A stretch of 64,000 bases of DNA from Marinobacter sp. (GTDB lineage: Bacteria; Pseudomonadota; Gammaproteobacteria; Pseudomonadales; Oleiphilaceae), in assembly GCF_014859525.1 (NCBI RefSeq), contig NZ_JACUUB010000004.1, positions 1 through 64,000 on the forward strand, in the 5' to 3' direction. Positions 1 to 64,000 of this stretch are shown here, piece after piece. A model generated the notes under the pieces. It ran no database searches. It saw only the letters and a program-made list of their open reading frames with translations, and was not told where the DNA came from. The first letter of the stretch is position 1, and each line of letters starts with the position of its first letter. Position numbers and translations under genes: made by a program.

Positions 1-18
1 TCAGGCTCTTAATACCCT

Positions 19-53
19 AACCCCCGACAGCGTCGCTGCCGGGGGTTTTTTAT
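19..53 (+). terminator. Rho-independent terminator of the gene upstream of the window
   Basis: A GC-rich hairpin has arms at 21-31 and 35-45 (CCCCCG pairs with CGGGGG, then one A-C mismatch, then CAGC with GCTG) around a three-base loop. A run of six T follows at 46-51. It ends whatever gene lies to the left of the window and insulates leuA from it. Confidence 0.85.
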
Positions 54-61
54 TTCCAGTT

Positions 62-83
62 CGGAAGAAGTGATATACTTCCG
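62..83 (+). promoter_or_regulatory. Possible leuA promoter -10 with overlapping dyad
   Basis: TATACT at 74-79 resembles a sigma-70 -10 box, but no good -35 box is seen at the right distance. The box lies inside an inverted repeat, CGGAAG at 62-67 and CTTCCG at 78-83, with a second pairing GAAGT (67-71) and ACTTC (77-81). The dyad could be a repressor site or chance; no regulator can be named. Confidence 0.35.
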
Positions 84-119
84 CCATTATTCAAAACAAG
101 TTCTGATGGGAGCCTTGCA

Positions 120-1670
120 ATGGCCGCTACTGATCATCTGGTCATTTTTGACACCACGCTCCGGGACGGCGAGCAAAGCCCCGGCGCCACCATGAACAAG
201 AATGAAAAGCTCCGGATTGCCAAGGTGCTCGAGAAACTTCGAGTCGATGTGATCGAAGCGGGTTTTGCCATTGCCAGCCAGGGCGACTTTGAGGCGGTCA
301 AGGGTATCGCTGAAACAGTCAAGGGTTCGACCGTGTGTAGCCTGGCAAGAGCCCTGGACAAAGACATTGATCGGGCCGCCGAAGCTATTCGTCCGGCAGA
401 AAGTGGCCGGATACATACGTTCATCGCGACTTCCCCTATCCATATGAAGCATAAGCTTCAGATGGAGCCGGACCAAGTGGTAGAGCAGGCTGTTCGAGCG
501 GTTAAGCGTGCGCGCAGTCATGTTGATGACGTTGAGTTTTCCTGTGAGGATGCTGGTCGTTCAGAGCTGGATTTTCTGTGTCGTATCATCGAGGCTGCCA
601 TTGATGCAGGTGCTCGCACGATTAATATTCCGGATACTGTTGGGTACGCAATTCCTGAGCAGTTTGGCGAGACCATCCGGCAGTTGCTGAACCGGATCCC
701 TAACGCAGATAAGGCTATATTTTCGGTACACTGCCACAACGATTTGGGCCTTGCGGTCGCCAATTCGTTGGCCGCCGTCAGTAACGGCGCTCGGCAGGTG
801 GAATGTACGATCAATGGGTTGGGTGAGCGTGCCGGCAACGCCTCACTCGAAGAGATCGTGATGGCCGTTCGCACCCGCAAGGACCTCTTCAATATTGACA
901 CCCGTATTGATAGTCAACACATCGTTCCGGCTTCCCGGCTGGTGTCCACGATCACCGGCTTTCCGGTACAGCCAAATAAGGCCATCGTTGGTGCTAATGC
1001 ATTTGCCCATGAGTCCGGGATTCACCAGGACGGGGTTCTGAAGCACCGCGAAACCTATGAAATTATGCGAGCTGAGGATGTCGGCTGGCACACCAACAGC
1101 CTGGTTTTGGGCAAGCATTCTGGTCGCAACGCCTTTCGTACTCGGTTGCTAGAACTTGGCATACAGTTTGAGACTGAAACCGAGCTTAATGAGGCATTTA
1201 CGCGGTTCAAGGCGTTGGCCGATCTGAAGCATGAGATCTTCGATGAAGACCTCCAGGCCATCGCCAGTGATACCCGGCAAAAAGAGGAAGACGGCCGCTA
1301 CGGTCTGGTCTGCATGCAGGTGTGCTCTGAGACCGGTGTCGTACCTAATGCACGCCTCACCATGTTGCTTGATGGCAAAGAGCACGCGGTAGAAGCAGAA
1401 GGTAGTGGCCCGGTAGACGCCACCTTTAAAGCGATTGAGTCATTGGTTGATTCCGGCTGTAATCTGCAACTGTATTCGGTAAATAACATTACGAGTGGGA
1501 CCGATGCCCAGGGCGAGGTAACAGTCCGCCTGGAGCGGGGTGGCCGCATTGTGAATGGTGTCGGTGCAGACACCGATATTATTATTGCCTCTGCGAAAGC
1601 CTATATTGAGGCGCTCAACCTTATTGCTCGTGGCGGCACTCGTCATCATCCTCAGGGCGGGGATGTCTGA
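120..1670 (+). CDS. leuA: 2-isopropylmalate synthase
   Basis: LeuA condenses acetyl-CoA with 2-oxoisovalerate, the first committed step of leucine synthesis, in the cytoplasm. The protein has 516 residues, close to the E. coli enzyme. The TIM-barrel domain begins with the DTTLRDGEQ signature at residues 11-19, and the metal-binding HCH motif is at 204-206. The C-terminal part from about residue 375 looks like the LeuA allosteric domain, so leucine feedback is expected. The ATG at 120 follows GGGAG at a normal distance. A terminator precedes it and holD follows after 28 bases, so leuA may be co-transcribed with holD-rimI. Confidence 0.97.
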
Positions 1671-1698
1671 AATTCTATCATATGACGGAGTGCTCTAA

Positions 1699-2532
1699 GT
1701 GACGCAGGAAGTGGTTCGATCAGAGGCGGCGCGTCAGTTCTATCTGGGCATGGCGGGAATCCGCACATGGTATGCCCGAGAGCCTTTGCCGGGGGCCGCC
1801 CCGAGTTCTGACTTAGACTTTGGGACGGTCCATCGAGATCTTGCAACCGCAGAGTCGCCCTCTCCTGTAAAACCGGCCCCCGTGCCCATCTCGCGATCGG
1901 ATACCGGCAATAAGGACAAGCTGGCGCGCCTGAAAACACTGATGGGCGCCGAGCCTGAGCGGCCATCAATGTCTGCCGGATCTCAAAGTTCACTCGTTGT
2001 CGAGGGACCGGAAGACAGTGCACCGTTATCTTCCGCCGATGATCAGAAAGAAGCTACTGACGATGCTGAGCGTGCGGGCTCAAGGAGCGTGTCGGTCACT
2101 CAGGCGCCCAAGCTGTGTTTGCAGTGTTGGACGGGTGACCGGGTTCTCTTGTTGGCGAATCTCTCCGAGGAGGCCAGCCTGTCGTTGCAAGAAACGCTGG
2201 CGCTTAACATTGTTCGTAGTCTGGGTGAAACGGCTACCCATCAATTGGGCGTGCTTCGCTGGCCCCTGTTTAATAATTTGAAAGTGTCTTTGAACAGCGA
2301 AACCAATCTTGCGGTTTTGCTCCGGGAGTACTTGGCGAACGACTCAGGTAAATCCGTGATCACGCTCGGCCTGCCTACTGACTCGTCGGTTATTGCCAAT
2401 ATCCTCGGCGACGTTCTTGAAAAGACACCAGACATCGTCTTCGATCAGTCGTTGGCGGCACTGGCTGCAAACCCCGACCTCAAGCGGCAGTTGTGGCAGC
2501 TCATCAAGCCGTTGGCCGCCGGGGCTCGATGA
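1699..2532 (+). CDS. holD: Probable DNA polymerase III psi subunit, strongly diverged
   Basis: I read this as HolD, which links the clamp loader to chi and so to SSB. The E. coli psi N-terminus (L..LGI..W..R.P) is matched by residues 16-32, with G20, I21, W24 and R27. The E. coli C-terminal ANP...LWQ motif is matched near residues 255-270 (ANPDLKRQLWQLI). E. coli holD also overlaps rimI, as here, and from memory a cryptic psi was found at this position in pseudomonads. At 277 residues it is about twice the E. coli length. The extra part is a Pro-, Ser- and Glu-rich, probably disordered segment around residues 35-125. The start is GTG with GGAG ten bases upstream. Without the context it would be called hypothetical. 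Confidence 0.75.
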   Translation: MTQEVVRSEAARQFYLGMAGIRTWYAREPLPGAAPSSDLDFGTVHRDLATAESPSPVKPAPVPISRSDTGNKDKLARLKTLMGAEPERPSMSAGSQSSLVVEGPEDSAPLSSADDQKEATDDAERAGSRSVSVTQAPKLCLQCWTGDRVLLLANLSEEASLSLQETLALNIVRSLGETATHQLGVLRWPLFNNLKVSLNSETNLAVLLREYLANDSGKSVITLGLPTDSSVIANILGDVLEKTPDIVFDQSLAALAANPDLKRQLWQLIKPLAAGAR

Positions 2533-3008
2533 GTTCTTCGATTTTTGATCAGGTTCGGCTTCAGGATCTGGAGTTTCGTCCAATGACGACGGGCGATCTC
2601 CCGAAGGTGCTGGAGCTTGAGTTGCTTGGCTACTCCCACCCGTGGACCGAGGGGGTGTTTCGGGATTGTTTTAAAGAAAACTATCGGCTCTGGTCGATGG
2701 TTCAGGGGGAAGTGCTTCGGGGTTACGCGGTCGTCAATTATATGGTCGATGAGGCCCACCTTCTGAACATCTGTGTGCATCCTTGTCTTCGGGGTCAGGG
2801 AGCAGGACGGAAACTTTTGCGCCATGTGCTGTCGACATCGGTCAAGGAAGGCATGGTGCAAATGCTTCTTGAGGTCAGAGATACTAATGAAGCCGCAACT
2901 GCGCTCTATGTGAGCGAGGGCTTCGAAGAAATTGGCCGCCGGCCCGGATATTATCCAGCCGCAGCCGGGCGTGAAGATGCCCGTGTGATGGCGTATCGGT
3001 TCACGTGA
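2529..3008 (+). CDS. rimI: Ribosomal protein bS18 N-acetyltransferase
   Basis: A GNAT-fold acetyltransferase of 159 residues that modifies the N-terminal alanine of ribosomal protein bS18. The acetyl-CoA loop RGQGAG is visible in the middle, followed by the usual E(V/L)RDTNEAA and LYVSEGFEEIGRRPGYY segments of RimI. I chose the ATG at 2529 because it overlaps the holD stop as ATGA and because the encoded start matches the family length. An earlier in-frame start at 2493 would add twelve residues inside holD. The overlap implies translational coupling with holD. Confidence 0.95.
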   Translation: MSSSIFDQVRLQDLEFRPMTTGDLPKVLELELLGYSHPWTEGVFRDCFKENYRLWSMVQGEVLRGYAVVNYMVDEAHLLNICVHPCLRGQGAGRKLLRHVLSTSVKEGMVQMLLEVRDTNEAATALYVSEGFEEIGRRPGYYPAAAGREDARVMAYRFT

Positions 3009-3068
3009 GCATTGCCTAACCCGTATAATGCGGTGCTTTCATCCAATCCATTCAGGTTTTCGTTGTCT

Positions 3069-4649
3069 ATGTCTAACCTATCTCAGGAAGTGGCAAAGCG
3101 CCGCACCTTTGCGATCATCTCGCACCCGGACGCGGGTAAAACGACCATTACCGAAAAAGTACTGCTGTTTGGTCAGGCGATCCAGAAAGCAGGCACGGTC
3201 AAAGGTAAAAAGTCTGGTCAGCACGCAAAGTCTGACTGGATGGAAATGGAAAAGGAACGGGGCATATCAGTAACTACTTCGGTGATGCAGTTCCCTTACG
3301 GCGGCAAGTTGGTCAACTTGCTGGATACGCCGGGCCATGAAGATTTCTCGGAGGATACCTATCGCACGCTGACGGCTGTTGACTCCTGCTTGATGGTGAT
3401 CGATAGCGCCAAGGGTGTTGAGGAACGCACCATCAAGCTGATGGAAGTAACGCGCCTGCGTGACACGCCGATTCTGACGTTTATGAATAAGCTGGATCGG
3501 GATACGCGAGATCCGATTGAGCTGATGGATGAAGTTGAAGACGTTCTGAAGATTGCCTGCGCACCCATTACCTGGCCGATTGGCATGGGTAAAAGCTTCA
3601 AGGGCATCTATCACCTTTACCGGGACGAAGTGGTTCTGTATCAGTCAGGGCAGGGTCACACGATTCAGGAGAGACGTGTTATCAAAGGGTTGGATAATCC
3701 TGATTTGGAGCAGGCTCTGGGTGGCTACGCTTCCGACCTGCGGGACGAGATTGAGCTGGTGAAGGGTGCGTCCCACGAATTTGATCAGGACGCTTTTCTG
3801 GCCGGTCAACTGACACCGGTATTCTTTGGGACGGCGTTGGGTAACTTCGGTGTTGACCATATGCTGGACGGATTGGTTGAATGGGCACCCGCACCGCTAC
3901 CCCGCGAGACCGACACCAGAATGGTTGAGCCTGCTGACGAAGATTTTTCGGGCTTTGTGTTTAAAATTCAGGCGAATATGGACCCCCAGCACCGGGATCG
4001 CGTGGCCTTTATGCGCATCGTCTCTGGTAAATACAGTCAGGGCATGAAAGCTCGCCATGTGCGAATTGCCAAAGACGTCAGATTTTCTGATGCACTGACG
4101 TTTATGGCGGGCGATCGTGAGCATGCCGAAGAAGCCTTTGCGGGCGACATTATTGGTCTGCATAACCACGGCACCATTCAGTTGGGTGACACCTTCACCG
4201 CCGGCGAGAATATGAAGTTCACCGGTATTCCGAACTTCGCACCAGAACTGTTCCGCCGCATTCGTCTGAAGGATCCGCTCAAGGCCAAGCAATTACAGAA
4301 GGGGCTAATTCAGCTCTCTGAGGAGGGCGCGGTGCAGGTGTTCCGGCCGGTACGGAATAACGACTTGATCGTGGGCGCCGTGGGTGTGCTGCAGTTTGAT
4401 GTTGTGGTGAGTCGGTTGAAGAGTGAATACAAGGTTGAGGCGATATACGAGCCGATCAACGTGGCGACCGCGCGTTGGGTGACGTGTGACGATGAGCGGA
4501 AGCTCGACGAGTTCCAGCGCAAAAACCAGGAAAACGTCGCTCTCGATGGTGGAGATCGGCTGGCTTATATCGCCCCGACCATGGTGAATCTGAATCTGGC
4601 CCAAGAGCGCTATCCGGATATCAAGTTCCACAAGACTCGAGAGCACTGA
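3069..4649 (+). CDS. prfC: Peptide chain release factor 3
   Basis: RF3 is a GTPase that recycles RF1 and RF2 from the ribosome after peptide release. The protein has 526 residues from ATG 3069, as in E. coli. GTPase motifs are clear: HPDAGKT at residues 19-25 (G1), DTPGHEDF (G3) and NKLDRD (G4). The remainder matches the EF-G-like domains of RF3. An upstream in-frame start at 3012 would add 19 residues unlike the family, so I rejected it. The gap to rimI is 60 bases and to tatD 23. Confidence 0.97.
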
Positions 4650-4672
4650 ATCGACGATTTCGGGAGAGGTGC

Positions 4673-5446
4673 ATGCAGCTGATCGACGCTCACTGCCATT
4701 TTGACTTTCCCTATTTTGACAATATTCGCGATCAGGAGCTGGTTCGTGCCCGGCAAGAAGGTGTCTCAGCGTTGGTAATACCGGGCGTGCGTCGCCACGA
4801 CTGGCCGAGAGTTCGGGCATTGTCGGCGCCAGAGCAGGGTGTGTGGTACTGCCTTGGGATTCATCCCTGGTATGTCGATGAGCATCACGAACAGGATTTG
4901 TCCTTACTGGAGTCGACGCTGGCCTCGCTCCCCCCGGGTTGTGTTGGCCTCGGTGAGTGTGGTCTCGATGCGCTCTGGGGCGATATAGACCGGCAACAGG
5001 AATGGTTTCGGGCCCAGGTTGGAATTGCCTCTCGAGTCAACCTGCCTTTGATTATTCACTCGGTGAAAACGCACGATCAGATATATGGAGTGCTCCGGTC
5101 GGCAAATTGGTCTGGTCGCGCGTTGGTGCATGGTTTTTCCGGTAGCTATCAGCAGGCCCGAAAACTCGTCGATCTAGGTTGTTATATTGGGGTCGGAGGG
5201 GTAATAACCTACGCTCGCGCCCACAAGACCCGTGACACCATGGCAAGGCTGCCAATTGAGGCTCTGGTTCTTGAAACAGACGCCCCGGACATGGCCCCTG
5301 CCGGTGTGCCAAAGGGTAAAAACTCTCCAGTCTACCTGCCACAGATTATGCGTGCGCTGGCCGGGCTCAGGGGGCAGTCTGCGGAGCAGATAGCACCAAC
5401 GCTGTTTGAGAATGCCTGCAAATTATACGGTTGGTCTGGGGTGTGA
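4673..5446 (+). CDS. TatD family metal-dependent hydrolase
   Basis: A 257-residue TIM-barrel hydrolase of the TatD/YcfH/YjjV family. The metal-binding HxH is at residues 7-9 (DAHCHF), and later metal or acid residues are seen in GECGLD, IIHS, HGFSGS and ETDAPD. Family members are metal-dependent deoxyribonucleases, and some act on D-aminoacyl-tRNA or in DNA repair. The paralogue cannot be fixed from sequence alone; in E. coli yjjV lies close to prfC and rimI, so yjjV is the likeliest counterpart. The SD is GGGAGAGG just before ATG 4673. Confidence 0.9.
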   Translation: MQLIDAHCHFDFPYFDNIRDQELVRARQEGVSALVIPGVRRHDWPRVRALSAPEQGVWYCLGIHPWYVDEHHEQDLSLLESTLASLPPGCVGLGECGLDALWGDIDRQQEWFRAQVGIASRVNLPLIIHSVKTHDQIYGVLRSANWSGRALVHGFSGSYQQARKLVDLGCYIGVGGVITYARAHKTRDTMARLPIEALVLETDAPDMAPAGVPKGKNSPVYLPQIMRALAGLRGQSAEQIAPTLFENACKLYGWSGV

Positions 5447-5489
5447 GTATTGCGGGAATAGGGGATTAACGAAACACTTTTCGGTAGGG

Positions 5490-5518
5490 TTGGTTTTCCG
5501 AAGCGGTTCGAGTATACT
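5490..5518 (+). promoter_or_regulatory. Promoter of rplM-rpsI
   Basis: TTGGTT at 5490-5495 and TATACT at 5513-5518 are separated by 17 bases, a good sigma-70 arrangement. Transcription would start near 5525, leaving a leader of about 140 bases before rplM. In E. coli the rplM leader mediates feedback control by L13. This leader includes a small hairpin, AGGT-GTGA-ACCT at 5586-5597, with a GNRA loop. Feedback control here is an inference. Confidence 0.6.
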
Positions 5519-5666
5519 TCGCGACCTGGCTTTTCAAGGCGATGGCGCTATCTCAGCCCCGAATGGTGTCATTGCAGTAATAAACAGGTGTGAACCTCCT
5601 CCGGATGCCTTGCATGTACCGGTGGTGGTTTTTAACGTTTCTTTTATAGCGTTCAAGGCGGAATAA

Positions 5667-6095
5667 ATGAAGACTCTGAGTGCGAAACCAGAAGCCGTAA
5701 AACGTGACTGGTACGTTGTAGACGCAGCCGGCAAGACGCTGGGTCGTCTGTCAACCGAAATCGCCCTTCGTCTGCGGGGCAAGCATAAGCCTGAGTATAC
5801 CCCTCACGTGGACACTGGCGACTATATCGTCGTAATTAATGCCAGCCAGGTGAAGGTTACCGGCAAAAAGGCATCGGATAAAATGTATTACAGCCACACC
5901 GGCTTTCCAGGTGGAATCAAATCCATCAGTTTCGAGAAGCTGGTAGACAAGGCTCCCGAGCAAATCATTCAGAAGGCCGTAAAAGGTATGCTTCCGAAGG
6001 GTCCGCTTGGTCGCGCCATGTTCAAGAAGCTTAAAGTCTACGCCGGCGCTGAGCATGCTCATGCAGCCCAGCAGCCCAAAGAACTCGACATCTAA
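5667..6095 (+). CDS. rplM: 50S ribosomal protein L13
   Basis: A 142-residue protein, the standard length of uL13, which binds 23S rRNA early in large-subunit assembly. The start [20 protein letters not shown] and the [12 protein letters not shown] segment are typical. The gene is first in the rplM-rpsI operon, whose order is conserved across bacteria; only 12 bases separate it from rpsI. Confidence 0.99.
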
Positions 6096-6107
6096 CGGAA
6101 GGCGGAT

Positions 6108-6500
6108 ATGTCTGTAGCACAAAATTACGGTACGGGTCGCCGCAAGTCATCTACGGCTCGAGTTTTCATCAAGCCGGGAAGCGGCAATATCTCTATTAAC
6201 GGTCGCACAATCGAGGATTTCTTCGGTCGTGAGACACTTCGAATGATCGTTCGTCAGCCACTGGTTGTTGCTGAGTCCGCGGATCGCTTCGATATCATGG
6301 TCACCGTAAAGGGTGGTGGTATCAGCGGCCAGGCCGGAGCGATTCGCCACGGTTTGACCCGTGCGTTGATGGATTACGACGAAACTCTTCGCCCTGCGCT
6401 GCGTAAAGCGGGTTATGTTACCCGTGACGCTCGTAAGGTTGAGCGTAAGAAGGTTGGTTTGCGCAAGGCGCGTAAGCGTCCTCAGTACTCCAAGCGTTAA
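6108..6500 (+). CDS. rpsI: 30S ribosomal protein S9
   Basis: A 130-residue uS9. The C-terminus [11 protein letters not shown] is the conserved tail that reaches the P-site tRNA in the 30S subunit. The central [14 protein letters not shown] and the [10 protein letters not shown] segment are standard. It is the last gene of the operon and is followed by a strong terminator. An SD-like GGAAGGCGG lies just before ATG 6108. Confidence 0.99.
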
Positions 6501-6524
6501 TCGACATTTTATGTCGACGGGAAA

Positions 6525-6550
6525 GCCCGGCCCTATGGTCGGGTTTTTTT
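6525..6550 (+). terminator. Terminator of rplM-rpsI
   Basis: CCCGGCC at 6526-6532 pairs with GGTCGGG at 6537-6543 (one G-U), with a four-base loop and seven T at 6544-6550. This is a textbook intrinsic terminator 25 bases after rpsI. A second small dyad, TCGACAT/ATGTCGA at 6501-6517, precedes it. Confidence 0.9.
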
Positions 6551-6589
6551 GTATCTGGGGTCTCTCCGAATATTGATTTGATGCAGGGT

Positions 6590-6659
6590 TGAGCGCTGAC
6601 ATGAGCCTTTCCGGCTTGTAAGCCGGGGGTAATTTCATTACCATTTCAGCGCTTATAAT
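6590..6659 (+). promoter_or_regulatory. petABC upstream region: nested inverted repeats and -10 box
   Basis: Three dyads are stacked here. AGCGCTGA (6592-6599) pairs with TCAGCGCT (6646-6653). It encloses CCGGCTT-GT-AAGCCGG (6611-6626) and GGTAAT-TTC-ATTACC (6628-6642). The outer helix extends to ten pairs with one G-U (6590-6655). TATAAT at 6654-6659 abuts the outer arm and could be the -10 of petA. If so the dyads would be operator DNA. If transcription begins further left, the same bases would fold into a three-way RNA junction. Confidence 0.5.
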
Positions 6660-6736
6660 TTTGGGTTGTGAAGTCCTTTTCGAAGCGCAGTGCCGGTTTT
6701 CCGCGTCTGTGCCTCGCCTGATGGGAGAAAACCATA

Positions 6737-7330
6737 ATGAGTAATGGCGACGTGAACCAAGGTCGACGCCGATTTCTGGTCGGTGCTACGTCCGTGGTAG
6801 GTGGTGTCGGCGTCGTCGGTGCAGCGGTTCCTTTCGTGGCGTCCTGGAATCCCAGTGCGAAAGCGGAAGCGGCCGGTGCTCCGGTAACCGTAAGTGTCGA
6901 CAAAATCGAACCTGGTCAACAAATTACCGTCGAGTGGCGGGGTAAGCCGGTATGGATCATCCGGCGAACTGAGGAGATGCTCGAGAACATCGAGACGCTG
7001 TCTCCGCGCATGAAAGATCCTGAGTCTGAAGATCCGCAGCAGCCAGGGTATATCACTGGTGCTCAGCGCTCTATCAAGCCTGAGTTCATAGTGCTGGTGG
7101 GTATTTGTACCCACCTGGGCTGCGTGCCGAGCTATCGTCCTGAGGTGGCTCCTGCAGATCTTGGTGGTGAGTGGCTGGGTGGTCTATTCTGTCCGTGCCA
7201 TGGTTCCCGATTCGATCTGTCCGGTCGTGTCTATTCTAATCAGCCTGCTCCGCTGAACCTTGAAGTTCCGCCGTACCGGTTTGATGATGATGCGACCATG
7301 ACAATTGGTCTTGATCCGGAGGCGGCGTAA
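6737..7330 (+). CDS. petA: Ubiquinol-cytochrome c reductase Rieske iron-sulfur subunit
   Basis: The Rieske subunit of respiratory complex III, carrying a 2Fe-2S cluster that takes electrons from ubiquinol and passes them to cytochrome c1. It has 197 residues. A twin-arginine signal is seen at residues 9-14 (GRRRFL), then a membrane segment around 15-37. Cluster ligands are in CTHLGC (124-129) and CPCHGS (152-157). The stop codon overlaps the petB start, TAATGA. A strong GGGAG precedes ATG 6737. Confidence 0.98.
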   Translation: MSNGDVNQGRRRFLVGATSVVGGVGVVGAAVPFVASWNPSAKAEAAGAPVTVSVDKIEPGQQITVEWRGKPVWIIRRTEEMLENIETLSPRMKDPESEDPQQPGYITGAQRSIKPEFIVLVGICTHLGCVPSYRPEVAPADLGGEWLGGLFCPCHGSRFDLSGRVYSNQPAPLNLEVPPYRFDDDATMTIGLDPEAA

Positions 7331-8562
7331 TGAACAAGCTGATTAATTGGGTAGATGAGCGTTTGCCGGTCGTCGAGGCCTGGAACAAACACCTGGCGAA
7401 ATATTACGCCCCCAAGAACTTTAACGTTTGGTATTTCTTTGGTTCGCTGGCGATGCTGGTTCTGGTTAACCAGTTGGTGACCGGTATCTGGCTGACTATG
7501 AGCTATAACCCGTCGGCGGAAGGTGCATTTGCTTCCGTTGAATACATCATGCGCGATGTGGAATGGGGTTGGTTGTTGCGTTACCTGCACTCCACCGGCG
7601 CGTCGGCGTTCTTTGTGGTGGTGTACCTCCACATGTTCCGTGGCCTGATGTATGGCTCATACCAGAAGCCCCGTGAGCTGATCTGGATTTTCGGCATGCT
7701 CATTTACCTGGTGCTGATGGCTGAAGCGTTCATGGGCTACCTGTTGCCATGGGGTCAGATGTCTTACTGGGGTGCCCAGGTTATCGTTAACCTGTTCGGT
7801 GCAATTCCGATCATTGGCGAGGATCTTTCCTTGTGGATTCGTGGTGACTACCTGATCTCAGGTATTACCCTGAACCGATTCTTTGCACTGCACGTTGTCG
7901 CGCTGCCGATCGTTCTGCTGGGTCTGGTTGTGCTCCATATTCTTGCGCTGCACGAAGTGGGCTCAAACAACCCTGATGGTATTGATATCAAGAAGAATAA
8001 AGATGAAAACGGTATTCCGAAAGACGGTATTCCGTTCCACCCTTATTACAGCGTGCACGACCTGATGGGCGTGGGTGTCTTCTTCTTCATCTTCTTCATC
8101 GTGGTGTTCTACTTCCCGGAGATGGGCGGTCTGTTCCTCGAGAAGCCAAACTTTGAACCGGCTAACAACCTGAAAACGCCTGCTCACATTGCTCCGGTCT
8201 GGTATTTTACGCCCTTCTACGCGATGCTGCGTGCGGTGACGGTGGACCTGTTTGGTCTGGATGCCAAGTTCTGGGGTGTGGTTGTAATGGGCGCAGCGAT
8301 TGCGATTCTGTTCGTGCTGCCCTGGCTCGACAAGAGCCCGGTTCGCTCCATCCGTTACAAAGGCTGGCTGAGCAAGATCGCACTGGCAATCTTCGTGGTG
8401 AGCTTTGTAGTGCTGGGGTATCTTGGTATTGTGCCCGCCACTGAAGGTCGTACCATTGCTGCTCAGATTCTGACGGTGTTGTACTTCCTGTACTTTATTC
8501 TCATGCCGTTCTACACGCGCATGGAAAAAACCAAGCCAGTACCAGAGAGGGTGACAGGATAA
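7330..8562 (+). CDS. petB: Cytochrome b subunit of the bc1 complex
   Basis: The 410-residue membrane core of complex III, with both quinone sites and two b hemes. Heme ligands are H87/H188 and H101/H203, in two paired transmembrane helices. The Qo-site motif reads PVWY at 289-292 instead of the more widespread PEWY; as I recall, PVWY is common in beta- and gammaproteobacteria, so this is probably lineage-typical. Several further hydrophobic segments follow. It overlaps petA by one base and petC starts at its stop. Confidence 0.98.
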   Translation: MNKLINWVDERLPVVEAWNKHLAKYYAPKNFNVWYFFGSLAMLVLVNQLVTGIWLTMSYNPSAEGAFASVEYIMRDVEWGWLLRYLHSTGASAFFVVVYLHMFRGLMYGSYQKPRELIWIFGMLIYLVLMAEAFMGYLLPWGQMSYWGAQVIVNLFGAIPIIGEDLSLWIRGDYLISGITLNRFFALHVVALPIVLLGLVVLHILALHEVGSNNPDGIDIKKNKDENGIPKDGIPFHPYYSVHDLMGVGVFFFIFFIVVFYFPEMGGLFLEKPNFEPANNLKTPAHIAPVWYFTPFYAMLRAVTVDLFGLDAKFWGVVVMGAAIAILFVLPWLDKSPVRSIRYKGWLSKIALAIFVVSFVVLGYLGIVPATEGRTIAAQILTVLYFLYFILMPFYTRMEKTKPVPERVTG

Positions 8563-9317
8563 TGAGAAAGCTGATTTTTGGTCTTTTCATCGCGATCCTG
8601 CCGGCCTTCGGGCTGGCAGCTGCTCCCGGCGGTGCTCTGGATTCCATGAAGCCGGATCACACCAATACGGAATCGTTGCAGAGAGGTGCTGCACTGTTCA
8701 CCAACTACTGCATGGGGTGTCACTCCATGGAGTACGCTCGATACAAGCGGGTGTCCGATGATCTGGAGATTCCTGCGGATCTGTTCGAGGAAAATCTGAT
8801 TTTTACCGGTGCAAGAATCGGTGAGTTAATGCAGATTTCCATGAGCAAGGACATGGCGGCTGGCTGGTTTGGTGCTCCGCCACCTGACTTGACTCTGGTA
8901 ACGCGTGTGCGCAGTGAATCCTGGGTGTTTTCGTATCTGCGCGGTTTCTATCAGGACGACTCGCGTCCGTTGGGCGTGAATAACGTGGTGTTCGGCAACG
9001 TCGGTATGCCTCACGTAATGGTAGAAATGCAGGGTCTGTGTGCCGTTGAGCCTCGAATTGGTGTGGGTGCTTCGGTCGAGCCGTTGAGTGGGAATATCAA
9101 CAACTCGGATGTGTGCCCGGAGTATGCGATTGAGGGCAGCATGTCTGCTGCTGAGTTCGATCGCGCCATGTGGGATCTGACTAACTTCATGTCCTACATG
9201 GGTGACCCGGTAAAGGTTGAGCGCGAACGCCTGGGTATATTCGTGCTGATCTTTGTGGCGATCTTCTTCATCTTTGCGTACCTGCTTAACCGCGAGTACT
9301 GGAAAGACGTACACTAA
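8562..9317 (+). CDS. petC: Cytochrome c1
   Basis: The heme c subunit of complex III, 251 residues. A Sec signal peptide occupies about residues 1-20 (hydrophobic core then LAAAPGG). The covalent heme site is CMGCH at 50-54. A C-terminal transmembrane helix (LGIFVLIFVAIFFIFAYLL) anchors the periplasmic domain, and a short basic or acidic tail follows. The start overlaps the petB stop as TAATGAG, completing a tightly coupled petABC operon. Confidence 0.98.
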   Translation: MRKLIFGLFIAILPAFGLAAAPGGALDSMKPDHTNTESLQRGAALFTNYCMGCHSMEYARYKRVSDDLEIPADLFEENLIFTGARIGELMQISMSKDMAAGWFGAPPPDLTLVTRVRSESWVFSYLRGFYQDDSRPLGVNNVVFGNVGMPHVMVEMQGLCAVEPRIGVGASVEPLSGNINNSDVCPEYAIEGSMSAAEFDRAMWDLTNFMSYMGDPVKVERERLGIFVLIFVAIFFIFAYLLNREYWKDVH

Positions 9318-9342
9318 GATTTAGGGTATAATCTTCAATCCT

Positions 9343-9378
9343 GAATTCCAGCGGGTCGGTAAGGCTCGCTGGAATTTT
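9343..9378 (+). terminator. Hairpin after petABC, probable terminator
   Basis: AATTCCAGCG (9344-9353) and CGCTGGAATT (9367-9376) form a perfect ten-pair stem with a 13-base loop. Only a short T-rich tail follows, so termination may be partial. A TATAAT at 9327-9332 lies just upstream without a -35 box. If that were the sspA promoter the hairpin would sit in the sspA leader, but I favour the terminator reading. Confidence 0.6.
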
Positions 9379-9422
9379 GCGTTTGTGCATTGTTTCGATT
9401 TTCAGAATCGTGAGGTAGTTAT

Positions 9423-10052
9423 ATGGGCGTTGTGACCAAGCGGTCATCAATGACGTTTTTCTCGGATCCGGCCAGTCATTACAGCCACCGTGTGCGCATT
9501 GTGCTGGCAGAGAAGGGTGTTACCGTTGATATTGTCGATGTGGATCCGGATAACCCGCCGGGAGAATTGGCTGATCTGAATCCGTACAACGCCCTGCCAA
9601 CATTGGTGGATCGGGATCTCGTGCTGTACGAGCCGAACATCATGATGGAATACCTGGATGAGCGTTTCCCGCACCCGCCGCTGTTGCCGGTTTATCCAGT
9701 GGCCAGAGCTAACAGTCGGCTGATGATTCACCGTATTCAGAAAGATTGGTGCAGGCTGGTGGATCAGATTCTGGCGCAACCGACAGGTAAGGCCTCGGAA
9801 GCTGCCCGTAAAGAGCTCAAAGAAAGTCTGTTTGCGGCCGGTCCCCTGTTTGCTGAAATGCCTTTTTTCCTGTCAGAAGAGTTCACCATCGTCGACTGCT
9901 GTATTGCTCCGATCCTTTGGCGTTTGCCGGCGCTGGGTATCGACATGAACGACAAGCAGGCGAAGCCTCTGCTGAAGTATATGGACAGTATCTTTGCTCG
10001 CGAAGGGTTCAAGGCGAGCCTTTCGGATTTGGAAGAAGATATTCGCAGCTGA
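9423..10052 (+). CDS. sspA: Stringent starvation protein A
   Basis: SspA is an RNA-polymerase-associated transcription factor with a glutathione-transferase fold but no known transferase activity. The 209 residues show the thioredoxin-like N-terminus ([22 protein letters not shown]) and the conserved [17 protein letters not shown] region. The helical C-terminal domain follows. sspB lies 37 bases downstream, the usual pairing after the petABC genes in gammaproteobacteria. Confidence 0.96.
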
Positions 10053-10089
10053 TTGGCAAAGCCCGCGTGCCGGGGCAGGAGTTGTTGCA

Positions 10090-10521
10090 GTGCCTGATAT
10101 GAATATCACCATGACGTCCAGCCGGCCTTACCTTGTACGGTCGCTGAATGAGTGGATTCTGGATAATGACTGCACGCCCTATATTGTGGTGGATGCGGGT
10201 GTTCAAGGGGTGCAGGTGCCCACAGAGCATGTAGCCAACGGGCAGATTGTCTTGAACATCAGTCCGGGTGCCGTTCGGAGCCTGGTCATCGGGAACGGGG
10301 CGCTGGAGTTCAGCGCCCGTTTCGGTGGAGTGCCAATGCAGGTGTTTATCCCGTTACAGGCTGTTATGGCGATTTACGCCAAAGAGAACGGCGAGGGTAT
10401 GGTGTTCGGCAGTGAACCTGGATCACCCGATCCGGAAGGCGGGGTAGACGCAGATCACTCTGCTGGGCGGCGTTCGGATGAGCGCCCCAGTGGGCGGCCA
10501 ACCTTGAAAGTAGTGAAATAA
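10090..10521 (+). CDS. sspB: ClpXP specificity-enhancing factor SspB
   Basis: SspB tethers ssrA-tagged peptides to ClpX. The folded domain covers about residues 8-115 and includes GVQVP, DGQIVLNI-like (NGQIVLNI) and FGGVP segments. An acidic flexible linker follows, and the protein ends in GRPTLKVVK, the ClpX-docking tail. I chose GTG 10090 because GGGGCAGGAG ends eight bases before it; ATG at 10099 or 10111 are alternatives that change only a few residues. The length is 143 residues. Confidence 0.95.
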   Translation: MPDMNITMTSSRPYLVRSLNEWILDNDCTPYIVVDAGVQGVQVPTEHVANGQIVLNISPGAVRSLVIGNGALEFSARFGGVPMQVFIPLQAVMAIYAKENGEGMVFGSEPGSPDPEGGVDADHSAGRRSDERPSGRPTLKVVK

Positions 10522-10547
10522 AAAAGCCGGCGAATGCCGGCTTTTTT
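10520..10547. terminator. Bidirectional terminator between sspB and diaA
   Basis: GCCGGC (10526-10531) pairs with GCCGGC (10536-10541) around GAAT. Six A precede and six T follow, so it works for sspB on the plus strand and for diaA on the minus strand. The convergent genes end within a few bases of it on both sides. Confidence 0.92.
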
Positions 10548-10549
10548 AT

Positions 10550-11140
10550 TTATCCACCAAACAGTTTGTGATCAACCAGGTCGCACAATGCGTTGATGAT
10601 CAAAAGCATCAGTGGTGTCGCTTCATAGGGGGCGAGATCGTTCAGGGCGATTTCACGGTCTTCCGGGTGCATCAGTGAGGTAATGTCTGACTTTTCTCGG
10701 GCACTTAATACCACAACCTGCATTTCCCGGTCGTGTGCCGCTTGAATCGCTTGTATCAGGTTGGCTTTGTGGCCGTCATCAACGACCACGAAGAGCAAAT
10801 CACCAGGCTTGCCAATGGCCCTGACCTGGCGTGAGAAGGTGTCGTTAAAGCGGTTGTCTCGACAGATGGCCGAGTAGGTGGTCGCATCAGCGCCAAGGTT
10901 GATGGCGGGGAGCGCTGGTCGGTCTTGCTCGAATCGATTCAGCAGTGCTGTGCAAAAATACTGGGCAAGGATATTGGCACTGCCATTGGCGCATGCAATG
11001 ATTTTTCCGTCCTGGAGCAGGGTGGCGACAAACGCGTCTGCTACGTCTTCAATGGCTGGCCCGGCGGTCGTAGCCGCTTGCGCGGTTTGCTCCATGTGAT
11101 TGGCGAACCACTGATTAATTTTCTGTGCGGTATCGGTCAT
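10550..11140 (-). CDS. diaA: SIS-domain protein, DnaA initiator-associating factor DiaA
   Basis: A 196-residue single SIS domain related to phosphoheptose isomerase GmhA. In E. coli the order lpoA-yraN-diaA is the same, which favours DiaA, a tetramer that binds DnaA and promotes its assembly at oriC. The N-terminal helices (MEQTAQAATTAGPAIEDVA) and the CANGSAN phosphate-sugar loop are visible. Genomes of this group often carry the label gmhA for it. I used ATG at 11140; an upstream ATG at 11179 would overlap yraN. Confidence 0.85.
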   Translation of the reverse strand: MTDTAQKINQWFANHMEQTAQAATTAGPAIEDVADAFVATLLQDGKIIACANGSANILAQYFCTALLNRFEQDRPALPAINLGADATTYSAICRDNRFNDTFSRQVRAIGKPGDLLFVVVDDGHKANLIQAIQAAHDREMQVVVLSAREKSDITSLMHPEDREIALNDLAPYEATPLMLLIINALCDLVDHKLFGG

Positions 11141-11148
11141 GGTCTCGA

Positions 11149-11514
11149 TTAATCTGCCTGAATTGCGTTTCTGATCCATTGTACCCGGTATTTGCGAACG
11201 GTACCCGGCATGATCGCGACAACGTCGATCCTCGAAGGTAGGTCCCAGAGGTTGTGTTTGTGCAGGTAAAAGGAAGCGGCACGCACTAATCGTCGCTGTT
11301 TGCTGGGGGTGATAGAGCTGGCCGGATCAACCAGGCTACCGGGGCCTCGATAGCGCACTTCGAAAAACACCAGGGCGTCACCGTCACGCCCGATCAGATC
11401 GATCTCGCCGCCTCGGTTGTAGACATTCTGCTCCAGAATGCTAACGCCTCGGCTAGCCAGATAGCGGGCAGCAACTGCTTCATAATACGTGCCGATCTCG
11501 CGGCTGCCTTCCAT
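11149..11514 (-). CDS. yraN: YraN family (UPF0102) nuclease-like protein
   Basis: A 121-residue protein of the UPF0102 family, with the restriction-endonuclease-like core GGEIDLIGRDGDALVFFEVRYR, in which the D, E and following basic residue form a PD-(D/E)XK-type motif. The molecular function of the family is not established. It sits between lpoA and diaA as in E. coli, with a 12-base gap to lpoA. Confidence 0.93.
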   Translation of the reverse strand: MEGSREIGTYYEAVAARYLASRGVSILEQNVYNRGGEIDLIGRDGDALVFFEVRYRGPGSLVDPASSITPSKQRRLVRAASFYLHKHNLWDLPSRIDVVAIMPGTVRKYRVQWIRNAIQAD

Positions 11515-11526
11515 GGCGCAGACCCT

Positions 11527-13401
11527 TTAGAGGTTGAGTGCGGGTTGCTGTTGGCGTGGCGCGTCCTCTTCCGTTGTGTCCTGTTCGGTCAGTTCCGGTC
11601 TCAGCGCTGGTCGACCACTTTGGAACTGTGCCCAGAGTTGTTGCCGGTGAATGATACCGTCTGGCGTCATGGAGAGAACGCCGGTCTGGCCTTCGATCGT
11701 GGCCCCTTCCACCTGTCGTAACAACGGAAGGCGTTTGCTGAGCTGCCAGGCATCTGCGCCCATTGCAAACAGTCTCCCCAGCTGGCCTCGGGTGCCGGTG
11801 AGATTCTGTTCCGCTTGGGTTCGCAGGGGGTTGTCTGGAGCCAGCACCCAGGGAATATCGGTAAAAGTGACCCGGTTCAGGTCGCGGTCCCGGCCGGGGT
11901 CGGGTGTGCCTTCGTAGACGATGGACGATGAGTAGACCGGAAGATCGCCCGAAAAATAAAAGGCAAAGAGCGGGTTAAATTGCCGTGCAACGGTTGGTTC
12001 GGCAATTAATACAATTGCTTCTGCATCCTGGCGGCGCCGGGGTTCAAATTCGACATTCATACCAATGGTGCGCTCTACCTGAATAGCGCGTTGCCTGGAG
12101 GTGGTTACGCCCAGCAGATCGGCAGTGACGGATCGAAAATTGTCCTCTGGAAAGAACCGCTCAATATCCAGAACCGTGCCGCTGTTTTGCTCCATGCGTT
12201 GCAGTAAGGCGTGCTCTACCCGGTCTCCCCATTCGCCGCGTGGTATAAGTGCCAGAATCTGGTTCAGTCCTTGGGAGGCCAGTTGGTCGGCAATCTGCCG
12301 GGCTTCGTCTTCGGCCGAGAGGCCGTACTGGTATAGCCCGTCCGGGATTCTGTTGTCAGCGGGCAGGTAGTTGAGCCCAAGCACGGGCACGGCCAGGGTG
12401 TTCATGATGCTGAGACCAGCGAGCGCGTCTTTCTCGAGTGGGCCGACGATCAGATCAATGGCCTGATCTGCCAGATCGGCATAAAGTTCTGCGAAGGGTT
12501 TGGCGGAGGTGTCCAGTATTCGAATGTCGGTCTGGTCGCGATCGACGCTTTCATCGCTGTAATAGGCGGCGAGAAAGCCATCGCGAATGGCTTTGCCTGC
12601 ACTGGCAAGCGAACCTTGCAGAGGCAGTGCCAGCACAATCCGTTCCGGTCGACTGGTGGCCAGCTCTGCCAAAAGACTGAGATCGATTGGCAGAATCTGG
12701 GCCGCCGGGTGGCCTGGCCAGTTGTTCTGCCAGTTTCGTATCAGGCGGCCTTGTTCGTCGAGCCCTGCATCACGAGCCCTAAGGGTAGTGGCCAGTTCAA
12801 GCCAGCCCTGTTCTTCATAGCCGATGGCGCTGGCAGATGCTTCTGCGAGTCGCTGGTTCGAAATGCTTTTGAGGTAGTGCCAGATTTGTGTGTGAATTTG
12901 TCTTGGGTCGCTCTGGCTATCCGTCTGGCTCAAAAGCATCAGTGACAGTGCCGCAGACAATTGGTCCCCAGTCAGGGCAAAGGTGCGAGCCTGTAACTCC
13001 GCGGCCCGCCCGATCATGTCGCCCGGAAAGCTCAGAAACTGGTCTGGCGACATCTGGGCGGTTAGCTCCCTGGCCCACCGACTGTCCTGGAGTTCGACAG
13101 CGCCGGCCATGGCAAGCAACCGTCTCTGGTCGGCAAGGTTGCCCTGAGCGTTGCTCAGTTGGTCGCTGCGTAGAATTTGTCTGGCGGCCGGATGATTGTC
13201 CCGATCCTGGAAATCGCTCGCGATGCGGAGCAGGTAGCGCTGGGCAGTCGCGGGGTCGCGTTCACTTCGCGCAAGTTCAAGGGCCTTTTCCGGGGTGTCT
13301 GCGACATGACTGTCCAGATTCACGGTGGCGCAACCTGCTGCAAGAAATGTAAACAGGGCGATCAGGGTAAAAATAATTCGATGGCTGCGGTATTTTGTCA
13401 T
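11527..13401 (-). CDS. lpoA: Penicillin-binding protein activator LpoA (LppC family)
   Basis: An outer-membrane lipoprotein that activates the class A penicillin-binding protein PBP1a from the outer membrane. From ATG 13401 the signal ends at residues 20-24 with LAAGC, a slightly unusual lipobox with Ala rather than Leu at -3. An N-terminal helical repeat region follows, then a periplasmic-binding-protein-like domain from about residue 255 (RIVLALPLQGSLASAGKAIRDG). The length is 624 residues. An ATG at 13500 would put 33 extra residues ahead of the signal peptide and is unlikely. It is divergent from rsmI, as in E. coli. Confidence 0.93.
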   Translation of the reverse strand: MTKYRSHRIIFTLIALFTFLAAGCATVNLDSHVADTPEKALELARSERDPATAQRYLLRIASDFQDRDNHPAARQILRSDQLSNAQGNLADQRRLLAMAGAVELQDSRWARELTAQMSPDQFLSFPGDMIGRAAELQARTFALTGDQLSAALSLMLLSQTDSQSDPRQIHTQIWHYLKSISNQRLAEASASAIGYEEQGWLELATTLRARDAGLDEQGRLIRNWQNNWPGHPAAQILPIDLSLLAELATSRPERIVLALPLQGSLASAGKAIRDGFLAAYYSDESVDRDQTDIRILDTSAKPFAELYADLADQAIDLIVGPLEKDALAGLSIMNTLAVPVLGLNYLPADNRIPDGLYQYGLSAEDEARQIADQLASQGLNQILALIPRGEWGDRVEHALLQRMEQNSGTVLDIERFFPEDNFRSVTADLLGVTTSRQRAIQVERTIGMNVEFEPRRRQDAEAIVLIAEPTVARQFNPLFAFYFSGDLPVYSSSIVYEGTPDPGRDRDLNRVTFTDIPWVLAPDNPLRTQAEQNLTGTRGQLGRLFAMGADAWQLSKRLPLLRQVEGATIEGQTGVLSMTPDGIIHRQQLWAQFQSGRPALRPELTEQDTTEEDAPRQQQPALNL

Positions 13402-13568
13402 GGCAGGCTCGGCTGTCTCCGGATCATTAGGCTTGTGGTGCCGCTCTTTCGGTGGCAAGTTTACCAGCTCCGGGTCTATTTCACATGACATGCTCGTCAT
13501 GGGCGCGGTTGGGTTGTTTCGGGAGTGATCTGATCTTGCTCCTGTTTTTTATTGACGGGAGTAGGTGC

Positions 13569-14441
13569 ATGTCAGTTTCGGGTCGTGTCAGGCAGGGAGA
13601 AGAAGGGGTTCTTTATGTGGTGGCAACGCCCATCGGTAATCTGGATGACCTGTCCGAGAGGGCGCTGCAGATTCTGACCAAAGTTGATTTGATCGCAGCC
13701 GAGGATACCAGGCATACCGGCAGGCTGCTGCAGCACCTGGGGCTTAGTAAGCAGATGATGGCGCTGCATGATCACAATGAGCGGGGCCGGGTCGAGAAGA
13801 TATTGGCGTTGCTGGCAGAAGGGCGCCAGGTAGCGCTGGTTTCAGACGCCGGCACGCCACTGATCTCAGACCCGGGTTATATTGTGGTGAGAGAGGTCCG
13901 GGCTGCCGGGTTTCAGGTTTCCCCGATCCCCGGAGCTTGCGCCTTGGTAGCGGCTTTGTCTGTGGCGGGTCTACCAACGGACCGTTTTCTGTTTGCCGGT
14001 TTTTTGCCGGCCAAGCGTTCGGGTCGTAGAGTGGCGCTGACGGATCTTGAGAGAGAGGCGGCAACTCTGGTGTTTTATGAGTCGCCCCATCGGATTATCG
14101 ATCTGATGGAGGATCTGGTGGCGGTGTTCGGTGCGGATCGCGAGTGCGTACTTGGGCGCGAGCTCACCAAAACCTTTGAGACGTTTTATAGTGGCGGTGC
14201 TGAGTCGGTGCTTGGCGACTTACAGGGCGATCCTAACGGTACCCGTGGTGAGTTTGTGGTGATGGTCCGTGGCGCGGCCCACGAACCTGAGGGTGCTGGT
14301 GCGTCTTTGGATACGGATAAGTTGCTGGGGCTTCTGATTAAAGAATTGCCCGTGAAGAAAGCGGCGCGCATTGCGGCGGAGGTTAGCGGTCTTGGTAAAA
14401 ATGAATTGTATCAGCGAGCGCTTGAGCTGAAAGGTGATTAA
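13569..14441 (+). CDS. rsmI: 16S rRNA (cytidine-1402-2'-O)-methyltransferase
   Basis: RsmI methylates the ribose of C1402 in 16S rRNA. The 290 residues show the tetrapyrrole-methylase fold: VVATPIGNLDDLSERAL at the start, AEDTRHTGRLL, SDAGTPLISDPG and VSPIPGACAL. I chose ATG 13569, which follows GGAGTAGGTG; the open frame extends back to 13452 but that part overlaps the divergent lpoA leader and is unlike the family. The RNase P RNA gene begins 40 bases after its stop. Confidence 0.96.
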   Translation: MSVSGRVRQGEEGVLYVVATPIGNLDDLSERALQILTKVDLIAAEDTRHTGRLLQHLGLSKQMMALHDHNERGRVEKILALLAEGRQVALVSDAGTPLISDPGYIVVREVRAAGFQVSPIPGACALVAALSVAGLPTDRFLFAGFLPAKRSGRRVALTDLEREAATLVFYESPHRIIDLMEDLVAVFGADRECVLGRELTKTFETFYSGGAESVLGDLQGDPNGTRGEFVVMVRGAAHEPEGAGASLDTDKLLGLLIKELPVKKAARIAAEVSGLGKNELYQRALELKGD

Positions 14442-14479
14442 AGCCTTGCATGGCGGCTTTCGCAAAGGTATTGTCGGCC

Positions 14480-14833
14480 CCGAGCTCGCCAGACAGTCGC
14501 CGCCGGTTTTACCGGGGGAGGAAAGTCCGGGCTCCGCAGGGCAAGGTGCCAGGTAACGCCTGGGCGGCGCGAGCCGACGGAAAGTGCAACAGAAAGTAAA
14601 CCGCCTAAGCGCCTTCGGGTGCCGGTAAGGGTGAAATGGTGCGGTAAGAGCGCACCGCGTGGCTGGCAACAGTCCACGGCGATGGTAAACCCCACCTGGA
14701 GCAAGACCAAATAGGAATCCTACGGCGTGGCCCGCGCTGGATTCGGGTAGGTTGCTTGAGGCCTGTGGTGACGCAGGCCCTAGATGAATGACTGTCCAAG
14801 ACAGAACCCGGCTTATCGGCGAGCTCGCCTTTT
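14480..14833 (+). ncRNA. rnpB: RNase P RNA, bacterial class A
   Basis: The RNA subunit of RNase P, which matures the 5' ends of tRNAs. Conserved blocks match E. coli almost base for base: GAGGAAAGTCCGGGCTCC at 14518-14535, AGGTAACGCCTGG near 14551, GGTGCGGTAAGAGCGCACC around 14638, and ACAGAACCCGGCTTATCGG at 14801-14819. Helix P1 is perfect over ten pairs, 14481-14490 with 14818-14827. The ends are set from P1, so they may be off by a few bases. A short run of T and C after P1 may be the transcript end. Confidence 0.95.
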
Positions 14834-15038
14834 CCCCTCAGCGCGTAATGTGCATCCTTCTCACAAAACAGCCTTTATATCCAAAAAATCTTAAACCTTA
14901 GACTGCTCTTTCAGAGTTTTCTGCAGGTACTTGTTTTTCCTCTCTTTCTTTACATCTTTTTAACCTCTTTTTAAGTTTGTCGTTTGTAACCTCTTGTCAT
15001 TAAAGGAACTTTTACTCGTGTAGCGCCTATTGCGGCGC
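14834..15038. other. Non-coding spacer between rnpB and mraZ
   Basis: No gene is seen here. The middle part, about 14870-15010, is strikingly rich in T and C on the plus strand, with repeated CTCTTT and CTTTTTAA-like runs (for example around 14938-14972), unlike the base use of the surrounding genes. The mraZ promoter begins at its right edge. Confidence 0.6.
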
Positions 15039-15067
15039 TTGCATTGTCTATTGCGTGTTTCTATAGT
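15039..15067 (+). promoter_or_regulatory. mraZ (dcw cluster) promoter
   Basis: TTGCAT at 15039-15044 and TATAGT at 15062-15067 are 17 bases apart. Transcription would begin near 15074, directly at the first MraZ repeat. This is the expected place of the main dcw promoter, and no other convincing promoter is seen before ftsZ. Confidence 0.65.
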
Positions 15068-15075
15068 GTGCGGAA

Positions 15076-15110
15076 GTGGGAAAAAGTGGTTTCTAGTGGT
15101 TTTTTGTGGA
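15076..15110 (+). promoter_or_regulatory. MraZ operator: four GTGG repeats at 10-base spacing
   Basis: GTGGG (15076-15080), GTGGT (15086-15090), GTGGT (15096-15100) and GTGGA (15106-15110) recur at exactly ten-base intervals. E. coli MraZ binds TGGGN repeats with five-base spacers between its promoter and its own gene, so this is very likely the autoregulatory site. It overlaps the predicted start of transcription. Confidence 0.75.
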
Positions 15111-15135
15111 AATAGTCGCCTTGGATACGGCATAA

Positions 15136-15588
15136 ATGAGTAATTTTCTCGGCAGTCATGCCATCAATATGGACGCGAAGGGTCGCCTGGCGATTCCGAC
15201 GAAGGTGCGTGAAGAGCTCGCGCAGCTTTGCGGTGGCCGTATTGTTCTGACTGCCAACGCCGATGAAGAGCGCTGCCTTCTGCTTTACCCGGAGCCGGAA
15301 TGGGAGACGCTGCGGCCAAAGATTGAGGCGCTGCCGAACATGAACAAAGCGGCCAGACGGCTGCAGCGACTAATACTCGGTAACGCTGCTCCAATGGAGC
15401 TGGACTCTGCCGGCCGGGTTCTGGTGCCCCCTACGCTGCGCAATTACGCCCATCTGGAGAAAAAGCTGATGCTGATCGGCCAGGGTAAAAAGCTCGAACT
15501 CTGGAGCGAGGAGCGCTGGTTCGCCTGGCTGGACGAGTCCTCTGGTGATGACGATATGCCGCCGGAAATGGAGGCTTTGTCGCTATGA
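15136..15588 (+). CDS. mraZ: Transcriptional regulator MraZ
   Basis: MraZ binds DNA upstream of its own operon and represses the dcw cluster. It has 150 residues with two AbrB-like domains, each carrying the family DxxGR motif: D13-A-K-G-R17 and D90-S-A-G-R94. It forms ring-shaped oligomers in studied species, and the four repeats upstream fit multivalent binding. The stop overlaps the rsmH start as ATGA. It heads the cluster. Confidence 0.97.
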
Positions 15589-16541
15589 GGAAAGAAGAAG
15601 AGGAGGCAGCCCGGGGGTTCAGGCACCGGTCGGTGTTGCTTGATGCCGCGGTGGACTATCTCATTAATGTTCCGTCCGGCTGCTATGTGGACGCAACGTT
15701 TGGTCGCGGTGGTCACAGCCGGCTAATCCTCAGTCAGTTGAGTGATCAGGGGAGGTTGCTGGGGATTGATAAAGATCCAGAAGCGATTCTGGCAGCCGAG
15801 CATCTTGCCCTTGGGGATGAGCGCTTTGCCTGGTACCACGGATCATTCGCCGAGCTTTCGCAGGCTTTGGACAGTCAGCATTGGCCGGTTGTTAACGGTG
15901 TGCTGATGGATTTGGGGGTGTCATCGCCGCAGCTGGATGATGCCGCTCGTGGTTTCTCGTTTATGCGTAACGGTCCGCTGGATATGAGAATGAACCCGCA
16001 GCAGGCACCGAGTGCAGCGCAGTGGCTGGCCGAGGCTGATGAGCACGATATTGCCGATGTGATATGGCGTTATGGCGAAGAGCGATTTTCTCGTCGTATC
16101 GCCCGGCTGATTGTTGCAAAGCGTCAAGAGGAAGCGATTGAGACGACTCGCCAGTTGGCTGAGTTGGTTGCCGAGGCGGTGCCAAAAAAAGAGAAGCATA
16201 AGCACCCGGCCACCCGGACCTTCCAGGCAATCCGGATTTTCATTAATCGGGAGCTGGAGGATTTGGAGATTGGTCTTAAGTCTGCGGTGGATCGGTTGGC
16301 ACCGGGTGGCCGCCTTGTGGTGATCAGCTTCCACTCACTTGAAGATCGTCTGGTGAAGCGTTTTATGCGGGATCTGGCCCGAGGGCCACAGATTCCGAAA
16401 GGTGTGCCGGTAACGGCGGATCAGGAAAGGTCGGATTACGTGCTGGTCGGTAAGGCCAGCAAGGCCAATGAACAGGAAATTATCGAGAACGTTCGTGCTC
16501 GCAGTGCAGTGATGCGGGTGCTCGAACGACGAATCAATTAA
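15585..16541 (+). CDS. rsmH: 16S rRNA (cytosine-1402-N4)-methyltransferase
   Basis: RsmH methylates N4 of C1402 in 16S rRNA, the same base whose ribose RsmI (13569-14441) modifies; both genes lie within this window. The 318 residues show the SAM-binding [11 protein letters not shown], the [11 protein letters not shown] motif, and the [14 protein letters not shown] and [15 protein letters not shown] segments. The start is ATG 15585, overlapping mraZ by four bases. Confidence 0.98.
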
Positions 16542-16567
16542 TCGAATTCGCAGGGGAGCGCGACGTT

Positions 16568-16972
16568 ATGGGCGCGGTAGCCATCGAGCAACCAACGAAA
16601 ACCACCCGAATCAGCAAACAGCGGGTTCGGGACGGCGTCGCAACGGCGATGCGCCTGTCACGACAGGTCTTCGATACCACCTGTGAGGCCCGAGTGTTGG
16701 TCACGCTGGGCTTGGTCGCGGTGCTGATGTTATCGGCGATCGGAGTGGTTGTCAGTGCCCACGAGAATCGGGAGCTGTTTAACACCCTTTCCGGACTGCA
16801 GCAGGCGCGTGACGGGTATCAGCGTGAGTGGAGTCAGTTGTTGCTGGAACAGAGTGCGCTGAGCGCTCATGGGCGTGTGGAACACCTTGCGGCGGAACGA
16901 TTCAATATGGTGGTGCCGGGGCGCGAGGATATTGTTCTGGTGCCGATGATGAAGCCGGTTACGGCGAGATGA
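16568..16972 (+). CDS. ftsL: Cell division protein FtsL
   Basis: A small bitopic divisome protein that acts with FtsQ and FtsB to activate FtsWI. Of 134 residues, about 1-42 are cytoplasmic, a transmembrane helix spans about 43-64 (VLVTLGLVAVLMLSAIGVVVSA), and a periplasmic coiled coil (NRELFNTLSGLQQARDGYQ) follows. The tail HGRVEHLAAERFNMVVPG is the usual FtsL C-terminus. The cytoplasmic part is longer than in E. coli. FtsB is not in this window. Confidence 0.93.
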   Translation: MGAVAIEQPTKTTRISKQRVRDGVATAMRLSRQVFDTTCEARVLVTLGLVAVLMLSAIGVVVSAHENRELFNTLSGLQQARDGYQREWSQLLLEQSALSAHGRVEHLAAERFNMVVPGREDIVLVPMMKPVTAR

Positions 16973-16994
16973 AGATCATAAAAAACACATCAGG

Positions 16995-18746
16995 GTGATC
17001 GATTTGTCCGGTCAGGGAAAGCAGGAAGAAAACTGGCAACAGCGCTTGTCCGCGGGGTTAAAGGCCTGGCGCTTCGGTTCTGTGCTGGGTGTCTTTCTGC
17101 TGGTCATGCTGGGTATTGGCTGGCGTCTGGTCGATCTGCACGTGGTGGATACAGAATTTTTGCGCCAGCAGGGCGACGTTCGGACGATTCGGGTTGAATC
17201 CATCGATGCTCACCGGGGCGTGGTCACTGACCGCCACGGCGAACCGCTGGCGGTCAGTACGCCGGTACAGACGTTGTGGGCCAATCCCTCAGAAACTGAC
17301 CCTGATGACCCAAGGCTTGCGGGCCTGGCTCGTATGCTGGGTATGACCGAGGGTGCGCTCAGGGAGCGTTTACGGACGTTCGCAGGTCGCGAATTTATCT
17401 ATCTGCGCCGGAAGGTGCAGCCAAGCCTTGCCAGGGAAGCCCTCGGTCTTGGGATCGGTGGCATCTACGCCCGTCAGGAGTACCGCCGTTACTATCCTGC
17501 GGGGGAAGTGACCGCTCACGTCGTTGGCTTTACCAATATTGATGAGTTGGGTCAGGAAGGTATTGAGCTGGCTTATAACCAGTGGTTAACGGGCAAGCCG
17601 GGTGCCAAGCGCGTACTGAAGGACAATCGCGGGCGCGTTATCAAGGATCTGATGCTGATCCGGGATGCCAGAGCGGGACAGGATCTTGAGTTGAGTCTTG
17701 ACCTGAGGTTGCAGTACCTGGCGTACCGGGAACTCAAGGCCGTGGTCACCGCCCACAGCGCTCGCGGTGGAACACTGGTGATGCTGGATGTTGACACCGG
17801 TGAAGTGTTGGCAATGGTTAATCAGGGTTCATACAACCCCAATGACAGAACGCAGCTGTCAGCGGACACTATGCGCAACAAGGCGATTACCGATTTGTTC
17901 GAGCCGGGTTCGACCATCAAACCGATCACGGTGGCTGCAGCCTTGGAAAGCGGGAAGTACCAGTCGAACAGCATTATTGATACGTCCCCTGGTTTTAGGC
18001 GCTTCGGCCGCTTCACCATTCGGGATGCGCGCAACTATGGTGCGATTGACCTGACTGAAATAATTTCAAGATCCAGTAACGTCGGTGTAACCCATATCGC
18101 CACAGAGCTTGGCGGTGACGTACTGAGGAGCCTGTTCGCCCGGTTGGGCTTGGGGCAGGCAACCGGCATCGGCTTCCCGGGGGAAGCCGTTGGTGTTTTA
18201 CCGGCCCCGTCAAGGTGGCGCCCGGTTGAGGAGGCCACGTTATCTTATGGCTACGGTATGAGTGTGAATGCGTTGCAGTTGGCGCAGGCCTATATGGTGA
18301 TTGCCAATGGTGGCATCCGTTACCCGGTCAGTCTGATGAAGCAAACGGTGCCGCCCCAGGGCCAGAGAGTGCTGAGTGAAGATGTGACCAGGGCGGTTCG
18401 TGACATGTTGAAAGAGGCTGTCGCTCGGGGAACCGGGGGGCGTGGTCAGCCTGGTCTTTACGCGGCGGGTGGCAAGACCGGAACGGTGCATCTGGTTGGT
18501 GCCCACGGTTATGAAAAGAGTCAGTACAAAGCGATATTCGCGGGCATGGCTCCGATTGATGACCCGAGAATTGTAACGGTTGTGGCCGTAGATGCGCCGC
18601 AGTCTGGTGAATATTACGGCGGTGAAGTAGCCGCGCCGGTATTCGCCCGGGTGATGGGTGACGCACTGCGACTGCTGAATGTGAAGCCTGAACTGGAAGT
18701 CAGCGGGGCGAAACCGCCCAAAGTCGCTTCCGGAGAGAGAGGTTAA
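16995..18746 (+). CDS. ftsI: Peptidoglycan D,D-transpeptidase FtsI (PBP3)
   Basis: The septal class B penicillin-binding protein that cross-links peptidoglycan with FtsW. It has 583 residues, with a membrane anchor at about 28-48, a pedestal domain, and the transpeptidase motifs S306-T-I-K309 (nucleophile), S360-S-N362 and K494-T-G496. The start is GTG at 16995, with no strong SD of its own. It overlaps the stop of a nine-codon open frame that begins at the ftsL stop, suggesting coupled translation. murE follows after four bases. Confidence 0.97.
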   Translation: MIDLSGQGKQEENWQQRLSAGLKAWRFGSVLGVFLLVMLGIGWRLVDLHVVDTEFLRQQGDVRTIRVESIDAHRGVVTDRHGEPLAVSTPVQTLWANPSETDPDDPRLAGLARMLGMTEGALRERLRTFAGREFIYLRRKVQPSLAREALGLGIGGIYARQEYRRYYPAGEVTAHVVGFTNIDELGQEGIELAYNQWLTGKPGAKRVLKDNRGRVIKDLMLIRDARAGQDLELSLDLRLQYLAYRELKAVVTAHSARGGTLVMLDVDTGEVLAMVNQGSYNPNDRTQLSADTMRNKAITDLFEPGSTIKPITVAAALESGKYQSNSIIDTSPGFRRFGRFTIRDARNYGAIDLTEIISRSSNVGVTHIATELGGDVLRSLFARLGLGQATGIGFPGEAVGVLPAPSRWRPVEEATLSYGYGMSVNALQLAQAYMVIANGGIRYPVSLMKQTVPPQGQRVLSEDVTRAVRDMLKEAVARGTGGRGQPGLYAAGGKTGTVHLVGAHGYEKSQYKAIFAGMAPIDDPRIVTVVAVDAPQSGEYYGGEVAAPVFARVMGDALRLLNVKPELEVSGAKPPKVASGERG

Positions 18747-18750
18747 CGCC

Positions 18751-20235
18751 ATGTGCATCACATCCATCAGCAATCTATTACAAGGCATTGCTGACGTGCC
18801 GTCGGTATTCGATGTCACGATCCATGGTTTGCAAACAGACAGTCGATCAGTCGGTTCCGGGGATGCGTTTGTCGCGTTATCCGGCAAGAACACCGGGTCA
18901 GAACGCTATGTGGATCAGGCCATTGCCTCCGGGGCAACGGCAATTCTCCTTGAGGCGGCTGAACCCCGGGAGTGTCATGAGCGCCACGGTGCGTTGATTG
19001 TGCCTGTGGTAGGTCTCAGGGCGCAGCTTGGGCGAATTGCAGATCGATTTTTTGAGCATCCTTCGCGCCATTTGCGACTGATCGGGGTGACTGGCACTAA
19101 CGGCAAAACCTCGGTTACTGAATACATCGCGCAATTGTTACGTGAGACCGGCACCCCCTGTGGCGTGCTGGGAACTCTCGGCTACGGTATGCCAGGCAAA
19201 CTCCAGCCAGCTACGCATACCACGCCGGACGTGGTGCAGGTTAATCGGGTGATTAACCGGATTCGCAACGACGGTGGTCGGGCGGCTGTCATGGAGGTGT
19301 CTTCTCACGCGCTGGATCAGGGCCGGATTGACAAGCTGACTATGACGGGTGCGGTGTTCACCAATTTGACTCGGGATCATCTTGATTACCACGGCACCAT
19401 GGACGCCTATGGTGAAGCTAAAGCTCGGCTGTTTCAGCGGGAAGAGCTGCATTTTTCCGTGATTAATGTTGATGATCCGTTTGGGCGCCAGCTGTATGAA
19501 CAGCTCGAGGGTCAGTGCGACCGGGTTCGATACAGCCTGCATGAGGCTCAGACCGAGCTTTGGCTGAAAGATTTTGCACCGGTTGCCTCAGGGTTTCGTG
19601 CCCGGGTAGACGGACAATGGGGTGAGTTTGATCTGCAGGTGCCACTGCTGGGCAGTTTCAATGCCAGTAATGTGCTGGCGGCATTGGCGACGGTGTTAAC
19701 TCTGGGTGTGCCGGTGGATCGGGCTGTCGCTGCGACGGCGAGCCTGGTGCCACCACCTGGCCGGTTGGAGCGCTTCACCGGAACCGAAGGAAAACAAGTG
19801 GTAGTGGATTATGCCCACACGCCGGACGCACTGGCGAACGCGTTGGCCGCTCTGAAACCCCATGTTGAGGGACAGTTAATTTGCGTCTTTGGCTGCGGGG
19901 GGGATCGTGACCCTGGAAAGCGCCCCGAGATGGCTCGAGAAGCTCAACAGCGGGCGGATGTGGTGATCGTCACTGACGATAATCCGAGATCTGAGGATCC
20001 GGAGCGGATTGTGCGCGACATTTTGAACGGTTTTGAAGGTGCGTCGAGCCATCAGGTTATCCATGATCGCGCCGAAGCCATTGCCGCAGCTGTTGCAATG
20101 GCCGGCCCGAATGATCTTGTGCTGGTGGCGGGTAAGGGCCATGAAGCCTGGCAGGAAATCGGCACTCAGAAACTCCCGTTCAGCGATGCTGAGCAGGTGC
20201 GCCACCTGTTGAAGCTCAATGGGGGTGTGGCATGA
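18751..20235 (+). CDS. murE: UDP-MurNAc-L-Ala-D-Glu:meso-diaminopimelate ligase
   Basis: MurE adds the third amino acid to the peptidoglycan stem peptide. The 494 residues include the P-loop GVTGTNGKTS near residue 112 and the DNPRSEDP motif, whose DNPR identifies a ligase that uses meso-diaminopimelate rather than lysine. This fits a Gram-negative cell wall. The stop overlaps the murF start. Confidence 0.98.
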   Translation: MCITSISNLLQGIADVPSVFDVTIHGLQTDSRSVGSGDAFVALSGKNTGSERYVDQAIASGATAILLEAAEPRECHERHGALIVPVVGLRAQLGRIADRFFEHPSRHLRLIGVTGTNGKTSVTEYIAQLLRETGTPCGVLGTLGYGMPGKLQPATHTTPDVVQVNRVINRIRNDGGRAAVMEVSSHALDQGRIDKLTMTGAVFTNLTRDHLDYHGTMDAYGEAKARLFQREELHFSVINVDDPFGRQLYEQLEGQCDRVRYSLHEAQTELWLKDFAPVASGFRARVDGQWGEFDLQVPLLGSFNASNVLAALATVLTLGVPVDRAVAATASLVPPPGRLERFTGTEGKQVVVDYAHTPDALANALAALKPHVEGQLICVFGCGGDRDPGKRPEMAREAQQRADVVIVTDDNPRSEDPERIVRDILNGFEGASSHQVIHDRAEAIAAAVAMAGPNDLVLVAGKGHEAWQEIGTQKLPFSDAEQVRHLLKLNGGVA

Positions 20236-21629
20236 TGCGCGATTTTTCGCTGGCAGAAGCCCGCGACTGGCTGCAGGCCGAGCTTGCCGGTACTGCAGTG
20301 GATATTGGCGCAATTCAGTTTGAGGGTGTGTCAACGGATACCAGAGCGCTGCTGCCGGGCCAGTTATATGTGGCTCTGCGTGGCGAACAATTTGACGGTC
20401 ACGAGTTTCTGGCTCAGGCGACCTCTAAGGGCGCAGTGGCAGCGGTGGTCGATGTCGCGAGCAGTGCGGTTGCCATCCCGCAGCTGGTGGTTGCCGATAC
20501 GGTTAACGCCCTGGCTCAACTTGCTGCCGGAAATCGCAACGAAAGCCACGCGCAATTGGTAGCGATCACCGGCAGCAGCGGCAAGACCACGGTACGGGAA
20601 ATGATCTCGGCAATCCTGACGGTTATGGGCCCGACGTTGGCGACAGAGGGCAACCTCAATAATCACATCGGAGTGCCGCTGACGCTGTTCCGGCTGGCAC
20701 CCGAGCACCGATACGGTGCCGTTGAGTTGGGAGCCAGTGGTTTGGGCGAAATTGCACACACCGTTGCTGTGGTTCGTCCGAAGGTGGCGGTGCTGACCAA
20801 CGCCGGTCAGGCTCACCTTGAAGGTTTTGGCAGCTATCAGAACATTGTGGTTGCCAAAGGTGAAATTATTGATGGTGTACCGGCTGACGGCGTGGTGGTA
20901 CTTAACCGGGATGATCCGGCGTTTGGTCAGTGGCAAAAGCGGGCTGGTCAACGGAAGGTGATCAGTGTGTCTCGTTTGGGACACCCGGAAGCGGACTACC
21001 TGGCGACTGGCGTCGAAGCCCTCGATGAAGGCTTTGAGGTCGATGTTTGCGGCCCGGACGGCTGGCAATGCCTTGTCCAGATTCCGCTGGCGGGTGAGCA
21101 CAACGTCACTAACGGTTTGCTGGCTTTGGCGGCGGCTAAAGCCCTGGGGGCCACTGGGCAACAGGTCGTTGAAGGTTTGCGCAGAGTGCAGGCGGTAAAA
21201 GGCCGGTTGCAGGTTTTGAGGCCGTCCGATGAGCTAACGCTGATTGATGACAGTTACAACGCCAACCCGTTGTCGATGAAAGCGGCGATCGATGTGTTGG
21301 CGGGTTACCCGGGGCCCCGTATTGCCGTCTTCGGCGCTATGGCTGAGCTGGGCCAGGATACTGAAGCCCTGCATCGTGAAGTCGGCGATCATGCTCGGGA
21401 GCAAGGCATTGATCGTTTAATGGTGGTAGGTGCTGGCGGCGAAGGTTACGCGGCCGGTTTCGGTAGCACGACAGAAGTATTCCAGAGCCATGACCAGGCT
21501 GTGGATGCCATCGTTGGTGGCAACCAGGGGGCCATAACCGTGCTGGTGAAAGGTTCTCGCAGTTCTGCCATGGATCGTGTGGTAGAGGGGATTCAGAAAA
21601 AGGTGAATAACACATGCTGCTCTGGCTGA
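20232..21629 (+). CDS. murF: UDP-MurNAc-tripeptide:D-alanyl-D-alanine ligase
   Basis: MurF adds the D-Ala-D-Ala dipeptide made by Ddl (27763-28740) to the MurE product. It has 465 residues, with ATP-binding [13 protein letters not shown], the [14 protein letters not shown] substrate segment and [17 protein letters not shown] 20232 overlaps murE by four bases, and the C-terminus overlaps mraY by 16 bases. Confidence 0.98.
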
Positions 21630-22699
21630 CAGAGATTCTATCGCAGTACTTTTCCGCCCTGACCGTGTTTCAGTACCTGACACTGCGCGCGATCATGGGT
21701 GTGCTTACCGCATTGCTGATTTCACTGCTGATTGGCCCGGTAATGATTCGAAAACTGAGTCAATACCAGATCGGTCAAGCGGTGCGGGATGACGGTCCGC
21801 AAACTCACCTCAGTAAAGCCGGCACGCCCACGATGGGCGGTGCGTTGATTCTGGTGGCGATAGCAGTATCAACTTTGCTGTGGGCGGACCTGAGCAACCG
21901 ATATGTATGGGTCGTGTTATCGGTCACCCTGTTGTTTGGTGCGATTGGCTGGGTGGATGATTATCGAAAGGTGGTAGAACGCAACCCGCGCGGTTTGCCC
22001 GGGCGCTGGAAGTATTTTTGGCAGTCGGTGATCGGCGCCGCCGCTGCGGTGGTGCTTTACACCACCGCCACCTTGCCCCAGGAAACCTCGCTTTACCTGC
22101 CATTCCTGAAGGATGTGTCGCTGACACTCGGCCCGGTCATGTTCATTCTGCTGACCTACTTCGTGATTGTCGGCAGCAGTAATGCGGTCAACCTGACCGA
22201 CGGTCTGGACGGCCTGGCCATTATGCCGACGGTAATGGTGGCGGGCGCCCTGGCTATTTTTGCCTATGTGTCTGGCCATGCGCAGTTTGCGAACTATCTG
22301 TTGATCCCACATTTGCCGGGTGCCGGTGAGCTGATCATTTTCTGTTGCGCACTGGTTGGCGCCGGGCTTGGGTTTCTCTGGTTCAACACCTATCCGGCCC
22401 AGGTTTTCATGGGTGATGTGGGTGCGCTGGCGCTTGGGGCGGCACTGGGGGTCGTGGCCGTCATCGTGCGCCAGGAAATCGTGCTGTTCATTATGGGCGG
22501 TGTGTTTGTGATGGAAACCATATCGGTGATTTTGCAGGTGGCGTCGTACCGATTGACCGGTCGTCGCATCTTCCGGATGGCACCGCTTCATCACCATTTT
22601 GAATTGAAAGGCTGGCCGGAGCCGCGAGTTATTGTGCGGTTCTGGGTAGTTACTGTGGTTCTGGTCCTGATTGGTCTGGCCAGTCTGAAAATCCGATAG
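21614..22699 (+). CDS. mraY: Phospho-MurNAc-pentapeptide translocase
   Basis: MraY moves phospho-MurNAc-pentapeptide to undecaprenyl phosphate to form lipid I at the inner face of the membrane. It has 361 residues and about ten hydrophobic segments. Catalytic acidic motifs are seen: the first D pair in [18 protein letters not shown], and the family HHHFE motif ([12 protein letters not shown]). The start ATG 21614 lies inside the end of murF. Confidence 0.98.
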
Positions 22700-22714
22700 G
22701 AAATTGAAACGACT

Positions 22715-24055
22715 ATGAGTGTCATTGTTTCGGATCGTCGCACATTGGTGGTAGGGCTCGGTAAAACCGGGCTCTCCTGCGTGCGCTATCTGTCCGAACA
22801 AGGCCGGGATATCGCGGTGGCAGACAGTCGGCAAGATCCACCCGGTTTGCAGGAGTTGCAGGACGGTTGGCCAGACGTGCCGGTTTACCTTGGTGAGTTC
22901 GATCACAGCGTATTGGCCGGTTTTAACGAACTGGTCGTGAGCCCCGGAATCAGCGTTGCGGAGCCAGCCATTGCCTGGGCTGCTGCCAATGGCGCAAGCA
23001 TTCGTGGTGACATTGATCTGTTTGCCGAAGCTGCAGACGCTCCCATCATCGCGATCACCGGCTCGAACGGCAAAACCACCGTGACCACGCTGGTCGGCGA
23101 GATGGCGAAAGCCGCCGGCCGCAATGTGCAGGTGGGTGGCAATATCGGCACGCCAGCGCTGGCTCTTCTTGGAAAAGGAGCCGAACTCTACGTGCTGGAG
23201 TTGTCGAGCTTTCAGTTGGAGACCACGGATGAGCTGAAAGCCGAGGTCGCAACCGTTTTGAACGTCAGTGACGATCACATGGATCGCTACCCGGACAAAA
23301 TGGCCTACTTCCAGGCCAAGCAGCGGATCTACCGAGGCAGCAGGAATGCCGTGGTCAATCTGGATGACGCGCTGAGCACGCCGATGGCCCGGGATAACCT
23401 TCGGTTTGTCTGCTTCGGTTTTAACCGGGTTAACCCGGAAACCTTCAGCACGCGGGACGATGATCAGGGCACCTGGATCACGTTCGGCTTCGATAACCTC
23501 CTGTTGGCCAGCGAGTTGCAGCTGCTCGGCCGGCACAATATCAGCAATGTTATGGCAGCTTTGGCTCTGGGGCAGGCGGCCGGTTTGCCCATGACGGCCA
23601 TGCTGGAGGCGGCTCGGGCATTCCGGGGCCTGCCTCATCGTTGCGAATTTGTGCGCAACCTGGACGGCGTGGACTACATCAATGATTCCAAAGGCACCAA
23701 CGTGGGTGCCACCGTCGCGGCTATCGAAAGCCTGGCGCCAGAGCAGGGAAAGGTCATTCTGATTGCCGGTGGTGATGGTAAAGGTGCTGACTTTGCCCCA
23801 TTGGCGGAACCCGTACAGTGCCATTGTCGCGCAGTGGTGCTGATTGGTCGTGACGCGGATACCATCGCCCAAACGCTGACCAACGACGTTACGATTGTTA
23901 GAGCCGAGTCTCTGGCGGACGCGGTGTCCGAGGCTAGGGTCCAAGCCCTGGCGGGTGACCGGGTTGTGTTGTCACCCGCCTGTGCAAGCTTCGACATGTT
24001 CCGGGATTACAGCGATCGCGGCGATCAATTCCGTCACCTGGTGGAGGCACTGTGA
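22715..24055 (+). CDS. murD: UDP-MurNAc-L-alanine:D-glutamate ligase
   Basis: MurD adds D-glutamate, the second residue of the stem peptide. It has 446 residues, with an N-terminal Rossmann-like UDP-binding domain (VVGLGKTGLSC), the P-loop ITGSNGKTTVT near residue 112, and NDSKGTNVGAT and SPACASFDMF in the C-terminal domain. It overlaps ftsW by four bases. Confidence 0.98.
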   Translation: MSVIVSDRRTLVVGLGKTGLSCVRYLSEQGRDIAVADSRQDPPGLQELQDGWPDVPVYLGEFDHSVLAGFNELVVSPGISVAEPAIAWAAANGASIRGDIDLFAEAADAPIIAITGSNGKTTVTTLVGEMAKAAGRNVQVGGNIGTPALALLGKGAELYVLELSSFQLETTDELKAEVATVLNVSDDHMDRYPDKMAYFQAKQRIYRGSRNAVVNLDDALSTPMARDNLRFVCFGFNRVNPETFSTRDDDQGTWITFGFDNLLLASELQLLGRHNISNVMAALALGQAAGLPMTAMLEAARAFRGLPHRCEFVRNLDGVDYINDSKGTNVGATVAAIESLAPEQGKVILIAGGDGKGADFAPLAEPVQCHCRAVVLIGRDADTIAQTLTNDVTIVRAESLADAVSEARVQALAGDRVVLSPACASFDMFRDYSDRGDQFRHLVEAL

Positions 24056-25254
24056 TGCACACCCACGCAGGCGCCTATCGTCAGCAAACCTGGATTGGTG
24101 ATGTTCAGCCGCTGGCTGTGTTGGTGGTGACATCGGTCGCGCTTCTGGTTATGGGCGTGGTGATGATTTCGTCTGCATCTATGGACATGGCTGCAGTCAC
24201 CATGGGCAACAGCTATCACTACGTTATTCGGCAGGTCATTTTTGCGGCACTCGGCTGCGTGGTGGCGTTGATCGCCGTTAACGTGCCGGTGTCCTGGTGG
24301 GAGCGCAGTGGTTGGTTGTTGCTGGCAATCGGCATGTTGGTACTTATTTTGGTACTGACGCCACTGGGACGCACGGTGAATGGTTCAACCCGCTGGATCC
24401 CCCTTGGCCTGTTTAACGTCCAGGTATCCGAAGTGGCCAAGCTGTGCCTGATTGCCTATCTGGCAGGCTACGTAGTGCGCCGCCGCGATGAACTGCTCAA
24501 CACCTGGCTGGGCTTTTTCAAACCGCTGATTGTGCTTGGTGTGGCGTCCATGTTGTTGGTTATTCAGCCGGATTTTGGTGCCACTGTGGTGTTGGTGACG
24601 GCAGCGGCGGGCATGATTTTTCTGAGTGGCGTCAGGCTGACGCGTTTCGCCCCGTTGGTCGGCGTTCTGGTCGTGCTGGGTACGATACTGGTCGCAACCC
24701 AGCCCTACCGATTAAAGCGAGTGGTGAGCTATCTGGATCCGTGGAAAGACCAGTTTGACACCGGCTATCAGCTAACTCAGTCGTTGATCGCCTTCGGGCG
24801 GGGCGAATGGGGTGGCGTCGGCCTGGGCAATTCCATTCAGAAGCTGTTCTTTCTGCCAGAGGCACACACCGACTTTATTTTCGCCATCATTGCCGAAGAG
24901 TTCGGCTTACTGGGTTCATTGATTGTGTTGGGCTTGTTTACCGCCATGGTGGTCAGCGGTTTCATGATTGCGCGGCGTGCAGAGAAAGCAGAGATGCCCT
25001 TTGGGGCCTGTTTCAGTTACGGCATCACCCTGCTGATGGGCCTGCAGGCGGGCATCAACATGGCGGTGAGCACAGGTCTGTTGCCTACCAAGGGTCTGAC
25101 CTTACCGCTGGTCAGCTATGGCGGCTCCAGCCTTTTGATTACCTGCATTGGCCTTGGCGTACTGGCAAGAGTGGAGCTGGAACGGTTGGACAAAGTGCGG
25201 ATGAGTTCGGAGAAAACCAAGAACACGCCACGGGGAGGTGCGGTTTATGACTGA
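24052..25254 (+). CDS. ftsW: Peptidoglycan glycosyltransferase FtsW
   Basis: A SEDS-family polymerase that builds septal glycan strands from lipid II together with FtsI. It has 400 residues with about ten membrane segments. The conserved GSTRWIPLG, YLDPWKD, and the C-terminal LPLVSYGGSSLL segments are present. The start is GTG 24052, or ATG one codon later. Its end overlaps murG by eight bases. Confidence 0.97.
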   Translation: MMHTHAGAYRQQTWIGDVQPLAVLVVTSVALLVMGVVMISSASMDMAAVTMGNSYHYVIRQVIFAALGCVVALIAVNVPVSWWERSGWLLLAIGMLVLILVLTPLGRTVNGSTRWIPLGLFNVQVSEVAKLCLIAYLAGYVVRRRDELLNTWLGFFKPLIVLGVASMLLVIQPDFGATVVLVTAAAGMIFLSGVRLTRFAPLVGVLVVLGTILVATQPYRLKRVVSYLDPWKDQFDTGYQLTQSLIAFGRGEWGGVGLGNSIQKLFFLPEAHTDFIFAIIAEEFGLLGSLIVLGLFTAMVVSGFMIARRAEKAEMPFGACFSYGITLLMGLQAGINMAVSTGLLPTKGLTLPLVSYGGSSLLITCIGLGVLARVELERLDKVRMSSEKTKNTPRGGAVYD

Positions 25255-26324
25255 GCCCCGTCGTTTCTTGATGATGGCCGGTGGTACCGGTGGCCATGTG
25301 TTCCCGGCGCTGGCAACAGCCCGGGCGCTGCAGGAGAAAGGCCACGAAGTGTTCTGGCTGGGTGCTAAAGGTGGTATGGAAGAACGCTTGATTGGCGATA
25401 CGGATATTCCGTTGTCACTGATTCATATCTCGGGCTTACGTGGTAAAGGCAAGCTGGCGTTGCTGTCTGCTCCGTTCCGCCTGATGCGGGCACTGGGAGA
25501 GGCTTTTACCCTGCTGCGTCAGATTAAGCCGGACTGTGTGGTGGGAATGGGCGGGTTTGTTACCGGCCCCGGCGGTGTTGCCGCCTGGTTACGGAAGACG
25601 CCACTGGTGATTCATGAGCAGAACGCTATTGCCGGCATGACCAATCGTTGGCTGACCCGGTTTGCTGAAACTGTACTGGAGGCGTTCCCCGGTAGTTTTG
25701 GAGACAAAGTCATTACCCGATGCACAGGTAATCCGGTGCGCAGGGATGTCGCCGGCATAGCCGACCCAGAGCAGCGCCTGAAAGATCGCAATGGCCCGGT
25801 TCGTATCCTGGTGATTGGTGGCAGCCTTGGTGCTCAGGTATTCAATCAGCAGCTACCGCAGGCGTTGGCTTTGCTGCCGAGTGCGCAACGTCCGGACGTG
25901 CGGCACCAGTGTGGTGAAAAGAATCTGGAGGCTGCCCGCACTGCTTATAAAGCCGCTGACGTGGAGGCCCGTATCGAGCCTTTCATCAAAGACATGGCGG
26001 AAGCCTACAGCTGGGCGGATCTGGTGGTATGCCGTGCCGGAGCTTTGACCGTATCCGAGCTTTGCGCGGCGGGTGTGGGCGCGGTGTTGGTGCCATTCCC
26101 CCACGCGGTGGATGATCATCAAACGCAGAACGGTCAGCATATGGTCAAAGCCGGCGCGGCCATTTTAATACCGCAGTCGAAAATGAGCCCGGAGGTGCTG
26201 GCGGAAACCTTGCAGGATCTGGCCGCTAACCGGGAACGAATTCTGAACATGGCAAAGGCTGCGCGCTCGCTGGCCCGCCCTGATGCAACGGAGAGAGTCG
26301 TGAATTACTGTCTGGAGGCCGCCA

Positions 26325-26332
<8 letters not shown>
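25247..26332 (+). CDS. murG: UDP-GlcNAc:lipid I GlcNAc transferase
   Basis: MurG converts lipid I to lipid II at the cytoplasmic side of the membrane. It has 361 residues from ATG 25247. Glycosyltransferase-B features are present: the [12 protein letters not shown] loop at the N-terminus, [26 protein letters not shown] and the donor site [15 protein letters not shown]. An earlier in-frame GTG at 25238 is possible. It overlaps ftsW and murC. Confidence 0.98.
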
Positions 26333-29572
<3,240 letters not shown>

Positions 29573-29608
29573 TAACGATTATTACGAACCTGGGGTTTGG
29601 TGAAACAC

Positions 29609-30844
29609 ATGTCATCGGTTGAAACGGAAAACATGATTGTCGGACTGGATATCGGAACTTCCAAAGTGGTTGCGATTGTCGGCAAGCGCAAGATGGATGG
29701 AACCATCGAAGTGGTCGGGATTGGTTCACACCCGTCTCGTGGCCTCAAGCGCGGGGTGGTGGTGAACATTGAAACCACGGTTCAAGCCATCCAGCGAGCG
29801 GTGGAAGAGGCCGAGCTGATGGCCGGTTGTCGGATTCATTCGGTCTACGCGGGCATTGCCGGTAGCCACATCAAGAGTCTGAATTCCCACGGTATTGTGG
29901 CTATACGGGATCGCGAAGTAACCCAGGCCGACATTGACCGGGTGATTGACGCAGCCCAGGCGGTAGCGATTCCGGCGGATCAGAAGATTCTGCACATTCT
30001 GCCGCAGGAATTCGTGATCGATAACCAGGAGGGCATCAAGGAGCCCATGGGCATGTCCGGTGTGCGCCTGGAAGCCAAGGTGCACCTGGTGACCTGTGCG
30101 GTGAACGCGGCCCAGAACATTGAAAAATGCGTCAAACGTTGTGGTCTTGAGGTGGATGACATCATTCTGGAGCAGTTGGCTTCCAGCCACGCGATCCTGA
30201 CGGAAGACGAAAAAGAACTGGGTGTCTGTGTGGTGGACATCGGCGGTGGAACCACCGATATCGCCGTGTTTACGGGTGGTGCCATCCGGCATACCGCAGT
30301 GATCCCCATTGCTGGCGACCAGGTCACTAACGATATTGCCATGGCGCTGCGGACACCAACGCAGAATGCCGAGGAAATCAAGATCAAATACGCCTGCGCG
30401 CTGACTCAGCTTGCTGGCGCTGATGAAACCATCAAGGTGCCAAGTGTTGGCGATCGTGCGCCCAGAGACCTGTCCCGACAGGCGCTGGCGGAAGTAGTCG
30501 AGCCTCGCTATGAAGAGCTGTTCACCCTGGTGCAATCAGAGCTTCGCCGGTCCGGATTTGAAGACATGATTCCGGCTGGCATCGTGATTACAGGCGGTTC
30601 GTCCACCATGGAAGGGGTGGTTGAGCTGGCTGAGGAAATCTTCCACATGCCGGTAAGGCTGGCCTGTCCGCAGGCGGTCTCCGGCATGACGGAAGTAGTC
30701 AACAACCCGATTTACGCCACCGGCGTGGGCTTGTTGATTCATGGCTTTCGGCAAATGGATCTTGGCCGGGCGCCGGTGCTTAAAGGTGAGGATGCCCCCT
30801 CGCTGGTTGAGCGCATGAAAGCCTGGTTCACCGGTCATTTCTGA
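29609..30844 (+). CDS. ftsA: Cell division protein FtsA
   Basis: An actin-like ATPase that anchors FtsZ filaments to the membrane. It has 411 residues, with the phosphate-1 loop GLDIGTSKV near residue 12, VDIGGGTTDIAVF, and GGSSTMEG. The C-terminal VERMKAWFTGHF is the amphipathic membrane-targeting helix. I chose ATG 29609 because it gives the same lead-in length as Pseudomonas FtsA; GTG 29600 and TTG 29597 are possible. Confidence 0.97.
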   Translation: MSSVETENMIVGLDIGTSKVVAIVGKRKMDGTIEVVGIGSHPSRGLKRGVVVNIETTVQAIQRAVEEAELMAGCRIHSVYAGIAGSHIKSLNSHGIVAIRDREVTQADIDRVIDAAQAVAIPADQKILHILPQEFVIDNQEGIKEPMGMSGVRLEAKVHLVTCAVNAAQNIEKCVKRCGLEVDDIILEQLASSHAILTEDEKELGVCVVDIGGGTTDIAVFTGGAIRHTAVIPIAGDQVTNDIAMALRTPTQNAEEIKIKYACALTQLAGADETIKVPSVGDRAPRDLSRQALAEVVEPRYEELFTLVQSELRRSGFEDMIPAGIVITGGSSTMEGVVELAEEIFHMPVRLACPQAVSGMTEVVNNPIYATGVGLLIHGFRQMDLGRAPVLKGEDAPSLVERMKAWFTGHF

Positions 30845-30904
30845 CGGTGGATTAGCAGGTAGTACACGAAGGTATCTCGAAAAATACACAACGATCGAAT
30901 GAAA

Positions 30905-30922
30905 CCGGTCTGGAAAGACCGG
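30905..30922 (+). other. Stable RNA hairpin in the ftsZ leader
   Basis: CCGGTCT (30905-30911) and AGACCGG (30916-30922) form a perfect seven-pair stem closed by GGAA, a GNRA tetraloop. It lies about ten bases before the ftsZ SD (AAGGAG). No T run follows, so it is not a terminator. It may protect or process the ftsZ message. Confidence 0.6.
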
Positions 30923-30946
30923 AAACAGCACGAAGGAGTAGGGGAA

Positions 30947-32104
30947 ATGTTTGAACTCGTTGATAGCGTTCAGCAAAACGCAGTAATCAAGGTTGTCGGT
31001 GTTGGTGGTGGCGGCGGTAACGCCGTTCGGCACATGCTTAACAGCGACATTGAAGGTGTGGAGTTTATCTGCGCCAATACCGATGCCCAGGCTTTGAAAG
31101 ACCTGGATGCACGTCAGATTATCCAGCTTGGTGGCAACATCACCAAAGGGCTGGGCGCGGGGGCCAACCCGGAAGTAGGTCGTCAGTCTGCCCTTGAAGA
31201 CCGTGATCGTATCGCCGAGGCGTTGAGCGGCTCAGATATGGTGTTCATCACCGCCGGTATGGGTGGCGGTACGGGTACTGGTGCGGCTCCTGTGGTTGCC
31301 GAAGTGGCCCGGGAGCTGGGTATTCTTACCGTGGCCGTTGTTACCAAGCCGTTCCAGTTTGAAGGCGGCAAGCGAATGAGTGTGGCGGAGTCTGGCCTGC
31401 GTGAGCTGGAAGAGAGCGTTGACTCCCTGATCACCATTCCCAACGAAAAACTGCTGGCGGTTATGGGCAAGAAAACCAGTCTTCTGGACGCCTTTGCCTC
31501 AGCCAACGACGTTCTTCTGGGTGCAGTTCAGGGCATTGCCGACCTGATTACCCGCAACGGCATGATTAACGTCGATTTTGCGGACGTTAAAACTGTCATG
31601 TCTGAAATGGGCAACGCCATGATGGGCACTGGCCGCGCAACCGGTGAAAACCGTGCCCGCGAGGCCGCTGAAGCCGCGGTGCGTAGCCCGCTGCTCGAGG
31701 ACATCAATCTGCAGGGTGCCAAGGGTATTCTGGTCAACATTACCGCAGGTATGGATCTTAATCTGGGTGAGTTCTCCGAAGTCGGTGATATCGTTCGGGA
31801 GTTTGCCTCAGACTCTGCCACTGTTGTGGTGGGTACGGTTATTGATCCGGAAATGACCGATGAGCTGAAGGTAACCGTGGTTGCTACCGGCTTGGGTGGC
31901 GATCGCGAGAAACCGGCCAAGGTGGTGGACAATACCCGTACCCTGGATGGTAAAACCGACTACAACCAGCTGGATCGGCCGGCCGTGCTGCGTCGTCGCG
32001 CGGTATCCCACGGTAATGTGGCTTTGGATCAGAGCAAAGAAAGCGAAGAACAAGGCGTGGACTATCTCGATATTCCCGCATTCCTTCGCAGGCAGGCTGA
32101 TTGA
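30947..32104 (+). CDS. ftsZ: Cell division protein FtsZ
   Basis: The tubulin-like GTPase that forms the Z ring. It has 385 residues, with the tubulin signature GGGTGTG at 106-112, the T7-loop region [12 protein letters not shown], and the conserved C-terminal peptide [14 protein letters not shown] that binds FtsA and ZipA. ATG 30947 follows GAAGGAGTAGGGGAA; an open frame back to 30899 has no family support. It is the last gene of the dcw cluster; no clear intrinsic terminator follows, so read-through to lpxC is possible. Confidence 0.99.
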
Positions 32105-32316
32105 TAATCTGTCGCTAATGTGACGCGGGGCAGGTTTCATGCAAGAGGGTGGAACCGTAAGCCCCTGTCAAACGTGAGCTGATTGGCATAGCCGGTGACT
32201 ATTGCAAATGTTAAGTAAAGTCACATTGGTTAAATGGTGCTCAGTTTTGAATTCTGATATTCTCCGGGCAGCTTTTTGCTTAGAATATCGAACTTTTGTG
32301 ACGGAATAATGAACCG

Positions 32317-33234
32317 ATGATCAGACAACGGACACTCAAAAATACCATCCGTGCGACCGGTATTGGCCTGCATTCGGGGGAAAAGGTATATCTGACCCTC
32401 AAGCCGGCTCCGGTCGATACGGGTATCATCTTCCGCCGCACCGATCTTGACCCGATGGTCGAAATCCGTGCCTGCGCTGAAAATGTAGGTGAGACCATGC
32501 TGTCCACGACGCTGGTAAAAGACGGTGTCCGTGTGGCGACGGTTGAGCACTTGCTCTCCGCCATGGCTGGTCTCGGCATAGACAACTGCTTTGTTGAGCT
32601 GAGCGCGGCCGAAGTGCCGATTATGGATGGTTCTGCGGGCCCATTTGTCTTCTTGCTTCAGTCTGCGGGCATCTGGGAGCAGGATTCAGCCAAGCGCTTT
32701 ATCCGCATCAAACGAGAAGTCACGATTGAAGAAGGCGACAAAAAGGCGACCTTCCTGCCGTTTGAAGGCTTCAAGGTCAGCTTTGGCATCGATTTTGATC
32801 ACCCGGTGTTCAAAGGTCGCGCCCAAACGGCGACGGTCGACTTCTCAAGCACATCGTTCGTAAAAGAAGTGTCTCGCGCCCGTACCTTCGGGTTCATGCG
32901 TGATATCGAGAAGCTGCGCGCGATGAACCTCGCGCTCGGCGGTAGTGTTGATAACGCCATTGTGGTCGACGACTACAAAATTCTTAACGAAGACGGTCTC
33001 CGTTACGAAGATGAGTTTGTCAAACACAAGGTATTGGATGCGATCGGTGACCTTTACCTGTTGGGCAACAGCCTGATTGGTGAGTTCCGTGGCATCAAAT
33101 CTGGTCACGATCTGAATAACAAGTTGCTGCGAAAGCTCAGAGCGGAAGAAGACGCATGGGAAGTGGTTACCTTCGATGATGAGGCGACTGCACCTATCTC
33201 TTATATGAAGCCTGCGATGGCGGCTCAGGCTTAA
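32317..33234 (+). CDS. lpxC: UDP-3-O-acyl-N-acetylglucosamine deacetylase
   Basis: LpxC is the zinc enzyme for the committed step of lipid A synthesis. It has 305 residues. Zinc-site residues lie in [11 protein letters not shown] and in [15 protein letters not shown], and the substrate tunnel segment follows. The 212 bases between ftsZ and lpxC hold no gene and no promoter that I can place with confidence. LpxC is regulated by FtsH in E. coli, but that cannot be judged here. Confidence 0.98.
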
Positions 33235-33245
33235 GGCGGGACGCC

Positions 33246-33698
33246 TTAATCCCGGACGTGGCCTGCGAGTTTTTCGAGAACCTCGCGTAATGCTTTATCC
33301 TTCGTGTGCCCGGCTTCCTCTTTGAGGAGTCGGGCATTTTCTTTGCTGAGAGGGCTGGTTTTGACCACCGGCCTGGGCCGGAATCTGAGTGGCGACACCT
33401 TCACTTTTACCTTCCAGACGAACCTGAAAAGCTCCTCCTGACGCAGTGCTTCCATAATTTCATGTTGCCTGAAGCGCAGGCGCGTGGCTCTGCCAGCATT
33501 GTCGGTTGCCAGCACCAGTTCGCCATCGGCACAACTGACAAAGCGAGTGCCATCGGTCAACTCTTGCGGAATGGCGGCCAGCACAAGTTGCTCGGCTTGC
33601 TGGTGCAGCTCCGCTTTGGTGAGCAGAGCTTTAAGTGTTGAGCCGGGCCCGGAAGGCACTTTGCCAAAGATCATTTTTTGGTCATTTTTTTCGCGCAT
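33246..33698 (-). CDS. dciA: Replicative helicase loader DciA (DUF721)
   Basis: A 150-residue DUF721 protein. The N-terminal KH-like domain (about residues 20-95) contains LVLAAIPQELTDGTRFVSCADGELVLATDN and the RLRFRQHEIMEAL segment; a basic, probably flexible C-terminal part follows. DciA loads or stimulates DnaB in bacteria without DnaC. In Pseudomonas the homologue lies at the same place between lpxC and secA. It is convergent with lpxC, 11 bases apart, and divergent from the M23 peptidase gene. Confidence 0.85.
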   Translation of the reverse strand: MREKNDQKMIFGKVPSGPGSTLKALLTKAELHQQAEQLVLAAIPQELTDGTRFVSCADGELVLATDNAGRATRLRFRQHEIMEALRQEELFRFVWKVKVKVSPLRFRPRPVVKTSPLSKENARLLKEEAGHTKDKALREVLEKLAGHVRD

Positions 33699-33914
33699 AG
33701 CCGGTTTTTTCTCGACGTGGCTGTTTACGATTGGTTACACTTCTGCACGTTTTGTGCGTAGCGTTGGTCATGCACTCGTTTTACATTGACATCGACGAGT
33801 GTGTCTACCGAGCGCTACGATTTATCAGTACGTAGTTGTTGCTAAGGATAGCAGAACCGCTCGGATTATTATTTCCGGGTCGCAGCACTACAAGGACATG
33901 GTTGCGGCTCTACA

Positions 33915-34868
33915 ATGACATCGAACGACAATATGAATGTAATCTTCATTGGCAAGCGCCACGGCCGTTCGCGAGCGCTTCCGCTCAATGCCGGAGTGAT
34001 TGCCGGACTGGCATTTTTGGTGGCGGCGATTCTGGTTGCTGCCGGGTGGGCGGGCTATCAGTTTGCGGTCAGCACCGCGGAAACCCGGCAGCCGACCGAA
34101 TCCGAGTGGGTGGCTGACTGGCAGCAAAAGCTGAATCAGCAGCGCAGCGAAGTGTCTGACATCCGCGAAGGTGTGCAGGAGCAGATCGACGCACTGACCA
34201 TTCGACTGGGGGCTATTCAGGGGCGGTTACTTCGGCTGGATGCGTTGGGTCAGCGCTTTGTTGAGTCCGGACTGGTGACCAGTGGTGAGTTCAATTTCGA
34301 TCAGCCCGCCGCCGTTGGTGGTCCGGAAGATTCCGTGGGAGGCGATTCATACAGTCCCTCTGAGTTAACCGAGATGCTCGATCAATTAGAGTTGTTGATT
34401 GATGATCGGGAAAAACAGCTGCGCCTGTTAGATCAGGTGTCCTCCCGCAACAGGCTGGAAGATGAGCTTTATTTGCAGGGCCGGCCAATCACCTGGGGCT
34501 GGTTGTCGTCGCGTTACGGTTACCGCACCGATCCATTCACCGGTAAGCGTCGCTGGCATGGTGGCGTCGACCTGGCGGGTAAGGAAGGCAGCGATATCAT
34601 TACCGTCGGTGCCGGCGTTGTGACGTTTGCCGGAGATCGATTTGGATATGGCAATCTGGTTGAGGTTGATCATGGCGGCGGGCTGGTCACCCGTTACGCA
34701 CACGCGAAGACGGTGAAAGTAGAAACCGGCGATGTGGTGCAGAAGGGTCAGGTTGTTGCGCTGATGGGCAGCACTGGACGCTCGACCGGACCGCACGTGC
34801 ATTTTGAAGTTATCCGCAATGGAAAGACTGAAAACCCCGAGAAATACATCACGCGCGCAAGCCGCTGA
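33915..34868 (+). CDS. M23 family metallopeptidase, membrane anchored
   Basis: A 317-residue cell-wall peptidase-like protein. A basic N-terminus (residues 10-25) and one transmembrane helix (about 28-50) are followed by a short coiled-coil stretch (WQQKLNQQRSEVSDIREG) and the LytM/M23 domain from about residue 205. Zinc-site motifs HGGVDLAG, and HVHFEV near the end, are present, so it may be active. Such proteins cut peptide cross-links or act as amidase activators. ATG 33933 is an alternative start. It lies between dciA and secA as in Pseudomonas. Confidence 0.9.
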   Translation: MTSNDNMNVIFIGKRHGRSRALPLNAGVIAGLAFLVAAILVAAGWAGYQFAVSTAETRQPTESEWVADWQQKLNQQRSEVSDIREGVQEQIDALTIRLGAIQGRLLRLDALGQRFVESGLVTSGEFNFDQPAAVGGPEDSVGGDSYSPSELTEMLDQLELLIDDREKQLRLLDQVSSRNRLEDELYLQGRPITWGWLSSRYGYRTDPFTGKRRWHGGVDLAGKEGSDIITVGAGVVTFAGDRFGYGNLVEVDHGGGLVTRYAHAKTVKVETGDVVQKGQVVALMGSTGRSTGPHVHFEVIRNGKTENPEKYITRASR

Positions 34869-34892
34869 TTCCATTCCCGTGAACCCCACCTT

Positions 34893-34920
34893 TTGTCCTG
34901 TCACCAAATAAGGTTAGAAT
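34893..34920 (+). promoter_or_regulatory. Possible secA promoter
   Basis: TTGTCC (34893-34898) and TAGAAT (34915-34920) are 16 bases apart, ending 37 bases before secA. The match is modest. No SecM-like arrest gene lies ahead of secA: the upstream open frame is the M23 peptidase. Confidence 0.35.
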
Positions 34921-34957
34921 GCCGGCTTCCTCCGTTTAACTGAAGAAGCAGTGGTCT

Positions 34958-37690
34958 ATGTTCACAAAGCTTGCAACGAAGATGTTCGGCAGTAAAAACG
35001 CCCGAGAAGTCAAAAGAATGCGCAAGGTCGCCCTGCGCATCAATGAGCTTGAAGAGCAGTTTGGCGGGTTGTCGGATTCCGAGTTGCAGGGTAAGACCGC
35101 CGAGTTCCGCCGCCGCCTTGAAGATGGCGAAGCGCTGGACAAGCTTCTTCCTGAAGCATTTGCCACGGTGAGAGAGGCCAGCCGCCGGGTCATGGGCATG
35201 CGTCACTACGATGTCCAGCTGGTGGGTGGTATGACCCTGCACGAAGGGCACATTGCCGAAATGAAAACCGGCGAGGGCAAGACGCTGGTGGCAACGGCCG
35301 CCGTTTATCTCAACGCTTTGCCTGGTAAGGGTGTACACGTTGTTACCGTCAACGATTACCTGGCCAGCCGTGATGCTGAGTGGATGGGCAAGCTGTACCG
35401 CTTTCTTGGCATGCAGGTTGGGGTGGTTGTAGCCGGCCAGCCGCCAGAAGAAAAGCGAGCAGCCTACCAGGCTGATATTACCTACGGTACCAACAACGAA
35501 TTCGGCTTTGACTACCTCCGCGACAACATGGCCTTCAGTATTGATGATAAGGTCCAGCGGGGGCTTAACTACGCTATTGTTGACGAAGTAGACTCGATCC
35601 TGATTGACGAAGCCCGTACCCCGCTGATTATTTCCGGTGCGGCGGAAGATTCCTCCAAGATGTATCAGGCTATAAACACGCTGATCCCGAGCCTGGAAAA
35701 GGGTGAAGTCAGTGAAGACGATGCCGTCGATACTACGGGCGATTTTACGATTGATGAGAAATCACGCCAGGTTGAGCTGACCGAAGCCGGCCACGAGAAA
35801 GTGGAAGAGCTGCTGCTCAGTCAGGACTTGCTGAAAGAGGGCGAAAGCCTCTATTCAGCGGCGAACCTGAGCCTGCTGCATCATGTGCACTCGGCACTGC
35901 GCGCGCATCACCTGTTCCAGAAAGATGTGGATTACATTGTGCAGGGGGGGCAGGTCGTTATTGTTGATGAGCATACGGGCCGCACCATGCCGGGCCGTCG
36001 CTGGAGCGAGGGCTTGCATCAGGCTATCGAGGCGAAAGAAGGTCTGAAGATCCAGGCCGAAAGCCAAACCCTGGCCTCGACAACGTTCCAGAACTATTTC
36101 CGCTTGTACGACAAGTTGGCCGGCATGACCGGTACTGCCGATACCGAAGCCTTCGAGTTCCGTCAGATTTACGGTCTGGACGTGGTGGTTATCCCGCCCA
36201 ACAAGCCGATTCAGCGGATTGATTACAACGATCTGGTGTATCTCACTCAGGAAGAGAAGTTCCACGCCATTATTGATGAGATCAAAGACGTGACCGCGGA
36301 TGGTCGTCCGGTGCTGGTGGGTACCGCATCGATCGAAGCGTCTGAGTTGCTGTCGATGCTGCTCAAGAAGGCACGGATTGATCACAAGATCCTGAACGCC
36401 AAACAGCACGAATCTGAAGCCATGATCATCGCTCAGGCGGGTCGCCCGGGTGCGGTGACTATCGCGACCAACATGGCGGGTCGGGGTACCGACATCGTGC
36501 TGGGTGGTAACTGGGAGTTTGAGGTGGCCGTTATGGACAATCCCTCGGAGGAGGAGGTTGCCCGATTGAAGGCGGAGCTGAGCGAGTTGCATAACCAGGT
36601 ACTGGAAGCCGGCGGCCTGCACATCATTGGTACCGAGCGCCACGAATCCCGCCGGATTGATAACCAGTTGCGGGGTCGTGCCGGTCGGCAAGGTGATCCG
36701 GGCTCCTCGCGCTTCTTCTTGTCGCTGGAAGATAACCTGATGCGGATCTTCGCACCTGAGCGGGTGAAGAACCTGATGCAGGCGATGGGCATGAAAAAAG
36801 GTGAAGCCATCGAGCACCGGATGGTCACCAACGCGATCGAAAAGTCCCAGCGTAAGGTTGAAGGCCGTAACTTTGATATGCGTAAAACGCTGCTGGAATA
36901 CGATGACGTCGCCAACGATCAGCGAACGGTCATCTACGATCAGCGCAATGAGGTAATGGCGTCTAACGACATCTCCGAGATGATCAATACCATCCGTGAG
37001 GATGTGGTAGACGCCATGGTCAGCGAATACATTCCGCCTCAGAGCATGCCTGAGCAGTGGGATGTGCCGGGGCTGGAAAGTCAGTTGCAGTCTGAAATGT
37101 CCATCGACCTGCCGGTTCAGGCCTGGCTGGACGAAGACAGCAAGCTGCATGAAGAGAATCTGCGCGAGAAAATTCTGGGCGCCATTGTCGCTGAGTACAA
37201 AGCGAAAGAGGAAATTGCCGGCGCCGAACCCATGCGCAATTTCGAGAAGCAGGTTTTCCTGCAGGTGCTGGACACCCTCTGGAAAGAGCATTTGTCGAAT
37301 ATGGATCATTTGCGCCGGGGTATTCACCTGCGCGGTTATGCCCAGAAGAACCCGAAGCAGGAGTACAAGCGCGAGGCATTTAACCTGTTTGAAGGCATGC
37401 TTGAGACCATGAAGCGTGACGTTATACGGGTGCTTTGCCATGTCCGGGTGCAAAGTCGCGAAGAAATGGAAGAAATCGAGCGTCGCCGGAAGGAAGAGCT
37501 GGAGCGGGATCTGGCTCGCGCCAAGTTGCGCCATGACGAGACCAGCGCGACCCAGGGCGATGCGCCGGAAGCGCGACAGCAGGCTACTCCGGACACCTTT
37601 GTTCGCCAGGAGCGCAAGGTTGGCCGAAACGAGCCCTGTCCTTGCGGGTCTGGCAAGAAGTACAAGCAGTGTTGCGGTAAGGTCAGCTAA
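34958..37690 (+). CDS. secA: Preprotein translocase ATPase SecA
   Basis: The motor ATPase that pushes unfolded proteins through SecYEG. It has 910 residues with Walker A MKTGEGKT at 102-109, [20 protein letters not shown], the second ATPase domain with [12 protein letters not shown], and the C-terminal zinc motif with cysteines 894, 896, 905 and 906 that binds SecB and lipids. All domains are full length. argJ follows after a terminator. Confidence 0.99.
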
Positions 37691-37715
37691 CCCTTACCTC
37701 AAATGCAAAGACCGG

Positions 37716-37755
37716 AACCCGCAATCTGCCAGATCATTGGCTGTTTGCGGGTTTT
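37716..37755 (+). terminator. Terminator after secA
   Basis: AACCCGCAA (37716-37724) pairs with TTGCGGGTT (37745-37753). Inside, GCCA (37728-37731) pairs with TGGC (37738-37741) around a six-base loop, with symmetric three-base bulges between. A short T-rich stretch follows. It separates secA from argJ. Confidence 0.75.
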
Positions 37756-37790
37756 GTCGTTTTAGATTCGGATCATTTCAGGAGGCAGGT

Positions 37791-39008
37791 ATGGCGGTAG
37801 GTCCCGGAACGTTACCTGAGTTTTACCCGGTGGCGGGCGTCAAACTCGGTATTTCAAGTGCAGGCATCAAGACGCCTGGCCGTAAGGATATTGTGATCTT
37901 TGAGTTGGCAGAAGATGCCCGCGTGGCCGGGATTTTTACCCGAAATCAGTTCTGTGCAGCTCCGGTGGTCGTCAGTCGTCGTCATCTTGATCAGACTGCC
38001 CCGCGTTATCTGTTGATCAACACCGGGAACGCCAATGCCGGTACCGGTGAGCGGGGCATGTCCGATGCTTTGCACTGTTGCCGCGCTCTTGCGGAAAAAT
38101 CCGGGGTCAGCACCGCTGAGGTGCTGCCATTCTCCACCGGTGTTATTGGTGAGCCACTTCCGGTCGACAAGATCATCAACGCCTTGCCAGATGCCCTGGC
38201 GAATACCCGTGAGGATCGCTGGGCCGAGGCGGCCAGCGGCATCATGACCACCGATACTCGCCCCAAGGGCGCGTCTGTCCGTATTGACCTGGGTGGGCAC
38301 GCGGTCACCATCTCCGGTATCAGCAAAGGCGCGGGCATGATTCGCCCGAACATGGCGACCATGCTCGGCTTTATCGCCACCGATGCACGCATTGCGCCCG
38401 ATGTGCTGCAGGCGCTGGCCTCGGAGCTGGGTGAGAAATCCTTCAACCGGATTACCATCGACGGCGACACCTCAACCAACGATGCCTGCATGTTGATCGC
38501 CAGTGGTCAGTATGAGGGCCCGGAGATTACCGCCGACAGCCCGCAGCTGCCGAAACTGAGAGAGGCTCTGCGGCAGGTGTACCTGGATCTGGCTCATGCC
38601 ATTGTCCGGGATGGTGAAGGTGCCACCAAGTTTGTCACGATCGACGTTCGTGGTGCGGCCAGTCAGACCGAAGCGCTCGATGTTGCTTATACAGTGGCGC
38701 ATTCCCCGCTGGTCAAGACAGCGTTGTTCGCGTCTGATCCGAATTGGGGTCGGATTCTGGCGGCGGTTGGCCGTGCTGGCGTGCAGGATCTGGACCTGAT
38801 GGCTTTGGAGATCTATCTGGGTGATGTCTGCCTGGTTCGTGACGGCGGTCGAGCCGAGGATTACTCTGAGGAGCGGGGGCAAGCGGTCATGGATCAGGAA
38901 GACATCACCATTGCCATTGATCTGAAGCGCGGCGCCATCAATGAAACCGTCTGGACCTGCGATTTTTCACACGATTACGTTACCATCAATGCCGACTACC
39001 GTTCCTGA
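37791..39008 (+). CDS. argJ: Glutamate N-acetyltransferase / amino-acid acetyltransferase
   Basis: ArgJ moves the acetyl group from N-acetylornithine to glutamate, closing the cyclic arginine pathway; many also use acetyl-CoA. It has 405 residues. The self-cleavage site is in MATMLGF, where the Thr becomes the N-terminal nucleophile of the beta subunit, and KGAGMIRPN precedes it. ATG 37791 has a strong AGGAGG seven bases upstream. The open frame extends back to 37416 inside secA but that part is a shadow. Confidence 0.97.
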   Translation: MAVGPGTLPEFYPVAGVKLGISSAGIKTPGRKDIVIFELAEDARVAGIFTRNQFCAAPVVVSRRHLDQTAPRYLLINTGNANAGTGERGMSDALHCCRALAEKSGVSTAEVLPFSTGVIGEPLPVDKIINALPDALANTREDRWAEAASGIMTTDTRPKGASVRIDLGGHAVTISGISKGAGMIRPNMATMLGFIATDARIAPDVLQALASELGEKSFNRITIDGDTSTNDACMLIASGQYEGPEITADSPQLPKLREALRQVYLDLAHAIVRDGEGATKFVTIDVRGAASQTEALDVAYTVAHSPLVKTALFASDPNWGRILAAVGRAGVQDLDLMALEIYLGDVCLVRDGGRAEDYSEERGQAVMDQEDITIAIDLKRGAINETVWTCDFSHDYVTINADYRS

Positions 39009-39975
39009 GGTGCCGGCTGCATCGAGTACTGGCAAGCGGCTTGTGCACGTTGCGGTGGCGGTGATTATCCGCGATGGCCGGGTGCTCATTGCCCGGCGCC
39101 CCGATCATGCCCATCAGGGTGGGCTGCTGGAATTTCCGGGTGGTAAGGTGGAGCCGGGCGAAACGGTGCAACAAGCACTGGTACGGGAGATTCTCGAGGA
39201 AACCGGTTTGCGCATCCCGCTTGCCAGCCTGGAGCCGGTGATTGGCATTCGCCACGATTATGGCGACAAACAGGTGTTTCTGGATGTCTGGAAGACCTCT
39301 GAGGCTGAGGGCGAGGCAGAAGGTCGCGAAGGTCAGCCGGTGGACTGGCTGGCACCCGCTGAGCTGCAGGATGATGACTTTCCGGCTGCCAACCGGCCCA
39401 TTATCCGGGCGTTGAACCTGCCTGGCCGGCTCGCGATCTCGGGCGCGATCACCGCCAGTGCTGCGGGCCTCAGTCAGCTGAAGGCGGCCCTGTCCAGAGC
39501 CGACAGTCCGCTGCTGGTGCTCAGGGCACCTGAGCTGGCGACAGCGGCGTATCGGCAGCTGGCGGGACAAGCGTTGGCGATGTGCTCGGAGGCCGGCGTT
39601 GGTGTGATTCTGCATGGCCGGCCGGGCTGGCTAGAGGAATTTCCGGACGCGGCCGGTTTGCATTTGCCCTGGCGCGAAGCTGAGCGGCTCTCAGAGCGCC
39701 CTGTGCCAGCGAATCGATGGCTTGGTGTGTCTTGCCATGACTCTGGGCAGCTGGGTCATGCCGGGCGCCTGGGGGCGGACTATGCGACCCTCGGGCCAGT
39801 GCTGCCAACGCAGAGTCATCCCGGGCAGCCGGGTCTGGGCTGGGGGCAATTTGAAGCCCTGGTTGCCGGCGCGTCGGTTCCTGTCTACGGTCTTGGTGGC
39901 CTGGCGCCGGCCCATGAGCAGCTCTGCCGCGAGCATGGCGGCCAGGGCGTTGCCGGCATCCGTTACTGGTGGTAA
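38989..39975 (+). CDS. Nudix hydrolase fused to a thiamine-phosphate-synthase-like domain
   Basis: A 328-residue two-domain protein. Residues about 18-145 are a MutT-type Nudix domain with a full Nudix box (GGKVEPGE ... REILEETGL), as in the 8-oxo-dGTP hydrolase. Residues about 155-328 resemble ThiE/TenI: LVLRAPE, AGLHLP, GVSCHDSGQLGHA, GADYATLGPVLPTQSHPG and PVYGLGGL. The same fusion sits near secA-argJ in Pseudomonas. The Nudix half probably cleans oxidised nucleotides; the role of the second half is not known. It overlaps argJ by 20 bases, so they are probably co-transcribed. Confidence 0.9.
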   Translation: MPTTVPEVPAASSTGKRLVHVAVAVIIRDGRVLIARRPDHAHQGGLLEFPGGKVEPGETVQQALVREILEETGLRIPLASLEPVIGIRHDYGDKQVFLDVWKTSEAEGEAEGREGQPVDWLAPAELQDDDFPAANRPIIRALNLPGRLAISGAITASAAGLSQLKAALSRADSPLLVLRAPELATAAYRQLAGQALAMCSEAGVGVILHGRPGWLEEFPDAAGLHLPWREAERLSERPVPANRWLGVSCHDSGQLGHAGRLGADYATLGPVLPTQSHPGQPGLGWGQFEALVAGASVPVYGLGGLAPAHEQLCREHGGQGVAGIRYWW

Positions 39976-39987
39976 TCCGGTCCGGGT

Positions 39988-40024
39988 CGGCGGTGGCTGC
40001 CGGAGAATACGGATGCCGCCGCCG
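39988..40024 (+). other. Long hairpin in the moaC leader
   Basis: CGGCGGTGGC (39988-39997) pairs with GCCGCCGCCG (40015-40024), ten pairs with one G-U, and an inner CCG/CGG helix closes a seven-base loop. It lies 54 bases before moaC and has no T run. It could be a transcription stop for the Nudix gene or a leader structure; I cannot assign it to a known riboswitch. Confidence 0.45.
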
Positions 40025-40078
40025 TCAGGCCTGTGAAATAGTACAGTTTTCAAACCAAACACCGAGCGGGAGAGCGTC

Positions 40079-40561
40079 GTGAGCAAATTGACCCATCTGG
40101 ATGATAAAGGCGAAGCCCGAATGGTGGATGTCACCAGCAAGGCGGTTACCGAGCGGGAGGCCCGGGCCGAGGCCACCATCCGCATGGCACCGGAAACCCT
40201 GCGCATGATCATCGACGGTGAGCACCCCAAAGGGGACGTACTGGCGACGGCCCGGATTGCCGGCATCATGGCGGCCAAGAAAACTCACGATCTGATCCCG
40301 CTATGTCACGCATTGAACTTGACGTCCGTGAAAGTGGAGCTGACGCCGGGGGATGATGGTGCCTCGGTTCATATCCTGACCCGGTGCAAGCTGTCTGGTC
40401 AGACCGGTGTTGAGATGGAAGCGCTCACTGCTGCAAGCGTGGCGGCGCTGACCCTGTACGATATGTGCAAGGCGGTGGATAAGGCCATGGTGGTGAATGG
40501 TGTGCGGCTTTTGGAGAAGAAAGGCGGCCGTTCAGGACACTGGGTGGCCCCCGAGCAATGA
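40079..40561 (+). CDS. moaC: Cyclic pyranopterin monophosphate synthase
   Basis: MoaC makes cyclic pyranopterin monophosphate in molybdenum-cofactor synthesis. It has 160 residues. [35 protein letters not shown] and [26 protein letters not shown] are diagnostic, including catalytic Lys and His residues in these blocks. The start is GTG 40079 after GGGAG. Its partner moaA is not in this window. Confidence 0.96.
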
Positions 40562-40693
40562 TCTGCCTGATGGCGCAGCCCGTACCCTTGATGATATCAA
40601 TGTATCCGGAGGGGAAACGTGTCAATGCTACGCCAGGCAAGCAGCCACATGATAGAATGCCCGCCCAATTTGTCTGAACCACGAGGAAATACA

Positions 40694-41305
40694 GTGGCTG
40701 TTCGTTACATTGAGACCTGCCGTTTGCCTACCCCTTTCGGTGTGTTTGACATGCACGGCTTTGAAGAGCCAGGCACCGGTAAGGAGCACGTGGCGCTGAC
40801 GCTGGGCGACATCAGTAGCGATGAGCCGCTGTTGGCGCGTACCCATTCTGAGTGCCTGACTGGCGATGCACTTTACAGCATGCGTTGTGATTGCGGTTAT
40901 CAGCTGGAGGAGGCGCTTCGCAGTATTGCCCGAGAAGGCCGGGGACTGTTGATGTATTTGCGCCAGGAAGGTCGCGGTATCGGCCTGCTTAATAAAATCC
41001 GGGCCTATAATCTTCAGGATCAGGGTGCCGATACCGTTGAGGCGAATGAGCAGTTAGGCTTTGGTGCCGACTTGCGGGATTACAGCATGTGCAAAGACAT
41101 GCTGGAGCATCTTGGTATTACCAGCCTCAAACTGATGACCAATAATCCAAGAAAGGTTAACGCCCTGGAGTCTTACGGAATCCGCATTGCAGAGCGAGTG
41201 CCGTTGCATGTTGGTCGCAACCCTCACAATGAGCATTACCTCAATACCAAGCAGAGTAAGTTGGGGCACTGGCTGGAAACCCACCAGGATGATGATCCGG
41301 CCTGA
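40694..41305 (+). CDS. ribA: GTP cyclohydrolase II
   Basis: RibA opens GTP in the first step of riboflavin synthesis. It has 203 residues from GTG 40694, which has GAGG upstream and matches the N-terminus of Pseudomonas RibA. Zinc ligands are in [18 protein letters not shown], and the GTP site [20 protein letters not shown] follows. An in-frame alternative (GTG 40619 or ATG 40625) with a stronger SD, GGAGGGG, would add about 24 residues. No FMN riboswitch is seen ahead of it. Confidence 0.95.
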
Positions 41306-41318
41306 GCTTTTTTGCTGA

Positions 41319-41351
41319 GATCACGGCTGCCCAGACGGGCCAGCCGTGATC
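41319..41351. repeat. Inverted repeat between ribA and dxs
   Basis: GATCACGGCTG (41319-41329) and CAGCCGTGATC (41341-41351) form a perfect 11-pair stem with an 11-base loop, exactly between the convergent ribA and dxs genes. No T run follows on either strand, so it may act as a Rho-assisted or mRNA-stabilising end rather than a classical terminator. Confidence 0.55.
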
Positions 41352-41354
41352 CAG

Positions 41355-43286
41355 TCACTTCACTGCACTCAATGTGCCGTTGCGGATACGTTCCAGTCGG
41401 CAAGCAATGGCGTTCAGGATGCTTTGAGGGTCCAGGCCGCACTCTTCAAGAAGTTCTTCATGTTTGCCATGATCGACAAACCGGTCGGGAAGGCCGAGTT
41501 GTAACACCGGCTGGGTAACCTCCCTGGCATTCAGGCATTCTGTCACGGCGCTGCCTGCACCGCCGGCCACCACGTTTTCCTCCAGTGTCACCAGCAAGTC
41601 GTGTTGCTCTGCCAGTGCCAGTACCAGGCTCTCGTCCAGTGGTTTGACGAAGCGCATATCTGCGACCGTTGCGTTCAGTGCTTCGGCAGCGGTCAGTGCA
41701 GAGCCCAGCAGCGTGCCAAAATTGAGGATCGCAACCCGGGTGCCTTCTCGCACGACGCGGCCTTTGCCTATGGGTAGCGCGGTGAGTGAGGGCTGGATGT
41801 CCGAGCCAGGACCGGTGCCTCGCGGGTAGCGAACCGCTGCCGGACCCTTAAATTGCAGGCCGGTGTGCAGCAACTGGCGGGTTTCATTTTCATCCGATGG
41901 GGTCATTACAACCATCTTGGGGATGCAGCGCAGGTAGCTGATGTCAAAAGCTCCCGCGTGAGTCGGTCCGTCCTCGCCGACCAGGCCGGCGCGGTCAATC
42001 GCGAACAGCACATCCAGATCCTGAATGGCGACATCGTGAATCAGTTGGTCATAGCCCCGCTGCAGGAAGGTGGAGTAGATCGCCACCACCGGTTTGGCAC
42101 CGTCACAAGCCATGCCGGCCGCCAGCGTGACGGCATGCTGCTCGGCAATGGCAACATCAAAATAGCGATCCGGGAAGCGTTCTGAAAACGCGAGCAGATC
42201 TGAGCCCTCACACATGGCCGGCGTAATGCCAACCACCCGTTCATCCTGTTCCGCAGCATCGCACAGCCATTGGCCAAAGACGTTGGCATACTTGGGGCTG
42301 GCCGGCCTTGGCTTAACCGGTTCTGGTTTACTGGGCGGAACCGGTTCTATCTTATTGATGGCGTGGTAACCGATAGGGTCGGCCTCAGCCGGGGCAAAGC
42401 CTTTGCCTTTGGTGGTCACCACGTGAAGGAACTGGGGGCCCTCGAGTTCACGGATGTTCTCGAGGGTTTCGATCAGCAGAGGCAGGTCGTGGCCATCGAT
42501 GGGACCTATGTAATTAAATCCCAGCTCTTCAAACAGGGTGCCCGGTACCAACATGCCTTTAAAGTGCTCTTCGGTTTTCTTGGCAAGAGCCATCAGGTTA
42601 GGCGTGCCCTTCAGCACTTTTTTGCTGCTGTCGCGCACGTGATTGTAAGTGCGACTGGCCAGCAGTTTGGCGAAGTAGTTGGATAACCCGCCCACATTGC
42701 GTGAAATCGACATGTCGTTGTCGTTCAGAATGACCAGCATGTCGGCATGCAAGTGGCCCGCATGGTTAAGCGCTTCAAAAGCCATGCCGGCGGTCATCGC
42801 GCCATCGCCGATCACGGCAATGCTTTTACGCCCGGTGTTTTGCATGCGAGCGGCAATGGCCATGCCCAGCGCGGCACTGATTGAGGTGCTGGAGTGGCCA
42901 ACACCAAAGGTGTCGTATTCGCTCTCCGCCCGTTTTGGGAAGCCAGCCAGGCCATTTTTTCGGCGAATGCTGCCCATCTGTTCACGGCGGCCCGTAAGAA
43001 TCTTGTGGGGATAGGCCTGGTGGCCCACATCCCAGATCAGGCGGTCAACGGGGGTATTGAACACATAGTGCAGAGCAACGGTTAATTCGAGAACGCCCAG
43101 TCCGGCACCAAAGTGTCCGCCGGTCTGACCCACGGACCAGAGCAAAAATGACCGCAGCTCCCTGGCCAGTTGCGGCAGATCGTCCGCCGGCAACTCGCGC
43201 AGTTGCGCCGGTATGTTGATCCGGTCGAGCAGTGGCGTATTGGGCCGTTGCGACGGGATTTCCCTGAAAATATATGTGTCCTGCAT
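41355..43286 (-). CDS. dxs: 1-deoxy-D-xylulose-5-phosphate synthase
   Basis: DXS condenses pyruvate and glyceraldehyde-3-phosphate with thiamine diphosphate, the first step of the MEP isoprenoid pathway. From ATG 43286 it has 643 residues. Features are [24 protein letters not shown] at the N-terminus, the ThDP motif [18 protein letters not shown] ... NDNDMSIS, and the C-terminal transketolase domains. An upstream ATG at 43328 is possible but goes beyond the family start. It is downstream of ispA, which uses its products. Confidence 0.97.
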
Positions 43287-43422
43287 CTGCTGGAGTCTTT
43301 GTCGGAATATGGGTTCAGTGACTGGCATTATAGGGGAACAGGTGGGTCAGTTTCATACTTCCCGGGCCAGACGTTACAAATTGGTGGCACTTGGCGGGCC
43401 AGATTGTCGCCGTTGACCGCAG

Positions 43423-44319
43423 CTAATGACTTCTCGCGACCACATAATCGGCCATGGCCCTCAGTGTATCGGCCTCTTCGCCAAAGTCATCCAGAGCATG
43501 GTGCGCCTGTTTCAGCAGTTCATTCAGGTGGGCGCGAGCGCCCGCTATACCCAGCAAAGAGGGGTAGGTTGGCTTCTCTCGGGCGGCGTCGGAGCCTTGG
43601 CGCTTGCCGATAACCTCGGTGTCACCCTCAATGTCGAGCAGGTCATCCTGAACCTGAAACGCCAGGCCAAGCGCACTGGCAAAGCTGGCCAGTTGTGTTA
43701 GCTGTTGCTCTGTCACGGCATCGGCGGTCAGGGCGCCAAGGCGAACACTGGCTTCGATCAAGGCGCCGGTTTTGTGCCGATGCATGTTCTCGAGCTGCTC
43801 AATGGTCAAACGCTGACCCACGGATTCCAGATCGATGGCCTGGCCGCCGACCATGCCCTGATGGCCACTGGCTTTGACCAGTGTGCTGATCATGATCATG
43901 CGCTGGTGGTCTGACAACTCCGGTGCCTCGGTAAGAAGCCCGAACGCCAGCGTTTGCAGGGCGTCTCCGGCCAGTATGGCGGTAGCTTCGTCGAAGGCTA
44001 TATGTACCGTCGGCCGACCGCGGCGCAGGTCGTCGTCGTCCATCGCCGGCAAGTCGTCATGCACTAGCGAATAGGCATGCACCAACTCCAGCGCGCAGGC
44101 TGGAGCGACGGCCTTGGTCTGGTTTGAGCCCAACGCTCGCGCAGCCGCAAGGCACAGGGCCGGACGAATACGTTTGCCACCGCCGAGCACGCTGTAGCGC
44201 ATGGCGTCATCCAGCCTGGGGGAGGCTGCGCCGTTTCTAATCGACCGTTCGAGTTCACAATCAATGTGCTGGCGACATTGCTCCAGAAATTCCAAAGCCA
44301 GGGGCAGGCGGTCACTCAT
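43423..44319 (-). CDS. ispA: Farnesyl diphosphate synthase
   Basis: A polyprenyl synthase of 298 residues making geranyl and farnesyl diphosphate, precursors of ubiquinone and undecaprenyl phosphate. The two Asp-rich motifs are present: DDLPAMDDDDLRRG (first, with the two-residue insertion typical of bacterial FPP synthases) and DDLLDIEGD (second). Its start touches the xseB stop. Confidence 0.96.
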   Translation of the reverse strand: MSDRLPLALEFLEQCRQHIDCELERSIRNGAASPRLDDAMRYSVLGGGKRIRPALCLAAARALGSNQTKAVAPACALELVHAYSLVHDDLPAMDDDDLRRGRPTVHIAFDEATAILAGDALQTLAFGLLTEAPELSDHQRMIMISTLVKASGHQGMVGGQAIDLESVGQRLTIEQLENMHRHKTGALIEASVRLGALTADAVTEQQLTQLASFASALGLAFQVQDDLLDIEGDTEVIGKRQGSDAAREKPTYPSLLGIAGARAHLNELLKQAHHALDDFGEEADTLRAMADYVVARSH

Positions 44320-44576
44320 CAGTTGGCGTCGTCCGCTGAGAAGGGCCGGGTTTCAAGCGAGCCGTCGCTGTTCTGTACTAGCTGCTCGACGCGTTGCTCT
44401 GCGGTTTTCAGCGCACTCTGGCAATCCCTGGTCAGTTTTACGCCCCGCTCGAATGCCGCCAGGGACTGTTCAAGGGAAAGCTCGCCCTGCTCAAGGTCGC
44501 GAACCAGCTGTTCCAGCTCGTCCAGGGATTTTTCGAAGTCAGCAATAGAGGTGCTGCTGTTGTTCTCGCCGGCCAT
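44319..44576 (-). CDS. xseB: Exodeoxyribonuclease VII small subunit
   Basis: An 85-residue helical protein, the small subunit of ExoVII, a single-strand nuclease. The core [33 protein letters not shown] is the hallmark of the family. The large subunit xseA is not in this window. It leads the operon xseB-ispA-dxs, the usual order in gammaproteobacteria. Confidence 0.95.
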
Positions 44577-44633
44577 GGGCGACCTCCGGTCGGGTGATTC
44601 ATAAAGTGGGCGGATTATATCAGAGTCCCCAGG

Positions 44634-45407
44634 CTATCGCTGCCAGGCGAACTGCCGTTTTTCCAGCGCCTGGGCATTCGGTCCCCAGGATTGTTCGGTC
44701 ACCCGAATCTGGCCCTGGTCAGAGACTGTTACGATGGTGGTTGCCCGGGTGCCATAATGATCATCTACGATAAAAGGTGCTGACAGAAAACGTTCAGTTT
44801 CAATGCCTACACCTGTGTCCGGCAGTCGATTGTCGGGGGCGGGTGTGCTGTCTTGCAGCAGCGTTAGTAGTTGGGCGTGCAGTAGCTCGGCATCGTGGCG
44901 TGCAGCGCTCACACAGTCGCTCATTGCTGTGCGAAGGCGCAGCAGTTTAGGCCAGGGTGTTTGCAGTAGATGGTTGCTAAGGCCGTAAGTGCCCCGGTAA
45001 ATGGAGCGCCCCGGGTGGGCGTCCCGATTGCTGTAATACCAGCCTCCGGCGGCTGAGAGTGCCACCAGATTGAAACCAGAGTAACGGGCCGGATCGGCGC
45101 TTAGCCGGGCTTGCAAAGCCTGCCTGCTCTGGCTCAGCGCAGCCAGTGGCAACTCGCCACGGCTGTGGCGCCCGGTCTCCGAACTGCCTTCACGGACATT
45201 GGTAACGGCCGTTACCTGCCCATCCGGTCCAATGGCTAACCAGGTGCCGCCGGATTCCATATCCCGCCCTGCAAGAACCTGCCCGTCACCGTCAGGCTGC
45301 CACCAGTCCATGGCGGCAGTCGGGCGCCGGAAAAACTCATCGCGATTGGCGGCGACGACGAGGGGGAAGCGAGGATTCTGGCCGATGGCAAAAGCAATAA
45401 GGCACAT
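44634..45407 (-). CDS. TANGO2 / NRDE family protein
   Basis: A 257-residue protein starting MCLIAFA, with the family NRDE motif (AANRDEFFRRPT) and GRDMESGGTWLAI. This is the TANGO2 family; N-terminal Cys2 and the fold recall N-terminal nucleophile hydrolases. The animal homologue is reported to act in Golgi organisation, lipid or heme handling, but the bacterial role is unclear. I chose ATG 45407, so that the protein starts MCLIAF as in the family; the open frame runs back to 45500. It is divergent from the permease gene. Confidence 0.88.
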   Translation of the reverse strand: MCLIAFAIGQNPRFPLVVAANRDEFFRRPTAAMDWWQPDGDGQVLAGRDMESGGTWLAIGPDGQVTAVTNVREGSSETGRHSRGELPLAALSQSRQALQARLSADPARYSGFNLVALSAAGGWYYSNRDAHPGRSIYRGTYGLSNHLLQTPWPKLLRLRTAMSDCVSAARHDAELLHAQLLTLLQDSTPAPDNRLPDTGVGIETERFLSAPFIVDDHYGTRATTIVTVSDQGQIRVTEQSWGPNAQALEKRQFAWQR

Positions 45408-45493
45408 GGTGAGCGAGCGTCCTTTGTGGATCTGAGGCTGCAGCGATGAGCAACTATGCGTATCATACCAGCCTGACTTCTTGCCGGGATAGA

Positions 45494-46300
45494 ATGACAA
45501 CCATGACCCTGATTGGTGTAATCATACTGTACCTTTTGCTTGGTGCGTTGGCTGGCACCATGGCGGGTCTGTTTGGTATCGGTGGCGGACTGGTGATTGT
45601 ACCGGTGCTGATCTTTGCCTTCGGATTTCAGGGGTTCAGCCCCGAGATCGCCGCGCACCTGGCGATTGGTACGTCTTTGGCCACCATTGTGTTTACCTCC
45701 ATCAGTTCCATCCGCACCCATCATCTGCACGGTGCCGTGCGCTGGGGCCTGGTCCGGCCAATGACCTTCGGCATTGTGTTTGGTGCTATGGTTGGTGCCT
45801 GGACGGCCGCTCTGCTGAGCGGCCCGGCGTTGCAAACGATCATTGGTGTGTTTGTTATTCTGGTGGCGATCAAGATGCTGTTGGACGTCAACCCAAAGCC
45901 GGGGCGAGATGTGCCGGGTGCGGCGGGGCTTGGTGTGGCTGGCGGACTGATTGGTTGGGTCTCCGCTATTTTTGGTATTGGCGGCGGTACGGTGTCGGTC
46001 CCGTATCTTACGTGGTGTAATGTGCGCATGCAGCAAGCCGTGGCGACGTCTGCCGCCTTGGGTCTGCCCATTGCACTGGCAGGTGCCGCCGGCAATGCCT
46101 GGACTGGCTGGCAGCACCCTGAGTTGCCAGACCTGAGTATCGGTTTTATCTATCTACCCGCTCTTGTCGGCATTGTGGCCACCAGCGTCTTTTTTGCCCG
46201 CATTGGCGCGAAGCTGGCGCACCGGCTTGACGGTCGCCTGCTGAAACGTATTTTTGCTATTGTGCTGATTATCATCGGCCTCCGTTTCCTGCTGAGTTGA
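45494..46300 (+). CDS. TauE/SafE family permease
   Basis: A membrane protein of 268 residues with about eight hydrophobic segments. The glycine-rich [13 protein letters not shown] and its second copy [13 protein letters not shown] mark the two repeat halves of the TauE/SafE (UPF0721) family, which export sulfite, sulfoacetate or similar anions. The substrate cannot be told. I chose ATG 45494; an ATG at 45446 would add 16 polar residues. lgt follows after ten bases, so it may be co-transcribed with lgt-thyA. Confidence 0.88.
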
Positions 46301-46310
46301 GAGCGAATTC

Positions 46311-47099
46311 ATGTTGCAACACCCACAGTTTGACCCGGTGGCCATTGCCATCGGCCCCCTGCAGATACATTGGTACGGTTTAACCTACCTGTTTGGCTTT
46401 GCCGCTGGTTGGTGGTTGGGCCGGTTACGTAGCCGTAAACCGTGGTCTCCCTTGAATGAAGAACAGATAGGTGACCTGCTGTTTTACATGGCGCTGGGGG
46501 TTATCCTGGGCGGCCGTTTTGGTTACGTGCTGTTCTATAATTTTGACAGTTTTCTGGCAGACCCGCTCTGGTTACTGCGGGTCTGGGAAGGGGGCATGTC
46601 GTTCCATGGTGGATTGCTGGGCGTAATGCTTGGCATGTGGTGGTTCGGACGAAAAAGCAGTGCCGGTTTCTGGAAAGTCGCGGACTTCGTCGCGCCCCTG
46701 GTGCCGGTGGGTCTCGGGGCTGGCCGGATCGGCAACTTTATTAATGGTGAGTTGTGGGGTAAGCCGACCGACGTATCCTGGGGCATGGTTTTTCCGCAAG
46801 CCCAGGACGGTCTTGCCCGGCACCCATCCCAGCTTTACCAATTTGCGTTGGAAGGCGTGGTTCTGTTTGTCATTCTTTGGTGGTTCTCGTCCAAGCCCCG
46901 GCCACGCATGGCGGTTTCCGGGCTGTTCCTGGTGTGTTACGGCTCATTCCGCTTCGTTACCGAGTTTATGCGACAGCCTGACCCACAACTGGGTTACCTG
47001 GCCTTTGACTGGCTTACCATGGGGCAGGTGTTATCTCTGCCCATGGTCATTGCCGGCGCGGCTTTGCTGGCGATTGCTTATCGGAGAAACGCAGCATGA
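46311..47099 (+). CDS. lgt: Phosphatidylglycerol:prolipoprotein diacylglyceryl transferase
   Basis: Lgt puts the diacylglyceryl group on the lipobox cysteine of prolipoproteins such as LpoA. It has 262 residues and about seven membrane helices. The conserved MSFHGGLLG and the Lgt signature [16 protein letters not shown] are visible. The stop overlaps thyA as ATGA, a pairing common in proteobacteria. Confidence 0.97.
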
Positions 47100-47935
47100 A
47101 AGCCTACCTCGATCTGATGCGTGACGTTGTTGACAATGGGTTCAACAAAGGTGATCGCACCGGCGTAGGCACTCGCTCGGTGTTCGGCCGCCAGATTCGC
47201 TTTAACCTGCAGGATGGATTTCCGCTGGTGACCACCAAGAAGGTTCATCTGCGCAGCATCATCTGCGAGCTTCTCTGGTTTCTGAACGGTTCCACTGACA
47301 ACAACTGGCTGAAGGAACGCAAGGTGTCGATCTGGAACGAGTGGGCTCTGGACAACGGCGACCTGGGGCCCATCTATGGCAAGCAGTGGCGCAGCTGGCA
47401 GTGCTACGATGGACGGGTTGTCGACCAGATCAGCGAGGTGATTGAGCAGATCCGCGCCAAGCCCAACTCCCGGCGTCTGATTGTGTCTGCCTGGAATCCG
47501 GCAGAGTTGCCGGATGAGTCCATCGGTCCCCAGGACAATGTGCGAGAGGGCCGTATGGCGCTGGCGCCTTGCCATTGTCTGTTCCAGTTCTATGTGATTG
47601 ACGGCAAACTGTCTTGCCAGCTTTATCAGCGCAGTGCAGATCTGTTCCTGGGTGTGCCCTTCAACATTGCGTCATACGCGCTGCTGACTCACATGATCGC
47701 TCAGCAGTGCGATCTGGAGGTAGGTGAGTTTGTGCATACCTTTGGTGATTGCCATCTTTACCAGAACCACCTGACCGACGACATCGTGTTCGAACAGTTG
47801 AAGCGCGAGCCCGGGGCGCTGCCCAGGCTGCTGATCAAGCGTAAGCCTGCGACTATCTTCGAGTACGACCTGGAGGATTTCGAATTTGAGGGGTATGACC
47901 CTTATCCTGGCATCAAAGCCCCTATAGCCATCTGA
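47096..47935 (+). CDS. thyA: Thymidylate synthase
   Basis: ThyA methylates dUMP to dTMP with methylene-tetrahydrofolate. The catalytic Cys159 is in the APCHC motif. It is 279 residues, 15 longer than E. coli; the extra residues (about 139-153, [12 protein letters not shown]) come just before MALAPC. I recall a similar insert in Acinetobacter ThyA. The downstream folA regenerates the folate it consumes; the two are 45 bases apart. Confidence 0.97.
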
Positions 47936-47980
47936 CTCCCACCGCTCGCTAACTCCCAATCCTGAGGACAACAAGCAATC

Positions 47981-48496
47981 ATGAGAAAAGCACTGATCGT
48001 GGCGATGGCCAGGAACCGGGTTATTGGCCGGGATAATAAACTGCCGTGGTATCTGCCCGGAGACCTGCGTTACTTCAAACAGGCGACCATGGGTAAGCCC
48101 ATTATTATGGGGCGTAAAACCTGGGAGTCCATTGGTCGGCCTTTGCCGGGGCGGATGAACGTGGTGATTTCCCGCAATCCGAATTGGCAGGCGCCTGCCG
48201 GAACCGTTGCTGCTGAATCCTTGGATGCCGCACTGGTTAAAGCCAAAGCTCAGGCGGAACTGGAAGGTGGTGAAGAGGTGATGATTATTGGTGGTGGCCA
48301 GATCTACGCTGAAGCACTGCCAATGGTCGACCGGATCTACATTACCCAGGTGCACGCCGAGGTGGATGGGGATGCCTGGTTTCCGGAAGTAAACTGGGAT
48401 GAGTGGGACGAAATCGGACGCGAAGACTTCTGCGCGTCCGATAATAATCCGTACGATTACAGCTTTGTCGTTTATCAGCGTAACCGGTCTAGCTGA
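47981..48496 (+). CDS. folA: Dihydrofolate reductase
   Basis: FolA reduces the dihydrofolate made by ThyA. It has 171 residues with the Met20-loop region NRVIGRDNKLPWYLPGDLRYFK, the MGRKTWESIGRPLPGR NADPH site and the GGGQIYAEAL motif. It is preceded by an SD-like GAGGAC and is convergent with the helicase gene. Confidence 0.97.
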   Translation: MRKALIVAMARNRVIGRDNKLPWYLPGDLRYFKQATMGKPIIMGRKTWESIGRPLPGRMNVVISRNPNWQAPAGTVAAESLDAALVKAKAQAELEGGEEVMIIGGGQIYAEALPMVDRIYITQVHAEVDGDAWFPEVNWDEWDEIGREDFCASDNNPYDYSFVVYQRNRSS

Positions 48497-48504
48497 CCGG
48501 TTAC
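48480..48504. terminator. Inverted repeat at the end of folA
   Basis: GTAACCGGT (48480-48488) and ACCGGTTAC (48496-48504) form a nine-pair stem with a seven-base loop that spans the folA stop. No T run follows, so intrinsic termination is uncertain; it sits between two convergent genes. Confidence 0.5.
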
Positions 48505-48517
48505 GCTGCAGGGCCGA

Positions 48518-50029
48518 TCAGCGCGGGGCGCGCTTTGGGCCACCTTTGCCGGCAGGCTTACCCTTGGGGCCATCCTTACGGAAGCCGGGCTTGCCGCCTT
48601 CTTTGCGGAAGGTTTTGCCGGGGCCACCCTTGCGGAAATTGCCTTTGCCCGAGGGCGGACCTTTACGGTCGCGACGCGGGGCCGATGCAGACACTTCCGG
48701 CAACGCCTCTGGTTGCTTCAGCGGCAGAGAATCTGGCTGTGACGCCTCCATCCAGCAGGCCAGAGCGCCAGCTACCATGGTGATATCCATATCGTTGCGC
48801 TCGGCGATGTCATCCAGCAAGGCAATCGCCTTGGCGGCACGGGGATCGTCTGCGAAACTCAACAGCTGAGATTCGAACTGCTCAACCCGCATCTGCTGCA
48901 GCTCCGCCGGTGACGGCAACTGGTAAGGCTCCATCGGCGAATTGGTGGCTCGCTCCAGCGTGCGCAGCCAGCTGCGCTCGCGGGGCGTGACCAGCAGGAT
49001 TGCCTTGCCAGCGCGGCCAGCACGACCGGTACGACCAACACGGTGAATATAGGCTTCGGTATCGTAGGGCACATCGTAGTTGATAACGTGACTGATCCGT
49101 GACACGTCGAGGCCGCGGGCAGCGACGTCGGTCGCGATGATGATGTCTTTCTTGCCGCGCTTCAGATCTTCAACGGTCTGTTCACGCTGACGTTGGTTCA
49201 GGTCGCCGCTCAGGGGAGCCACCGAATGACCGCGGGCCGACAGCTTTTCCGCCAGCAACGCGGTTTCTGCCTTAGTGCGCACGAAAATGATTGCGCCGTC
49301 GAACGGCTCCACTTCCAGAATCCGGGTAAGGGCATCGAGTTTGCGTTCGGCATAAACCGGCAGCACAAACTGGGAAATCCGTTCAACCGTGCGGGTTTCG
49401 CTTTCGATGCGCACTTCCGTGGCATTTTTCAGATAGGTCTGGGCGACCTTCCTGATCTGTGCCGGCATGGTGGCCGAGAACAGGGCGCGCTGGCAGTTGG
49501 GTGGCGTCTTGGCGAGAATCGCCTCAACATCGTCGATAAAACCCATGCGCAGCATTTCGTCGGCTTCATCCAGCACCAGGGCGCGGAGATTGTCGAGCTT
49601 CAAGGTGCTTTTGCGCAGGTGATCAAGCAGTCGTCCTGGCGTGCCCACAATAACCTGGGCGCCGCGCTTGAGGCCGCGGATCTGTGGAGAGAAATCCTGA
49701 CCGCCATAAATTGGTAGCACGTGAAAGTTCTTGAACTTGCTGGCGTAAGTGGTGAACGCTTCAGCTACCTGAATCGCCAGCTCCCGGGTGGGAGTCAGGA
49801 CCAGAATCTGGGGCTCTGCGACATTGGCATCGATGCGGCTCAGCAACGGCAGCGCAAAAGCAGCGGTTTTACCGGTACCGGTTTGAGCAACGCCCAGTAA
49901 ATGATTGCCGGCCAACAGGGCTGGAATGGATTGTGCCTGGATCGGCGACGGAGTTTCATAGCCAACAGCGGCAACGGCTTCCAGTACAGCTGGATCCAGC
50001 CCCAATTCGGCAAAAGACAATTCTGACAT
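48518..50029 (-). CDS. DEAD-box RNA helicase, DeaD/CsdA-like, short C-terminus
   Basis: A 503-residue ATP-dependent RNA helicase. Motifs in order are the Q motif (GYETPSPIQAQSIP), AQTGTGKT, PTRELA, VGTPGRLLDHL, DEAD, SAT, and YIHRVGRTGRAGRAG. The core is closest to E. coli DeaD/CsdA (MLRMGFIDDVEAI, TDVAARGLDV). After residue 360 it lacks the usual RNA-binding domain and instead ends in a Lys- and Gly-rich tail with repeated FRK and GKxG units, likely unstructured RNA-binding. A possible minus-strand -10 box (TACAAT) lies at 50089-50094. Role: mRNA or ribosome remodelling, perhaps cold adaptation. Confidence 0.9.
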   Translation of the reverse strand: MSELSFAELGLDPAVLEAVAAVGYETPSPIQAQSIPALLAGNHLLGVAQTGTGKTAAFALPLLSRIDANVAEPQILVLTPTRELAIQVAEAFTTYASKFKNFHVLPIYGGQDFSPQIRGLKRGAQVIVGTPGRLLDHLRKSTLKLDNLRALVLDEADEMLRMGFIDDVEAILAKTPPNCQRALFSATMPAQIRKVAQTYLKNATEVRIESETRTVERISQFVLPVYAERKLDALTRILEVEPFDGAIIFVRTKAETALLAEKLSARGHSVAPLSGDLNQRQREQTVEDLKRGKKDIIIATDVAARGLDVSRISHVINYDVPYDTEAYIHRVGRTGRAGRAGKAILLVTPRERSWLRTLERATNSPMEPYQLPSPAELQQMRVEQFESQLLSFADDPRAAKAIALLDDIAERNDMDITMVAGALACWMEASQPDSLPLKQPEALPEVSASAPRRDRKGPPSGKGNFRKGGPGKTFRKEGGKPGFRKDGPKGKPAGKGGPKRAPR

Positions 50030-50238
50030 GAATGTACTCGGTATTCGAAGGGTATAGCATCACAAAACGTAATGCATGATTTTGAGACATTGTAGTCGGT
50101 TTGGGGAGTTTTTAACACGCCTAATGCCAATATTAAGGATAGGTAGTTGCCGGGCGGGGCCATTTTCGGCAGTTGCCAGCGTTCTGGAACTGGGGCAATC
50201 TGTAACGTTTGCAGGCTAACCAACAGGATTTAAGAGTT

Positions 50239-51027
50239 ATGACGTTTGATGAGCTTTTGGGAGCGGTGCGCCAGAACGGTGAGGTGACTATTCCTCCGAG
50301 TTGGGGGCAGGGTCGGGCCAGCTTTGGTGGTTTGGTTGCGGCATTGGCGTTTGATGTAATGGCGTCCAGAGTTGCAGATGGTCGGCCCATGCGGGCTTTG
50401 CAAGTGTCGTTTGTGGGGCCTGTAGAGGCGGATGTGCCTGCTGTGTTCGAGGCGGATGTGTTGCGAGAGGGAAAGGCGGTATCTCAGGTGCAAGGTCGTA
50501 TCCTGCAAAACGGCGAGCCCCGGCTGGTGTGTATGGCCAGCTTTGGCGGTGACCGGGAGTCTGCGGTACAGGTGGCGCCGACACCGGCCCCGGAAGCCTT
50601 ACCGGTGGATCGGTGTCAGGAACTGCAATACATTCCACGGGTAACACCTGAATTTACTCAACATATTGAAATGCGCTGGGCCTTCGGTGGTATGCCGTTC
50701 TCGGGCAAGGGCGGGCGTGAAATGGGGGGGTGGATGCAGTTCAGGCAAGCCCCGGTTGCTCTGACCGACGCCCACATTGTCGCGCTTGTGGATGCCTGGC
50801 CCCCGGCAGTACTGCCGCATTTGAAGGCTCCGGCTCCTGCCAGTTCACTCAGTTGGGCGCTTGAGGTTGTTCATCCAAGGCCTGCGATGGCACCGGGTGA
50901 GTGGCTTCTATACCGAGCCACCATTGATCAGGCTGGCGCGGGCTACGGCCATACTCATGCGGGCATCTGGACCCAACGAGGTGAACTGGTAGCCCTGAGC
51001 CGTCAAACCGTGACGGTATTTGGTTAA
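50239..51027 (+). CDS. Acyl-CoA thioesterase, double hotdog type
   Basis: A 262-residue protein resembling the TesB-like (4HBT_3) thioesterase family, with two hotdog halves: residues about 10-110 (GQGRASFGGLVAALAFDVM, MRALQVSFVGPVEADVP) and about 140-260 (ALTDAHIVALVDAWPPAVLP, the family segment). It probably hydrolyses acyl-CoA; the substrate is unknown. I chose ATG 50239, after GGATTTAAGAG. It is divergent from the helicase gene and converges on the dehalogenase-like gene. Confidence 0.85.
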   Translation: MTFDELLGAVRQNGEVTIPPSWGQGRASFGGLVAALAFDVMASRVADGRPMRALQVSFVGPVEADVPAVFEADVLREGKAVSQVQGRILQNGEPRLVCMASFGGDRESAVQVAPTPAPEALPVDRCQELQYIPRVTPEFTQHIEMRWAFGGMPFSGKGGREMGGWMQFRQAPVALTDAHIVALVDAWPPAVLPHLKAPAPASSLSWALEVVHPRPAMAPGEWLLYRATIDQAGAGYGHTHAGIWTQRGELVALSRQTVTVFG

Positions 51028-51040
51028 CCCATGGAGGTTG

Positions 51041-51940
51041 TCAGGCGGCTATTTCAGCTTTCAGGGCGTCGAGAATCACGCGGGCGAACTCTCGGGGGGA
51101 GTCTTCCTGGAGGAAGTGGCCGCCTCGCAAGGTGATGTGGGGCTGGCCCAAAGCGCCGGGAATGCGACGCTGCATGTGGCGATCACCACCCCGGGTGATT
51201 GGGTCGCCATTGCTGAAACAAGTGATAAACGGTTTGCGCCACTTTTCCAGCGTTCGCCAGGCTTCGCGGTTGGCGGCGCTTGCCGGGTCGTGCGGCGAAA
51301 CCGGCACCAGCGCCGGGAACGCTCGGGCACCGGCTTTGAATTCGGCATTCGGGAAGGGCGCCTCGTAGGCGGCCATTTCATTGGCGCTCAGGGTGCGTTC
51401 GGTGCCCAGCTGAATGATCCGGGCCACCGGGAACCAGGGGCTGTGGCAGGCGAAGGCTTTCCAGGCCCGGAACACCGCAGGCGCGGGCAGATCCCCGGTG
51501 GGTAGCATGCCGTTGCCAACGATGATTCTGCTGAAGCGTCGATGATGCTCTGCGGCCAACCTGAGCCCAAGCAACGATCCCCAATTCTGGCAAACCAGTG
51601 TGATATTCTGGAGCTCCAGAGCGTCGATCCAGCGAGTCAGCCAGGTCATATGATTGTCGTAGCTGTAATCGGTCACATCGGCCGGTTTGTCAGACTTTCC
51701 AAAGCCAATCAGGTCCGGCGCCAGCACCCGGTAGCCCGCACTGGCCACCGTCGGGATCATATGACGGTACAGGTAAGACCAGGAGGGTTCGCCATGCAAC
51801 ATGATAACCGGGGCCGCGTTGCGGGGGCCTTCATCGACGAAGTGCATCCGCAGGCCGGGCCCGACGTCCTGATAGTTTGCTTTGAAGGGGTAATCCGGAA
51901 GGCCTGTGAAGCGGGCTTCGTCGGTTCTCAGAATACGCAT
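51041..51940 (-). CDS. Haloalkane dehalogenase homologue with Asn at the nucleophile
   Basis: An alpha/beta hydrolase of 299 residues close to haloalkane dehalogenase subfamily I (DhlA type). HGEPSWSYLYR holds E51, the halide and oxyanion residue. Further features are W120 next to the nucleophile position, acid D246 in SNGDPIT, and base H275 in GGHFLQED. The nucleophile, normally Asp in QDWG, reads Asn119 in CQNWG (codon AAT, one base from GAT). In DhlA the Asp-to-Asn mutant was reported to regain activity by deamidation. So this is either inactive, self-maturing, or active on something else. I chose ATG 51940; the open frame extends to 51988. Confidence 0.88.
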   Translation of the reverse strand: MRILRTDEARFTGLPDYPFKANYQDVGPGLRMHFVDEGPRNAAPVIMLHGEPSWSYLYRHMIPTVASAGYRVLAPDLIGFGKSDKPADVTDYSYDNHMTWLTRWIDALELQNITLVCQNWGSLLGLRLAAEHHRRFSRIIVGNGMLPTGDLPAPAVFRAWKAFACHSPWFPVARIIQLGTERTLSANEMAAYEAPFPNAEFKAGARAFPALVPVSPHDPASAANREAWRTLEKWRKPFITCFSNGDPITRGGDRHMQRRIPGALGQPHITLRGGHFLQEDSPREFARVILDALKAEIAA

Positions 51941-52062
51941 GCCATCGACTGTCCTGACTGATTGGTTGCGTGACTGTCGTAACAACAATCTTCAGAAGTC
52001 AGAATAAATCAGATCGAAGATTTGTGTGTTTGAGTTGCGTAACAGTGCGTTGCCAGTTTGAA

Positions 52063-52311
52063 TCAGGATGCGATTCCAAAGACGCGCTCAGGGTTTTCAA
52101 CCCGGGCCAAGGCGTCGTCACAGCAGTTTACGGCACCGCAGTCGTCGGCAGAGCACAGGCCGATGGTATTGCACTGAATATCCAGGTAGTTGTCACCCTG
52201 ATTGCCGAAAATCCGGTTACGGGAAAGGGTAGACTGGCAGTGTCCACACAGCAGTGTGGGTAGCGCGCTGCCCTGCGCAAGAATGGCGTGGTAGTGGGTG
52301 TTGTCTGTCAT
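52063..52311 (-). CDS. Small cysteine-rich protein of unknown function
   Basis: An 82-residue protein I do not recognise. Seven cysteines are arranged as CGHC at 22-25, then C47, C53, C58, C63 and C64, with H24 between the first pair; this suggests metal or iron-sulfur binding. No signal peptide or membrane segment is seen. A strong AGGAGG lies seven bases before the ATG, which supports it as a real gene. A 7-pair hairpin (51987-51993 with 52016-52022) just downstream may end its transcript. Confidence 0.7.
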   Translation of the reverse strand: MTDNTHYHAILAQGSALPTLLCGHCQSTLSRNRIFGNQGDNYLDIQCNTIGLCSADDCGAVNCCDDALARVENPERVFGIAS

Positions 52312-52406
52312 AAATTCCTCCTGATACCACGAATATGGCGGCTAAATGTGACGTTTCAAAGTCTCTGCCGTGGCTTTTTGAATTTTAAGTTCAGGGGGTA
52401 TACGTA

Positions 52407-52757
52407 TCAGGCATCAGGATCGACCACGGGGCGGCGGTTTGAGCGTTTGTCTTCCCAGTCCAGATTTTTGGGGTCATACCAGCCGAGCTTTTCCAGAACT
52501 TTTTGGCGAGTGAATCGGGAGAGGGTGGGCCACAGTTCCTGGAAGTCTTCGAGGCCTTTGTCACGATGCCGTTGTTGTTTGCTGCGCAGGCGATTGAGAA
52601 TGCGCGGCAAATGCAAGGCTTCGCCGAGCTGGCCCGGAACGAGAACCTCTTGTCCCATCACTTTGCGGCGGTGTGTGCGAGCAGCCAGAACCTTCTGAAG
52701 TTCTGCTGCTGCCTCAAGGGCGGTTTCAACCGTAAATGTATCTGAATCCAACAACAT
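52407..52757 (-). CDS. Hypothetical protein
   Basis: A 116-residue protein I do not recognise. It is rich in charged residues, with a helical N-terminal part (VETALEAAAELQKVLAARTHRRKV), a QRHRDKG segment and a KLGWYDP ending. No signal peptide, membrane segment or metal motif is seen, so it is probably cytoplasmic. The SD (CAGG) is weak. It is divergent from the AI-2E permease gene. Confidence 0.6.
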   Translation of the reverse strand: MLLDSDTFTVETALEAAAELQKVLAARTHRRKVMGQEVLVPGQLGEALHLPRILNRLRSKQQRHRDKGLEDFQELWPTLSRFTRQKVLEKLGWYDPKNLDWEDKRSNRRPVVDPDA

Positions 52758-52886
52758 AACCTGTAATTGGCTGATCGTTAGCCTGCCACTATATCCTGAA
52801 GTTGGCTACAGTGGCCACGCTGTCGTGTTAGGCTGTTTTTCCGCAACAATTGCATCGTCGATAGACGCTGATCGCATCGGGATTTA

Positions 52887-53984
52887 ATGATTATGTACGC
52901 AAAACTTGAGACAAGGACTTTTCTGGCGATGCTGGTGGGCGTTTCCATTGCCTTTGCGTTGTTGATGAAACCATTTTTTGGGCCAATATTCTGGGCAATC
53001 GCGATCGCACTGATCTTCTATCCGGTGCAGCAATGGCTAACCCGAACGCTTGGCCCCAGGCGAAACCTCAATGCCATCATCACGCTGCTTATTTGCGTCA
53101 TCATCGTTGTGATTCCTGTGTTGGGTCTGGGCGCGGCTCTCATTACAGAGGGCGTTGGCCTGTACCAGAAGATCCAGAGCGGCGATATTCGCCCGGGTGA
53201 GTACATCGATCAGATTAATCAGTCATTTCCTGCGATTCAGGCATTTCTCGGGCAGTTTGATGTCAATTTTTCGGAATTTCGTGACCGCGCGGTTAACGCC
53301 TTTTTGGGCGGAAGCCAGTTTCTTGCCAAGCAGGCGCTTGGCATAGGCCAGAATACGTTTCAGTTTTTCCTCGGCTTGGCGTTGATGGTCTACCTGGCGT
53401 TCTTTTTGATCAGAGATGGTCAGCAGTTAGTGGAGCTGCTTATCAAAGCGTTGCCGCTGGGGGATGAGCGCGAGCGACTGCTGTTCGCCAAGTTTGCTGA
53501 AGTTACCCGTGCAACCGTAAAAGGTAACTTGCTGATTGCCATCATTCAGGGTGCCCTGGGTGGCCTGATTTTCTGGATACTGGGTGTCAAGGGGGCGCTG
53601 CTGTGGGGCGTGGTAATGGCCATTTTCTCTCTGTTGCCGGCGGTTGGTGCCTCCATTGTCTGGGTGCCGTTGGCCGTTTACCTTGCCGCCGTTGGCGATG
53701 TAGTGCCTGCCGTAATCCTGTCGGTTTACGGTATGGTGATTATTGGCCTGGCAGATAATGTGCTGCGCCCGATTTTGGTGGGCCGTGATACCAAAATGCC
53801 GGATTATCTGGTGCTGTTATCCACCTTTGGTGGCCTTGTCATGTTCGGCATCAACGGCTTTGTGATGGGGCCGCTGGTGGCCGCACTGTTTATGGCGTTC
53901 TGGGGGATATTCATTCGGGAGTTCAGTGAGGAAGCCCAGTCTGACGCCACGGAAACTGCACCAGATTCAGAACAGCGAGATTAG
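52887..53984 (+). CDS. AI-2E family (PerM-type) transporter
   Basis: A 365-residue membrane protein of the AI-2E exporter superfamily, with about seven to eight hydrophobic segments. Two segments lead the protein, a soluble stretch lies near residues 85-150, and the C-terminal membrane block carries the family signatures PAVGASIVWVPLAVYL and DNVLRPILVGRDTKMPDYLVLLSTFGG. Known members export autoinducer-2 or act as Na+/H+ antiporters; the substrate here is unknown. The start may be ATG 52887 or 52893. Confidence 0.9.
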   Translation: MIMYAKLETRTFLAMLVGVSIAFALLMKPFFGPIFWAIAIALIFYPVQQWLTRTLGPRRNLNAIITLLICVIIVVIPVLGLGAALITEGVGLYQKIQSGDIRPGEYIDQINQSFPAIQAFLGQFDVNFSEFRDRAVNAFLGGSQFLAKQALGIGQNTFQFFLGLALMVYLAFFLIRDGQQLVELLIKALPLGDERERLLFAKFAEVTRATVKGNLLIAIIQGALGGLIFWILGVKGALLWGVVMAIFSLLPAVGASIVWVPLAVYLAAVGDVVPAVILSVYGMVIIGLADNVLRPILVGRDTKMPDYLVLLSTFGGLVMFGINGFVMGPLVAALFMAFWGIFIREFSEEAQSDATETAPDSEQRD

Positions 53985-53997
53985 ACCGGATCATAAC

Positions 53998-54033
53998 AAA
54001 AAGGCCGCCCTGCATAAGCTGGGCGGCCTTTTT
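53998..54033. terminator. Bidirectional terminator between the AI-2E gene and ilvD
   Basis: GGCCGCCC (54003-54010) and GGGCGGCC (54021-54028) form an eight-pair stem, flanked by AAAAA on the left and TTTTT on the right. It serves the plus-strand permease gene and the minus-strand ilvD. Confidence 0.92.
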
Positions 54034-54050
54034 GTTTTCATCAGCGGTGG

Positions 54051-55886
54051 TCAGTCCAGTTTGGAAAGATCCCTGACCGCGCCTTTGTCGGCGCTGGTGG
54101 CCAACAGCGCGTACGCTTTCAGCGCAGCGGATACTTTCCGGTCGCGCGGCAGCTCAGGTTTCCAGCCCTTGGCATCCCGGGCCTGGCGCCGCTGCTCGAG
54201 CTCGTCATGGCTGATCTGCAGGTTGATCGAGCGCTCCGGAATGTTGATCAGGATGGTGTCACCATCTTCGATCAGACCGATGGCGCCGCCGGCAGCGGCC
54301 TCCGGTGAAGCGTGGCCAATGGACAGGCCGGAAGTGCCACCGGAAAAGCGGCCGTCGGTCAGCAGCGCGCAGTCCTTGCCCAGCCCCTTCGATTTAAGGT
54401 AACTGGTCGGGTACAGCATTTCCTGCATGCCAGGGCCGCCCCGGGGGCCCTCGTAGCGAATGATCACGACGTCACCGGGTTTAACCTCATCGCCCAGAAT
54501 GCCGGCAACGGCCGCGTCCTGGCTTTCAAACACCCGGGCCTTGCCTTCAAACACGTAAATGCTTTCATCCACGCCGGCGGTTTTCACCACGCAGCCATCC
54601 CGGGCGATGTTGCCGAACAGCACGGCCAGGCCGCCTTCGGATGAATAGGCATTTTCAACCGAACGGATGCAGCCGTCCTCGCGGTCGCCGTCCAGACTGG
54701 GCCAGCGTGTGGACTGGCTGAAAGCGGTCTGGGTGGGGATGCCGGCTGGGCCGGCTTTATAGAATTCGATCACTTCGGGGGTGGGTGAGCGCATGATGTC
54801 CCACAGCTCGAGAGCCTCTTTCATGGTTTTGCTGTGCACGGTTGGCAGGTCGGCGTTGATCAGGCCACCGCGCTCCAGCTCGCCCAAGATGCCCATAATG
54901 CCGCCAGCCCGATGAACATCCTCCATGTGGTATTTGGGGGAGTTGGGGGCGACTTTGCACAGCTGCGGGATCTTTCTCGACAATTGGTCAATCTCAGCCA
55001 GGGTGAACTCAACCCCGCCTTCCTGAGCTGCCGCCAGCAGGTGCAAAATGGTATTGGTGGAGCCACCCATGGCGATGTCCATGACCATGGCATTTTCAAA
55101 GGCAGGCAGCGAGGCAATGCTGCGGGGCAGCACGCTGGCGTCATCGTGTTCGTAAAAGCGTTTGGCATTCGCCACAATTTGGCGACCGGCCTCCAGAAAC
55201 AGTTGTTCACGGTCTGCGTGGGTGGCCAGCAGGGAGCCATTGCCGGGCAGCGCAAGGCCGATGGCTTCTGTCAGGCAGTTCATCGAGTTAGCGGTAAACA
55301 TGCCGGAGCAGGAGCCGCATGTCGGGCAGGCGCTGCGCTCGTATTCTGCGACCTTTTCGTCGCTGGCGCTGGGGTCTGCAGCGATGACCATGGCATCCAC
55401 CAGGTCAAGTTTGTGCTCAGACAGCTTGGTTTTACCGGCCTCCATCGGGCCACCGGAAACGAAAATGGTGGGAATGTTCAGGCGCATGGCGGCCATCAGC
55501 ATGCCCGGAGTGATCTTGTCGCAGTTGGAAATGCACACCAGCGCGTCGGCGCAGTGGGCGTTCACCATGTATTCCACAGAGTCGGCGATGATCTCTCGGG
55601 AGGGCAGCGAATAGAGCATACCGTCGTGGCCCATGGCGATGCCGTCATCCACCGCAATGGTGTTGAACTCTTTGGCAACGCCACCGGCGGCTTCGATTTC
55701 GCGGCAGACCAGCTGGCCCAGGTCTTTCAGGTGAACGTGGCCAGGTACAAACTGGGTGAAGGAGTTGGCGACGGCGATGATCGGCTTGCCGAAGTCGTCA
55801 TCTTTCATGCCAGTGGCGCGCCAGAGCGCCCTGGCACCGGCCATGTTGCGGCCAGCAGTTGACGTGTGGGAACGGTACTGGGGCAT
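54051..55886 (-). CDS. ilvD: Dihydroxy-acid dehydratase
   Basis: IlvD forms the 2-oxo acids for valine and isoleucine; the valine precursor 2-oxoisovalerate is also the LeuA substrate. It has 611 residues. The iron-sulfur ligands lie in [12 protein letters not shown] (Cys122) and [17 protein letters not shown], and the C-terminal [21 protein letters not shown] carries the conserved end. It is transcribed alone toward the shared terminator. Confidence 0.98.
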
Positions 55887-56037
55887 GGTGAGCAGCTATC
55901 TCCGTGATTATCTGGTTGCAGGGAATGCAGAGAATAACAGATTCAACGCTGGTCGCATGGCTGTTTTGCGGGTGGGTGTTTACAATACGTAACAAGTAGC
56001 AAGATATTTTCCAATCGATTACCAGGGGAGTTTGTTT

Positions 56038-57291
56038 ATGGGAGGCCAGGAAAGCCTGCCGCTGCGTCGTCTGAAGGACTTCCAGCCATTGGGCCGGTTG
56101 ACCGACGATCAGCTAGTTTTGCTTGCCAGCCGGGCTGAACGCAGAACCCACGGGCCCGGACAACGAGTGATGGAACGAGGGGTACGGGATGGCCTGGATT
56201 ATTTCCTGATCGCCGGAAAAATCGAGCTGGAGTCTGTAGATGGTCGCAAAACCGTCATCGAGGCAGAGACCGAAAAAGCGGTGAACCCCATCGCTCGGCT
56301 ACAGCCCAGAATGTACGAGGTGACCGCCGTAAAGGCTTGCGAGTTTCTGGTGATTGAGCAGGAGGTTCTTAACCAGATGCTCCGGGCAGCCCCTGTGGCT
56401 CAGGTCGAGATGGCCTCTGGTGATGGCGGTGCGGATGAGAGCGAAGAGCATCACTTGCTCATGGAGTTTTACGCCGAGCTTCGGTCGAATCAGCTCAAAT
56501 TACCGAGTGTGCCTGACGTCGCCTGGAAAGTCCGGAGGGTAGTAGATCGCGAGGATTCCACCGCCATGGAAGTTGCTAACGCGGTTTCCGCCGACCCTGC
56601 GATGGCTGCGAAGCTGGTCCGCTCTTGCAACAGCCCGCTCTACCGCGGTTTTAGCGACGTACGTAACGTGCGTGAATCGGTGGTCAGGTTGGGTATGAAA
56701 ACCACCCGACAACTGGTGACGGTCTTTGCGATGCGCGAAGTGTTCAAAACCCGTCGGGCGTCTTTGCAGGCGGAAATGGAGCAATTGTGGCGGCATTCCA
56801 GAGAGGTGGCCGCCCTGTGTTGGGTATTGGCCGACCATGCCACTCGCATAGATCCGGAAGAGGCTCTGCTGGCAGGCTTGCTACACGATATCGGCATCGT
56901 CCCGGTGTTGGTGCAGGCAGAGCATCATGTCAACCTGTTCGCGGATGAGAAAAACCTGCAACATGCCATGGCGGAACTCCGCGCCGACGTGGGTTGCGCC
57001 GTGCTTGAGAACTGGGAGTTCCCGGCATCGTTTGTGCAGGCGGCCCGGCATGCCGAAGACTGGCACTATGAATGCCGGGAGTCGGCACCTCAATTGGTTG
57101 ATGTTGTGATCGTGGCGCAGTTGCATTCCATGATTGGATCCAGCCAGAATGCTGGCTTGCCCGCCTTCGATCAGGTTCCTGCCTGGCGTCGGCTGGGAGA
57201 GTTGGATCTTAACGCATCCCGAAGCCTGAATCTGTTAAGTGAGGCTCGGAGCCGGGTGGATGAGGTTCAAAAGCTCCTGTCGATCCGATGA
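56038..57291 (+). CDS. HDOD domain protein with N-terminal cyclic-nucleotide-binding-like domain
   Basis: A 417-residue signalling protein. Residues about 10-120 resemble a cyclic-nucleotide-binding barrel (LGRLTDDQLVLLASRAERR, DYFLIAGKIELES, then PRMYEVTAVKACEFLVI), but the phosphate-binding cassette lacks the usual Gly-Glu pair, so nucleotide binding is doubtful. Residues about 145-340 form an HDOD domain with LPSVPDVAWKVRRVVD, ADPAMAAKLVRSCNSPLYR and LLHDIG. I chose ATG 56038 after GGGGAG; TTG 56032 is the alternative. The role is unknown. Confidence 0.88.
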   Translation: MGGQESLPLRRLKDFQPLGRLTDDQLVLLASRAERRTHGPGQRVMERGVRDGLDYFLIAGKIELESVDGRKTVIEAETEKAVNPIARLQPRMYEVTAVKACEFLVIEQEVLNQMLRAAPVAQVEMASGDGGADESEEHHLLMEFYAELRSNQLKLPSVPDVAWKVRRVVDREDSTAMEVANAVSADPAMAAKLVRSCNSPLYRGFSDVRNVRESVVRLGMKTTRQLVTVFAMREVFKTRRASLQAEMEQLWRHSREVAALCWVLADHATRIDPEEALLAGLLHDIGIVPVLVQAEHHVNLFADEKNLQHAMAELRADVGCAVLENWEFPASFVQAARHAEDWHYECRESAPQLVDVVIVAQLHSMIGSSQNAGLPAFDQVPAWRRLGELDLNASRSLNLLSEARSRVDEVQKLLSIR

Positions 57292-57321
57292 CCTACATCC
57301 CGTTCCGGAGTTGGCCTTCCA

Positions 57322-57915
57322 GTGAATGAAACCATTATGAATGTTCCCCTGTTTCCTCTGAATTCCATTGTTTTGCCCGGGGGGCGCATTCCCCTCCAGC
57401 TGTTTGAGCCTCGGTACATCGATATGTTGTCCCGATGCATGAGGGAGGATCGTGGGTTTGTTGTCGTGCTATTGCGCGACGGCGCAGAAACGGCCAGTAA
57501 AGCCGCATTCTACGATGTCGGTACTTATGTCCGGATTATCGATTTTCAGCAACTGGATAATGGCCTGCTGGGGATCACGGTTGAAGGTGAGCGGAAGGTG
57601 TCCGTCGTGCGAAGCTGGCAGCAGGACGACGGTCTGAACCTGGGCGATGTGGAATGCTTGATTGCTGAAGCGGAAAGCGTGGTGCCAGAGCGTTACCACG
57701 AGTTGCCATCGGTGTTGCGGGCCTTGTTCCGGCATCCGGTGGTAAATGATCTGGGTATGGATGTGGACTATGAAGACGCCCGGCACGTAGGCTGGCGATT
57801 AACCGAACTGTTGCCGTTGGACAAACAGGAAAAGCAGAGGCTGGCAGAACTGCAAGATCCGCTGAAGCGACTGGACCGGCTATTAGAGCTGCTTGAGGCA
57901 CTTGAGCAGAACTAG
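57322..57915 (+). CDS. Lon N-terminal-domain (LON substrate-binding) protein
   Basis: A 197-residue protein of the LON-substrate-binding family, with the marker PLFPLNSIVLPGGRIPLQLFEPRYIDM. It has no protease or ATPase domain, so it is not Lon itself. Its function is unknown. Start GTG 57322, or ATG 57337. It ends four bases inside the convergent DedA-PAP2 gene. Confidence 0.85.
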   Translation: MNETIMNVPLFPLNSIVLPGGRIPLQLFEPRYIDMLSRCMREDRGFVVVLLRDGAETASKAAFYDVGTYVRIIDFQQLDNGLLGITVEGERKVSVVRSWQQDDGLNLGDVECLIAEAESVVPERYHELPSVLRALFRHPVVNDLGMDVDYEDARHVGWRLTELLPLDKQEKQRLAELQDPLKRLDRLLELLEALEQN

Positions 57916-59363
57916 AACAGCGGCCGACAAGCGACGCTGGCGGTATTCCATTGCATAGCCAGGTAGCCTGCTGAAAATGCCAGCCAAAGCGCGACCGCGA
58001 CCCAGGTGCAGGCGTCCGCCCAAATTGGTACGCGGTCATAGCGACTGTAACTTGCCCGTATTGCGCCGGTGATCACCAGTCCGAGTAAGAACCCGCCAAG
58101 CACGTCGGTAAACCAGTTTGTGCCCAAATAGAGCTGGCTTAGCCCGATCGGAATCAATGGTAATGACAGCAAGACGTAGGTTTGCCAGCGTTGCTTTTTG
58201 CGACTTTCACCGGCGATAAAGCTGGCGGCCATAGTCACCAGAACCGTCGCGCCTGTGGCCTGAGCGCTGGGGAAAGTGCCGGAGGTCGGGGGTTTCAGTA
58301 ATGGGCTCGGGCCCTCAAACGGCAGGCCGGTTTTCAGAAGCCAGACGCTGACCAGGCTCAGCAGGGCCGCACCGGCAATGTGCAACGCAGCGGCGTAATA
58401 ACCGCGAAAGGCAAGCACCAGGGTCGCCATAAGGGCCGCACTCAACAGAACCGGTGGATCGCCCAGTAGCGTGGCCGCCGCAGCCGGAATGTCCAGCAGG
58501 GGTTGTCGTAGTGCATCAAACCAGCTTGAGACCAGTTGATTGAATTCGTAGGTCCGGCGACTGAAGTTGACCACCTGAGTCAGAATCAGGAGCATCGCCA
58601 GCGCAGCGGCGGCCATGACGATGGAAGGCAGCGGGAACTCACCTTTGCGAGAGGGTCTTTCGTTGGTGTACAGCCGCCAGAAGCGATGGGTGGTGTCGTA
58701 CCGGGTCATGCGGGATTCCAGCCAGCGATACGGCCTGCTGCCTTCACCAACGCCAAGGCGGAACTGAAGCACCACAACATAGAGCACGACCAGAATGGCG
58801 GCGCTGACAGCTATAACCGGGTAAAAGTGAGGAGGTGGTTCGATCTCGCTGGCCAGTGCGCTGCCGATGGCATAGCCTGGCAGCACATAGACCAGCGCCC
58901 AGCCCACGGCGGAGATCAGATTGAAGCTGAGAAAACGTCGCCAGGACATGTGTAAGGCGCCGGCAATCAGCGGTATGACCGGGCGAATCGGTCCTATAAA
59001 ACGCCCGGCAATCACGCTTTTGCCGCCGTGCGCGTTGAAAAAGGTTTCCCCTCGGGTGACGAGTCCCGGGTATCGGGTGAAGGGCCAGACGGAATGCAGG
59101 CGGCCTTTGACATAGCGACCTATCGCAAAGCTTATGGCATCGCCGATCACCGCGCCCAGCCCCGCCCACAACAATGCCTCTGACAGTGGCATGCCTGACT
59201 TTCCAGCCAGAGCAGCAAACCCGAACAGCATGGCAACTCCCGGCACGATCAGGCCGGCAATGGCGATCGATTCGACCATCGCTGTGGCGAACAGTGCCAG
59301 AATCAGCCAGCCTGGATTGTCGCCTACCCAGGCAGCAGCGTCTGCTAACCAGGTTTCTGTCAT
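57912..59363 (-). CDS. DedA-PAP2 fusion with a degenerate PAP2 domain
   Basis: A 483-residue membrane protein. Residues about 1-200 form a DedA domain with the family E31, P41-G, and GRFIGPIRPVIPLIAGA (120-136); DedA proteins act as lipid or undecaprenyl-phosphate transporters. Residues about 240-440 form a PAP2 domain. Its motifs are altered: K344 with G351-P352 for RP, P365-S-A-Q368 for PSGH, and S409-Q ... N416 for SR ... H. Both catalytic His and two Arg are gone, though K344, S366 and D420 remain. The domain is unlikely to be a phosphatase. Its start overlaps the stop of the gene before it. Confidence 0.85.
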   Translation of the reverse strand: MTETWLADAAAWVGDNPGWLILALFATAMVESIAIAGLIVPGVAMLFGFAALAGKSGMPLSEALLWAGLGAVIGDAISFAIGRYVKGRLHSVWPFTRYPGLVTRGETFFNAHGGKSVIAGRFIGPIRPVIPLIAGALHMSWRRFLSFNLISAVGWALVYVLPGYAIGSALASEIEPPPHFYPVIAVSAAILVVLYVVVLQFRLGVGEGSRPYRWLESRMTRYDTTHRFWRLYTNERPSRKGEFPLPSIVMAAAALAMLLILTQVVNFSRRTYEFNQLVSSWFDALRQPLLDIPAAAATLLGDPPVLLSAALMATLVLAFRGYYAAALHIAGAALLSLVSVWLLKTGLPFEGPSPLLKPPTSGTFPSAQATGATVLVTMAASFIAGESRKKQRWQTYVLLSLPLIPIGLSQLYLGTNWFTDVLGGFLLGLVITGAIRASYSRYDRVPIWADACTWVAVALWLAFSAGYLAMQWNTASVACRPLF

Positions 59364-60358
59364 GCCTCGATAGATTCTCCCGGACTGAACCAGGCGGAAT
59401 CCATGCCGCGTTTGCGGGCTTCATGTATTGCCTGATTTGCCCGGTTGCGCAGTGAGGCCGTGCTGGTATCGCCGTTGCCGCGCGTAGTGCAGCCAAGACT
59501 GACCGACGTTCTGCCAATGCCGGGCCATTCATGTTCGCCAATGGTTCTGCGGATCCGTTCAGCAATCACGCGAACGCCCTCCTCGGGGGTGAAGGGCAGG
59601 ATCAGAAAAAATTCTGATTCGTTGAGCGTGTACAGGGTGTCGCCGGCGCGGATAACGCCGAATAAGTGCTCGGTAACCTGTCTGAACAAGCGTTGTAAGC
59701 CGGGTTTGCCATGGAGATCGCGCACTTCGTCCGCATAGTCCAGGCTGAGGTTGATCACCGACAGTGGGTGGCCGGTGGCGATCGCACGGCTGATTTCTTT
59801 CTGCAGGGTTTCATCAAGAAAGCGCGAATTGTGGGCGCCGGTCACCGGGTCGGTAATGGCCAGATCTTCGGCTGACTGGGCGATGTTGTCGTAGTGCCAA
59901 ATGTAGAGCGCAACCACCACCAGCAGCAGGATAAGGCCTGCGGAGACGATCAGCGCGGTTGCACCCGGAGTTGTAATCCAGACCTTGCCAACCACCGGAA
60001 TCAACAGCAGCGCGGAAAGTCCGAGCCCCCGTCGTAAAGGCAAGATCAGCAAGTTAAGAGCCAGTAATGGCATGGCCCAGTGAATAACGCCCGGGCTGTC
60101 CAGAGCAAGAATGGCCGCGACCAGGCCGCTGTTCAGGCCGGCAAGAATCAGGAGGTGACCCGACGCTGACAATTGCTGGCGGCGGCATACCAGGGTGTAT
60201 ATCAGACCAGAAAGCAGCAGGCCGGTCATCACCAGAGCCAGATAGAACAGCTCATAGAAGCCATAGCGAAGGTTTTGTAGTGCCAGCGTAAAGATGAAAA
60301 TGGCGGTCAGGCCGTATCCGAAGCTGTGTGTCCAGGTTCTCAAGCGTGTTTCTGTCAT
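59360..60358 (-). CDS. Membrane protein with degenerate GGDEF domain (NESEF)
   Basis: A 332-residue protein with about five membrane segments (residues 13-155) and a GGDEF-like domain at about 165-325. DPVTGAHNSRFLDE marks the domain start. The active-site loop reads NESEF (246-250) in place of GGDEF, and the first metal Asp of the DxDxFK region is replaced by Ser205. It is therefore not expected to make c-di-GMP and may bind a nucleotide or act as a scaffold. It overlaps its neighbours by four bases on each side. ATG 60409 would overlap the previous gene more, so I chose 60358. Confidence 0.85.
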   Translation of the reverse strand: MTETRLRTWTHSFGYGLTAIFIFTLALQNLRYGFYELFYLALVMTGLLLSGLIYTLVCRRQQLSASGHLLILAGLNSGLVAAILALDSPGVIHWAMPLLALNLLILPLRRGLGLSALLLIPVVGKVWITTPGATALIVSAGLILLLVVVALYIWHYDNIAQSAEDLAITDPVTGAHNSRFLDETLQKEISRAIATGHPLSVINLSLDYADEVRDLHGKPGLQRLFRQVTEHLFGVIRAGDTLYTLNESEFFLILPFTPEEGVRVIAERIRRTIGEHEWPGIGRTSVSLGCTTRGNGDTSTASLRNRANQAIHEARKRGMDSAWFSPGESIEA

Positions 60359-61371
60359 GACGACCTGTCCTGCCGGCCTGCGGAATGTTGTACATCCGAA
60401 TGTACCCAATTGCTGTAAGCCTGGGTGCGGTTACCACCTTGCTGCTGTGCACGCCGGAGCGCATTGGCTGCGCTTTGCTGCAGACTGTCTGCATCGTCGC
60501 CGATATTCAGGCCGGAAATGCCGGTGCTGACGGTCAGTTTCATGCCGTGAGACTCCAGCAGTTTGCAAAGGCCGATGCGTATTGTCTCGGCACTCATGGC
60601 GGCCCCCGACGTGTTAATGCCGGGGAGGATAACCAGGAATTGAAGGTCGGCAACTCGATAATAGGTGTCAAAGTCCCGGAGCTGAGAATGCAGATAACGG
60701 CCAATCCTTGGCAAAATGGCACGAATGTCTTCGTCGGGGTCGTTGTCACTGAGGTGAGTGTCGAGGCCAATCATCATTACCGACATGTCAGTGCCTTCGC
60801 GTTCGCTGCGCTGAATTTCTTTGTGCAGGTCGGCAGACAGGTATTCCCGGCTGGCGGCCTGGGTGAGTTCGTCGGTGCGTCGCAACGGCGCCAGTTGTCG
60901 GGTTTTGTAATCACGCAGAAAGATCAGCAATGCCGAGAGCAGGGTGGTCAGCACAAACGCGCTGATCATCTGATGGCGGTCAGGAAGCACAACCGCCCAT
61001 TGGGTGCTGATCAAAATGGCAAACGTCAACAGAACCGTGGTTAGCGCCGCCACATGGGTGGGCATCAGGGCGAAGGTGATCAGCGGTAATGCATAGAGCC
61101 AGTGGCTGAGAGCCCAGGGACCAACCCACAGAGCGGTCAGCAGTGCCAGGGTCAGGATAACAAAGCAGGCGATTCTCAAGCGACGCCAGAGCAGCGGGTG
61201 GGGTTTGTTGCTGTTAGCCTTGGTTGCGAGGCTGATGCCGGCAGCGGCTGCCGCACTAACGGCTGCCAGTGGCTCTCCCAGTAACAGGCAAAGCGCGCTG
61301 GTAATTGCCAGGATAATAAAGCCGGCCCGTGCGAGCCTGCCTGGCAAGAATTTTTCAGCCGACTGGGGCAT
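60355..61371 (-). CDS. Membrane protein with degenerate GGDEF domain (ADLQF)
   Basis: A 338-residue relative of the next gene, first in the operon. Residues about 15-155 hold around six hydrophobic segments, then a GGDEF-like domain at about 165-315 starting RTDELTQAASREYL. The signature loop is ADLQF (241-245), with all catalytic Gly and Asp-Glu lost, and the metal region reads IGLDTHLSDND. It is thus predicted to be non-catalytic. ATG 61371 has AAGGA seven bases upstream; ATG 61398 would add nine residues. The stop overlaps the start of the next gene as ATGA. Confidence 0.85.
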   Translation of the reverse strand: MPQSAEKFLPGRLARAGFIILAITSALCLLLGEPLAAVSAAAAAGISLATKANSNKPHPLLWRRLRIACFVILTLALLTALWVGPWALSHWLYALPLITFALMPTHVAALTTVLLTFAILISTQWAVVLPDRHQMISAFVLTTLLSALLIFLRDYKTRQLAPLRRTDELTQAASREYLSADLHKEIQRSEREGTDMSVMMIGLDTHLSDNDPDEDIRAILPRIGRYLHSQLRDFDTYYRVADLQFLVILPGINTSGAAMSAETIRIGLCKLLESHGMKLTVSTGISGLNIGDDADSLQQSAANALRRAQQQGGNRTQAYSNWVHSDVQHSAGRQDRSS

Positions 61372-61415
61372 GTTTCTATCCTTTGCTGACGCATCCATTT
61401 GAATCTGTGCAGCGC

Positions 61416-61421
61416 TATAAT
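61416..61421 (+). promoter_or_regulatory. Possible proA -10 box
   Basis: A perfect TATAAT lies 85 bases before proA, but the region 16-17 bases upstream has no good -35 box. It may be an activator-dependent promoter or chance. It lies just outside the divergent GGDEF-like gene. Confidence 0.35.
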
Positions 61422-61506
61422 AGTCGTTTGGGATGCGGACTTGAAACGGGAAAGGTAAAGTATCGGTCTTGTTCCGGATTCAGCTTGCAACTATAAAGGT
61501 ATTCCA

Positions 61507-62763
61507 ATGGATGTAGCAGCCTACATGGCAGAGCTTGGCCAGCAGGCGCGTGCCGCGGCCCGCAAAGTGGCCCGCTCAACCACAGCCGTGCGCAATCAGG
61601 CCCTGTTGGCGACGGCCAGCGCCCTGGGTGACGCTCGACAGGAGCTTGTTCGGGCCAATCAGAAAGATCTCGACGCTGGCCGTTCCAATGGTCTGGACGA
61701 TGCCATGCTGGATCGTCTGGAACTTACGGAGGCGCGCATAGACGCCATGATTGAAGGCCTGGCTCAGGTCGCCGGGCTGCCGGACCCGGTCGGGGTCATT
61801 ACCGACATGACCTATCGTCCTTCTGGTATCCAGGTTGGCAAGATGCGGGTGCCGCTGGGCGTGATCGGCATCATTTATGAATCCCGGCCCAACGTCACCG
61901 TTGAGGCAGCCAGCTTGTGTCTGAAGTCCGGTAACGCAACCATTTTGCGTGGTGGCTCTGAGGCCATCCACTCGAATCAGGCCATTGCCGAGTGTCTGGC
62001 TTCGGGGCTGGCTTCTGTCGGTTTGCCGAAAGCGGCGGTGCAGGTGGTGGCAACCACCGATCGAGCTGCTGTTGGCGAGCTGATCACCATGCCCCAGTAC
62101 GTTGATGTGATTGTCCCCAGGGGCGGCAAGGGACTGATCGAGCGGATCAGCCGGGATGCCAGAGTGCCCGTCATCAAACACCTGGACGGTGTTTGCCATG
62201 TGTACATCGACAGCCACGCCGATCCCGAAAAGGCGTTGAAGGTGGCCGTTAATGCCAAAACTCACCGTTATGGCACCTGCAACACCATGGAAACCCTGCT
62301 GGTGGATCAGGAAATTGCCGGGGATATGCTGCCTCTGCTGGCGGCAGAGTTTGTCGCCAAGGGTGTGGAGCTTCGTGGTTGCGAGCGCACCTGTGCGATC
62401 GTGAGCGGTCTTGTGGCGGCCACCGAGGACGACTGGCATGCCGAATACCTGGCACCGGTATTGGCGGTTCGGGTTGTTGATGGTCTGGACGGGGCCATTG
62501 AGCACATCAATCATTACAGCTCTCAGCACACAGACAGCATCATCACTGAAAACTACACCCGGGCCCGCCGTTTCCTGACCGAGGTGGATTCGAGTTCCGT
62601 CATGGTCAATGCGTCGACCCGATTTGCAGACGGCTTCGAGTACGGCTTGGGTGCAGAAATCGGCATCTCTACCGACAAGATTCACGCTCGTGGGCCGGTT
62701 GGTCTCGAAGGGCTGACGTCACAGAAGTACGTGGTGTTCGGTGACGGCCACGTTCGGGCCTGA
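61507..62763 (+). CDS. proA: Gamma-glutamyl phosphate reductase
   Basis: ProA reduces glutamyl phosphate to glutamate semialdehyde in proline synthesis. The 418 residues have the aldehyde-dehydrogenase fold with the Cys nucleophile in [16 protein letters not shown], and a terminal [19 protein letters not shown]. The partner proB is not in this window. nadD follows after four bases. Confidence 0.98.
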
Positions 62764-62767
62764 TCTC

Positions 62768-63418
62768 ATGCATGTCATCTATGGCGGTACCTTTGACCCG
62801 GTTCATCATGGTCATCTTCGGCTTGGGCTCGAAATCTCGGACGCTCTGGCGGTGGACCGGGTGCATCTGTTGCCCTGTCATATCCCACCGCATCGGGGCA
62901 ACACCGGGGCGACGTCTGAGCAGCGGCTTGAGCTGATCCGGCTGGCAATAAACGGCGAGCACCGGCTGTGTGTGGACGACCGGGAGCTGCATCGGGCCGG
63001 CGCGTCCTATACCGCGGACACGCTCCGCCAGTTGCGAGCAGAGTTGGGTCCGGAAATGCCGCTGGTTATGGTGGTGGGTACGGACGCCTTCGCCGCCTTT
63101 GATCGCTGGCGTGAGTGGGTGGATATCCCGGCGTTGGCTCATATTGTGGTGGTTCAGCGCCCGGGTGCGGGTATCCCTGTTGGCAGTCAGGCCGCCCGGT
63201 TGCTGGCTGAGCGCAGCGTGCCTGGCCCCGAAGCCCTGAGAGCAAGTCCTTGCGGCGCCATTCTGCAGCTGAATCCGCCCCTGCTGGACATTTCTGCAAC
63301 GGGCATTCGCCAACGGATTGCCAGCGGTCGCTCCCCCCGCTACCTGACGCCAGACCCGGTGTGGCAAAGAATTCAGTCGCTCCGCCTGTATGGCGCGTGC
63401 CCTGCCGGGAACTTTTAG
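62768..63418 (+). CDS. nadD: Nicotinate-mononucleotide adenylyltransferase
   Basis: NadD makes nicotinate adenine dinucleotide in NAD synthesis. From ATG 62768 it has 216 residues, with the nucleotidyltransferase motif [14 protein letters not shown] at the start and [10 protein letters not shown] near the end. An upstream frame from 62741 overlaps proA and is unlikely. The order nadD-rsfS-rlmH is conserved in gammaproteobacteria. Confidence 0.97.
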
Positions 63419-63488
63419 TGATACAATTGCGTTTGAATATCACTTATCGGGTGGCCGCTCTGGTCAGAGCCCGGAAAACAGGGTAATT

Positions 63489-63839
63489 ATGCAGGCAGAA
63501 CAACTGAAAGATCTGGTCGTAACCGCACTAGAAAACATCAAGGCACAGGATGTCAGCGTCATCGATGTCCGTGATCGTACCAGTGTTACTGATTACATGG
63601 TGCTTGCATCCGGTACCTCCAGCCGTCACGTTAAATCCTTGGCCGATTCTGTCGTCTCTGACGCCAAAGATCAGGGTGTAAAAGCAAATAACGTTGAGGG
63701 TGCGGGCGGTAGCGACTGGATTCTTGTGGATCTGGGCGACGTAGTGGTGCATCTGATGCTGCCTGCGGCCCGTGAATTCTACGACCTGGAGCGTTTCTGG
63801 CGTGATGCTCCGGACGTTGGTGCAGCAGGCAGCGAGTAA
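63489..63839 (+). CDS. rsfS: Ribosomal silencing factor RsfS
   Basis: RsfS binds L14 of the large subunit and blocks subunit joining under starvation. From ATG 63489 it has 116 residues, with [28 protein letters not shown], the [17 protein letters not shown] segment and FYDLERFW. The upstream in-frame extension from 63390 overlaps nadD and is rejected. rlmH follows after two bases. Confidence 0.97.
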
Positions 63840-63841
63840 GC

Positions 63842-64000
63842 ATGAAACTGCGTCTGATCTGTGTGGGGCAAAAAATGCCCGACTGGGTCAGTGCGGGGTA
63901 TAACGATTATGCTCGGCGGATGCCGCCCGAGTTGCCCCTGGAACTGACTGAAATCCCCATGGCTCACCGGGGCAAAAACCCGGATATTCACCGGCTGATG
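63842..64000 (+). CDS. rlmH: 23S rRNA (pseudouridine-1915-N3)-methyltransferase, 5' part
   Basis: The first 53 codons of RlmH, cut by the window edge. MKLRLICVGQKMPDWVSAGYNDYARRMP matches the family N-terminus over its first residues; the enzyme methylates pseudouridine 1915 of 23S rRNA. The coding frame is intact to the edge. It completes the nadD-rsfS-rlmH order. Confidence 0.93.
   Translation, partial: MKLRLICVGQKMPDWVSAGYNDYARRMPPELPLELTEIPMAHRGKNPDIHRLM

Follow-up and report, generated by a model that had tools for sequence, protein, structure and literature searches.

Three adjacent genes in Marinobacter sp. encode membrane proteins whose signaling or lipid domains have lost catalytic residues, which raises the question of what such a set of genes could do. 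The genes lie on the minus strand, as do all features described below, of the 64,000-nucleotide stretch of DNA analyzed here (the window). G1 (61371-60355, 338 amino acids) and G2 (60358-59360, 332 amino acids) encode membrane proteins with degenerate GGDEF domains, and G3 (59363-57912, 483 amino acids) encodes a DedA(VTT)-PAP2 fusion protein. For G1, an alternative in-frame ATG lies upstream at 61398 and would give a protein of 347 amino acids. A preliminary description of this DNA reported ATGA overlaps between the three genes, ADLQF (G1) and NESEF (G2) at the GGDEF position, and a PAP2 domain in G3 lacking both histidines; both junctions indeed read ATGA, and Pfam matches and motif comparisons agree with the remainder. 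On comparative sequence grounds we tentatively favor an explanation that we consider plausible, though short of probable: G1 and G2, paralogues of each other, may be membrane receptors for c-di-GMP that lack catalytic activity, probably pair with one another, and regulate the DedA-PAP2 protein encoded alongside them.

Conservation of the gene order

Of the 36 other Marinobacter genomes examined at the outset, 35 had the order proA< G1> G2> G3>, which bears out the expectation that the order is kept across the genus; these genomes were located through G3, and the contig of the 36th begins within G2. Four-base overlaps were found at 32/35 G1-G2 and 30/36 G2-G3 junctions in the first genomes and at 79/85 and 74/84, respectively, of further same-genus junctions, for which the choice of starts favored overlapping ones. 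Among 154 loci carrying G1 (37 being the window itself or located through G3 and 117 located through G1 alone), G2 adjoined G1 in all 154 and G3 adjoined the pair in 146, with 109 of the 117 pairs located through G1 alone having an adjacent G3. Seven loci had no G3 beside the pair (L116, L117, L128, and L135-L138), and an eighth exception (L134) had a DedA-only protein there. When those eight genomes and three related ones (11 in total) were searched genome-wide, no full-length G3 was found; G3 is thus a common partner of the pair without being obligatory. The arrangement is operon-like and the genes are presumably co-transcribed; a promoter scan at the locus gave 0 sites, compared to 1.6 expected in shuffles, and revealed no operon-defining site.

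In broader searches, the G1 profile matched 163/163 family genomes at an E value of ≤0.001, counting any match; those in a few incomplete genomes (e.g., G033, G073, G134, and G141) are weak and may represent other GGDEF proteins. A class-wide G2 search matched 140 of 185 genomes at an E value of ≤1e-15, and among the matches listed, mostly the GGDEF domain alone was matched.

The loci with the pair but without G3, together with G2-G3 gaps of ~100 to 220 bases in L113-L115 and L132, would fit an alternative in which G1 and G2 form a c-di-GMP receptor pair with another target and G3 is merely co-transcribed, both lying beside proA. In addition, DedA or DedA-PAP2 genes adjoin proA without G1 or G2 in six loci of other families (L039, L041, L042, and L045-L047, of which L039 and L047 alone have complete PAP2 motifs), so the layout could partly reflect a shared position. 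The prevalence of four-base overlaps across the genus and the frequent adjacency of G3 to the pair argue against this alternative, which we consider possible but somewhat unlikely.

Loss of the active site and retention of the I-site in G1 and G2

G1 and G2 matched the GGDEF family (PF00990) with E values of 5.7e-17 and 1.2e-19, respectively. An AlphaFold2 model of G1 (pLDDT of 85.3) has six long helices followed by a GGDEF-like domain, and the structure model of G2 (pLDDT of 88.9) is a six-helix membrane protein. A profile comparison aligned the two over 320 columns (probability of 100, E value of 2.9e-44), which identifies G2 as a paralogue of G1. In Foldseek searches, the models matched PleD, WspR, and the structure of a Marinobacter diguanylate cyclase determined together with c-di-GMP (3ign). 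The membrane diguanylate cyclases ImcA and SadC were also matched and share the GGDEF fold, but G1 and G2 differ from them in having neither the metal-binding Asp nor the residues of the GGDEF motif.

The former A-site of G1 (60637..60651) reads ADLQF and that of G2 (59609..59623) reads NESEF; GG[DE]EF was found in 0/154 G1 homologues and 0/153 readable G2 homologues. The preliminary description had linked its proposal to conservation of the altered residues. This held for G1, where the letters ADLQF are kept in 121/154 homologues, but not for G2, whose letters differ widely among homologues. At the column of the metal-binding Asp, presumably equivalent to PleD D327, G1 has Gly and G2 has Ser. 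Tolerated GGDEF variants begin with G, S, or A, according to excerpts of PMC3974145; the form [GSA]G[DE]EF was found in no G1 or G2 motif, which speaks against active diguanylate cyclases. Intact cyclases with a tolerated variant were rejected on this ground and on the loss of the metal-binding Asp. Sequence decay of G1 and G2 was ruled out by their open frames and strong conservation. The earlier view that decay is a poor explanation therefore stands for these two genes, whose order and GGDEF loss recur throughout the genus and also outside it.

Both GGDEF-like domains carry an RxxD motif five residues ahead of the lost motif, a feature that the preliminary description had overlooked. In G1, this primary I-site is R232-D-F-D235 (60667..60678); R-x-[FY]-D occurs in 154/154 homologues including the window, and R232 and D235 are invariant in an alignment of 44 sequences (A3). 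In G2, it is R237-A-G-D240 (59639..59650), with R-[AST]-G-D in 152/152 readable homologues and R237, G239, and D240 invariant in alignment A4. RxxD is retained in G1 and G2 homologues down to 18 to 19% identity. Among 33 sequences from outside the genus, its R and D belong to the invariant columns of the domain (7 in G1 and 11 in G2), and entropies at the first four positions of the former GGDEF motif are 2.1 to 3.2 bits (2.4 to 3.1 in G1) versus domain means of 1.9 and 1.8. Judged from these alignments, the loss of the GGDEF motif in G1 and G2 is old.

Further arginines may contribute to the I-site. G1 R188 and R191 (60799..60810) were placed at or near the position that the secondary I-site arginine takes on helix alpha1, by alignment to cyclases of the same genome (the WspR alignment was made for G2) and with PleD and WspR residue numbering; R191 is invariant in A3 and R188 is conserved at 90% or more. 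In the alignment, G1 has no arginine at the PleD R390 position, a point against the receptor reading. G2 R191 (59786..59788), invariant in A4, presumably takes the role of PleD R313, and G2 R268 (59555..59557), conserved at 90% or more in A4, lies 31 residues past R237, as PleD R390 does past R359.

Two alternatives bear on what these domains bind. They may bind no nucleotide, with RxxD serving folding or protein contacts and the pair acting through its membrane part, and G2 does have invariant residues in A4 beyond the I-site (for example, E188, W278, Y15, and G33). However, the fold can do without RxxD: counts given in the available part of PMC3974145 place the motif in ~44 to 57% of GGDEF domains, with >40% lacking it. 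It is also gone from 2 of the 5 readable altered GGDEF domains of this genome (L253 and L257), and we regard this alternative as distinctly unlikely. The intact GGDEF domains of the genome have RxxD nearly universally (21 of 23 readable), so the ancestor probably had it, and what counts is that it has since stayed invariant. The second alternative, that the degenerate A-site senses a different nucleotide, for example, GTP or (p)ppGpp, draws on PDB entries that by title hold PleD with c-di-GMP and (p)ppGpp (9g85 and 9g86), but the A-site motif columns rank with the domain's more variable ones, which makes it very improbable in our judgment.

DedA and PAP2 halves of G3

G3 matched VTT/DedA (PF09335, E value of 1.5e-16) and PAP2 (PF01569, E value of 1.4e-8). 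The DedA/VTT core (58872..59243) was defined by Pfam and a survey of VTT proteins in the genome. At or near this core, E31 (158/158 homologues), R121 (159/159), and R127 (157/159) are conserved and all present in the window. Position 43, which by spacing would correspond to YghB Asp51, is Val in 150/158, and this counts against the favored explanation. In YghB, the acidic residues Glu39 and Asp51 lie in re-entrant helix 1 and Arg130 and Arg136 lie in helix 2 (PMC10127716); by motif and not by structure, E31, R121, and R127 of G3 can be equated with Glu39, Arg130, and Arg136. G3 has the VTT domain in common with the DedA-family undecaprenyl-phosphate flippases UptA, YghB, and PA4029 but is unlike them in its fusion to PAP2 and in having no acidic residue at the Asp51 spacing. 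Among the four VTT proteins of the genome, G3 is the one that matched the DedA model PRK10847, at 66.9 bits and far under the cut-off of 236; two others gave no PRK10847 match, and the fourth, of 749 amino acids, was judged by eye; G3 matches to the NCBIfam DedA and UptA models were likewise far under their cut-offs. G3 as the sole possible C55-P flippase was rejected, since the genome also encodes a DUF368 protein.

Active PAP2 domains carry the motifs K..RP, PSGH, and SR..H..D. In the window these read K..GP, PSAQ (58260..58271), and SQ..N..D (SQLYLGTNWFTD for SRxxxxxHxxxD, 58104..58139), and both histidines are lost. Five motif residues are changed in the window, two of which are common to Marinobacter halophilus (L202), among them the change of the nucleophile His to Asn in motif 3. 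The codons GCT and AAC, common to the two species, argue for common ancestry; the clade joining them has a support of 0.33 in the G1+G2 tree. The full motif set is present in 145/159 G3 homologues, close relatives among them. By motif comparison, the PAP2 loss is thus recent, having affected the lineage of the window and, partially, M. halophilus, and is confined to a few lineages, so that the GGDEF and PAP2 losses differ in history.

The preliminary description had envisaged one complex in which three inactive domains evolved jointly and had named intact motifs in close relatives as evidence against it; such relatives were found for PAP2 and not for GGDEF. Although catalytic residues are missing from all three domains in the window, GGDEF loss is general and PAP2 loss is not, and we give joint inactivity almost no credence.

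Between the window and M. halophilus, the PAP2 half has a dN/dS of 0.13, which indicates that purifying selection has kept it without catalysis. Pairwise dN/dS values were 0.13 to 0.15 for window pairs versus 0.08 to 0.14 for intact pairs, with no clear difference, in a comparison that included the variable C-terminal tail, left out L202, and had dS near saturation; more distant pairs with L142 gave 0.21 and 0.26. Relative-rate tests for excess PAP2 changes gave P values of 0.03, 0.04, 0.06, 0.11, and 0.27 for the window and 0.008, 0.011, 0.06, 0.32, and 0.51 for L202, depending on the comparison used. Besides G3, the genome encodes another PAP2 protein and one BacA, so the loss of G3 PAP2 catalysis may be tolerable.

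Comparison with known systems and a model

I-site receptors of the PelD type are already known. According to the accessible portion of PMC8461298, PelD of Pseudomonas aeruginosa has membrane helices and a degenerate GGDEF domain, binds c-di-GMP by RxxD with R402 as a further contacting arginine, and is encoded with the machinery that it controls. G1 and G2 resemble PelD in their N-terminal membrane helices, dead A-site, and RxxD I-site but have six predicted helices instead of four and no GAF match in Pfam, occur as two paralogues, and have a DedA-PAP2 partner, not a polysaccharide synthase. BcsE, PopA, and CdgA, the latter two named as receptors in excerpts of PMC3974145, are degenerate-GGDEF I-site receptors that likewise combine a dead A-site with RxxD. 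An operonic receptor pair coupled to DedA-PAP2 was not found in the literature searched. PA4011 of P. aeruginosa is a DedA-PAP2 fusion and is like G3 in domain order; the available sections of PMC12893004 do not mention G1/G2-type partners and report that PA4011 did not act as a C55-P flippase, which counts against the explanation that we favor.

A nucleotide-sensing membrane assembly acting on the DedA protein had been put forward in the preliminary description, and we also prefer that reading. G1 and G2 would each have six helices at the N terminus, followed by a GGDEF fold assumed to be cytoplasmic, in which the catalytic site is dead and the I-site (RxxD plus secondary arginines) would be retained for c-di-GMP binding. 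In a G1-G2 heteropair, the GGDEF-like domains would be joined by intercalated c-di-GMP that bridges one I-site to the other, an arrangement known from inhibited diguanylate cyclases. Bridging would alter the membrane part and hence the activity of the DedA-PAP2 protein, which may act at the inner membrane on a phospholipid or an isoprenoid-phosphate. G3 of the window species, whose PAP2 half was retained after losing catalysis, would be a DedA transporter with a pseudophosphatase. The sequences show the pairing, the operon-like arrangement, the missing A-site motif, the invariant I-site motif, and purifying selection on the inactivated PAP2 half; the ligand, the heteropairing, the co-transcription, the direction of control, and the target are the parts of this model that we infer. 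The conserved pair beside a lipid-protein gene suggests, short of proof, a sensor controlling inner-membrane lipid handling.

A bolder version, unlikely as it stands but worth stating, is that c-di-GMP directly gates lipid-carrier recycling or flipping: the stapled heteropair of dead cyclases would switch DedA-PAP2, the carrier would be allotted between growth and biofilm-type polysaccharides, and in some species the pseudoenzyme PAP2 would serve purely for coupling. In bacteria, a scarce lipid carrier serves several envelope polymers, and a recent review (PMC12826051) calls for work on whether its flow is subject to additional controls.

G1 and G2 offer a clean natural case in which a catalytic motif was lost and a product-binding motif retained, in two paralogues and family-wide, and G3 in two species is a PAP2 pseudoenzyme having intact relatives for comparison. 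If true, the favored explanation would provide a direct link from c-di-GMP to lipid-carrier flow via a receptor encoded with DedA-PAP2.

Conservation of the gene cluster

The cluster comprises three minus-strand genes: G1 (61371-60355) and G2 (60358-59360), each encoding a membrane protein with a GGDEF domain, and G3 (59363-57912), encoding a fusion of VTT (DedA) and PAP2 domains (all Pfam assignments). Successive genes overlap by ATGA. On one side the cluster is transcribed away from proA, and on the other it converges on a gene for a LON-substrate-domain protein. The coordinates and residues given for the three genes in the preliminary description are correct. Their order is not confined to this genome: a search with G3 gave 36 other genomes of the genus, of which 35 keep proA followed divergently by G1, G2, and G3, and in the 36th (L037) the contig starts within G2. 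At these loci the four-base overlap is present at 32/35 G1-G2 and 30/36 G2-G3 junctions; among further same-genus junctions, where start choice favored overlapping starts wherever one existed, it was counted at 79/85 and 74/84, respectively. Close to the cluster (56032-57291) is a gene whose product combines a cyclic-nucleotide-binding domain with an HDOD domain, and a homologue lies near the cluster in 34 of the 36 other same-genus loci.

G1 and G2 have lost the GGDEF motif and kept the I-site

AlphaFold2 models of G1 (pLDDT 85.3, pTM 0.62) and G2 (pLDDT 88.9, pTM 0.57) both have six long N-terminal helices followed by a GGDEF fold, and Foldseek matched them to WspR and to c-di-GMP-containing structures of PleD and of a diguanylate cyclase from Marinobacter (3ign). 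A profile comparison (320 aligned columns, probability 100, 19% identity) spans almost the entire length of both proteins and shows G1 and G2 to be paralogues.

We aligned 154 G1, 155 G2, and 159 G3 homologues, window included. The loss of the motif noted in the preliminary description proved general among relatives: GG[DE]EF occurs in 0/154 G1, of which 121 have ADLQF, and in 0/153 readable G2 (two of the 155 are gapped there), whose five letters are highly variable (NDSEF, EDGEF, GDGRF, SQSTL, and many others). Since no readable homologue of either protein has the motif, the simplest account is that the GGDEF sites disappeared before diversification of the family.

In diguanylate cyclases, an RxxD motif (the I-site) five residues ahead of GGDEF binds c-di-GMP, and both proteins have RxxD at the same distance from the former GGDEF position. 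It reads R-x-[FY]-D in 154/154 G1 and R-[AST]-G-D in 152/152 readable G2 (the alignment has gaps here in L153 and L198, and the L037 sequence is truncated). Among 33 sequences from outside the genus, its R and D are among the invariant columns of the domain (seven in G1, eleven in G2), whereas entropy across the first four positions of the dead motif is 2.1 to 3.2 bits (domain means, 1.92 and 1.84). R232 and D235 of G1 and R237 and D240 of G2 are likewise invariant in 44-sequence alignments, where identity to the window proteins falls to 19% (G1) and 18% (G2). Conserved arginines on helix alpha1 (R188 and R191 in G1, R191 in G2) lie at or near what we take, from PleD and WspR numbering, to be the secondary I-site arginine position, and R268 of G2 presumably stands where PleD R390 is expected.

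The genome itself has 37 GGDEF matches in 3.2 Mb, a large c-di-GMP signaling set. As a control, RxxD was scored in the best 30 of these 37 (28 readable; G1 and G2 are among the other seven): it occurs in 21/23 domains with GG[DE]EF and in 3/5 readable domains with an altered motif, being absent from L253 and L257. Published counts put its frequency at 44 to 57% (PMC3974145). Because RxxD is common at the outset, what carries weight is its invariance while the catalytic site drifted, rather than its mere presence.

We consider it likely that G1 and G2 bind c-di-GMP and, with slightly less assurance, that they pair with each other. In such a pair c-di-GMP would bridge two I-sites, as in inhibited diguanylate cyclases.

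Distribution of the pair with and without G3

In a family-wide search the G1 profile had a match in 163/163 genomes and 16/16 genera, a tally that includes a few incomplete genomes with weak matches only, which may be other GGDEF proteins. Loci were taken from 121/123 other same-genus genomes and 26/39 family members of other genera. Altogether, G1, G2, and G3 profiles were run against 166 loci (L031-L079, L110-L226) and the window. G1 is present at 154 loci, with G2 adjacent in every one (154/154). G3 adjoins the pair in 146/154 (145 by script, plus L074, whose overlap is four bases and which the script had measured by stop-to-stop frames), counting one DedA-only protein (L134). One pair runs to a contig edge (L198), and no G3 adjoins seven (L116, L117, L128, and L135-L138). 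As 36 of the loci had been found by G3, the 117 found by G1 give the fairer figure: 109 with G3, 1 at a contig edge, and 7 without.

The pair reaches two other families of the order, with G3 (L038, L133), with DedA only (L134), or without G3 (L135-L138). A genome-wide search found full-length G3 in 0/11 genomes from groups without a full G3. In one genus of the family (L116, L117), no G3 separates G2 from the LON-domain gene, as the gene order of L116 shows, and G1 and G2 are both retained with RxxD. Frames are broken in single genomes, by assembly error or real loss, in G3 (L178, L148) and probably G2 (L153). One in-frame TGA falls within the G1-profile match in G004, G026, G096, G127, G148, and G181, where G1 may end earlier.

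The PAP2 half of G3 has lost motif residues in a few lineages

The preliminary description had read the three domains as jointly inactive, which the comparison does not support: unlike GGDEF, the full PAP2 set (K..RP, PSGH, SR, H, D) is present in 145/159 G3 homologues. The 14 exceptions are the window; L202 (Marinobacter halophilus), with PSAH and His-to-Asn; L209, with N..GL, PSSH, and SQ; L195, L077, and L130, each with a single altered PSGH residue; L178, with its broken frame; L044, with SS for SR; and six proteins of other families (L040, L041, L042, L045, L046, L134) whose PAP2 part is absent or unlike. Among readable G3, only the window protein has lost both histidines, with 5/11 compared positions changed.

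The G1 of L202 is 86% identical to that of the window, as are two others. Gly-to-Ala and the nucleophile His-to-Asn change are common to L202 and the window, with identical codons. This is consistent with a single inactivation in an ancestor of both, followed by further losses on the way to the window, although a tree from G1 and G2 gives the clade of the two a support of only 0.33.

Neither of these two proteins has the nucleophile; between them, the PAP2 half has a dN/dS of 0.127 (dS 1.10) and the DedA half one of 0.088. Two pairs with intact PAP2 gave 0.103 and 0.086; with the variable tail included, the ranges overlap. Relative-rate tests of the PAP2 half gave 20 to 28 changes in the window against 9 to 16 in the comparison sequence (five comparisons, P of 0.03 to 0.27), and L202 behaved alike (P of 0.008 to 0.51); no consistent excess was found in the DedA half, G1, or G2. 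Constraint is thus perhaps slightly weaker but clearly present, as in a pseudophosphatase domain rather than debris.

Possible role of G3 and its relation to the pair

The DedA half retains Glu31, Arg121, and Arg127, counterparts by motif of undecaprenyl-phosphate flippase residues named in PMC10127716, but at the spacing of YghB Asp51 this half has Val43. In the same paper, fused PAP2 domains are suggested to dephosphorylate the carrier ahead of flipping. The Pseudomonas aeruginosa fusion PA4011 was unable to replace the C55-P flippase PA4029 (PMC12893004), which counts against a simple flippase role for G3. With G3 included, the genome encodes four VTT proteins; it also has one DUF368 protein, a PAP2 protein besides G3, and a single BacA. 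One of its frames (L345, C131; 749 amino acids) joins a VTT domain to what appears by eye to be a pyridine-nucleotide-disulfide oxidoreductase.

The preliminary description had proposed an inner-membrane complex, perhaps one regulating a DedA lipid transporter; its observation stands, and its interpretation is half borne out, partly for other reasons. Control of G3 by G1 and G2 is a tentative reading, to which we give a little less than an even chance: the main evidence against it comes from pairs without G3 and from loci where a DedA-type gene adjoins proA but the pair is missing. Literature searches on DedA with c-di-GMP, PAP2, undecaprenyl phosphate, or Marinobacter GGDEF proteins, covering titles and abstract openings and few subscription papers, turned up no such system among the matches listed, which is weak evidence of novelty; those on degenerate GGDEF receptors returned, among the matches listed, the known receptors.

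At the core of the cluster, then, are two membrane proteins conserved as a pair, both dead cyclases that bear an I-site, with a DedA-PAP2 protein as their usual neighbor; the pair is probably a variant of the degenerate-GGDEF receptors already known. The genus of L116 and L117 provides a natural experiment on the role of the pair without G3.
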